A DNA stretch of 44,524 bases from Bacteroidales bacterium (GTDB lineage: Bacteria > Bacteroidota > Bacteroidia > Bacteroidales > UBA932): assembly GCA_024398295.1 (NCBI GenBank), contig JAKSJL010000008.1, forward strand, positions 1 through 44,524, read 5' to 3'. The number at the start of each line of letters is the position of its first letter. The first letter of the stretch is position 1. Shown piece after piece: positions 1 to 44,524 of the stretch. The translations under genes were made by a program, and so were the position numbers. The notes beneath the pieces are model-generated. The model did no database searches. It had not been told where the DNA came from and saw only the letters and a list, made by a program, of their open reading frames with translations.

Positions 1-70
1 GAGATATGGTGTAATGGTAGCACTACAGATTCTGGCTCTGTCAGTGAGGGTTCGAATCCTTCTATCTCAA
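1..70 (+). tRNA. tRNA-Gln (anticodon CTG), first base outside window
   Basis: The cloverleaf folds completely apart from the first acceptor base, which lies just before the window. The visible acceptor bases pair with TATCTCA at 63-69, with discriminator A70. The D stem is GTGT/GCAC, the anticodon stem is ACAGA/TCTGT around the loop TTCTGGC (anticodon CTG, reads CAG), and the T arm is GAGGG-TTCGAAT-CCTTC. No CCA is encoded. It is followed after 6 nt by tRNA-Met, so the two are probably co-transcribed. Confidence 0.93.
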
Positions 71-76
71 CAACAC

Positions 77-150
77 GGCGGGGTAGCTCAGCTGGTTAGA
101 GCGTCGGATTCATAATCCGGAGGTCGTGGGATCATGCCCCACTCCCGCTA
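77..150 (+). tRNA. tRNA-Met (anticodon CAT) with atypical T loop
   Basis: The acceptor arms GGCGGGG (77-83) and TCCCGCT (143-149) pair with terminal G:T wobbles, and the discriminator is A150. The D arm has GCTC/GAGC with GG in the loop. The anticodon stem TCGGA/TCCGG encloses TTCATAA (anticodon CAT). The T stem GTGGG/CCCAC encloses ATCATGC instead of the usual TTCRANN, so positions 54 and 58 are both changed. Elongator Met is most likely because the acceptor stem starts with a paired G. A lysidine-modified tRNA-Ile with CAT anticodon cannot be excluded by eye. Confidence 0.88.
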
Positions 151-268
151 CTACTTTTGCTCGACTTCTTGAACAACGCTGTGAAAGGCACAAGGAGGTA
201 GAAACCGAAGCAAAGTCATTTACATACTTCTGCGCCCGAGTATGAAGGGACAGAGAAACACACCATAT

Positions 269-306
269 AGCCGTCATCCGATACTCCGGGTGGCTTTTTT
301 CTTTTA
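269..306 (+). terminator. Rho-independent terminator of the tRNA transcript
   Basis: CATCCG (275-280) pairs with CGGGTG (287-292), with an outer AGC/GCT helix. A run of six T, one C and four T follows from 295. It lies downstream of the tRNA pair. The 151-268 stretch between tRNA-Met and this hairpin shows no gene I can support. Confidence 0.7.
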
Positions 307-346
307 TTACCGTATTTGTTCTGCAGACGGAGGTATTGTAGAAAAC

Positions 347-2188
347 TTACTCCTTCAGTGTCGTGCTGAGAATGACCGTCTCTCCTGCAGGGACGGTCAG
401 CTCGAAGCCACAGATGCTCGTTCCCGGTATCGGAGTATCGAAATCAGAGAAGATATAGTCGTAGTCTTTCGGGTCTGAGCTCCACTGCTTATAGCTGATT
501 TTCACGCGCTTAGGCGACGACGCATGGAGTTTCAGAGTCACATCTCCCTGGGTCAGGAGGATGCAGTTTCTCCTCACATTGACCTTCGCCGGAGTCACCA
601 AGGTCCAGCGCACGGAGGCAGATCTATCAGATGGAGCTGCCAATGTATCCGCCACCTCCAGATAGTCTTCATCCACCACAAACACTCCCCTTCTCGCCTG
701 TTTGAGATCGCCACCGAAGACTGCTGTCATGTCCAGCACGGCGCCAAGCTTCGCGCCCTCAGGGCAGGTGTGGACAATCTTCGCAAAGCCACCCACGAAG
801 TGGTCTTTATCATTGACCGTGAGAGTGTTATGCTGATGGTTGTTATATCTGAAAAAGCGCCAGCGGAGTGACTTCTGGTCCATATCCCACAGGCTTCCAC
901 CAGCCTCCTGGACCCTCACCTCGCTACCGGCATACGGCTGGCGGTCCATATCCATGGCCCAACGATAGCCATGGGCATCATAGACGAAACTGCCCGCGTC
1001 CATATGCGCATGGACAGACCCCGCCTGACCCGCCTTTATGCCCAGGAAACGGTCTGACGGCGAGAACGTCCAGTCGGTGTGGACCATGGCGACAGGCGTG
1101 ATACCATTGCCCGAGAAGAACTTCTCACGCACAGCCGGAGCTGAAGACTCTGACGGCATTCTCGCCGCCCACGACATCAGCAGAGGGATGAAACGAATGT
1201 TCTCCCTGCCCGTGTACTGCTTTTTCTTCAGCAGAGCGATTTCATGCTCAAGGAAATCGTGTCGGCCCTGCTTCCAGGCGAAATACCATAGCGGAGTGGC
1301 AGGCATAGGCGCCGATGCATTGTCGGCGTAGTTAAACGCCATGCCTGTCGTACCGACCGTGAATGTCTGGAAAAGAGCAGTCCTCTCGAAGCCCGGGGTG
1401 GATGCTGCGAGACCGAAATCCGTGCCAAGGATATCCTCCATCGCAGTAAGCATAAGCACCTCATACATAGTTCCATAAGCCCAGTAGACAGGACCTTCTG
1501 GATAGTTTCCGTCAGGATAGTATCCGGTGTCCATCGCACTTGAATTTGTCTCCACAGCCCTCTCGATGATTTCCTTGGTCATCGGGTCCTCTGGGCCAAG
1601 CACAGACAGGGAGGCCATCACGAGGCCTGAGTTGCACACCTGGTTCCAGTTATTCGTCATGATGTAGAACTGATGAGGCGCCAGGGCCGGGATGACCGCG
1701 AATTCCCTCACCGTCTTCTCGCATTTCGCCTTCAGCTCCACAGGGATAGCATCGTAGAGCCAATCGTAGCCTATGGCGACTGCAGTGGCCATCTCACACG
1801 GGTCCAGGAAGTGCTTCGTGTTCCAGTCGGGAAATGCGCAGACCGTCTCGAGGTCGAAAAGAGCATGCTGGAGATAGCTCTTTTCGCCCGTGAAACGGTA
1901 TGCGTACGCGCAGGCTCCTATCCTCAGCATCGCCTCGCGGCTCCTCTGAAGAATGCGCCTGCCGCTCGCATCGTGACGGTACTCGACCGGGGTCTCGACC
2001 TTGACGCAGCTGTCGGCCAGCTCCATGATCTGCTGATGAAGAAGAGTCACCGCCTCATCGCCCGCCACCAGCTTCTGGCGCGCCGCCGAAAGCTGAGCAT
2101 CGCTCATGAGAAGCCTCGGATGAGAAGGCTGCGCTAGTGCGTTGAGGCAGAATACGAAAGCTATAAGCAGAAATGCTCTTTTCATCAT
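347..2188 (-). CDS. Secreted heparinase II/III-type polysaccharide lyase
   Basis: A 613-residue protein with a cleavable signal peptide (about residues 1-20, ending NALAQ). The N-terminal half is an alpha-helical toroid as in alginate and heparin lyases, with NNWNQVCNSG at 179-188 and YPEGPVYWAYGT at 229-240. The second half is a beta-sandwich heparinase II/III domain marked by HAHMDAGSF at 393-401 and HNTL at 453-456. Enzymes of this fold cleave uronic-acid-containing polysaccharides by beta-elimination in the periplasm or at the surface. The exact lyase family and substrate cannot be read from sequence alone. The gene is monocistronic, divergent from the xanthine operon, and has no SusC/SusD partner beside it. 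The start is the first of two adjacent ATG codons; either would give the same signal peptide. Confidence 0.8.
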   Translation of the reverse strand: MMKRAFLLIAFVFCLNALAQPSHPRLLMSDAQLSAARQKLVAGDEAVTLLHQQIMELADSCVKVETPVEYRHDASGRRILQRSREAMLRIGACAYAYRFTGEKSYLQHALFDLETVCAFPDWNTKHFLDPCEMATAVAIGYDWLYDAIPVELKAKCEKTVREFAVIPALAPHQFYIMTNNWNQVCNSGLVMASLSVLGPEDPMTKEIIERAVETNSSAMDTGYYPDGNYPEGPVYWAYGTMYEVLMLTAMEDILGTDFGLAASTPGFERTALFQTFTVGTTGMAFNYADNASAPMPATPLWYFAWKQGRHDFLEHEIALLKKKQYTGRENIRFIPLLMSWAARMPSESSAPAVREKFFSGNGITPVAMVHTDWTFSPSDRFLGIKAGQAGSVHAHMDAGSFVYDAHGYRWAMDMDRQPYAGSEVRVQEAGGSLWDMDQKSLRWRFFRYNNHQHNTLTVNDKDHFVGGFAKIVHTCPEGAKLGAVLDMTAVFGGDLKQARRGVFVVDEDYLEVADTLAAPSDRSASVRWTLVTPAKVNVRRNCILLTQGDVTLKLHASSPKRVKISYKQWSSDPKDYDYIFSDFDTPIPGTSICGFELTVPAGETVILSTTLKE

Positions 2189-2213
2189 AATTCAGGAATA
2201 GTTTTCACCAGCA

Positions 2214-2221
2214 CAAATATA
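2214..2221 (-). promoter_or_regulatory. Bacteroidota -7 element (TATATTTG) for the lyase gene
   Basis: TATATTTG on the minus strand matches TAnnTTTG and lies 25 nt upstream of the lyase start. No clear -33 TTTG is seen at the expected distance. Confidence 0.5.
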
Positions 2222-2252
2222 GATAAAATCGACGTTTGAGTCCGAAAAATTG

Positions 2253-2282
2253 TTTGCCTGAACGCTATTTTCACTAAATTTG
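2253..2282 (+). promoter_or_regulatory. Promoter of the xanthine salvage operon
   Basis: TTTG at 2253-2256 and TAAATTTG at 2275-2282 are separated by 18 nt, fitting the Bacteroidota housekeeping promoter. It is about 73 nt upstream of the phosphoribosyltransferase start and shares the divergent intergenic region with the lyase promoter. Confidence 0.65.
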
Positions 2283-2355
2283 CAGCCGTCATTCGCCTTG
2301 AGCGTGAATCGGACACCCATTGCACAGAGAAAACTATTAAACACTCACATACACC

Positions 2356-2931
2356 ATGAACTTCCTCGAAGAAAAGATCCTCGCAGACGGCGTGATCAAA
2401 GCAGGAAACATCCTGAAGGTGGACAACTTCCTCAACCACCAGATCGACATCGACATCATGAGGCAGATAGCCTATGAGTTCAAGCGCCGCTTCCGTGGGC
2501 AGACAGTCACCAAGATACTCACCATCGAGGCGAGTGGCATAGCCATCGCGACCATGCTCGCAGACCTCTACGACGTGCCAGTGGTATTCGCGAAGAAGGG
2601 CGAGACAGCAAACAGCACCGACGACAAATATGTCTCTCAGGCATACTCCTTCACACATAAGCGCATGAACAATGTCTTCGTGTCAAAGCCCTATCTGAAC
2701 CAGGGCGAGAGGGTCCTCATCGTGGATGACTTCCTCGCAGACGGACAGGCCATGCTCGCGCTCATCGACATCGTCAAGCAGGCAGGCGCCGAGGTGGTAG
2801 GCCTCGGAGTGGCCATTGAGAAAGGCCAGCAGAAGGGAGGACAGATCCTCCGCGAAGCAGGATATCATCTCGAGTCCATTGCCATCATCGAGGGCATGGA
2901 CAGCGAGGCACAGACCATTAACTTCAAATAA
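2356..2931 (+). CDS. xpt: Xanthine phosphoribosyltransferase
   Basis: A 191-residue type I phosphoribosyltransferase, close to the length of Bacillus Xpt. It converts xanthine and PRPP to XMP and pyrophosphate in the cytoplasm, feeding GMP synthesis. The PRPP-binding loop VLIVDDFLADGQA is at about 120-132. The N-terminal MNFLEEKILADGVIKAGNIL and the KKGE hood region near 80-83 are typical of Xpt rather than Hpt or Gpt. It is followed after only 9 nt by an NCS2 nucleobase permease, which supports a salvage operon. The roughly 70-nt leader holds no purine-riboswitch-like fold that I can recognise, unlike Firmicutes xpt leaders. Confidence 0.92.
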   Translation: MNFLEEKILADGVIKAGNILKVDNFLNHQIDIDIMRQIAYEFKRRFRGQTVTKILTIEASGIAIATMLADLYDVPVVFAKKGETANSTDDKYVSQAYSFTHKRMNNVFVSKPYLNQGERVLIVDDFLADGQAMLALIDIVKQAGAEVVGLGVAIEKGQQKGGQILREAGYHLESIAIIEGMDSEAQTINFK

Positions 2932-2940
2932 AAATAAGCC

Positions 2941-4236
2941 ATGGCTAAATCCAGCATCTATGAGCTCAATGGCACCGTCCCTGTAGCTCAGGCCGTTCCT
3001 TTCGGCCTCCAGCATGTGCTTGCGATGTTCGTGAGCAACATCACCCCTATCATCATCCTTGCCGGTATAGTCGGTGTGGACTCCGCCCTCCAGGGAGCCC
3101 TCATCCAGAACTGTATGATCATTGCCGGTATCGGAACACTCATCCAGCTCTATCCTGTATGGAGAGTAGGCGCCAAGCTCCCTATCGTGATGGGAATCAG
3201 CTTCACCTTCCTGTCACTTGCCATTTTCATTGGCACAACCATGGGCATGGGTGCCCTGATGGGAGCCGTCGTGATCGGCGGTATCGTGGAAGGTATTCTC
3301 GGCCTCTTCGTGAAGTACTGGATCAAGCTTGTCCCACCTATCGTGACCGCCACAGTGGTGACAGCCATCGGTTTCTCACTCCTCCCAATCGGCGCGAACA
3401 GCTTCGCAGGTGGCCAGGGAGCCGCTGATTTCGGCGCTGCACATAACTGGATCGTAGGTTCAGTGACATTGCTCACCTGCCTCGTCTGCCAGGTTCTGGG
3501 ACGCGGATTCCTGCGCTCACTCTCAGTGCTCGTGGGGCTCGTAGTAGGCTATATCCTCGCACTCTGCATGGGCATGGTGGACTTCAGCGCACTTCACGGT
3601 GTCGGCGTGGTGTCCCTGCCTAAGTTCATGCCATTCGCACTTAAGTTCAACCTCGGAGCCATCCTCTCTGTCATCGCCATCTTCATGGTCAGCGCGACAG
3701 AGACCATCGGTGACACCAGTGCACTCTGTGCTGGCGCCCTCAAGCGTCCTGCGACTAACAAGGAGCTCGGCGGCAGCCTCGCATGCGACGGCTTCGTCAG
3801 CAGCATCGCCGGCCTCTTCGGCTGTACCCCTATCACCTCATTCAGCCAGAATGTCGGTCTCGCAGCCATGAGTGGCGTGGTGAACCGCTTCGCCATCGCT
3901 ACCGGTGCTGTGATCATGATCCTCGGTGGTGTATTCCCTGCAGTAGGCGTCATCCTCACCACCATCCCTCAGGCTGTCCTCGGAGGCTGCACCATCATGA
4001 TGTTCGGAAGCATCCTCTTCGCAGGCTTCGGCATGATGGCCAAGTGTGGTTTCGGAAACAGGAACATGGTCATCGTCAGCATCGCTCTGAGCGTAGGCCT
4101 CGGCTTCACCTCAGCATCACAGATGTTCGACATCTTCCCTCAGATCATCAGGACCATCTTCGCTGAGAACTGCGTAGCTGTGGTATTCCTTCTGGCAGTC
4201 ATCCTGAACCTTGCCCTTCCACGCGAGAAGGAGTAA
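2941..4236 (+). CDS. NCS2 family nucleobase (probably xanthine) permease
   Basis: A 431-residue polytopic inner-membrane protein with about 12-14 hydrophobic segments. The NCS2 signature is visible as TSFSQNVGLAAMSGVVNRF (around residues 300-318). A conserved acidic motif, SATETIGDTSA, lies near residue 252; in UraA and XanQ this region binds substrate. These transporters import uracil, xanthine or urate by proton symport. The position directly after xpt and the resemblance to PbuX/XanP-type carriers favour xanthine. Specificity is an inference from context. A strong terminator follows. Confidence 0.88.
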   Translation: MAKSSIYELNGTVPVAQAVPFGLQHVLAMFVSNITPIIILAGIVGVDSALQGALIQNCMIIAGIGTLIQLYPVWRVGAKLPIVMGISFTFLSLAIFIGTTMGMGALMGAVVIGGIVEGILGLFVKYWIKLVPPIVTATVVTAIGFSLLPIGANSFAGGQGAADFGAAHNWIVGSVTLLTCLVCQVLGRGFLRSLSVLVGLVVGYILALCMGMVDFSALHGVGVVSLPKFMPFALKFNLGAILSVIAIFMVSATETIGDTSALCAGALKRPATNKELGGSLACDGFVSSIAGLFGCTPITSFSQNVGLAAMSGVVNRFAIATGAVIMILGGVFPAVGVILTTIPQAVLGGCTIMMFGSILFAGFGMMAKCGFGNRNMVIVSIALSVGLGFTSASQMFDIFPQIIRTIFAENCVAVVFLLAVILNLALPREKE

Positions 4237-4259
4237 GTATCTGACACCATAGAAAGTCC

Positions 4260-4296
4260 AGAGCCATCCGCTGTCTGCGGATGGCTCTTTTCTTTT
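4260..4296 (+). terminator. Terminator of the xanthine operon
   Basis: GAGCCATCCGC (4261-4271) and GCGGATGGCTC (4277-4287) form a perfect 11-bp stem with a 5-nt loop, followed by TTTTCTTTTCT. It lies 23 nt after the permease stop. Confidence 0.92.
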
Positions 4297-4392
4297 CTAC
4301 CAAAATCAACGGTCAACCGACCAATTCTAAATAATCCTATCTGTCGTAACTGTACGAAACACAATTTATTAGTAAATCCGGAGTATTTCGTG

Positions 4393-4408
4393 TATATTTG
4401 TAACTTTG
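4393..4408 (+). promoter_or_regulatory. Two adjacent -7 elements upstream of the surface lipoprotein operon
   Basis: TATATTTG (4393-4400) is directly followed by TAACTTTG (4401-4408). Both match TAnnTTTG. A convincing -33 TTTG is not visible for either. They lie 40-55 nt upstream of the ATG at 4448 and are the only good candidates in the 150-nt gap after the terminator. Confidence 0.55.
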
Positions 4409-4447
4409 AATTGCAGATAAAAAAGTATTTATTTTTAAGTGTACATT

Positions 4448-6898
4448 ATGACCAAACATTATTCGCTGCTTGCACTTCTTGCGACAGCATGTTTAGTATT
4501 CTCATGTAAGAAGCCTGTTGTGGACCCTATTCCAGAGCCAGAACCAGAAGATCCAGTTCTCAATGTTCAGAGTCTGGTGGAGATCGAGGGAAAATCTGGA
4601 CAGTACGCTGTCACATACGAGCTTGAGAACCCCGTAGAAGGAGTTTCCATCAAGGCTTCCAGCGAGAATGACTGGGTATTCGACATCAAGCCTGCAGTAG
4701 GAGAAATCAGATTCAACGTCACCGATAACCTCGGAAAGCCACGTACCGCTACCATTAACGTAAGCTATGGCGACAAACTCGAGGAAACAGTGACTGTCTC
4801 CCAGAAGACATTTAACTTCCCTTCATTCGACATCTCAGTAAGCGACATCGCTACCAGAGGAGCTAAGGTTACCATCACGCCGAAGACATACAAGAACAAC
4901 TATTTCTTCGAGGTGTTCTCGAAGACATCGGTAGACAAGTTCACCTCACTTGACGTGAACTCTGTGGGAGACAAGGGATATGGCGAAGCTCTCTACAAGG
5001 ATGATCTCGCATACCTCCAGTCACTTGCACAGAAAAACGGCCTCACACTTGGACAGGCTCTCTCAAATCTCCCTGGCATGTACAAGGTAACCACCAGCGG
5101 AGAAACAGTCGAGACGACCTACTCAGACCTCAAGCCAGAGGTTGACTACTATGTAATCGCATACGGAATGGACCTCGAGGGAAACAGGACTACCGAGATC
5201 TGCCTTTACCTCTTCACTACCGCATCCATCCAGGACGCAGCTGTCTTCTTCACAGGAAGCGCATCAGGCGTAACCCAGAACTCGGCAAGGATCACATTGA
5301 ATCCGTCAAACGACACCGAGACCTACTACTGGACATACGCCAGCGAGACCGATATGGCACAGCATTCTATCGAGACCATCATGACAAACATGATCGCGAA
5401 CCTCAAGGAAGCGGCAGCCATGTATGGCGTTCCACTCTCTTCATTCCTTAACCGCGGCTCCACCACAGAGACTGTCGGCGGCCTCAGCATGGGCACCAAG
5501 TACACTGTCATCGCATGGGGAATGGATGGTGCAGGAAACACCACCACAGAGCCTCAGGAGATATTCAACTTCACGACCAAGGCAAATGACGTCACCGACA
5601 ACTGTAAGTTCGAGATCGAGTTCCTTGAGATCGAGTCCATGGATGTCAAGGTCAAGGTAACTCCTACAAATGCCTCTACTCACTACTACATGGCATTCAT
5701 CGACGAGAAGAGATGCGTAAACTACAATGACTATCAGATGGTCAACCGCATCATCAACATGGAGAATGACCGTATGAAGCAGGAGTTCTATGGTCCAGGA
5801 ATCACCTGGGAGAACATCCCTGGTCTCCTTTCTGGAACAAGTGAGGTTTGGGCGAGAAGGGACCTCCTCTGGTCATTTGAGCCAGAGCATAGCTACCGCG
5901 TATACACATTCGGTGTAGATGGCAATGGAAATGTAACCACCGAAATCAACAGAAAGGATGTAAAGACAGTGGCTCCACAGCCTACAAACATCACTTTCCA
6001 GGCGGCCCTCAGCGCTGATTCCAACTGGCATCTCGCACAGATTGACATCACCCCTTCAAACAACGAAGACTACTACCTGCCATTCCTCGTAAGTACCGCA
6101 GATCTCGAAATGTTCAAGTACAAGGATGGCTCCCTCATGGAGCGCGAACTCATGGACAAGATCCGTGACGTATACGAGGATGAGATCAGCCAGTATGTAC
6201 ATCATGGCAAGTACACATTCTTGAACACATGGACATCGAACGAAGACTATTCACTCATTCTATTCGGTTATGCAGGAAGCAACACCACTTCGATGTACGA
6301 GTTCAAGTTCCACTCTCCTGAAATACCATTCGGCAAGGCAGACTGCGATATCTCATACACCTACGAGTTATTCAACGGTGACGACCTCTACGCCATGGAC
6401 CCTATCGTCTGGAGCTCAGCACCGGGATCTTGTGTCATGAAGGTCAACATAGCCGTAACCGGAAATCCTGCAAACTATTACTTCGGTCTCTGGCCACCTA
6501 AGGAGAACTTCTCTTCTACCGGCGGTATTGACCACCTCCTCATTCTCTGCCAGAACGAAGGTGCTACCGGTGACAACATCATCAACAAGAACTTCGGTGT
6601 GCTCAAGCCATGGTGGAACGGAGCAGGAACAAGCCAGGGTATCTTTGTGACAGACGAGGGCGACACCCTTCCATCCATGCCTTGGAGCATCACAGCATAT
6701 GCTGAGGATGAGAAACATAACTACAGTCCTCTCCACTACGAAATATTCATTCCTGTCCAGCAGCCAGAGGAATTGGTCAACGACAAATACAAGAAGGGAT
6801 ACAAGAAGGCTTACAACTTCTGGTCAAACCCATCAACTTCCAGCGCAGGCATCAAGACCATGGTATTCAATGTACCACAGCCAGAAACAACCAAATAA
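4448..6898 (+). CDS. Surface lipoprotein with BACON-like domain and five tandem repeat domains
   Basis: An 816-residue protein starting at ATG 4448; an upstream in-frame GTG at 4439 only extends the signal peptide awkwardly. The signal peptide ends in the lipobox LVFSC, with Cys20 as lipid anchor. A Pro/Glu-rich linker (PIPEPEPEDP) follows, then a BACON-like beta-sandwich (about 36-120). From about 135 onward there are five repeats of 110-140 residues. Each begins with a strand like VTITPK, ITLNPSND, VKVTPTN, IDITPSN or VNIAVTG and ends with a strand like VIAYGMDLEGNRTTE or VIAWGMDGAGNTTTE. The spacing suggests fibronectin-III-like modules. No catalytic motif is seen. It heads a four-lipoprotein operon. 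Function unknown; binding of protein or glycan at the cell surface is likely. Confidence 0.8.
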   Translation: MTKHYSLLALLATACLVFSCKKPVVDPIPEPEPEDPVLNVQSLVEIEGKSGQYAVTYELENPVEGVSIKASSENDWVFDIKPAVGEIRFNVTDNLGKPRTATINVSYGDKLEETVTVSQKTFNFPSFDISVSDIATRGAKVTITPKTYKNNYFFEVFSKTSVDKFTSLDVNSVGDKGYGEALYKDDLAYLQSLAQKNGLTLGQALSNLPGMYKVTTSGETVETTYSDLKPEVDYYVIAYGMDLEGNRTTEICLYLFTTASIQDAAVFFTGSASGVTQNSARITLNPSNDTETYYWTYASETDMAQHSIETIMTNMIANLKEAAAMYGVPLSSFLNRGSTTETVGGLSMGTKYTVIAWGMDGAGNTTTEPQEIFNFTTKANDVTDNCKFEIEFLEIESMDVKVKVTPTNASTHYYMAFIDEKRCVNYNDYQMVNRIINMENDRMKQEFYGPGITWENIPGLLSGTSEVWARRDLLWSFEPEHSYRVYTFGVDGNGNVTTEINRKDVKTVAPQPTNITFQAALSADSNWHLAQIDITPSNNEDYYLPFLVSTADLEMFKYKDGSLMERELMDKIRDVYEDEISQYVHHGKYTFLNTWTSNEDYSLILFGYAGSNTTSMYEFKFHSPEIPFGKADCDISYTYELFNGDDLYAMDPIVWSSAPGSCVMKVNIAVTGNPANYYFGLWPPKENFSSTGGIDHLLILCQNEGATGDNIINKNFGVLKPWWNGAGTSQGIFVTDEGDTLPSMPWSITAYAEDEKHNYSPLHYEIFIPVQQPEELVNDKYKKGYKKAYNFWSNPSTSSAGIKTMVFNVPQPETTK

Positions 6899-6909
6899 AA
6901 TATAAAACG

Positions 6910-9900
6910 ATGAGAAAAATTTTTCATTCCCTCCTTATGGCGAGTGCAGTGCTCTTCGTAGCAGCTTGTACCAAGCCATATGATGACACCGCTCTCACCG
7001 AGCGTGTCGACAAGATCGAGAAGGACGTCACAGCCCTGAAGACCGCCATCGAGCAGATCAACTCGAAGATCCAGGCCAATGCTGACGCTCTCCAGGCCCT
7101 CATGAACGCCGTTGAGGCAAAGGATTATGTAACATCTGTAGAGGATGTGAAGGATCCTGCCACTGGCGCGGTTATCGGCTACACCATCAAGTTCACCAAG
7201 AGCAGCCCTATTACCATCTATCATGGAAATGATGGCGCCAAGGGTGACAAGGGCGACAAAGGTGACAAGGGTGATAAGGGCGACAAGGGCGCTACCCCAG
7301 TCATTGGCGTACAGCTCGTAGGTGACACATACTACTGGACCGTAGACGGCCAGCTCCTCAAGGATGCAGACGGAAACTATGTTCCTGCTACCGGAAAGAA
7401 TGGTACTGATGGTGCCAATGGTACTGACGGTAAGGACGGTGTGACCCCTCAGATCCGCATCAACGAAGGCAACTGGGAGGTTTCTGTAGACGGTGGCGCT
7501 ACCTGGCAGGTACTTGGAGCAGCTACCAGCACTCCAGAAGGCCCTGTAGCTGTAGATGCAGTGTTCTCAGCTGTCAAGGAGACCTCTGCAGGTGTGGTAT
7601 TCACACTCGTAGACGGCTCTAAGATCATGATCCCACGCGAGCAGGCATTCTCAATCGTAGTGGACAAGTCAAAGGTATACGATGTAGTGGCAGGCTCTTC
7701 AACAGAGATCCCTTACAGCGTTACTGGTGCTGACGAGGAGACTGAGGTAGACGCATTCGCTTCAGGAAACTGGTCTGCTGACGCAGTGGCAAAGAGCGTA
7801 TCAGAAGGTATCATCAAGGTTTCTGTTCCTGCAGACGGCGCTGAGAGCGGCAAGGTTCTCGTTTACGCTGTGAACGGCAAGGGCAAGACCGACATGAAGA
7901 CCCTCAAGTTCGCCAAGGGTACTCTCGAGGTAGTAGCACCTACCACAGTCGTAGGTGTAGAGGGCGCAGATATCACTGTCCCTGTCACCACAAACATTGA
8001 CTATAAGGTAGAGGTAGAGGCTGAGGCCGCTTCATGGCTTTCTGTAGCCATCACCAAGGCTGGCGTTATCCGCAACGAAAACCTCGCCATCCATGTAGGA
8101 GCAAACACCACCCCTTCACAGAGGACTGGTTCTATCCTCCTCATCGATGAGATGGGTGCTACCGTACAGACCATCGCTATCAGCCAGGAGGCTGGTGAGT
8201 TCAAGGCACCTGAGTTCGAGGGCGAGACCTTCAAGAACTATGTACTCAAGAACTACGACAAGAACAAGGATGGCGTCATCGACGCTGAGGAGGCTGGTGC
8301 AGTGACCAGAATGTCATTCTACGATCCTTCTTACTACGGTTCAGACAAGATCGACAGCTTCGCTGGTATCGAGGCTTTCTATAACCTCAAGGAGTTCGTC
8401 TTCACAGCTTCTTCATACTCAGCTACCCAGTCTGCATTCGAGAGCATTGACTTCACCAAGAACGCCAAGCTCGAGAGAATAGAGGTACTTTCAAGAAATG
8501 TCAAGGAGATCAAGGTTGCTGGCCTCAGCACACTCAAGAAGCTCGTGGTTTACAGCTGTATCAAGCTTGAGTCACTCGACCTCACTGGCCTCAAGGCACT
8601 TGAGACACTCACAGCTTATGGTACCGCACTCACAAGCATTGACCTCAAGGATTGTCCAAAGCTCACCAACCTCGCTACATACGGCAGCAAGATTTCGTCT
8701 ATCGACCTCTCTTGCTGTCCAGAGCTCACTACCGTAAGCGTAGGTACTGAGAGCCTCACAAATGTGAACCTCAGCGGCTGTACAAAGATCAGCAGCTTCT
8801 CAGTCAACAATTCTTCTAAGCTCGAGCAGATCGACTTCCCTGTTCTCCCTGAACTCAAGAGCATCACCCTTGACTACAGCAAGATCAAGGTAGCTGACTT
8901 CAGCAAGAGCCCACTCATCACAAGCTTCAGCGCAAACAACTGTTCTGAGCTCACACTCATTGACCTTTCTACCGCTACCAAGCTCTCAAGCATCAACGCA
9001 CAGCCTTGTAACAAGCTTCAGGAGGTTCGTCTCCCTGAGGGATGCGGCGCAAGTCTCAGCTGGGTTACCGCAGGATACTGGAAGGAAGATGAGACCTACT
9101 ATACTGTCAAGTTCACCTACGTACCTGTTCAGGGTGGCGAGATCAGCGACTATGCTTCAGTTGTGACCGACGAGTATGCTAAGAAGGCTATCCTCAGAGC
9201 ATACGATGAGAATGGTGACGGCAAGCTCTCAGCTGCAGAGGCTGCAAATGTAAAGGAACTCGACCTTTCTGGTTACTACCTCACAGACGCACAGTACCTC
9301 TCAATATTCCCTGTCGAGAAGCTCAACCTCTCTGAGAACCAGCTCACCTCATTCGATGGTGCAGAGTTCAAGTCACTCAAGGCCATTGACCTTAGCCACA
9401 ATGAGCTCACCAGCGTCAAGCTCGGCAAGAACACCCTCCTCGAGGAGGTTGACCTCAGCCACAACAAGCTCTCTGGTTCTTATGGTTACAACGACATCGC
9501 TTACAACAAGGTGAAGGCACTCAATGTTTCATACAACGAGAACCTTTCATTCTCACCTTATCTCTACAGCACTCTTGAGGACCTCGACATGAGCTACACT
9601 GCTGCAAGCAGCATCTCTGCAAGCTACTGCACTGCACTCAAGAACGTGAACATCTCAGGCACCAAGATGAGCGGTGAGGTCAAGTTCAACGCAAACAACA
9701 AGCTCGAGACCCTTAACATCGAGAACACAACGATCACCACTCTCGACGTTTCAGGTCCTGTAAAGAACGGCAACCTCAAGAAGATCTACGCTGCAGGCAG
9801 CTCACTCAACCTCGTGAAGGTAGGTACTGGCAATGAGCTCGCAGAGGATGTCATCGAGGGCGTATCAAATGTCACCATCCAGAACTTCGACAGCCCTACC

Positions 9901-10416
9901 AAGGAGCTTCAGACAAACAAGTGGAACTACATCACAGCATTCACTCCTGGTGCAAATGCCACCTACACCGACTTCACCATCAACTACACCACAAAGAGTA
10001 GCGGTTTCGTGATCGAGGCAGGTTCTGAGGCATCAATCACCTGTACAAAGGGTCGCAAGGTAGTTTCATTCTTCGCACTCGGCGTAGGCGGCTCAGTAGA
10101 GCTCTCACTTGAGAGAAGCTCAAGCAAGCCTATCTACACCAAGAGCACCGACTCTTCATACTATGGTGAGAGCTTCAAGTCAAGCGACGAGAACCCATTC
10201 ACCGTAGCTGAGAACGAGTCTGCTACCAAGAATCAGTCAAGCTTCATCGTAAGCGGAGACGGCGCATACCACTTCTTCAACCTCGGCAAGGCTTACACCT
10301 CAGCAGAGGCTACTGAGGAGGGTGAGACCATCACCTTCAAGGTAAAGGGAGAGGCAGGCAAGAAGGTTATCCTTCTCGGTATCAACCTCTCTAGCTACCG
10401 TGGTGATGACGAATAA
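6910..10416 (+). CDS. Surface lipoprotein with coiled coil, collagen-like tract, BACON, EF-hand and leucine-rich repeats
   Basis: An 1168-residue protein with lipobox FVAAC (Cys20). In order: a heptad-rich stalk (about 25-70); a DUF4988-like segment interrupted by a Gly-Asp-Lys collagen-like tract (about 111-127); a second GTDG-rich turn region (about 164-178); a BACON-like sandwich (about 338-428); an EF-hand/dockerin-type calcium loop DKNKDGVIDAEE (450-461); a first block of leucine-rich repeats (about 470-715); a second calcium loop DENGDGKLSAAE (about 766-777); a second LRR block with typical LDLSHNELTSV turns; and a C-terminal beta-rich domain (about 1010-1168). The architecture is that of a calcium-stabilised adhesin or ligand-binding surface protein. 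It lies between another lipoprotein and a subtilisin-like protease, and the gaps (8-11 nt) imply one transcript. The ligand is unknown. Confidence 0.82.
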   Translation: MRKIFHSLLMASAVLFVAACTKPYDDTALTERVDKIEKDVTALKTAIEQINSKIQANADALQALMNAVEAKDYVTSVEDVKDPATGAVIGYTIKFTKSSPITIYHGNDGAKGDKGDKGDKGDKGDKGATPVIGVQLVGDTYYWTVDGQLLKDADGNYVPATGKNGTDGANGTDGKDGVTPQIRINEGNWEVSVDGGATWQVLGAATSTPEGPVAVDAVFSAVKETSAGVVFTLVDGSKIMIPREQAFSIVVDKSKVYDVVAGSSTEIPYSVTGADEETEVDAFASGNWSADAVAKSVSEGIIKVSVPADGAESGKVLVYAVNGKGKTDMKTLKFAKGTLEVVAPTTVVGVEGADITVPVTTNIDYKVEVEAEAASWLSVAITKAGVIRNENLAIHVGANTTPSQRTGSILLIDEMGATVQTIAISQEAGEFKAPEFEGETFKNYVLKNYDKNKDGVIDAEEAGAVTRMSFYDPSYYGSDKIDSFAGIEAFYNLKEFVFTASSYSATQSAFESIDFTKNAKLERIEVLSRNVKEIKVAGLSTLKKLVVYSCIKLESLDLTGLKALETLTAYGTALTSIDLKDCPKLTNLATYGSKISSIDLSCCPELTTVSVGTESLTNVNLSGCTKISSFSVNNSSKLEQIDFPVLPELKSITLDYSKIKVADFSKSPLITSFSANNCSELTLIDLSTATKLSSINAQPCNKLQEVRLPEGCGASLSWVTAGYWKEDETYYTVKFTYVPVQGGEISDYASVVTDEYAKKAILRAYDENGDGKLSAAEAANVKELDLSGYYLTDAQYLSIFPVEKLNLSENQLTSFDGAEFKSLKAIDLSHNELTSVKLGKNTLLEEVDLSHNKLSGSYGYNDIAYNKVKALNVSYNENLSFSPYLYSTLEDLDMSYTAASSISASYCTALKNVNISGTKMSGEVKFNANNKLETLNIENTTITTLDVSGPVKNGNLKKIYAAGSSLNLVKVGTGNELAEDVIEGVSNVTIQNFDSPTKELQTNKWNYITAFTPGANATYTDFTINYTTKSSGFVIEAGSEASITCTKGRKVVSFFALGVGGSVELSLERSSSKPIYTKSTDSSYYGESFKSSDENPFTVAENESATKNQSSFIVSGDGAYHFFNLGKAYTSAEATEEGETITFKVKGEAGKKVILLGINLSSYRGDDE
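7240..7290 (+). repeat. 9-bp tandem repeat encoding Gly-Asp-Lys collagen-like tract
   Basis: Five copies plus a partial copy of a 9-bp unit, consensus AAGGGYGAC, encode GDK triplets inside the large LRR lipoprotein. Third-position differences between copies show it is not a freshly expanded perfect repeat. Length variation between strains would still be possible because each unit is in frame. Confidence 0.85.
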
Positions 10417-10424
10417 AATCTGAA

Positions 10425-12314
10425 ATGCAGAAAACAAGATCATTACTTATCTCGTTGATGACCCTTCCGGTGCTCTTTGCATGCACCGGGGGGGCATCTT
10501 CGTTTGAAACCATCCCACAGGGAAAGATAGTGAACGTGCCCACAGAGGGCCTTGGAGATGAGATAATCGTCCTTCTGGACGAGGGTGCCACACTTCCTCA
10601 GGGAGTGGAGGCGCAGCCGCTATTCAACTCAGTACCAGGCAAGGAGACCATTGAGCACAAGTATGGCCTCGACCGCTGGTTCGTGGTTAGCGTGCCCCAG
10701 GGCGAGGATGTCACCACCTTTGCGGAAGCACTTGAGAATGAAGACCATGTGCTCAGCATTGAGTACATGGCTAGCTTCGACAGACCATTTGTACACGACA
10801 AGGAATTCACCCCTGTCGCAAGCCCTGTCACAAAGTCTGAAAACTTAGAGCCTGTGATGATGAACGACCCACTCTTCAAGAATCAGTGGTTCCTCTTCAA
10901 CAATGGTGACAAGAACACCTTCGGCCCTACCACAGTCGCAGGAGCGGATGTCGACATCCGCGACGCCTGGGCGCTCTGCGCAGGAGACCCATCCATCGTG
11001 GTGGCTGTCGTGGACGAGGGCGTAAGGTATGATCACCCAGACCTCGCCGCAAACATGTGGGTGAACAAGGGTGAGATTCCAGACAATGGCATCGATGATG
11101 ACAACAATGGTTACGTGGACGACGTGCACGGCTACAATTTCGCCTCAAACGGTCAGATAAGCTGGAACCTCGGTGGAGACGAAGGCCATGGAACCCATGT
11201 CGCAGGACTTGTCGCTGCCGTGAACAACAACGGCATCGGCATCAGCAGCGTGGCAGGTGGTTCCGGAAATGGAGACGGCGTACGTATCATGTCGTGCCAG
11301 ATCTTCAGTGGAAGCCAGCGAAATGACAATCTAGCTGTCGCACGCGCCATCAAGTACGCCGCCGACAATGGAGCATCTGTGCTCCAGTGCTCTTTCGGAC
11401 TGGGCTCATACTACTCTGACAAGGCATTCTCGGAGAGCCTCTCTGCAGTGAAGGCTGCCTACGACTACTTCCGCGACCCGGCCAATGCAAACAGTGGTGG
11501 CGTGGTGGACGGCAACATTGTCGTGATCTCCGCCGGAAACAGCCACAACTCCAAAGCAGAGTACCCTGGAGCCTACAGGGACTTCATCTGCGTAAGTGCG
11601 ACTTCGCAGGATGGCCTCCCTGCATGGTACACAAACTACGGCACAGGCGTGAACATTGCCTCACCAGGAGGCGACAACACCCTAGGCCTCACCATGCTCT
11701 CGACCCTTCCTGGCACCAATGAATACGGCTACATGCATGGCACCTCGATGGCCACCCCTGTGATGTCCGGCATCACAGCACTAGGCATCTCATACGCCAA
11801 GCAGCTTGGTCGCCATTTCACCCGCGACGAGTTCGAGTCACTCCTCCTCTCGTCAGTTAACTCCCTTGAGCCAATGCTCCAGGGCACAAAGAAAACTCCT
11901 TCTAGCACCATGGACCTCACGCAGTTCAGGGGCGGAAAGATGGGAACAGGTGTCATCGACGCCTGGAAGGTGCTGATGAATGTCGAAGGCGTGCCATTCG
12001 AGACCGTCAAGGTAGGCAGCGAGGCACGCGTTGACCTCAAGGCGCTCTTCGGTGACGATGCCGCCACCCTTAAGTTCCTCAGTGTCAATGCTGATGCTGC
12101 GAAGGCAAGCCTAGGCATCGAAGGAGAGCCAAGCATAGCAGATGGAGTGCTCAGCGTCAAGTGTACAAAACCTGGCTGCGCAGTCATCGAGATCAAGGCA
12201 GTGGCAGGAGGTTCAGCTCTCGGCACCGAGACAGAAATGGGCGGAAAGGAGTTCACACGCCGCATGTCCATCGTCGCAAGAAACAATGTCAGCGCCAACG
12301 GTGGCTGGCTCTAA
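10425..12314 (+). CDS. Lipoprotein subtilisin-like serine protease (peptidase family S8)
   Basis: A 629-residue protein with lipobox VLFAC (Cys20). A propeptide-like region (about 25-140) precedes the catalytic domain. The triad is intact: Asp197 in VAVVDEGVRYDHPD, His258 in GHGTHVAG and Ser441 in HGTSMATP, with oxyanion Asn372 in VISAGNSHN. A calcium-site-like loop NGIDDDNNGYVDD lies at about 221-233. A short beta-rich tail follows the catalytic domain, without a type IX sorting domain. It should be an active endopeptidase anchored in the outer membrane, acting outside or in the periplasm. Its operon partners are non-catalytic surface lipoproteins, so it may process them, or they may present its substrate. 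Both ideas are inferences. Confidence 0.9.
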   Translation: MQKTRSLLISLMTLPVLFACTGGASSFETIPQGKIVNVPTEGLGDEIIVLLDEGATLPQGVEAQPLFNSVPGKETIEHKYGLDRWFVVSVPQGEDVTTFAEALENEDHVLSIEYMASFDRPFVHDKEFTPVASPVTKSENLEPVMMNDPLFKNQWFLFNNGDKNTFGPTTVAGADVDIRDAWALCAGDPSIVVAVVDEGVRYDHPDLAANMWVNKGEIPDNGIDDDNNGYVDDVHGYNFASNGQISWNLGGDEGHGTHVAGLVAAVNNNGIGISSVAGGSGNGDGVRIMSCQIFSGSQRNDNLAVARAIKYAADNGASVLQCSFGLGSYYSDKAFSESLSAVKAAYDYFRDPANANSGGVVDGNIVVISAGNSHNSKAEYPGAYRDFICVSATSQDGLPAWYTNYGTGVNIASPGGDNTLGLTMLSTLPGTNEYGYMHGTSMATPVMSGITALGISYAKQLGRHFTRDEFESLLLSSVNSLEPMLQGTKKTPSSTMDLTQFRGGKMGTGVIDAWKVLMNVEGVPFETVKVGSEARVDLKALFGDDAATLKFLSVNADAAKASLGIEGEPSIADGVLSVKCTKPGCAVIEIKAVAGGSALGTETEMGGKEFTRRMSIVARNNVSANGGWL

Positions 12315-12326
12315 AAGAAGAGAAGT

Positions 12327-12740
12327 ATGAAGAGAATATTCACAGTACTGATGGCTATGGCCATCGCCCTGATATCAGTTTCATGCCACAAGGAGCCAGC
12401 AGTCAGCGCCGACTCGCTCATAGGTCACTGGCAGCTCGTCAGCATCGATGGCGACGCTGTCGGCACCAAGTCCTTCTCGGACTCTCAGGGCCTCAGCGTC
12501 TGGATCAGCTTCAGCGCAGAAACCTTCGACCTCTACCAGCGCGCAGGCAAGGACGTGACTTACAGTCACTTCACCGGCAGCTGGAGCATAGCAGAAGGCG
12601 TCCTGAGCGGCAAGTATTCAGACGGTTCAGCTTGGTCAAGCACCTATGAAGTCTTCCTCGAGGGAGAGTTCATGACTCTTACAAGCCCTACGGAAGTCCA
12701 GAAATTCCACAAGGAAGCCAGTCTACCATCTCTGAAATAG
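12327..12740 (+). CDS. Small lipocalin-like lipoprotein
   Basis: A 137-residue protein with lipobox ISVSC (Cys20). The mature part starts with SLIGHWQLVSIDGD and continues with alternating strands (ISFSAETFDLYQ, HFTGSWSIAEGVLSGKY, YEVFLEGEFMTLTS). This is the pattern of Bacteroidota lipocalin-like lipoproteins of the DUF5004/lipocalin_4 type. Such barrels bind small hydrophobic ligands or act as protease inhibitors, but nothing here fixes the ligand. It is the last gene of the surface operon, 12 nt after the protease, so an inhibitory or chaperone role toward the protease is a possible but untested idea. A hairpin terminator follows. Confidence 0.72.
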   Translation: MKRIFTVLMAMAIALISVSCHKEPAVSADSLIGHWQLVSIDGDAVGTKSFSDSQGLSVWISFSAETFDLYQRAGKDVTYSHFTGSWSIAEGVLSGKYSDGSAWSSTYEVFLEGEFMTLTSPTEVQKFHKEASLPSLK

Positions 12741-12763
12741 AGACACGCTACATAAAGAAAGAT

Positions 12764-12796
12764 TCGCTCACACCAGGACATCCTGCGTGTGAGCGA
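12764..12796. terminator. Bidirectional terminator hairpin between convergent operons
   Basis: TCGCTCACAC (12764-12773) pairs perfectly with GTGTGAGCGA (12787-12796), and CAGG/CCTG can extend the stem. Downstream on the minus strand the sequence reads ATCTTTCTTTATG, a reasonable U-rich tail. On the plus strand it is GTTTGT, which is weaker. It sits between the lipocalin-like gene and the SDR gene, which converge. Confidence 0.75.
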
Positions 12797-12824
12797 GTTT
12801 GTAAAAGATATGATAGAAGAAGGT

Positions 12825-13646
12825 TTAGTTCTTCCTGCCAGTAAAATGATCCATGGTGTGGTACACACCGAACACCTCTCCGAAGAACCAGTCGAAGAAG
12901 AAGGTAGGCAGCAGTCCCTGGAAGAATCTGATGAAGTGGAAAGAGAATGGGATACCACGGAAATCCTTGTCCTTCTCTATCGCACGTACGATCTTCTTCG
13001 CAGTCTTTTCTGGATCAAGTATAGGTATGATACGTGACTGTACGCCGTCGAACATACCTGTGTTAATATAGTAAGGAGCCACTGTAGTGATGTGTACATG
13101 GCTCTTCGCCTTCTGAAGCTCGATTCTCACTGAATCAGACCAGCCGATGGCGCCCCACTTGCTGGCGGCATAGATGGACATGTTCGGGTTACTGAGCATG
13201 CCTGCAGCCGAGGCAATGGTGCAGATGTGGCCATGGTCACGGGCGATCATGTCGTTTATGGCGGCAAGCGCCACATACATTGGAGCGATGGTGTTCACCT
13301 TGATGGTACGGTCTATCTCCGAAGGGGTATTCTGCGAGAAAGGTTTGTTGCTGGTCACGATACCAGCGCAGTTCACGAGCACATCGACCTGGCCCACAGC
13401 GGCCACGGTCTGTGCGTATGCTTCTGTCACACAGGCATTGTCAGAAACGTCAACACGGAAACCCTCGATCTGGGTCTTTCCTGCCGCGAGAGCCCTGTGC
13501 TCCGCTGCCACCTTCTCGATGGACTGAGGGTTGATGTCCCAAATGACAATGCTCCTGGCGCCCTTCTCGATGGCAAGGCGGCCTATGAGGCGGCCTATTC
13601 CGGACGCGCCACCGGTGATAAGTATATTCTGTCCTGACAGTTTCAT
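12825..13646 (-). CDS. Short-chain dehydrogenase/reductase, SDR16C-like
   Basis: A 273-residue classical SDR. The cofactor motif TGGASGIG is at 11-18, NCAG at 92-95, Asn118, and the catalytic Ser146, Tyr159 and Lys163 are present (YAASK). WDINP after the second strand, with Asp rather than Arg, favours NAD(H). The C-terminus is unusually hydrophobic and aromatic (FFQGLLPTFFFDWFFG, ending in MDHFTGRK). In animal SDR16C enzymes (retinol and 17-beta-hydroxysteroid dehydrogenases) a similar MD-F-GR ending follows a membrane-associated helix. Together with the acyl-CoA synthetase 1 nt upstream, a role on a lipid alcohol, aldehyde or ketone at the membrane is plausible. The true substrate is unknown. 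Confidence 0.83.
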   Translation of the reverse strand: MKLSGQNILITGGASGIGRLIGRLAIEKGARSIVIWDINPQSIEKVAAEHRALAAGKTQIEGFRVDVSDNACVTEAYAQTVAAVGQVDVLVNCAGIVTSNKPFSQNTPSEIDRTIKVNTIAPMYVALAAINDMIARDHGHICTIASAAGMLSNPNMSIYAASKWGAIGWSDSVRIELQKAKSHVHITTVAPYYINTGMFDGVQSRIIPILDPEKTAKKIVRAIEKDKDFRGIPFSFHFIRFFQGLLPTFFFDWFFGEVFGVYHTMDHFTGRKN

Positions 13647-13647
13647 T

Positions 13648-15252
13648 TTAGTATAGGAATCTTCTGATTTTCTGAGTTGCTGTCTTTACGAATGGTTCAC
13701 GGATGAAGCGGACCACAGAAAGCTGCGAGGCCTTGTTCACAGCAGCATTGGTAGCTGTCTTGATGTCATTCTGTACCTTCTCGATCTTCTCCTTCACCGC
13801 TGCGTCGCTCTCATTGGCCCAGTCAATGATGCCTTCCGCGAGCTTCACGATAGCCACAAGCCTTCCCTGCTCGCTCTTCACGATGGACTCTTCCACACCC
13901 TCTAGGTTATTGATGACCACCTCAATCTCCTCTGGGTAGATGTTTTCGCCCGAAGCGCCGAGTATCATGTTTCCGAGGCGGCCTGTGATGGATACAGCGC
14001 CCTTCTTGTCGATGACCGCGAGGTCCTTGGTACGGAACCAACCGTCCTCTGTGAACGCCTCCGCAGTGCGCTCAGGGTCCTTGTAGTAGCCCTTCATGAC
14101 ATTTGGTCCCTTCACCACGAGCTCTCCCCTGCCGGTCTGAGGGTCTGGGTTGATGATGCGACCCTCCACGCCCTTCACGATAGGGCCGGTGCTGCCCACC
14201 TTCGGAAGCTCCTTGAGTGTGGTCGCCGCGATGAGAGGCGCAGTCTCGGTGAGGCCGTAGCCGATGATATATGGGAAATGCGCTCTCTGGAGGAAGATCT
14301 CCACCTCTGGGTCGAGCTTCGCGCCGCCGATGGCCACTACCTCAAGGCGACCACCGAAGGTCTTCTTGAGCTTCATGCCAATGATGCGGTACAGCAGCGA
14401 CGGAGTATGCCTCTGCAACCACAGCATAAGCGGGCTGCTGCTGATGGTCCTGAGGACACTCTTTCTGTATATCTTCTCGATGATGAGCGGCACTGAGCAC
14501 ATGGCCATAGGACGCACCTGCTTGAGTCCCACCATCAGCACCGATGGGGTCGGAGCCTTGCTGAGGTAGTAGATGCTTGCGCCATAGGTCATAGGATAGA
14601 GAAGGCCAATGCTCATCTCATAGGTATGTGCGATAGGAAGGATGGAGAGCAGGACATGCTCTGGAGTACAAGGGAACACGTCAGGAAGACCCACCAGGTT
14701 ATGGCAGAGGTTCCTGTGTGTCAGCATGACTCCCTTGGCGTTTCCGGAAGTACCTGAGGTATAAAGGATTGCGGCAAGGTCGTCAGGCTCAGGAACCGAA
14801 AGTTCAGGTTCTTCCTGAGCCTGTACTCCCTTGACGAGCTCAAGGCTACCGAGATTCACCACGAGCTGCAAGCGGTCTAGGTTCTCGTCTGAGATCTTTC
14901 TCAGCTGCGGTGTAGAGGCAAACACCGCCTTGGCCTCGGAATGTTCTATTATGTTGTTAACTTCATTAGCCGAACTGTCAGGAAGGACAGGCACCATGAC
15001 TCTTCCGAATGAGGTAGCTGCGAACATGGCCACAGAGTAGTTAGGCATGTTCTCGGAAATGATGATCACCTTGTCCCCGGCACCTACGCCATAGGTGGAC
15101 ATGAGCTTGGACACTGCAAGTGTCTGCTCCCTGTACTGTCCATAGGTATAGGACAATGATCCATCTGCGTAGCTCGTGAACTTTCGTTCTGCATACTCCT
15201 TGGTAGAGTGCTCAAAGAGCTCTCTCAAGGTCTTAGGTATATACACGTTCAT
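13648..15252 (-). CDS. AMP-forming acyl-CoA synthetase (long-chain type)
   Basis: A 534-residue ANL-superfamily enzyme that activates a carboxylic acid with ATP and transfers it to CoA. The P-loop YTSGTSGNAKGV (about 164-175), GYGLTETAP (331-339), the hinge region with Asp410 (RTKDLAVIDKKG) and GRLGNMILGASGENIYPEEIE (split across 425-444) are all present. A catalytic lysine candidate lies near the C-terminus in ATQKIRRF. It is closest in style to FadD-like long-chain enzymes, slightly shorter than E. coli FadD. It heads a two-gene operon with the SDR, divergent from an AraC-type regulator. Chain length or aryl specificity cannot be decided here. Confidence 0.88.
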   Translation of the reverse strand: MNVYIPKTLRELFEHSTKEYAERKFTSYADGSLSYTYGQYREQTLAVSKLMSTYGVGAGDKVIIISENMPNYSVAMFAATSFGRVMVPVLPDSSANEVNNIIEHSEAKAVFASTPQLRKISDENLDRLQLVVNLGSLELVKGVQAQEEPELSVPEPDDLAAILYTSGTSGNAKGVMLTHRNLCHNLVGLPDVFPCTPEHVLLSILPIAHTYEMSIGLLYPMTYGASIYYLSKAPTPSVLMVGLKQVRPMAMCSVPLIIEKIYRKSVLRTISSSPLMLWLQRHTPSLLYRIIGMKLKKTFGGRLEVVAIGGAKLDPEVEIFLQRAHFPYIIGYGLTETAPLIAATTLKELPKVGSTGPIVKGVEGRIINPDPQTGRGELVVKGPNVMKGYYKDPERTAEAFTEDGWFRTKDLAVIDKKGAVSITGRLGNMILGASGENIYPEEIEVVINNLEGVEESIVKSEQGRLVAIVKLAEGIIDWANESDAAVKEKIEKVQNDIKTATNAAVNKASQLSVVRFIREPFVKTATQKIRRFLY

Positions 15253-15271
15253 ATCTTATCTTTTACGGATG

Positions 15272-15279
15272 CAAAATTA
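15272..15279 (-). promoter_or_regulatory. -7 element (TAATTTTG) for the acyl-CoA synthetase operon
   Basis: TAATTTTG on the minus strand matches TAnnTTTG and lies 20 nt upstream of the start codon. The -33 region is weak. Confidence 0.5.
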
Positions 15280-15309
15280 GAGTTCAAAAGCCTAATGGTA
15301 AAGTGACAC

Positions 15310-15361
15310 TTTTCGTCATTTTTGGAATATTAGACATTTATTTATACATTTGTGACGAAAA
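15310..15361. promoter_or_regulatory. Inverted repeat bracketing the AraC promoter (candidate operator)
   Basis: TTTTCGTCA (15310-15318) and TGACGAAAA (15353-15361) are perfect inverted copies placed just outside the -33 and -7 elements, with centres 43 bp apart (about four helical turns). The left arm lies inside a second dyad, TGACACTTTTCGTCA (15304-15318). The placement suggests autoregulation, or control of the divergent fadD-like operon, by the AraC-family protein. Confidence 0.5.
15321..15352 (+). promoter_or_regulatory. Promoter of the AraC-family regulator gene
   Basis: TTTG (15321-15324) and TACATTTG (15345-15352) with a 20-nt spacer match the Bacteroidota promoter consensus. The transcript would start about 15-18 nt before the ATG at 15375. 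Confidence 0.7.
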
Positions 15362-15374
15362 TTAGGACAACCAC

Positions 15375-16247
15375 ATGAAATTTGACGAATTTTGCAGCCT
15401 CAACGGATGCACTTCAGAGAACAACATAGCCATACTCCAGAACTGCCGCTGGCCGGAAGGCCCTTTTACCCCGGAGTTCAACATTGTCATGTACTCGAAC
15501 GGCGGTGAGGCGCAGCTGAACGTGAAGGGAAGAGACTACACTCTCTCCAGGAAATGCATGTCTGTATTCAGAAAGGGCCAGACTGTGCAGATACGCGAGA
15601 TGTCGCCGAATTTCCGTTACAATGTCCTCGCCATCGGAGGCGACATCGGCCAGGAGTTGAGCGTGAGCAGCGTATTCCTCGGCCTTTTCATCCTCGACGA
15701 GACGCCTGTACTGCGAGTCACTTCGGAGTACGCCGAAGCGACCATCCTGTTCTTCGGCGCGATGGAGAGAGTGATACGCTTCTCTGCGAATCCATATAAG
15801 AATGAGTGCGTCCTGAGCCTTCTGCGTGCATTTTTCTACAGTACAGGATACTACCTGAACAAGGCTCTGCGCTTTAACTGTGCCGACCTCTACAGACTCT
15901 CTGTGGAGCATCAGCAGGACAAGGCGAGCCTCATCACCAGATTCATAAACCTGGTGGAGACACATGCCCAGAAGAACAGGAAGATGTCCTTCTATTCTGA
16001 GAAGCTGGGCTATAATCCCAAGTATCTAAGCGCCGTAGTCAAGAAGGAAACCGGCCTCAGCGGCCAGGACCTCATAGACCAGTATGCTGTCCTTGGCGCC
16101 ATGGCCAAGCTCTCATACGCGCACAAGAGCATAAAGGAGATAAGCAACGAGATGGAATTCCCGTCACAGTCCGATTTCGGAAAGTTCTTCAAGCGAATGA
16201 CGGGGCAGAGCCCACTCGCCTACAAAAAGCAGAGGCGCAGCCGCTAG
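15375..16247 (+). CDS. AraC-family transcriptional regulator
   Basis: A 290-residue protein with an N-terminal cupin-like sensor part (about 20-150) and a C-terminal AraC/XylS DNA-binding domain (about 195-288). The second helix-turn-helix is visible in KSIKEISNEMEFPSQSDFGK, followed by the family ending FFKRMTGQSPLAYKK. It is divergently transcribed from the acyl-CoA synthetase/SDR operon and is the obvious candidate regulator of it. Its stop codon overlaps the stop of the convergent aminotransferase gene by 4 bp. The effector is unknown; a fatty or aromatic acid would suit the neighbours. Confidence 0.88.
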   Translation: MKFDEFCSLNGCTSENNIAILQNCRWPEGPFTPEFNIVMYSNGGEAQLNVKGRDYTLSRKCMSVFRKGQTVQIREMSPNFRYNVLAIGGDIGQELSVSSVFLGLFILDETPVLRVTSEYAEATILFFGAMERVIRFSANPYKNECVLSLLRAFFYSTGYYLNKALRFNCADLYRLSVEHQQDKASLITRFINLVETHAQKNRKMSFYSEKLGYNPKYLSAVVKKETGLSGQDLIDQYAVLGAMAKLSYAHKSIKEISNEMEFPSQSDFGKFFKRMTGQSPLAYKKQRRSR

Positions 16248-17416
16248 AGCAGCCCCGCAAGTATGCGTACTCCCTCTTCCATGCGCTCAGAAGCGAGGAA
16301 GGAGAAGTTCATGCGCATGGTGTTCAGCCCACTTCCGTCAGTGCAGAAGAACGCGCCTGCCACATATGCGACGCCTGCGGCCAATGCGCGGTCGTAGAGC
16401 TTCACTGTGTCGAACCCTTCAGGAAGGGTGAGAAACAGGAAGAGTCCGCCCTCTGGATGCGTCCAGCTCACACCTTCAGGCATATACTTCTCCAGAAGCG
16501 AGAGGAGTAGGTCCCTCTTTGTGCGATATAGGTCAATGCTTTTCGCCAGATTACGGTCAAGCATACCGCTGGACATGAATTCTGCAGCGATGTACTGGTC
16601 CATGATAGGAGGACACAGGTCCAGCGACTGCTTGCAGACATAGATCCTGTCCAGAAGCTCCGGAGCGCCTATTATCCAGCCAAGCCTGAAGCCAGGAGCA
16701 AGTATCTTCGAGAAAGAACCCAGATGCAGGACGCGCTCAGGACAGAGCGAATAGATGGTCTGCACAGGCTCGCCCTCATACCTAAGCTCCCTATATGGGC
16801 TATCCTCAACTATCAGGAAATCATATTCTTCCGCCAGCGAGACGAGCAGTTTCCTCTCCTCGAGATCAAGGGTCTCTCCGGATGGATTCTGGAAATCAGG
16901 GATCATGTAGAGAAACTTGACCTTCTTCCCAGTAGCCAGGCACTCCTCTATGGCAGTACGCCATTTCCTCTCCCACTGAGCTATATCTGAGTCATGCTGG
17001 ACGCCCACGAGCTCTGCCCTGTAGGACCTGAAAGACTGGAGAGCTCCCAGGTAGGAAGGATTCGAGGTCAGAATCACATCACCCGGATCCACAAGGATCC
17101 TTGTGCAGACGTCGATACCCTGCTGGGAAGAAGAGGTGATCTGCACGCGCTCCACAGGCACGCCATAGCGTGCCGACACGGCCGCGCGTAGCTCAGGCAC
17201 GCCCTGGGTCGCGCCGTACTGGAACGCCTTCGCCCCGTACTTGTCTATCACCGCGGCGCTCAGGGCCTTGATATCCTCCAGCGGGAAGGTGGACGCATGA
17301 GGATATCCTCCCGCGAAGGAGTATATCTCATTCAGGTCCACTTTCTTGAATATCTCCCTCACAGGGGAGCGGAAGAAGGAGAAGGTGTCTTCCGAAAAGA
17401 ATCCGCTATACTCCAT
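16244..17416 (-). CDS. PLP-dependent aminotransferase, LysN-like; candidate DapC of the lysine operon
   Basis: A 390-residue fold-type I aminotransferase. The PLP lysine is Lys237 in SFSK, with Asn177 in PDFQNPSG, Asp205 and Tyr208 (EDSPY) as further cofactor contacts. An arginine near the C-terminus (NTMRMNFS) is in place for the carboxylate. The sequence resembles the 2-aminoadipate aminotransferase/MocR-catalytic subgroup rather than the classical ArgD/DapC type. It is the last gene of a tight operon dapE-lysC-dapB-dapA-dapD, only 3 nt after dapD. The succinylase pathway needs an N-succinyl-diaminopimelate aminotransferase exactly at this step, so I infer that role. A general branched-chain or aromatic aminotransferase is the alternative. 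Confidence 0.78.
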   Translation of the reverse strand: MEYSGFFSEDTFSFFRSPVREIFKKVDLNEIYSFAGGYPHASTFPLEDIKALSAAVIDKYGAKAFQYGATQGVPELRAAVSARYGVPVERVQITSSSQQGIDVCTRILVDPGDVILTSNPSYLGALQSFRSYRAELVGVQHDSDIAQWERKWRTAIEECLATGKKVKFLYMIPDFQNPSGETLDLEERKLLVSLAEEYDFLIVEDSPYRELRYEGEPVQTIYSLCPERVLHLGSFSKILAPGFRLGWIIGAPELLDRIYVCKQSLDLCPPIMDQYIAAEFMSSGMLDRNLAKSIDLYRTKRDLLLSLLEKYMPEGVSWTHPEGGLFLFLTLPEGFDTVKLYDRALAAGVAYVAGAFFCTDGSGLNTMRMNFSFLASERMEEGVRILAGLL

Positions 17417-17419
17417 CCC

Positions 17420-18193
17420 CTATCTCAGCAAATCCTCCAGGGAGGTAGAACTGTCAGTCTTCGAATCCCTGTACTTGACGATCACAGGGCAGTAGAGATG
17501 GATACCTGCCTCTGCGCCAGGACCCTTGGTCACAGGACGCGAGCCAGCGACCACCACAGCGCCTTCCGGCACTACCATCTGGCCGTTCTCGTTGCGCCTT
17601 ATCCACTCGCCCGTAGTGGCATCGTAGATGGCTGTGGAGGCATTTATGATGACTCCCGTGCCTATCACCGCGTTCTCACGCACGATGGTACCCTCGTAGA
17701 TGCCGCAGTTTCCACCTATGAAGACATTGTCCTCAATGATCACCGGGAGCGCTCCGACAGGCTCCAGCACTCCACCTATCTGCGATGCCGCAGAAAGGTG
17801 CACGTGCTTGCCTATCTGCGCGCACGAGCCTACGAGCGCATGCGAGTCTATCATGGTGCCCTCATCCACATAGGCGCCCACATTCACGTAGGCAGGCGGC
17901 ATCATCACCACCGATGGGGCGAGAAACGCACCTCTGCGCACTGAGCTGCCCCCTGGCACTATCCTGACGCCATCCTCCACGGTGAACTTCCTCACTGGAT
18001 AGGTGTCCTTATCCAGAAAGCCTCCGGGCATCTCGGTGAGTCTTCCCAGTCTGAATCCAGACAGGATCACCTGCTTTACCTCCGGGTTCACCACCCATCC
18101 GTCCTCTGTCTTCTCGGCGACTCTGATCTCGCCATTCTCAAGCCCTTCCATCGTAGAGTCGAAGAGCTCTATCTGTCTCAAGATTTCTTCCAT
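17420..18193 (-). CDS. dapD: Tetrahydrodipicolinate N-succinyltransferase
   Basis: A 257-residue left-handed beta-helix transferase that moves succinyl from succinyl-CoA to tetrahydrodipicolinate. It matches E. coli DapD through most of its length: [10 protein letters not shown] and GWVV near the N-terminus, the acidic motif [16 protein letters not shown], then [14 protein letters not shown] and GGVLEP. Hexapeptide turns follow ([18 protein letters not shown]), and the C-terminal [14 protein letters not shown] matches LYCAVIVKKVDAKT. It is about 17 residues shorter at the N-terminus than the enterobacterial form. It shows that this organism uses the succinylase branch, not the acetylase or LL-DAP aminotransferase branch. 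Confidence 0.94.
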
Positions 18194-18195
18194 GA

Positions 18196-19083
18196 TTAAA
18201 AAAGTTCAGCAAGTGTCTGTCTCATAATTTCTTCCGTCTCCTCAGTAGCTGGGTAGAGCGGCAGACGGAGGCTATTCTCCATGAGGCCCATCTGAGAAAG
18301 CGCGGCCTTCGCAGGGATAGGGTTCGACTCGATGAAGCAGTTCTTGAAGAGCGGCATGAGCTTGTAGTGAAGCTCGCGCGCCGTCTTCATATCGTCCTGC
18401 GCGAGCGCATTCACCAGCTTCACCATCCTCACAGGGTCGATATTCGACGCCACGCTGATCACGCCATCGGCGCCGGTCGCCATGAGCGAGAGGGTCTCGT
18501 CATCATTGCCACTCAGCACAGAGAACCCTTCAGGACGGTGGCGAAGGATCTGCGAGATCTGGCCATAGCGGCTTGATGCCTCCTTCACGGCCACGATGTT
18601 CTCCACCTCCTCGGCCAGCCTCAGAGTGGTCTCAGCCTCGATGTTCGAGCCCGTACGGCCGGGAACATTGTAAAGGACAATATCCTTGTCCGTCGACTCC
18701 GCCACGGCCTTGAAATACTCGAAAAGGCCCTTCTGGGTGGGTTTGTTGTAGTAAGGCACCACCACCAGGAACGCGTCGGGGCCGAAAGGCTCCAGCACCT
18801 TGATGCTCGCGATGGTCTGTGCCAATGAGTTCGTGCCGCCTCCCACGATCACAGGCTTTCCCTGCGAGTGCTCCTTGGTCACCTGAAGTATCTTTATCTT
18901 TTCCACATCGGTGAGGCATGGGGTCTCGCCCGTAGTGCCCAGAGGCACGAGGAAATGCGCTCCCGCTGCGACCTGACGGTCAGTGAGCTTGGCGACGGCG
19001 TCGTAGTCGACCGCGTCACCATTGTTCGTGAATGGTGTGAGCAAGGCTGTACCACAGCCCGCAAAATGTATATGGTCTGCCAT
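18196..19083 (-). CDS. dapA: 4-hydroxy-tetrahydrodipicolinate synthase
   Basis: A 295-residue TIM-barrel aldolase condensing pyruvate with aspartate semialdehyde. The Schiff-base Lys167 lies in AVKEAS, Tyr138 in LYNVPGRT, and GTTGE is at 49-53. Length is typical. It lies third from the end of the DAP operon, with 2 nt to dapD and 6 nt from dapB. The lysine-feedback residues at the dimer interface cannot be judged by eye. Confidence 0.96.
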
Positions 19084-19089
19084 AGTAGT

Positions 19090-19761
19090 CTAGATGTTGA
19101 AGATGATGTCCTTGAACTCGTGGACACCGTTTAGGTTTTCTGTACGGAGAGCTGCCTCCACTGCGCCTGCCGCGAATCCTTCCCTCGAGAAGGCCTCGTG
19201 AGTCAGGGTGATCCTGTCATTCGCGCCCTCGAAGCCGAGGGTGTGGATGCCTGGGATCTCGCCGCAACGGATGGAAGCGATGTCTGGGGCCGCGCCCATG
19301 TTTGCCTCCACAATGTCGGCAATGGACTTGGCGGTGCCACTTGGGCGATCCAGCTTGTGAGAGTGGTGCTTCTCCTCCACGAAGGCGCTGTACCCACCCG
19401 CGTCAGCGAGCATCTTCGAGAGATAGTCGGAGGCGGCGAAGAATACATTGACACCAATGGAGAAGTTTGAAGCATAGATCATGGTGGTGCCACACTTCTC
19501 GAAGCACGCCACTACCTCATCCTTGATGTCGTTCCAGCCGGTGGTACCTATTACCACAGCCTTGAAGTTCTCCGCAAGGAAAGCATAGTTCTCCCTGAAG
19601 GCCGCTGGGGTGGTAAAGTCAATGCACACGCACTCCTTCGCCACTGCAGGATCCACGCTCTTTATGTCTTCACTGGCACAGACGCACTCTATGCCTCTGA
19701 GTCTTAGGTTGTTCTCTACCATATGGCCCATCTTGCCATATCCTGATATGATGACTTTCAT
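19090..19761 (-). CDS. dapB: 4-hydroxy-tetrahydrodipicolinate reductase (short form)
   Basis: A 223-residue Rossmann-fold reductase making tetrahydrodipicolinate with NAD(P)H. The nucleotide motif GYGKMG (7-12), GTTGW (72-76), ASNFSIGVN (97-105), the catalytic HHSHK (132-136) and DRPSGTA (138-144) are present. It is clearly shorter than the E. coli enzyme (273). The shortening lies between the first strand and CIDFT, where part of the usual nucleotide-binding half is missing, as is common in Bacteroidota. It is 2 nt downstream of lysC. Confidence 0.93.
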   Translation of the reverse strand: MKVIISGYGKMGHMVENNLRLRGIECVCASEDIKSVDPAVAKECVCIDFTTPAAFRENYAFLAENFKAVVIGTTGWNDIKDEVVACFEKCGTTMIYASNFSIGVNVFFAASDYLSKMLADAGGYSAFVEEKHHSHKLDRPSGTAKSIADIVEANMGAAPDIASIRCGEIPGIHTLGFEGANDRITLTHEAFSREGFAAGAVEAALRTENLNGVHEFKDIIFNI

Positions 19762-19763
19762 AG

Positions 19764-21119
19764 CTACTCGAAAAGTGAATGGTGAATACTGTTCACGGAC
19801 TCGATGAGCACGGCTCTGTCGACGACCACTGAAATATTGATATAGGATGCGCCCTGTGAGATCATGTAGAGCTTCTTTCCTCTGAGTGCCTCAAGCATCT
19901 TCTGCATCAGGCCCTCGATGTTCACAAGGTTCTTTCCGATGACGGAGATCTGCGATTTGTCGCCATCCATCTCGACATCAGCGAACTCTGAAAGCTCCTT
20001 CACGACCTTCTCGATGTTCTTCGGATGCTGGTCACAGGTGACTGAGATGTTCGCCTCGGTGGTGCTGATAAGGTCCACGGAGACATTGTTCCTGCTGAAG
20101 ATGTCGAATACCTTGGAAAGGAAGCCGGAAGCGTCGATCATCTTCGTGGTGAAGATGTTGATGACCTGGATATTCTCCTTGAATGAAACTGACTTCACGC
20201 TGTCCTCAGCGGTCGCGGTCTCGATGATGAGGGTGCCGGAACCTGCTGGATTCATGGAGTTCAGCACATAGATAGGGATGTTCTCGCGCACAGCAGGCTC
20301 GATGGTGAGAGGATGTAGCACCTTGGCGCCGAAATGCGCCATCTCGGCTGCCTCCTCGAAGGAGATGGTGTCGAGCTTTCTCGCGCCCTTAACCACTCTA
20401 GGATCTGCAGTGAGTACTCCGTCCACGTCGGTCCAGATCTCGATAGCCTCCACATTCATGGCCATGCCGATAAGGGATGCGGTATAGTCAGAGCCGCCTC
20501 TGCCGAGCACCGAAGGCATGCCCTCGACGTCGCTGGCGATGAAACCCTGGGTGATGACCGCCTTATGGCTCTTCATGGCGGCGCCTACCACCTCTGGCAC
20601 CAGCTCACAGATACGCTCGCTCTGAGGCTCACCCTTCATGAGGTCGCCCGCAGTGATGATCATCTTTCGTGCATCAAGCCACTCGGTGCTGATGCCTTTC
20701 GCATTCAGGGCGTAGCTGATGATGGTCGAAGAGAGCAGCTCACCGTTTGACACGATGAAGGCCCTGCTTCTGTCGCTGAGCTCGCCCAGAGCGCAGACTG
20801 CGATGACGAACTGCTCGAGCTCGTCACAGATCTCATTCACTCCGGAGATGGCAGGAAGCATGTAGCCTGCATTACCCTCAAGGAGCTCGTCCACGGTCAC
20901 CACGTGCCTCTCACGCAGCTCCGAAAGGAGCGCCATCGCGCTCTTGTGGTCCTTGCGGGCCGCTGTATCCGCTATCTTGTAGAGGAGGTCAGTCACTCCT
21001 GACATTGCGGAAACGACCACCACAGGCTGTTTGTCGACCTTCGATCCAATGATGTCGATGGTCCTGGAAATCGCTTCTTTGCCGGCGACGGATGTGCCGC
21101 CGAATTTCATTACAATCAT
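19764..21119 (-). CDS. lysC: Aspartokinase (monofunctional, lysine-type)
   Basis: A 451-residue enzyme phosphorylating aspartate, the first step to lysine, threonine and methionine. The N-terminal kinase motif is KFGGTS (5-10), with LGRGGSDYTA near 240 and DVDGVLTADPRVV near 262. Two C-terminal ACT domains (about 305-451) bind lysine or another effector. There is no fused homoserine dehydrogenase, unlike the ThrA-type enzymes. The length and placement in a dap operon match E. coli LysC. A tiny 2-nt gap to dapB and 7 nt from dapE indicate one transcript. Confidence 0.94.
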   Translation of the reverse strand: MIVMKFGGTSVAGKEAISRTIDIIGSKVDKQPVVVVSAMSGVTDLLYKIADTAARKDHKSAMALLSELRERHVVTVDELLEGNAGYMLPAISGVNEICDELEQFVIAVCALGELSDRSRAFIVSNGELLSSTIISYALNAKGISTEWLDARKMIITAGDLMKGEPQSERICELVPEVVGAAMKSHKAVITQGFIASDVEGMPSVLGRGGSDYTASLIGMAMNVEAIEIWTDVDGVLTADPRVVKGARKLDTISFEEAAEMAHFGAKVLHPLTIEPAVRENIPIYVLNSMNPAGSGTLIIETATAEDSVKSVSFKENIQVINIFTTKMIDASGFLSKVFDIFSRNNVSVDLISTTEANISVTCDQHPKNIEKVVKELSEFADVEMDGDKSQISVIGKNLVNIEGLMQKMLEALRGKKLYMISQGASYINISVVVDRAVLIESVNSIHHSLFE

Positions 21120-21126
21120 AGTTCGT

Positions 21127-22155
21127 TTATATATTTTTCAAAGTTTCAAACATTCTTACATACTGGTCACGCGCCTGCTCCAGCTCAGAGAGGGTGATCT
21201 GCTCCTCTGGCCTGTGCGCGACGAGTATGGACCCTGGTCCGCAGAGTATCCTCTGGGGGAAGTTCGTGAGCTGAGGGGCATCGCTGCCGAAAGCCACAGT
21301 CTTTGTAGGGAAACCCTCCAGGGTGGTGTAGCTCATAGGAGTGTCACCGCCGAGGGCTTCAAACTCAAGCCTAGGGCGCCCATCTACCTGCCCCATGGCC
21401 TCAGCCTGCTCGCGCACGAACGCCTCTATCAGGCTGTCCGACGCAAAGGTGGTTCTGAAGTAGAGCCTGCACTCCAGGCTCTCGCTGAGTATGTTCTGAG
21501 GGTTGTCACTGGAAAGCTTGCCAATGTTCCAGGTAGTAGGGCCGAGCTGCCCATCCTCCGGCCACTGATGGGCCTTCAGGCGCTCCAGGAAGGCAGAAAA
21601 GTTCATCACGGCACTCTCTCCCATCTCGGGATAGCCGGAGTGGAAGGCTCGGCCGTGGAAGGTCAGGCGGAAGGCCTTCGTGCCCTTGCTGGCACTCACC
21701 ATGCAGCCGTCGGTCGGCTCGCCGACGATCACGACGCGGCCGCCAGGGTGCTGCGTGCGGAAGGCCTTGGCTCCGAAGGAGCCCGTCTCCTCGCCGCTGA
21801 GCAGCAGGAGGCCGAAGCCGCTGTGCCCTCGCGCCTCGAGCTCCAGACACGCGCTGTAAAGCGCGAATATCTGGCCCTTCGCGTCGCAGGTTCCGCGGCC
21901 TCTGAAGACGGTCTGTCCGTCCTCTTGCTCCACCTTTGGAGCGATATAAGGAGGGACGGTGTCCATATGCGAGCAGAACACTATCTCGGGCTCGCCCCAG
22001 CAGAAGAAAAGGTTCTCGGTACCGTCTCCGACCTCGAAACGCTCAAGGGTGCATCCAGGCGTCTTCAAGGTCTTCGCGAGATGCTCTGACAGTGTCCTCT
22101 CCCCGCCGGAAGTGGACTCAATCCCAAGCATGTCCATGAATAGTTCGATATTCAT
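21127..22155 (-). CDS. M20-family deacylase, probable N-succinyl-diaminopimelate desuccinylase
   Basis: A 342-residue di-zinc M20 peptidase. Metal and catalytic residues are in place: His63 and Asp65 (SHMDTVP), Asp91 (GTCDAKG), Glu122/Glu123 (GEETGS), Glu146 (GEPTD) and a C-terminal His in LVAHRPEEQI. The family includes DapE, ArgE and N-acetylcitrulline deacetylase, and sequence alone does not separate them. As first gene of an operon otherwise devoted to diaminopimelate, desuccinylation of N-succinyl-LL-DAP is the best assignment. It starts 20 nt after an attenuator terminator. Confidence 0.82.
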   Translation of the reverse strand: MNIELFMDMLGIESTSGGERTLSEHLAKTLKTPGCTLERFEVGDGTENLFFCWGEPEIVFCSHMDTVPPYIAPKVEQEDGQTVFRGRGTCDAKGQIFALYSACLELEARGHSGFGLLLLSGEETGSFGAKAFRTQHPGGRVVIVGEPTDGCMVSASKGTKAFRLTFHGRAFHSGYPEMGESAVMNFSAFLERLKAHQWPEDGQLGPTTWNIGKLSSDNPQNILSESLECRLYFRTTFASDSLIEAFVREQAEAMGQVDGRPRLEFEALGGDTPMSYTTLEGFPTKTVAFGSDAPQLTNFPQRILCGPGSILVAHRPEEQITLSELEQARDQYVRMFETLKNI

Positions 22156-22174
22156 AAGTCAAATTCGTGTCAAC

Positions 22175-22210
22175 AAAAAAAAGAAGGCGAACCGCCGGGG
22201 CTCGCCTTCT
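22175..22210 (-). terminator. Attenuator terminator in the leader of the lysine operon
   Basis: On the minus strand GAAGGCGA and TCGCCTTC form a perfect 8-bp stem (plus one A:T) around an 11-nt GC-rich loop, followed by eight T. It lies between the promoter at 22333-22363 and the first gene at 22155, so transcription must pass it to reach dapE. The loop bases 22192-22201 are complementary to 22254-22263 in the leader-peptide coding region. Confidence 0.88.
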
Positions 22211-22239
22211 CGTATCTTTCTTCGCTTTTTCAGTTCAGA

Positions 22240-22314
22240 TTACTTCATAGAGGACCCCGGCAGACTGCACACCTGCTTCTTGCACTTGGAATCCTGCTTT
22301 ATGAAAGACATCAT
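22240..22314 (-). CDS. Lysine-rich leader peptide of the dap/lysC operon attenuator
   Basis: A 24-codon frame (ATG ATG start, TAA stop) begins about 12 nt after the predicted transcription start. It encodes MMSFIKQDSKCKK followed by QVCSLPGSSMK. Five of 24 residues are lysine, three of them clustered at codons 10, 12 and 13, where slow charging of tRNA-Lys would stall a ribosome. A stalled ribosome would cover 22288-22295, the arm that otherwise pairs with 22251-22258, and leave 22254-22263 free to pair with the terminator loop. This is the geometry of his, trp and thr leader peptides. It is too short for usual gene callers. An alternative start is the second ATG. There is no Shine-Dalgarno sequence, as usual here. 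Confidence 0.75.
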   Translation of the reverse strand: MMSFIKQDSKCKKQVCSLPGSSMK

Positions 22315-22332
22315 ATCTATAACTGATTTCTG

Positions 22333-22363
22333 CAAATGTAAAGATTATTTCTTGCTTTCCAAA
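22333..22363 (-). promoter_or_regulatory. Promoter of the lysine biosynthesis operon
   Basis: On the minus strand TTTG (22360-22363) and TACATTTG (22333-22340) are separated by 19 nt, an exact fit to the Bacteroidota consensus. The predicted start near 22326 gives a leader of about 170 nt before dapE. Confidence 0.78.
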
Positions 22364-22392
22364 CTTTTGCCTAAAAAATTTTAGTAAAAAGT

Positions 22393-23874
22393 TTAGTTCA
22401 TCTTGTATGGCTGTCTGTAAACCCAGGTGTCGCGCTTGTAGTTCTTCATGTCCTCCCAGAACTGATCGCCGTCGTGAACAGTGGTGGTCTTGTCATTGAA
22501 CACTACTACAGGCTTGGTCTCAGGGTTGTAAACCTCCCAGCTGAACTTCTTGGTGTTTGGAACGCCGTCCTTTGCGAATGATACCCATACGTCGCTCATG
22601 AAGTCAGCCATCTCGTAGCAAGACTTGTCGCAGCCTACCATGAAGCGGCCGAGCCAGATGTTGTTGAATACGAATGGCATCTCTACGCAGTGGTTTGTAG
22701 CGAAGGTGTCATCCATGTGTGGAGATGGCTTAGCGAATACATAGAGGTACTGCTTGGTGTCACCGAGCTCGTAACGGATGTCAGCATTCTTGTAAACACC
22801 GTTGAGCATACCATACTCAGCATAGTTGCAGCCGATGATGGTAGGGATACCCTTTGAGATCTCTGCCACGCGTGGATCTGTAGGCTGGTAAGGGATGAAG
22901 TCACCGTCAAACACAGGACCGAACCACATACCGGCACCATAGATACGATAGAAGAAATTCTCAGGATTCTTCTCACATACTACCTCTGTAGCTGCAGCGA
23001 GGAGCTCAGAGTAAGGGATCTCCTGGATCTTGTCGATGGTCTTCTCGTTGAGGCCGAGTCTAGCTACGATAGCATTTGCCATCTCCTTAGCTCTATCCTG
23101 CTCCATGAAGTTGATCATTGAACCACTCTCGATGATACCCTTGTTGAAGAGGCCCTTTGCAGAAGGGGCTACGAGCATGCTGTTCACCTTGCCGCCACCA
23201 CCTGACTGACCGAAGATGGTCACATTGTCAGGATCGCCACCGAAAGCCTCGATGTTCTTGTTTACCCACTCGAGTGCCTTTACGATATCGAGAAGGCCTA
23301 CATTTCCTGAATACTTGTACTTCTCGCCGAAGTCAGAGATATCCATGAAACCGAGAACGTTGAGTCTGTGGTTGAGGTTCACGAGGACTACATCCTTCTT
23401 TGCGAGGTTTGTTCCATCGTAGAAAGGAAGCTCACTACCTGCACCCATTGCATAGCCACCACCATGGAGCCATACCATTACTGGACGCTTCTTGCCGTCG
23501 TTGATGCCCTTGGTCCATACATTAAGGAACTGGCAGTCGTCTGACTGAGTACCATCGTCCCACTGATAGAGGAATGCCTCACAGTCATCCTCCCAGGTCT
23601 TTCTAGGAGCCTGGTGGCACTGTGCGCCATAGTAGAGAGCGGTCTGTACGCCCTCCCAGCTGTCTGGGTCCTGAGGGGCCTCGAAGCGGTTTGCCTTGGC
23701 ATACTGGATGCCCTTGAAGGTGTAGATACCATCCTCGATATAGCCAGATACGGTACCGTAGGTGGTCTTCACGAGAGCGGATGTGCTGTCACAGATGAGG
23801 CTGTGCTCCTCTGTGCCACAGCAGCATGCAGCGACCATGAGGCCCGCTGCTGCGATTGAAAGAATCTTGTTCAT
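22393..23874 (-). CDS. Type-B carboxylesterase lipoprotein
   Basis: A 493-residue alpha/beta hydrolase of the carboxylesterase/cholinesterase family, taken from the ATG at 23874 (another in-frame ATG lies two codons upstream). The signal peptide ends VAACC, a lipobox, so it is probably lipid-anchored. The oxyanion motif HGGG (137-140), nucleophile elbow FGQSGGGG with Ser224, and a downstream His in TNHCVEMPF are present. SEDCLYLN-like QSDDCQFLNVW at about 110-120 is the family marker. Such enzymes cleave carboxylic esters of small or aromatic alcohols. It is last in the HTCS-esterase-carboxylesterase transcript and is probably part of the same uptake locus. Substrate unknown. Confidence 0.87.
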   Translation of the reverse strand: MNKILSIAAAGLMVAACCCGTEEHSLICDSTSALVKTTYGTVSGYIEDGIYTFKGIQYAKANRFEAPQDPDSWEGVQTALYYGAQCHQAPRKTWEDDCEAFLYQWDDGTQSDDCQFLNVWTKGINDGKKRPVMVWLHGGGYAMGAGSELPFYDGTNLAKKDVVLVNLNHRLNVLGFMDISDFGEKYKYSGNVGLLDIVKALEWVNKNIEAFGGDPDNVTIFGQSGGGGKVNSMLVAPSAKGLFNKGIIESGSMINFMEQDRAKEMANAIVARLGLNEKTIDKIQEIPYSELLAAATEVVCEKNPENFFYRIYGAGMWFGPVFDGDFIPYQPTDPRVAEISKGIPTIIGCNYAEYGMLNGVYKNADIRYELGDTKQYLYVFAKPSPHMDDTFATNHCVEMPFVFNNIWLGRFMVGCDKSCYEMADFMSDVWVSFAKDGVPNTKKFSWEVYNPETKPVVVFNDKTTTVHDGDQFWEDMKNYKRDTWVYRQPYKMN

Positions 23875-23899
23875 AATCACTTATATCTGTATTGTTTGA

Positions 23900-29031
<5,132 letters not shown>

Positions 29032-29035
29032 ATCA

Positions 29036-29043
29036 CAAAAATA
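29036..29043 (-). promoter_or_regulatory. -7 element (TATTTTTG) very close to the HTCS start
   Basis: TATTTTTG on the minus strand matches TAnnTTTG but ends only 4 nt before the ATG. If used, the HTCS messenger would be leaderless or nearly so. No better -7 match is seen in the gap. Confidence 0.35.
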
Positions 29044-29150
29044 CGATTTTAAGTCGTTTTATCCCAAGCATATTGTATTCAAATGGCGATATTTGGATTT
29101 ATATGATAGTATTTAAACGATTTTGACACATTAATCGATAGCAGACAAAT

Positions 29151-29158
29151 TAACTTTG
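29151..29158 (+). promoter_or_regulatory. -7 element (TAACTTTG) of the susC operon
   Basis: TAACTTTG matches TAnnTTTG, with TTTTGACA upstream at 29121-29128 at a spacing somewhat longer than usual. This would leave an untranslated leader of about 70 nt containing the dyad TGGTATAATACCA (29189-29201). A poor -33 region is expected for an HTCS-activated promoter. Confidence 0.5.
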
Positions 29159-29236
29159 CAATGGGATTAAACCACCCATAATTAATAATGGTATAATACC
29201 ACAACAAACAATATTATTTCACCAAAACAAATCATC

Positions 29237-32200
29237 ATGAAAAGTCTATTTCCAAGACTCAGCACTGTTCTGATGGCTTTCATGCTCATGTTCTCAACAT
29301 CAGCATTTGCACAGAACAAAATCAGCGGTACAGTCGTTGATGAGACAGGTTTGGCAGTTATCGGCGCAGGTGTTGTCCAGAAGGGCACATCAAACGGCGT
29401 TGCTACTGACCTTGACGGAAACTTCACAATCAACGTTCCTGAGGGAGCGATGCTTGAGATTTCTTTCCTTAACTTCAATACCCAGGTACTTCCTGCAAAG
29501 GACGGCATGAAGGTCGTTCTCGTAGAAGACACCGAATCACTCGAGGAGGTTGTCGTTGTAGGTTACGGTGTCCAGAAGAAGAGCGACCTCACCGGTGCTA
29601 TCTCTTCAGTGAAGGACAATGACCTCCAGGCTAGAACCATCACTTCTCCTGAGAGCGCACTCCAGGGAAAGACCGCAGGTGTTCAGCTCTTCAGCTCATC
29701 TGCTCGTCCTGGTGCTTCACCTACCGTACGCATCCGTGGTATTTCTTCAAACGGTTCTTCTGACCCTCTCTATGTAGTGGATGGACAGATCACCAACAGC
29801 ATCTCAAACATCGACCCTAACGATATCCAGTCAATGGAGGTTCTCAAGGACGGTGCTTCTGCAGCTATCTATGGTGCACGTGCTGGTAACGGTGTCATCC
29901 TCATCACCACCAAGAAGGGTTCAGGTGACGGCCACATCGGTTACGAGATGCAGCTCACCGCTCAGTCTCTCGGCAAGATTCCTGAGATCATGAACGCGAA
30001 GGAATACATCCAGTACTACATCGAGGACGGTCGTTTCACACAGGACTTCATCAACCAGAGATGGGATGGCAAGACTGACACAAACTGGGTTTCTGAACTC
30101 TTCGAGACCTCTTTTGTTCAGCGCCACAGCGTGAAGTTCGACGCTTCAAATGACAAGGGTGCCATCTACGCTTCACTCTCATACCTCAACAACAACGGTA
30201 TGTTTGTAGGTGACGAGGATACCTTCGAGCGTATCACCGGTATGCTCAACGCTTCATGGAAGATCAAGCCTTGGCTCGAGATCTCTTCTAACAACCAGCT
30301 CAACACCTATAAGGTAAGAGAGGTTTCAGAGCGTGCAAGCGACTCAAATGCAGAGTCTGAGAACGCATTCCTCTCAGCTATCCAGCTTGACCCTCTTACT
30401 CCTGTGAAGTACTCAGAGAGCAACCTCCCTGCATTCATGAAGGCATACCTCGCAGAAGGAAAGAACCTTCTCCACGATGCACAGGGCAACTACTTCGCTA
30501 TCTCTCAGGTAAATGACTGTGAGAACATCAACCCTCTCATCCTCAGAGATGCAAGACACACTGAAGTGGCTGGTATGTCATTCAGCGGTACCACCGCTCT
30601 CAACTTCAAGCCTTTCAAGGGCTTCACCTTCACCTCACGTGTCAGCTACCGTTTCCGTCAGAGCTCTTCTTACGGTTACACAAATGACTACTACGCAAAC
30701 ACTTACAAGCACCAGGAGTACATGACTCTCTCTGCTTCTGTAAATGTTCCTTCTTACTATCAGGTAGAGAACTTCGCAAACTACATGACCAAGATCGGTG
30801 ATCACAACTTGACAGCGATGGCCGGTATGTCATATAGCCAGAACAAGAACTACAACGTAGCTGCTTCTATCTCTGGTTCAGAGAGCGACTTCGGTGTAAC
30901 CAAGGACGACCCTCTCTTCTACTTCTTCCAGTTCGCTACCCCTTCAGCATCAAAGACCATCTCAGGTGGTGAGGCTATCTACCAGAGAAACCTCTCATAC
31001 TATGGCCGTCTCGGTTGGAGCTACAAGAACCGTTATATGGCTCAGGTATCTCTCCGTGCAGATGCTGCTGACTCATCAGTCCTTCCTATGGAGAATCGCT
31101 GGGGTTACTTCCCTGCAGCCTCATTCGGTTGGACCCTCTCAGAGGAGCCATTCATGGAGGGTGTAAAGAACTATCTCCCTTACCTCAAGCTCCGCGCAAG
31201 CTGGGGACAGAACGGTTCTACAGCTAACCTTAACTCTTACGGATATGCATCCGTTATCGGTTCTGCAGGTATCTACCCTATCGGTAACAGCACTGTCTAC
31301 TACCCTGTAAACAAGCCTACAGCTACTGGTAACAATGGTCTCAAGTGGGAGACTTCAGAGCAGTTCAATGTCGGTGTTGATACTCGTTTCTTCAACAACA
31401 AGCTCACCATCACCGCTGACTGGTTCCTCAAGAAGACCAAGGACCTCCTTGTAGCAGGTTTCACTCCTTCTACCCTCATCGGTGTTACTGCATCACCTCT
31501 TAACGCAGGTAATGTAAACAACAGCGGTTTCGAGCTTGAGCTCGGATGGCAGGATCAGATCGGTGACTTCAACTATGGTATCCGCGCAAACGCAGCTACC
31601 CTCAAGAACGTTGTTACCTACCTCCACCCTGCACTTGAGAACGGTATCGACGGTGTTACCTACAGATTCTCTCCTATCACCAAGTTCGAGAAGGGATACC
31701 CTGCATGGCACTACTATGGATACAAGTTCATCGGTGTTGACCCTTCAAACGGAGAGGCTCTCTTCGAGGATGTCAACAAGGATGGTGTAGTCAGCGCAGC
31801 TGACAAGACCGACCTCGGTTCAGGTATTCCTAAGGTTAACTACGGTCTTACACTCACTGCTGGCTGGAAGAACTTCGACGTAATCGTATTCGGTAGCGGT
31901 GCTGCTGGTCACCAGATCTTCTGCGCCCTCAACCGTGTGGACTACGCTGTCAACAAGCTCACCGCACTCACCAACGACCGTTGGACTCCTAGCCACACAA
32001 ATGCTACAAACCCTCGCGCCGGTGCTTCTACCCAGACAGACTGGATGCAGTCAAGCGCTTCAGTATTCTCAGGAAACTACTTCAAGATCAAGCAGATCCA
32101 GCTTGGTTACACTCTTCCTAAGACTGTTTCTGAGGTTATCAAGATCAGCAACGCAAGAGTATACGTATCTCTCGAGGACTACTTCACCTTCACCAAGTAT

Positions 32201-32308
32201 CCAGGACTCGATCCTGAGGTTGCAGGCGTAGGCAATGCACTCGGTGTGGATATGAGCTCATATCCTAACTCAAAGAAGGCAGTATTTGGTTTCAGCCTTT
32301 CATTCTAG
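29237..32308 (+). CDS. SusC/RagA-family TonB-dependent outer-membrane transporter
   Basis: A 1023-residue protein with a signal peptide ending STSAFAQ. A carboxypeptidase-regulatory-like domain follows (KISGTVVDETGLAVIGAGV, about 28-100), then the TonB box region SLEEVVVVGYG (about 99-109), the plug (about 113-225, including PLYVVDGQI and NDIQSMEVLKDGASAAIYG) and a 22-strand barrel to the C-terminal FGFSLSF. It imports oligosaccharides or similar ligands across the outer membrane with TonB energy, paired with the SusD-like lipoprotein 24 nt downstream. Codon use is strongly biased toward a few codons, as in highly expressed genes. The lack of an N-terminal STN domain means it does not itself signal to an anti-sigma factor. 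Confidence 0.95.
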   Translation: MKSLFPRLSTVLMAFMLMFSTSAFAQNKISGTVVDETGLAVIGAGVVQKGTSNGVATDLDGNFTINVPEGAMLEISFLNFNTQVLPAKDGMKVVLVEDTESLEEVVVVGYGVQKKSDLTGAISSVKDNDLQARTITSPESALQGKTAGVQLFSSSARPGASPTVRIRGISSNGSSDPLYVVDGQITNSISNIDPNDIQSMEVLKDGASAAIYGARAGNGVILITTKKGSGDGHIGYEMQLTAQSLGKIPEIMNAKEYIQYYIEDGRFTQDFINQRWDGKTDTNWVSELFETSFVQRHSVKFDASNDKGAIYASLSYLNNNGMFVGDEDTFERITGMLNASWKIKPWLEISSNNQLNTYKVREVSERASDSNAESENAFLSAIQLDPLTPVKYSESNLPAFMKAYLAEGKNLLHDAQGNYFAISQVNDCENINPLILRDARHTEVAGMSFSGTTALNFKPFKGFTFTSRVSYRFRQSSSYGYTNDYYANTYKHQEYMTLSASVNVPSYYQVENFANYMTKIGDHNLTAMAGMSYSQNKNYNVAASISGSESDFGVTKDDPLFYFFQFATPSASKTISGGEAIYQRNLSYYGRLGWSYKNRYMAQVSLRADAADSSVLPMENRWGYFPAASFGWTLSEEPFMEGVKNYLPYLKLRASWGQNGSTANLNSYGYASVIGSAGIYPIGNSTVYYPVNKPTATGNNGLKWETSEQFNVGVDTRFFNNKLTITADWFLKKTKDLLVAGFTPSTLIGVTASPLNAGNVNNSGFELELGWQDQIGDFNYGIRANAATLKNVVTYLHPALENGIDGVTYRFSPITKFEKGYPAWHYYGYKFIGVDPSNGEALFEDVNKDGVVSAADKTDLGSGIPKVNYGLTLTAGWKNFDVIVFGSGAAGHQIFCALNRVDYAVNKLTALTNDRWTPSHTNATNPRAGASTQTDWMQSSASVFSGNYFKIKQIQLGYTLPKTVSEVIKISNARVYVSLEDYFTFTKYPGLDPEVAGVGNALGVDMSSYPNSKKAVFGFSLSF

Positions 32309-32332
32309 TCCCACATAAACGCTATAAAGAAT

Positions 32333-33877
32333 ATGAAAAAGATAACATTCGCACTTCTTGCCGGAGCATCCCTTTTCATGGCTGCTTCATGTTCAAGAAT
32401 GCTTGATATAGATCAGCATGGTGTTACAAGCATCTCTGACTACTACAAGACAGATGCTGAGATCGAGTCTGCAGGCGCAGCACTCTACAGCGACCTGCGC
32501 GACCAGTATGTCAATGGTATCATGCTCAAGTGTGCCCTTGACGATGACTTTTATGCAGGTGGCGGTGGCCGCGGTGACAACTCTTCTGTAGAGATGATTG
32601 ACGAGTACACCTTCGACGCAGAGCATGGTTCAATCTCTGGCTACTTCCAGGGAATGTACACTATCATTCACGACGCATGCGTAATCCTCGAGAACGTTGA
32701 CCCTAACTTCTCTGCAGTAGCAGCACGTACCGTGAACGAGGCAAAGGTCTGCATCGGATACGCTTATCTCGAGCTCATCTCACTGTGGGGAACTCCACCT
32801 CTCGTAGACCATGTCCTCATGGATGCAAACGAGTATAAGATGGAGAACGGAAAGCCTGAGGAGCTTTGGGCATTTGCTGAGAAGAACCTCACAGAGGCTA
32901 TCGCTTCTGGTGCTCTTCCACACAAGTCATCAGTCAACGACAACACCACTTGGCGCCTGACCCAGGAGGCTGCACAGGCTATCCTCGGTAAGGTATACCT
33001 CTGGCAGGGCAAGAACAAGGAGGCTGCTGATGTACTCGAGAAGGTCATCAACAGTGGCAAGTACCAGCTCTTCAACCAGTATGGTGAGATGCTTGACATC
33101 GCAAACAAGCACAACTGCGAGTCTCTCATCGAGCTCGATCACCCTGTAGACTACGCAAACCTCACATTCAACTTCCTCAATGGTATGGCAATGTGGCGTA
33201 TGAGCAAGCTTGACATGAACGCTGACGCAAAGGCTTACTATGCAGCTGACGGTTATGGTTTCTTCCCTCCTACCAAGAGCCTCTATGACGAGTTCCGCAC
33301 TGTCGAGGCTGAGGATGGTTACCGTCTCAACGAGACCCTCAGAACCTACAAGCAGCTCCAGAGCCAGATCGGCCTCAAGGTTACAGAACCAAACCTCAGC
33401 GAGGGTTACTTCATGTGGAAGAGCCGCCTCAAGGCTGACCAGATCGTAATGGGTATGCCTTGGTTCTCTACACGTAACGTCATCCTTATGCGCTATGCAG
33501 AGGTACTTCTCCTTGCTGCTGAGGCAAACATCACCGTTAACCCAGCCAAGGCTACCGAGTACTTCAATATGATTCGTACCAGAGCACAGGCTCCTACCGT
33601 TGGTTCTGTTACACTCCCTATGCTTCAGACCGAGAAGCGTCTCGAGCTCTGCTACGAGGGAACACGTTTCCAGGACCTCACCCGTTGGGGTATCGCTTAC
33701 GACAAGCTTAAGGATTGCGGTAAGGAGATGCCTTATCTCCAGCTCGACGGTTCACTTGAGTACAGAAACCTCAACAACCCAGTTTACGGCTTCAAGAAGG
33801 GCAAGCATGAGCTTCTCCCATTCCCAGCTGTTGAGCTTCGCGTGAATTCAAATCTTCAGCAGAATCCAAATTATTAA
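32333..33877 (+). CDS. SusD/RagB-family surface glycan-binding lipoprotein
   Basis: A 514-residue lipoprotein (lipobox MAASC, Cys20). It shows the SusD layout: an N-terminal SusD-like segment with DAEIESAGAALYSDLRDQY, TPR-type helices including AAQAILGKVYLWQGKNKEAADVLEKVI split over about 215-245, and a C-terminal RagB/SusD region with EKRLELCYEGTRFQDLTRWG ending in LLPFPAVELRVNSNLQQNPNY. It forms the lid of the SusC channel and captures ligand at the surface. Ligand cannot be predicted; the neighbouring enzymes point to an ester-bearing glycoside. Confidence 0.95.
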   Translation: MKKITFALLAGASLFMAASCSRMLDIDQHGVTSISDYYKTDAEIESAGAALYSDLRDQYVNGIMLKCALDDDFYAGGGGRGDNSSVEMIDEYTFDAEHGSISGYFQGMYTIIHDACVILENVDPNFSAVAARTVNEAKVCIGYAYLELISLWGTPPLVDHVLMDANEYKMENGKPEELWAFAEKNLTEAIASGALPHKSSVNDNTTWRLTQEAAQAILGKVYLWQGKNKEAADVLEKVINSGKYQLFNQYGEMLDIANKHNCESLIELDHPVDYANLTFNFLNGMAMWRMSKLDMNADAKAYYAADGYGFFPPTKSLYDEFRTVEAEDGYRLNETLRTYKQLQSQIGLKVTEPNLSEGYFMWKSRLKADQIVMGMPWFSTRNVILMRYAEVLLLAAEANITVNPAKATEYFNMIRTRAQAPTVGSVTLPMLQTEKRLELCYEGTRFQDLTRWGIAYDKLKDCGKEMPYLQLDGSLEYRNLNNPVYGFKKGKHELLPFPAVELRVNSNLQQNPNY

Positions 33878-33909
33878 TGGAGATTAGATATTAAGTGTTG
33901 ATTTTTGCA

Positions 33910-35082
33910 ATGAGAAAGACATTTATCATTGCTGTTGCTATGACTCTCTGCCTTTCATCTGTCTGCTTTGGACAGGTGAAAAGGCAGAAGAGCCTTGCTT
34001 CAGATAAGAACTACGCGTTCACCACGCTGCTGAACTCTCCTGAAATCACGGAGAACAGCGTTATCTTCAGGGTGCTTGCACCAAATGCTAAACGAGTAGC
34101 CATCACTGGCTCTTGGGAAAACTTCTATACGGAACAGGAGATGACCAAGGGAGAGGACGGCGTATGGACCTATGAAATGCCTCTTCTCAAGCCAGACATC
34201 TACCAGTATGTGTTCGACATCGATGGAATGGTAGTCCTTGATCCAGGTAACTACTCCACAAGCCGAGACATGTACAACTACAGGTCGAACCTCATCATCA
34301 GAGGAGGCGACACCGATGCGTACTATTCGCAGAACTCTACCCAGAAGGGTAAGATCGAGAAGGTATGGTATGAATCCAAGGAGTTCGGCGCGCTTCGCCG
34401 TACCACCGTATACCTGCCATACGGATATGACAAAGCCAAGAAGCACAGCTATCCTGTCCTCTACCTCCAGCACGGAGGTGGCGGCGATGAGGAGGCTTGG
34501 CAGACCCTTGGCCGAATCACCGAGATTCTCGACTATATGATTGAGAACAAGATGTGCAAGCCAATGGTAGTGGTGTTCCCTAACGGCAATGCTACCGAGA
34601 ATGCGGCTTGCGAGACTGCCCTCCCTGCAAAGTTCATCTTCGGCATGAACAAGGAGTTCATGACTGGAGCCAAGTATCTTAGCGACCTCAGGGGCAGCCT
34701 GATGCCTTTCATTGACGCAAACTACAAGGTCAAGAAAGGCAGAGCCTACAGAGCAGTGGGCGGTCTTTCAATGGGTGGAGGCCACACAGCCACCCTCATG
34801 CGCGAGACTCCTGAGCTCTTCGACTACTATGGTATCTTCAGTGCTGGTGCAATGTCCAGCGGCCCTCAGGATGCGGTTCTTCCACTCAAGAAGGCAGGAT
34901 ACAAGTTCCTCATGGTGGGATGTGGCCCATACGATATGGTTTACGATGGCGCCATGAACCTCGTGGACGCTCTCCAGGCGGAAAACATGGAATTCACTTA
35001 TTATGGAGAAGAACTCAAGAGCGCACATGTCTGGGAGACATGGAGAAAGTGCATCATGCAGTTCCTTCCACACCTCTTTTAA
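33910..35082 (+). CDS. CE1-like esterase with N-terminal E-set/CBM48-like domain (paralogue 2)
   Basis: A 390-residue protein taken from ATG 33910, because it gives a clean signal peptide (MRKTFIIAVAMTLCLSSVCF, then GQ). An upstream GTG at 33895 would add five residues. An E-set domain (about 40-130) contains VIFRVLAPNAKRVAITGSW and GEDGVWTYEMP. The catalytic domain has LQHGGGGDEEAW (187-198), Ser287 in GGLSMGG, Asp342 and His373 (SAHVWETW). It is first of the enzymes after susCD and probably works in the periplasm. It is as divergent from the other three paralogues as they are from each other, which suggests different ester specificities rather than recent duplication. Confidence 0.87.
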   Translation: MRKTFIIAVAMTLCLSSVCFGQVKRQKSLASDKNYAFTTLLNSPEITENSVIFRVLAPNAKRVAITGSWENFYTEQEMTKGEDGVWTYEMPLLKPDIYQYVFDIDGMVVLDPGNYSTSRDMYNYRSNLIIRGGDTDAYYSQNSTQKGKIEKVWYESKEFGALRRTTVYLPYGYDKAKKHSYPVLYLQHGGGGDEEAWQTLGRITEILDYMIENKMCKPMVVVFPNGNATENAACETALPAKFIFGMNKEFMTGAKYLSDLRGSLMPFIDANYKVKKGRAYRAVGGLSMGGGHTATLMRETPELFDYYGIFSAGAMSSGPQDAVLPLKKAGYKFLMVGCGPYDMVYDGAMNLVDALQAENMEFTYYGEELKSAHVWETWRKCIMQFLPHLF

Positions 35083-36303
<1,221 letters not shown>

Positions 36304-36312
36304 TATAATAAG

Positions 36313-38571
36313 ATGAAAAAGTCACTGATTATACTTTCACTCGCCCTGGTGGCCGCCTGCACATCCAAGCAGGTGGCCCTCCAGGACAGACTCATTGTCC
36401 ATGATGCAGAGATAAACGCCATCATTGCCCAGATGAGCCTTGAGGAGAAGGTAGAAATGCTCCACTCTAAGACCAACATGTCATCAGAGGGAGTTCCACG
36501 CCTTGGCATCCAGGACATCAAATATGCTGACGGACCTTTCGGTATCCGCGAGGAAGGCGTTCCAAATGGTTTCCAGTCTGCTGGTTGGGTAACCGATTCA
36601 GCGACTTATTTCCCTACCGGATCGGCACTTGCAGCCACCTGGTCCAAGGAGCTCGCGTACAAGTACGGCACCGGAATGGGTACAGAGGCGCGCAAGAGAG
36701 GCAAGGATGTCATCCTTGGACCTGCCATCAATATCCAGAGACTCCCTGTAGGAGGTAGAACATACGAGTACTTCAGCGAGGATCCAGTCCTCACCGCAGC
36801 TCTCGCAGTTGACTACACAAAAGGTGTGCAGGATGCCGGTACAGCAGCTTGCGTGAAGCATTTCGCGCTGAACAACCAGGAAATGAACCGTGGTAGCGTA
36901 AATGTCATCTGCAACGAGAGAACCATGAGAGAGATCTATCTCAAGGCTTTCGAGGCTGCAGTGAAGGAAGGCGGCGCCATGGCCATCATGCCAGCCTACA
37001 ACAAGGTAGGTGGTTTTTATTGCTCAGAAAATGAGCACCTTCTCAACGAGATCCTTCGTGGAGAATGGGGCTTCAAGGGCCTCACTGTCTCAGACTGGGG
37101 CGGCACACACTCCACAATGGGAGCAGCCCTGCATGGACTTGATGTCCAGATGACAGGCGACACCTATCTCGGACCTGCCCTTATCGACTCAGTCAAGGCA
37201 GGCAAGGTCCCTGAGAGCGTCGTAGACGACAAGGTTAGGGAGATCCTTCGCGTAAGATACGCTGTGGAGGCCATCCCTGCCGACAAGTGCAACCTCGCTA
37301 CAGCATCGCAGCCAGAGAGCCGCGCTACCGCTTACGAGGTGGCTACCAAGTCTGTCGTTCTTCTCAAGAACAATGGTAACATCCTCCCTATCAGCAAGGA
37401 TGTAAAGAAAATAGCCGTGATCGGGCGCAATGCTGTAGCACTCACCCAGTCCGGCGGTATGGGCGCTGGCGTTAAGTCGGTCTACGAGGTGACACCTCTG
37501 GAAGGACTTCGCAAGAAAGCACCTGCAGGAGTGGAGATAACCTATGCTCCTGCTTACAAGGACTATCTCGGCATGTTCGCTAGATGGAGAGGTCCTGAGT
37601 ACCTCGCACAGCATCCTGAGATTGCTGCAGAGATCGATGAGCCTGCAGACCCAGATATGCTCGCAGAGGCTCTGGCTGTCGCAAAGGACGCAGACCTCGT
37701 GATCTACTTCTTCGGTACAAACAAGTCCATCGAGACTGAAGGATCCGACAGGATCGACATCAAGCTCCCTCTCGACCAGGAGAGAATCTGCGCAGAGATC
37801 GCTGCAGTGAATCCAAACATCGTGGGAGTCATGATTTCAGGCGGTCCTTGCGAACTTACAGAGATTAACAAGTACGCCTCAGCACTCGTGCAGGGCTGGT
37901 GGAATGGTCTTGAGGGCGGTAACGCTCTCGCTGACATCCTCTACGGAAACATTGCACCTTCAGGAAAGCTTCCTTTCACCTTCCCTGTGAAGCTGGAGGA
38001 CTCTCCTGCATACGCACTTGACAACTACCCACAGAAGGCTGAAGTAGAGGGAGACCTCTTCGGAAACCAGTACAGACAGGACATCCAGGGTCAGAAGAAG
38101 CGTCCTATGGGACCTACCAGATACCCTGCTACCGCTTATTACTCTGAGGGCTCACTCGTGGGCTACAGATGGTTTGACACCAAGCAGGTGCCTGTGATGT
38201 ATGCTTTCGGACACGGCCTTTCTTATGTGGATTTCGAATACGCAAACATCCAGACCAAGAAGAAGAAGGACCTCATCGAGGTCAGCTTCAACCTCACAAA
38301 CAAGGGCACCATGGATGCTGAGGAAGTCGCTCAGCTCTATGTACACCGCGTAGACGCCACCGTAGAGTGGCCAGTGAAGGAGCTCAAGGCATTTGACCGC
38401 ATCAGCCTCAAGGCTGGTGAGACCAAGAAGGTGACTCTCACCCTGCCAGTCAGCGAGCTCAGGTACTGGGATGAGAGCATAAACGACTGGAATCTCGAGC
38501 ACGGCACCATCGATATCCTCGTGGGAAGTGCGTCGGATGACATCAGAATGACTACTAACATCGCTATCTAA
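36313..38571 (+). CDS. Glycoside hydrolase family 3 beta-glycosidase lipoprotein (first)
   Basis: A 752-residue protein with lipobox LVAAC (Cys16). The (beta/alpha)8 domain holds the nucleophile Asp261 in LTVSDWGG and the substrate-binding motif KHFALNNQEMNR. The (alpha/beta)6 sandwich (about 350-600) follows and a fibronectin-III-like C-terminal domain (about 650-752) closes the protein. GH3 enzymes of this type remove beta-linked glucose, xylose or other sugars from the non-reducing end of oligosaccharides or aglycones. The stop codon overlaps the start of the next esterase gene (TAATG), which implies translational coupling. Sugar specificity cannot be told from the motifs alone. Confidence 0.92.
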   Translation: MKKSLIILSLALVAACTSKQVALQDRLIVHDAEINAIIAQMSLEEKVEMLHSKTNMSSEGVPRLGIQDIKYADGPFGIREEGVPNGFQSAGWVTDSATYFPTGSALAATWSKELAYKYGTGMGTEARKRGKDVILGPAINIQRLPVGGRTYEYFSEDPVLTAALAVDYTKGVQDAGTAACVKHFALNNQEMNRGSVNVICNERTMREIYLKAFEAAVKEGGAMAIMPAYNKVGGFYCSENEHLLNEILRGEWGFKGLTVSDWGGTHSTMGAALHGLDVQMTGDTYLGPALIDSVKAGKVPESVVDDKVREILRVRYAVEAIPADKCNLATASQPESRATAYEVATKSVVLLKNNGNILPISKDVKKIAVIGRNAVALTQSGGMGAGVKSVYEVTPLEGLRKKAPAGVEITYAPAYKDYLGMFARWRGPEYLAQHPEIAAEIDEPADPDMLAEALAVAKDADLVIYFFGTNKSIETEGSDRIDIKLPLDQERICAEIAAVNPNIVGVMISGGPCELTEINKYASALVQGWWNGLEGGNALADILYGNIAPSGKLPFTFPVKLEDSPAYALDNYPQKAEVEGDLFGNQYRQDIQGQKKRPMGPTRYPATAYYSEGSLVGYRWFDTKQVPVMYAFGHGLSYVDFEYANIQTKKKKDLIEVSFNLTNKGTMDAEEVAQLYVHRVDATVEWPVKELKAFDRISLKAGETKKVTLTLPVSELRYWDESINDWNLEHGTIDILVGSASDDIRMTTNIAI

Positions 38572-39752
38572 TGAAAAGATTTAGAATAATCATGATGGCG
38601 GCAGGTCTTGTGGCCTGCCTGTCATCGTTCGCCCAGGAGGCGAACTCACTCATGTTCCGCGCAGGCCTCAAGTCACCAGAGGTGACTGCTGAGGGCGTGA
38701 CATTCAGATTCAAGGCTCCTAAGGCACGTCAGGTGCAGGTAGCCACATCATGGAACAACTACGACGCGACCAAGGGCGAGATGACACAGGGTGCCGATGG
38801 CATCTGGACAGTTACATTGCCACTCCCTACCCCAGAGCTCTATACCTACACCATCGTAGCTGACGGTATGAGCATGCTTGACCCTGCCAATGTATTCGTG
38901 CAGAGAGATGGCACACGCTATCTCAATGCTGTCCTCGTAGAGGGCGGTTATGCAGATGCATACAAGGAGGGCGCCAAGCCTGGAAATCTTGAGCATGTCT
39001 GGTATTATTCTGCCGAGAACGATATGACTCGCAGACTTTACGTATACACCCCGTATGGATATGATCACAAGAACAAGAAAGTGAAATATCCTGTACTTTA
39101 CCTTCTTCATGGCGGCGGTGGAGATGAGGATGCCTGGAGCACCCTCGGCAGAACTTGCCAGATCCTTGACAACCTCATCGCTGAGGGCAAGGCTGAGCCA
39201 ATGATTGTGGTCATGCCAAACGGCAACCCTAACCAGTACGCAGCCCAGACACTTGGTATCCCAATGAAGGAGAACATCCGCAAGTATGAGTCAGGTCTCA
39301 ACAACTACACCTCTCTCACTGCCGACATCGTACCATTCATCGACAAGAACTACAACACCATCCAGAACAGAAAGGGTCGTGCAGTAGCTGGTCTTTCAAT
39401 GGGTGGCGGTCAGTCTTTCTTCATCGCTTTCAATAATATTGCTACCTTTGCAAATGTAGGTATCTTCTCATCCGGCCTCATCGGTTCATCCGCTATCGGA
39501 GGAAAGCCTTTCGTTGCTGATGAAGTAGTGCCTGGACTGCTTTCTGAGCCTCAGAAGTTCAACAAATTCGACCTCATCTACCTCTCTTGCGGAGAGCAGG
39601 ACGGAAGAATCGACGGCATGATACAGTTCAGGGACGACCTCCTTGCCAAGGGATACAATGGGGTGCACTGGGAGCAGTATCCAGGCAACCACGAGTGGAA
39701 AGTGTGGAGAAGAAACCTTTCATCATTTGTACAGTTAGTTTTTAAAAAATAA
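38571..39752 (+). CDS. CE1-like esterase with N-terminal E-set/CBM48-like domain (paralogue 4)
   Basis: A 393-residue secreted protein (signal peptide ending LSSFAQ). The E-set domain (about 30-125) includes VTFRFKAPKARQVQVATSW, and the hydrolase has LLHGGGGDEDAW (178-189), Ser276 in AGLSMGGG, Asp344 and His374 (GNHEWKVW). It is closest to paralogue 2 in the linker and in SMGGG rather than SMGSG. It lies between the two GH3 genes and overlaps the first by one base, so deacylation and deglycosylation are likely made in fixed proportion. Confidence 0.88.
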   Translation: MKRFRIIMMAAGLVACLSSFAQEANSLMFRAGLKSPEVTAEGVTFRFKAPKARQVQVATSWNNYDATKGEMTQGADGIWTVTLPLPTPELYTYTIVADGMSMLDPANVFVQRDGTRYLNAVLVEGGYADAYKEGAKPGNLEHVWYYSAENDMTRRLYVYTPYGYDHKNKKVKYPVLYLLHGGGGDEDAWSTLGRTCQILDNLIAEGKAEPMIVVMPNGNPNQYAAQTLGIPMKENIRKYESGLNNYTSLTADIVPFIDKNYNTIQNRKGRAVAGLSMGGGQSFFIAFNNIATFANVGIFSSGLIGSSAIGGKPFVADEVVPGLLSEPQKFNKFDLIYLSCGEQDGRIDGMIQFRDDLLAKGYNGVHWEQYPGNHEWKVWRRNLSSFVQLVFKK

Positions 39753-39756
39753 CCAC

Positions 39757-42030
39757 ATGAAGAAGGAACTCATTATGATTTTGGCTGGCGCAGTGGCAGT
39801 TGCAGGCTGCAACTCTACTCCACAGCTCACAGAGAAAAACATTGACAAGGTCATCAAGGCCATGACTCTTGAGGAGAAGGCTCTCCTCGTAACCGGTATC
39901 GGCATGGACACAGGCTCAGAAGGAATGGCAGCCACTGTCGGAGCATCCGCACAGCGCGTTCCTGGAGCAGCAGGTGCCACCCACGCTATCCCACGTCTCG
40001 GCATCCCATCCATCGTGCTGTCAGACGGCCCTGCCGGTGTCCGCATCAACCCTACCCGTGAGGGCGACGACAACACCTATTATTGTACACACTTCCCTAT
40101 CGGAACTCTTCTTTCATCTACCTGGAACCAGGAGCTTGTAGAGGAGGTCGGCGAATCTATGGGTAACGAGGTGCTTGAGTATGGCTGCGACGTGCTCCTT
40201 GCTCCTGCACTCAACATCCACAGAAACCCACTCAACGGTAGAAACTTCGAGTACTACTCAGAGGACCCTGTCCTTTCTGGTAAGATCGCTGCAGCTTATG
40301 TACGCGGTATCCAGTCAAATGGTGTAGGTACTTCCATCAAGCATTTCGTAGCGAACAACCAGGAGACAAACCGTACCGCTGTCGATGAGAAGATCAGCGA
40401 CAGAGCTATGCGTGAGATCTACCTCAAGGGCTTCGAGATCGCAGTCAAGGAGTCTGATCCTTGGACCATCATGACCTCTTACAACAAGATCAATGGTATC
40501 TATACTTCAGAGGACCACGCCCTTCTCGAGGACATCCTTCGTGATGACTGGGGCTACAAGGGAACAGTCATGACTGACTGGTATGGTGGAAAGGACGCTA
40601 TCGCTCAGGTACATGCCGGTAACGACATGCTTCAGCCTGGCCGTCCATCACAGTACAATGACATCATCGACGGCGTAAAGAACGGCACTCTCGACGAGGC
40701 AGAGCTCGACAGAAACGTAAAGCGTATCCTCCAGCTCATCGTTCGTACCCCTATCTTCAAGAACTATGCATACTCAAACAAGCCTGACCTCGAGGCTCAC
40801 GCCAAGGTGACCCGTCAGAGCGCAGTGGAGGGTATGGTACTTCTCGAGAACAAAAACGCTACCCTTCCTCTCGCAGCTGAGGCAAAGAACGTAGCAGTAT
40901 TCGGAAATACCTCATATGATTTCATCGCAGGTGGTACCGGTTCTGGTAATGTGAACAGAGCTTACACCGTATCTCTTCTCGACGGTCTTTCAAATGCAGG
41001 CCTTCAGGCTGACGCAAACCTCCAGAAGATGTACGAGGAGTATCTCGCCAAGATCGCCAAGGAAGCAGCTTCTGTAGACGGAGACCTTTTCAGCTTCCTT
41101 CCTAAGCCACTCCCTGCAGAGTTTGTTCCTGCAGCCAAGGATATCGCCGCAGCTGCTGCCGCAAACGATGTAGCCATCATCACCTTCGGTAGAATCTCAG
41201 GTGAGTTCGTAGATAGAACCGTAGCAGATTTCAACCTCTCTGCAAAGGAGAAGCAGCTCGTTAATGACGTTACCAAGGCGTTCCACGCTGCAGGTAAGAA
41301 GGTCATCGTAGTTCTCAACATCGGTGGTGTCATCGAGACAGCGTCATGGAAGAACACTCCAGATGCTATCCTCCTCAGCTGGCAAGCTGGCCAGGAGGGC
41401 GGTAACTCTGTAGCAGATGTACTTACCGGCAAGGAGAACCCTTCAGGTAGACTTCCTATGACATGGCCTGTAGCATTCGAGGATCACAAGTCAAGCGAGA
41501 ACTTCCCACGTTCTGAGACATTCGAGCTTAACCTGAATGCATTCATGGGTATCGAGCAGGTAGCTGGAGACAAGAAGGACTTCGACTGGACCAAGTACGA
41601 GGAGGGCATCTATGTCGGCTATCGCTGGTTCGACAAGTCAGGCATCCAGGTATCATACCCATTCGGATACGGTCTCTCATACACCACCTTCGAGTACAGC
41701 ACTCCTGAGGTCGCAAAGGAAGGCGACAAGGTATGCGTGAAGCTCAGCGTGAAGAACACCGGCGCAGTAGCAGGCAAGGAGGTTGTCCAGCTCTATGTCA
41801 GCGCCCCTGGCAAGACTCTTGACAAGCCAGTCAAGGAGCTCAAGGCATTCGCAAAGACAGCGACCATCGCTGCTGGCGAGTCTGCTGACGTAACTCTCTG
41901 CTTCAATGTCAATGATCTCGCCTCATGGAATGAGGAGACTTCAGCATGGGAGCTTGAGAACGGCACCTACACCATCTCACTCGGATCATCTTGCTTAAAC
42001 ATCCTTACGAACGCAGAGCTTGCGATCTAA
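39757..42030 (+). CDS. Glycoside hydrolase family 3 beta-glycosidase lipoprotein (second)
   Basis: A 757-residue protein with lipobox AVAGC (Cys18). The nucleophile is Asp274 in VMTDWYGG, the binding motif is KHFVANNQETNR, and the sandwich and Fn3-like C-terminal domains are complete. It differs from the first GH3 by a longer N-terminal loop (GMAATVGASAQRVPGAAGAT, near residues 55-74) and by TVMTDWYGG in place of TVSDWGG, so the two are old paralogues with probably different subsite preferences. It closes the operon and is followed by a strong terminator. Confidence 0.92.
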   Translation: MKKELIMILAGAVAVAGCNSTPQLTEKNIDKVIKAMTLEEKALLVTGIGMDTGSEGMAATVGASAQRVPGAAGATHAIPRLGIPSIVLSDGPAGVRINPTREGDDNTYYCTHFPIGTLLSSTWNQELVEEVGESMGNEVLEYGCDVLLAPALNIHRNPLNGRNFEYYSEDPVLSGKIAAAYVRGIQSNGVGTSIKHFVANNQETNRTAVDEKISDRAMREIYLKGFEIAVKESDPWTIMTSYNKINGIYTSEDHALLEDILRDDWGYKGTVMTDWYGGKDAIAQVHAGNDMLQPGRPSQYNDIIDGVKNGTLDEAELDRNVKRILQLIVRTPIFKNYAYSNKPDLEAHAKVTRQSAVEGMVLLENKNATLPLAAEAKNVAVFGNTSYDFIAGGTGSGNVNRAYTVSLLDGLSNAGLQADANLQKMYEEYLAKIAKEAASVDGDLFSFLPKPLPAEFVPAAKDIAAAAAANDVAIITFGRISGEFVDRTVADFNLSAKEKQLVNDVTKAFHAAGKKVIVVLNIGGVIETASWKNTPDAILLSWQAGQEGGNSVADVLTGKENPSGRLPMTWPVAFEDHKSSENFPRSETFELNLNAFMGIEQVAGDKKDFDWTKYEEGIYVGYRWFDKSGIQVSYPFGYGLSYTTFEYSTPEVAKEGDKVCVKLSVKNTGAVAGKEVVQLYVSAPGKTLDKPVKELKAFAKTATIAAGESADVTLCFNVNDLASWNEETSAWELENGTYTISLGSSCLNILTNAELAI

Positions 42031-42062
42031 AGGATTCACTCAAAAAACATATCTAAAACGGG

Positions 42063-42108
42063 AGAGGGTGACCAAAAGTCCATCAGGACTTAAGGTCACC
42101 CTCTTTTT
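42063..42108 (+). terminator. Terminator of the susCD-esterase-GH3 operon
   Basis: AGAGGGTGACC (42063-42073) pairs with GGTCACCCTCT (42094-42104). Inside, AAGTCC/GGACTT forms a second helix around ATCA. A T run follows. On the minus strand the tail is weaker, so it serves mainly the plus-strand operon. Confidence 0.92.
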
Positions 42109-42127
42109 ACTATGCTATCTCCTCTTC

Positions 42128-42197
42128 GCACCTGCCGACCCTCGGGGCAGCGCCGTCAGGTGCGCAGAGGGCGCTGTCGCACCTGCGGTGCCCTCTG
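42128..42197. repeat. GC-rich double-hairpin element in the convergent intergenic region
   Basis: GCACCTG (42128-42134) pairs with CAGGTGC (42157-42163), and CAGAGGGC (42165-42172) pairs with GCCCTCTG (42190-42197). CGCACCTGC occurs twice (42127-42135, 42178-42186). The element is much richer in G+C than its surroundings and has no U tract. It may be an extragenic repeat or an RNA 3' structure for the minus-strand gene. Confidence 0.5.
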
Positions 42198-42208
42198 AAC
42201 TAGGAGTT

Positions 42209-44125
42209 CTATATCACCATGTCCATTTCAGGGAGAGGCTTGGCTGGGTTCGCTGGGTCGCCGGCGATGCGGGATACGCTCTTCACGTTCGGCGAGGTGA
42301 AGAACTTGTCGTTCACCTGGTAGGTAGAGCAGCAGACCATGCGCACCTTGAACTCTGCAGTAGGACTGTCGAGGGTCTTTGTGAACTCGACAATCTTCTG
42401 GGATGAGGTGAAGTCTATGTTGTACTCTATCTCGCCCTGGCCAGAGATCTCTTTCTTCTGGTTCTCAAACGCTGGTTTCCAGTCGTTTCCATCGAGATAC
42501 TCTACCCTCCAGTACTTGGCGCCATAGTTTCCAGGGTTGTAGGTGAAGATCATGTGGAGGCTTGTGCCTTCCGCTATCTCCTGGCCATTCTGGGTCTCGA
42601 AGAGCCACTGGTCGCCGGCCATTGGGCCGCACATCACAGGCTGGCCTCCGTTTGAGACATTGAAGATCATAAGGCCTGAGTTGTCGCCAGGCCACAAGGT
42701 CTTGTCCACCTGGACGTAGCTGAGCTTGCCCTTGCCGGACTCATTGGCGGCGATATAGCCGCGCTCGCCAGCATCATTGGAATAATGATAAACGCCGATC
42801 TCGCTCTGGCCCGTCCATGTCTGGATGTAGCCATCTGACTTCGCTCTGTCTGGGGTGAAGAACCACTTCGCGAGAACCTGCATCTTCTGGTCATCGCCAC
42901 CACCCTCATGAGGATCCTCGATAGCCGAGAGGTCGGTGACCTGATAAGGATGCTCTGCTGCGCCGTGTGCAGCCTGCTGGCAGACATTGGCGACATAGTC
43001 GGAGATGGTAGATGGATGGTAGCTGTTTCCTACCACGCTCTCGCCCATTATCTTCTCGTACCACAGGCAACCGACAGTGTAACGGCCAATGGTATAGGAC
43101 ATATGCCATCCGTCGCGGTTGAATGTGTCACCAAGGTATGAGCTGCGGCCATTCTGGACAGCGTCCATGCTGTTCATCACAAGCCCGATCTCTGGGTGCT
43201 TCTCGCACACCTGCTTGGTCGCCTCACAGATCATCTGGTACATCACCTGCTGGTCGAAGCCGTAGTAGCTGAACTTGGTGCCGGTATAGCCCTTCTGGGC
43301 AGCCCAAGGAGCATGGTACACAAGGGTGTAGCCAGGCTTGGCGGTCTTCTTAATGTATTCAATGAGTGTGGTGAGAGCTGGCTCCATGGAGTGCGTGGTG
43401 CCCTTGTAGGTCGTGTCATAGAAACCATGGTAGCCGGCACCTTCCTGCACGCTGATGTAGTCCCACTCCTCATCCACGAGAGCCTCAGAAAGCTTCACGG
43501 AAGCCGTGGTGTTCATGGTGCCCTTCACTATCTTTCTGTAGCTGTACGCAGCGGCATCTGACTGGCTGTTCGCCGCATGCTTCTCCAGAGGACATCCACC
43601 TATATACATATCGCCAATGATCACGTCCTGTCCTGCCGCGGCGAAAAGGCCATAGAGTTCCTGCTCCACAGCATCAGCGGAGAAGCTGTTTCCGATAGCG
43701 AGAATCTTGATGGTCTGAGGGCGAGTGCCCGCCTCCTGCTTCACCGTGATGGTCTTTGCATCTCCCTCTGCAGGTGTCAATGTGATCGTAGCCTCACGCG
43801 CCTGGAGCTTCTTGTTCTCCTCCACCTCAAACTTGAGTTCATCGGTAGTGACTGCCTTGGTCGAAACCCTCTTCACCCATTCATCGGAAGACTTGACCTT
43901 GTAGGTCATGCTGTGCTCCACTTTCAGCACCAGCGTGCCGCCCGCGGCGGTGAACTCTGCTGGAGATGGAGTGGACTTGATGTCAAATACGACCTCCTCC
44001 TTTGGATCAGGTTCTGGCTCCGGAACAGGATCAGGATCAGGGGTGATAGGGTCATTACCCTTGCAAGATACGCTGAGAGACAGGCTCATCAGCAGCAATG
44101 AATAGAGCAATCTTCTGGATTTCAT
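42209..44125 (-). CDS. Lipoprotein with BACON domain and DUF4886/SGNH-type hydrolase domain
   Basis: A 638-residue protein with lipobox LSVSC (Cys21) and a Pro/Asp/Glu linker (DPDPVPEPEPDP). A BACON-like domain (about 50-132) ends in ITVKQEAG. It is followed by an SGNH-like domain (about 138-400) with ILAIGNSFSADAVEQEL (nucleophile Ser147) and Asp338/His341 in RDGWHMS. The C-terminal part (about 430-638) is beta-rich and carbohydrate-binding-like. DUF4886 proteins are predicted esterases of the GDSL/SGNH type with poorly known substrates. It faces the susCD operon across a terminator and could add a further esterase to it, but it has its own promoter region with a perfect dyad. Confidence 0.82.
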   Translation of the reverse strand: MKSRRLLYSLLLMSLSLSVSCKGNDPITPDPDPVPEPEPDPKEEVVFDIKSTPSPAEFTAAGGTLVLKVEHSMTYKVKSSDEWVKRVSTKAVTTDELKFEVEENKKLQAREATITLTPAEGDAKTITVKQEAGTRPQTIKILAIGNSFSADAVEQELYGLFAAAGQDVIIGDMYIGGCPLEKHAANSQSDAAAYSYRKIVKGTMNTTASVKLSEALVDEEWDYISVQEGAGYHGFYDTTYKGTTHSMEPALTTLIEYIKKTAKPGYTLVYHAPWAAQKGYTGTKFSYYGFDQQVMYQMICEATKQVCEKHPEIGLVMNSMDAVQNGRSSYLGDTFNRDGWHMSYTIGRYTVGCLWYEKIMGESVVGNSYHPSTISDYVANVCQQAAHGAAEHPYQVTDLSAIEDPHEGGGDDQKMQVLAKWFFTPDRAKSDGYIQTWTGQSEIGVYHYSNDAGERGYIAANESGKGKLSYVQVDKTLWPGDNSGLMIFNVSNGGQPVMCGPMAGDQWLFETQNGQEIAEGTSLHMIFTYNPGNYGAKYWRVEYLDGNDWKPAFENQKKEISGQGEIEYNIDFTSSQKIVEFTKTLDSPTAEFKVRMVCCSTYQVNDKFFTSPNVKSVSRIAGDPANPAKPLPEMDMVI

Positions 44126-44140
44126 GTTATGTAGTATCTA

Positions 44141-44165
44141 GTGTTATCTCGTGTAAAGATAACAC
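44141..44165. promoter_or_regulatory. Perfect inverted repeat overlapping the promoter of the DUF4886 gene
   Basis: GTGTTATCT (44141-44149) and AGATAACAC (44157-44165) are perfect inverted 9-mers with a 7-nt spacer. On the minus strand a near-consensus -7 element TATCTTTA (44154-44161) lies inside the dyad, 29 nt before the start codon. It could be an operator or a 5' hairpin. Confidence 0.5.
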
Positions 44166-44195
44166 TTTTCCAGAAAGAAAGCATCGGCGCCTATG

Positions 44196-44524
44196 CTATT
44201 TTAGCTTATGGCCGATAAACAGGACTGTTCCAGTCGTAGCTTCAGATATGAAGAACACAAATGGCTGGTCGAATCTGACCTCCTCGCCAGCCGGACGCGA
44301 CCCCGACGGATCCGGCGTTTCATCCGGGTCGTGGCACAGAAATCGTCCATTTCTTTCCCTTGCCGGACGCGACCCCGACAGATACGCCCTTTCATCCGGG
44401 TCGTGGCATAGAAACACTCCATTTCCTACCCTTGCCTGCCGCGACCCCGACGGATACGCCCTTTCATCTGGGTCGTGGCCGGTGAGGCGGTGGGCGCGGC
44501 AGAGGGTGGGTGGCGGACCTTCCG
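44196..44524 (-). CDS. Serpin C-terminal part (partial, 5' end beyond window), with repeats in the reactive-loop region
   Basis: A frame open from the window edge to TAG at 44196-44198. Its last 30 residues, EEVRFDQPFVFFISEATTGT then VLFIGHKLK, match the serpin C-terminus; alpha-1-antitrypsin has PPEVKFNKPFVFLMIEQ and then LFMGKVV at the same places. This covers strands s1C, s4B and s5B, directly after the reactive-centre loop. Where the loop and hinge should precede, there are two full and one partial copies of a 24-residue repeat (HDPDERAYLSGSRPARERNG...). About 80 residues are visible without any hinge-like run of small residues. Either the loop is greatly enlarged, or a repeat element has inserted and broken the gene. 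The rest lies outside the window. Confidence 0.65.
   Translation of the reverse strand, partial: EGPPPTLCRAHRLTGHDPDERAYPSGSRQARVGNGVFLCHDPDERAYLSGSRPARERNGRFLCHDPDETPDPSGSRPAGEEVRFDQPFVFFISEATTGTVLFIGHKLK
44290..44479. repeat. 72-bp tandem repeat with palindromic core (2.6 copies)
   Basis: Units start at 44290, 44362 and 44434 (period 72). The third diverges after 44479. Each contains the conserved core GCGACCCCGACGGAT...CATCYGGGTCGTGGC. Inside it CGGAT/ATCCG and GACC/GGTC can pair with a short bulge. The spacer part (ACAGAAATCGTCCATTTC in unit 1) varies more. The period is a multiple of three, so the serpin frame stays open through all copies. Confidence 0.88.

Follow-up and report, generated by a model that had tools for sequence, protein, structure and literature searches.

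Classical amino-acid attenuators are known from the trp, his, leu and thr operons of E. coli and are covered by leader families in Rfam. For lysine genes, the textbook regulator is the L-box riboswitch. As far as the available text of a comparative study goes, L-box riboswitches are named for lysine genes and no conserved RNA structure is reported upstream of lysine operons of Actinobacteria (PMC1262725). In Sinorhizobium meliloti, the 5' UTR preceding an aspartate dehydrogenase gene harbours a translated short frame (SEP5), in which six Thr and three Lys codons are clustered and which, according to excerpts of the paper, was suggested as a possible leader peptide (PMC10117765). Excerpts on Flavobacterium psychrophilum give clues of leader-peptide attenuation upstream of amino-acid biosynthesis operons (PMC9723704), and those on B. 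thetaiotaomicron mention short frames reminiscent of leader peptides (PMC7366714). Neither these excerpts nor those of PMC4833913 describe a lysine attenuator. Moreover, neither a lysine leader peptide nor a lysine attenuator was found in the open-access literature at the level of titles and the beginnings of abstracts; our claim of novelty is limited to that scope.

The window, i.e. the whole stretch of 44,524 nt analysed here, belongs to a Bacteroidales genome of 2.09 Mb in 125 contigs (76% complete), apparently assembled from a metagenome and falling into a large genus of uncultured gut bacteria. An earlier note on this DNA had claimed a promoter, a 24-codon Lys-rich frame and a terminator ahead of dapE, and all three are indeed found on the minus strand where it had placed them. 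The promoter-like site (22333..22363) consists of TTTG at 22363-22360, a spacer of 19 nt and TACATTTG at 22340-22333, and was typed by the promoter consensus of Bacteroidota. It sits between the upstream gene and the leader peptide frame MMSFIKQDSKCKKQVCSLPGSSMK, which runs from ATG at 22314 to TAA at 22240 (22240..22314, 24 codons) and contains five Lys codons at positions 6, 10, 12, 13 and 24. The intrinsic terminator (22175..22211) has a 13-bp stem in the predicted fold (-21.6 kcal/mol), its hairpin spanning 22211-22181 and its eight T occupying 22182-22175. The leader of 176 nt folds better than all of 200 dinucleotide shuffles (z -3.17).

Taken alone, the Lys content of the frame is a weak sign (binomial p ~0.017 at an assumed 6.5% Lys; the neighbouring proteins contain 5.3%). 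To assess the combination of frame and terminator, the two strands of the window were scanned under strict conditions, requiring a perfect stem of at least 7 bp, a loop of 3-9 nt, T6 and a preceding ATG frame of 15-35 codons. It returned one terminator per strand, and the Lys frame (with its two ATGs) was the only frame combined with a terminator. The same scan found no such combination in 30 first-order Markov resamples of the window.

Known regulatory RNAs were searched with Rfam. At the gathering threshold no riboswitch matched in the window or in ten related lysine loci, and at a lax threshold the region 22100-22450 yielded no riboswitch and a single match (E 3.9) to an unrelated family on the opposite strand. 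An L-box lysine riboswitch was rejected as its covariance model does not match in the window, the ten lysine loci and one His locus; a T-box leader was rejected likewise for the window and related loci. No Rfam leader family matches the window element, which also sets aside a known leader RNA.

Directly behind the leader follow dapE, lysC, dapB, dapA and dapD according to NCBIfam/Pfam, all on the minus strand, which confirms the dap/lysC operon named before. The first gene (21127..22155) encodes a dapE-like M20 deacylase of the dapE/argE type; it scores below every curated NCBIfam cut-off shown, hence the name dapE rests on the neighbouring genes. The best model for lysC (19764..21119) is the lysine-sensitive type of aspartate kinase, just under its cut-off. 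Next are dapB (19090..19761), dapA (18196..19083), dapD (17420..18193) and a class I/II aminotransferase (16244..17416), which judged from its context probably provides the DapC step.

The earlier note had suggested an alignment of the regions upstream of related operons. This revealed 11 species in which a Lys-rich frame, a terminator and a pairing between leader and terminator precede lysine genes; covariance searches place all of them in two genera of one family. In relatives, the regions ahead of dapE and lysC yielded the leaders of G032, G030 and G083, and these built a four-sequence covariance model together with the window (G000). Among 400 genomes of the genus, the model matched 42, nine of them at E 1.5e-7 or better (G000, G347, G032, G263, G083, G030, G368, G328 and G409) and 33 at E 2.2e-4 to 0.1; a leader is absent from all three loci read out of these 33 weak genomes (L110, L111, L116). 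A nine-sequence model searched against 199 genomes of the family added G797 and G815, so that the element occurs in both genomes examined of a second genus. A further search with the lysine model matched 14 genomes, comprising five known leaders and nine weak matches; all nine were read (that of G224 being L110) and turned out to be two Leu leaders, one His leader and six leaderless loci. In 393 genomes of the order, model R2 matched 24 at E 0.01 or better including the window genome, and the seven loci read outside the family (L132-L137, L141), out of 23 weak genomes, contained no leader. A search for dapA matched 181 genomes; in the best 28 from other families, the dapA locus likewise showed no Lys-rich frame combined with a strong terminator over a distance of up to 1.5 kb.

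The 11 leaders share their layout. TAnnTTTG begins 21-44 nt upstream of the start of the covariance model, Lys codons are clustered ahead of the first gene, and a terminator lies between frame and first gene in every species, with predicted hairpins of -11.6 to -21.6 kcal/mol. The gene following the leader is dapE-like in nine species and lysC in the other two (G030 and G368). The operon frames read in G368 are lysC, a dapB-like frame without a family match at the strict limit, dapA and DAP dehydrogenase. As dapE is not among them, the leader follows the lysine genes rather than dapE. The operon of G797 consists of a dapE-like frame, asd, lysC, a dapB-like frame, dapA and dapD.

Within the frame, the alignment on the Lys cluster shows Lys10 and Lys13 in 11/11 species and Lys6 in 10/11, G409 having Lys at codon 7. 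Codons 6, 10 and 13 are written as either AAA or AAG, hence it is the amino acid that is held and not the bases. Altogether, Lys accounts for 45 of 283 codons in the 11 frames. A comparison of G000 with G347 reveals a fully identical element (144/144), as opposed to 480/597 just downstream and 176/200 upstream. Three other pairs contrast less (element versus downstream: 138/142 vs 555/600, 127/129 vs 587/598 and 115/142 vs 332/591), the second of them without any excess of identity in the element.

These data bear on the idea of a chance frame in front of a constitutive terminator or a terminator of the upstream gene, with the operon being driven otherwise. Most relatives examined do lack the element and G012 has a hairpin with T-run but no frame, as such a coincidence might have it. 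Yet 11 homologues conserve their Lys codons with synonymous change, identity reaches 144/144 against 480/597 in the following gene, a promoter-like site separates upstream gene and frame, and 0/30 resampled windows contain the combination. We therefore give a chance frame hardly any credence. It also appears very improbable that the leader senses general translation or Ser, Gln, Cys or Arg instead of lysine in particular: Ser, Gln and Arg recur in the cluster too, but only Lys is held at its positions 10 and 13 (11/11), a lysine gene comes next in 11/11, and in the same family His codons precede hisG.

A further alternative concerns the nascent chain. TnaC and SpeFL are arrest peptides, in which the nascent chain senses a ligand within the ribosome. 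Accordingly, the peptide encoded here might sense free lysine or another ligand rather than cause stalling by uncharged tRNA, and the invariance of F4, Q14, L18 and G20 in the first four leaders aligned would be in line with this. In the second genus, however, most non-Lys residues are changed while three Lys and L18 stay. Moreover, codons 18-20 overlap arm 2, the leader strand described below, so that RNA pairing can explain their conservation. An arrest peptide thus seems very improbable.

Arm 2 (CUGCCGGGGU, 22254..22263, minus strand) is located inside the leader frame and represents the putative antiterminator strand. Its partner, arm 3 (GCCCCGGCGG, 22192..22201, minus strand), forms the top of the terminator hairpin. 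The helix 2:3 proposed earlier, 10 bp including two G:U, is borne out with -24.5 kcal/mol and 0/500 and 1/2000 shuffles of the leader arm as good. With arm 3 set shorter, the window yields -21.0, a value attained by 2/500 shuffles and 4/500 synonymous recodings; such recodings are less selective in other species (8 to 214/500 as good). A 2:3 helix exists at the equivalent place in 11/11 species, with 10 bp in the window and G347 and 5-8 bp in the other nine. In each of them, a leader strand located at the conserved Leu18 or immediately behind it pairs with the upper 5' arm or the loop of the terminator, and by sequence this pairing and the terminator are mutually exclusive.

Arm 2 was shuffled 2000 times in eight representatives. 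Shuffles as good numbered 1 in G000, 191 in G030, 55 in G083, 45 in G032, 384 in G328, 578 in G409, 107 in G797 and 12 in G815, i.e. the helix is not significant by itself in G328 and G409. Combined over the eight, p is ~4e-6, or 2e-4 without the window, values that are indicative since the rows are related. In G815 both sides are changed, with GUGGAAC:GUUCCAC where most species have GGGG:CCCC. A clear co-evolution between arm 2 and the terminator of the same species could not be established: swaps between species support it weakly (866/20000 permutations as good), this test being weakened by the GGGG:CCCC shared among most species, and the leader of G030 pairs better with the terminator of the window (-33.2) than with its own (-12.2). 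The earlier note had regarded it as unusual that the antiterminator pairs with the loop and not the stem. This view needs correction, as the C-rich element of the relatives takes in the upper 5' stem. It is hence a normal arm 3, placed higher in the hairpin of the window.

The protector helix is a different matter. In the window, arm 1 (AGGAUUCC, 22288..22295, minus strand) can form the claimed helix 1:2 with GGGGUCCU at 22251-22258, comprising 8 bp with two G:U. It is not conserved, though, and with 32/500 and 66/1000 shuffles as good this helix alone is near chance in the window. Per 1000 shuffles, 66 are as good in G000, 693 in G030, 23 in G083, 11 in G032, 479 in G328, 212 in G409, 899 in G797 and 519 in G815 (combined p 0.03). 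The helix thus clearly exceeds its shuffles in two representatives, G083 and G032; it is marginal in the window and fails to exceed them in five of the eight. G083, G263 and G032 have 1:2 helices of 10-12 bp. Consequently, the three-helix scheme does not hold as a conserved whole, nor does the element qualify as a strict attenuator of the trp/his type. We file it as an attenuator in the broad sense.

The influence of a translating ribosome was evaluated in silico on transcripts cut before the 3' half of the terminator, with an assumed footprint masked that extends from 15 nt ahead of the P site to 13 nt counted from the first base of the A site. This folding serves as a check of plausibility and not as evidence of function. 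In the window, the predicted probability of helix 2:3 is 0.97 with the ribosome at K6, K10, K12 or K13, 0.0 with the ribosome at K24 or the stop codon and 0.96 without a ribosome. Hence helix 1:2 alone does not block 2:3, and the off-state would be the ribosome at the stop codon. The frame also ends with a Lys codon (K24), and a stall there would mask arm 2. Full-length equilibrium folding with ribosome masks was abandoned in favour of the cut transcripts, being uninformative for the window, where the terminator wins in every ribosome state (0.98-0.99); the switch must therefore be kinetic, i.e. a matter of timing.

Among the 11 species, helix 2:3 is predicted to be lost (0.0) at the stop codon in seven, window included. 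These are the short-tailed leaders, in which 9-12 nt separate the end of arm 2 from the stop codon. With the ribosome at a Lys before arm 2 they range from 0.71 to 0.97, except for G368 at K13 (0.44) and G815 at K15 (0.03). The four long-tailed leaders (21-22 nt; G083, G263, G032 and G328) retain 0.66-0.98 at the stop codon, and masking at this position does not explain them in the model. Without a ribosome, only G032 (0.0) and G328 (0.2) of these four lose 2:3, and G328 is low also when stalled (K13 0.09, K15 0.16). Two mechanistic claims of the earlier note are affected. That a ribosome stalled at Lys10-13 would free arm 2 is in line with the modelled 0.97; helix 1:2, to which arm 1 contributes, is not conserved. 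Coverage of arm 2 at the stop codon, leading to termination, appears as the better supported off-state, the long-tailed leaders excepted.

Based on this analysis, the element would work as follows. RNA polymerase transcribes the leader with a ribosome behind it. If lysyl-tRNA is scarce, the ribosome would stall at Lys codons 6-13 and arm 2, which starts 12 nt beyond the final Lys codon of the cluster, would stay free and pair with the top of the terminator while the 3' half of the latter is still to be synthesised. The terminator would be prevented and transcription would enter dapE-lysC-dapB-dapA-dapD. With plentiful lysyl-tRNA, the ribosome would arrive at the stop codon and cover arm 2, and the terminator would form. 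The parts, their conservation, the positions of Lys and the exclusive pairings are visible in the sequences; we infer that the leader is translated and that stalling and read-through respond to lysine. On the comparative evidence, we assign a probability of roughly 0.87 to the element being a ribosome-mediated transcription attenuator that senses lysyl-tRNA.

Similar leaders precede other amino-acid operons of the family and support this reading independently. hisG was found in 7/14 genomes tested, and all seven loci (L158-L164), including that of the window genome, have a His-rich frame with terminator upstream. The leader-to-terminator helix comprises 8-11 bp there, with 1-6/300 shuffles as good. 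The leader of the window genome (L159, G000:C73, upstream of hisG at 2009-2551, minus strand) is of this kind (MNMIMNIHSHHHHHFQKIW), and no Rfam family matches in this locus. Leu leaders with terminators upstream of leuA were met as weak matches of the lysine model in G972 (MNTRINFMLSLLLLGLFSRLEGILYK, L165) and G911 (MNTRINFLLSLLLLGLFNRREGILYKKA, L166). With arm 2 chosen automatically, 82 and 49/300 shuffles are as good; with arm 2 set by eye, the helix GAGGGCA:UGCCCUC leaves 5/300 each. G964 (L172) likewise carries a Leu leader (MNLMYILLALSLLLHVV) and terminator before leuA, its helix not being significant (39/300 shuffles). No Leu leader was seen at leuA in seven loci of the main genus. As judged from these sequences, the codon cluster appears to match the pathway for His, Leu and Lys, with one exception. 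G964 possesses a His leader (MIQRININKHHHHHIFQIGRYPLL) with terminator at L154 (G964:C26:35000-35077, minus strand) in front of a gene that, by its sequence, we take to be AnmK-like (anhydro-N-acetylmuramic acid kinase). hisG was not found in the G964 genome, and L154 is perhaps an attenuator orphaned after loss of the his operon.

The Lys leader itself is patchily distributed. It is present in 4/66 lysC/dapE loci read with the model, and most relatives examined are without it. The genus loci similar in LysC make up the 66 together with L002 and L018, with L098 repeating L034; seven have less than 170 nt upstream of the first gene found, too short for the whole element. L032, L039, L086, L090 and L097 were omitted from the upstream listing, and L099 had no lysC. 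A terminator kept without Lys frame, which the earlier note would have counted against attenuation, occurs once among the loci read. The case is G012 (L002, G012:C21; LysC 71% identical to that of the window), where a hairpin GAAGCG...CGCTTC with T-run lies near a promoter-like site upstream of dapE and the frame is only ATG TGA. It is possibly a decayed attenuator.

In a quick LysC tree of 73 rows, which carries a long-branch warning, the ten rows with leader require at least five changes, three of them forced by starred branches; five leader rows, window included, form one starred clade. L179 (G263, too short), the repeats L097, L098 and L155 and G012 with its other locus L032 were left out. 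We infer that the element is old and was lost many times, reading absences as losses; horizontal transfer is a possible alternative.

Leaderless loci show features of their own. An inverted repeat GCAAAGAA...TTCTTTGC of 8-11 bp is found just upstream of dapE in L043, L049, L052, L054, L055, L060, L064, L065 and L067, directly behind the -7 box with almost constant spacing and often followed by T. In the variants L070, L077, L091 and L093 the arms are changed on both sides. Inverted repeats of at least 5 bp after the -7 box occur in 22/60 loci, not all of them of this kind. The repeat may be an operator or a 5' hairpin replacing the attenuator. In L047, L048, L053 and L057, an apparent 3' end of an rRNA operon, presumably 5S-like, with a terminator stands shortly before lysC. 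In this subgroup lysC thus appears to be located behind rrn, an arrangement that would account for the contig breaks.

Taken together, our data suggest that the element is probably an undescribed, lysine-specific, ribosome-mediated attenuator and the lysine member of a wider set (His, Leu, Lys) in one Bacteroidales family, and that this element was repeatedly lost and follows the lysine operon when the pathway goes from the succinylase to the dehydrogenase route. If the leader reads lysyl-tRNA, a new amino acid would be added to classical attenuation, and attenuation would be brought to Bacteroidales, where we found little on it. With two tail lengths and a change of pathway among them, the 11 naturally occurring leaders would allow the minimal requirements for such a switch to be tested.

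In comparison with described systems, SEP5 differs by its mixed Thr/Lys codons and its alphaproteobacterial host, and the excerpts of that paper mention neither terminator nor antiterminator (PMC10117765). The clues from Flavobacterium psychrophilum concern the same phylum, but the amino acids are unnamed in the excerpts and the word lysine is absent from the main text (PMC9723704). L-box riboswitches likewise control lysine genes at the RNA level, whereas the window element has a short frame and no Rfam match. The His leader before hisG of the window genome has the same arrangement of short frame, terminator and leader strand pairing with the 5' arm of the terminator, with His codons instead of Lys. 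Like classical attenuators, the window element combines a leader rich in the amino acid of the pathway, an antiterminator strand within the frame and an intrinsic terminator ahead of the first gene; unlike them, it would sense lysine, its helix 1:2 is not conserved and arm 3 occupies the top of the hairpin. As far as searched, the attenuator is not new in principle but in the amino acid that it would read.
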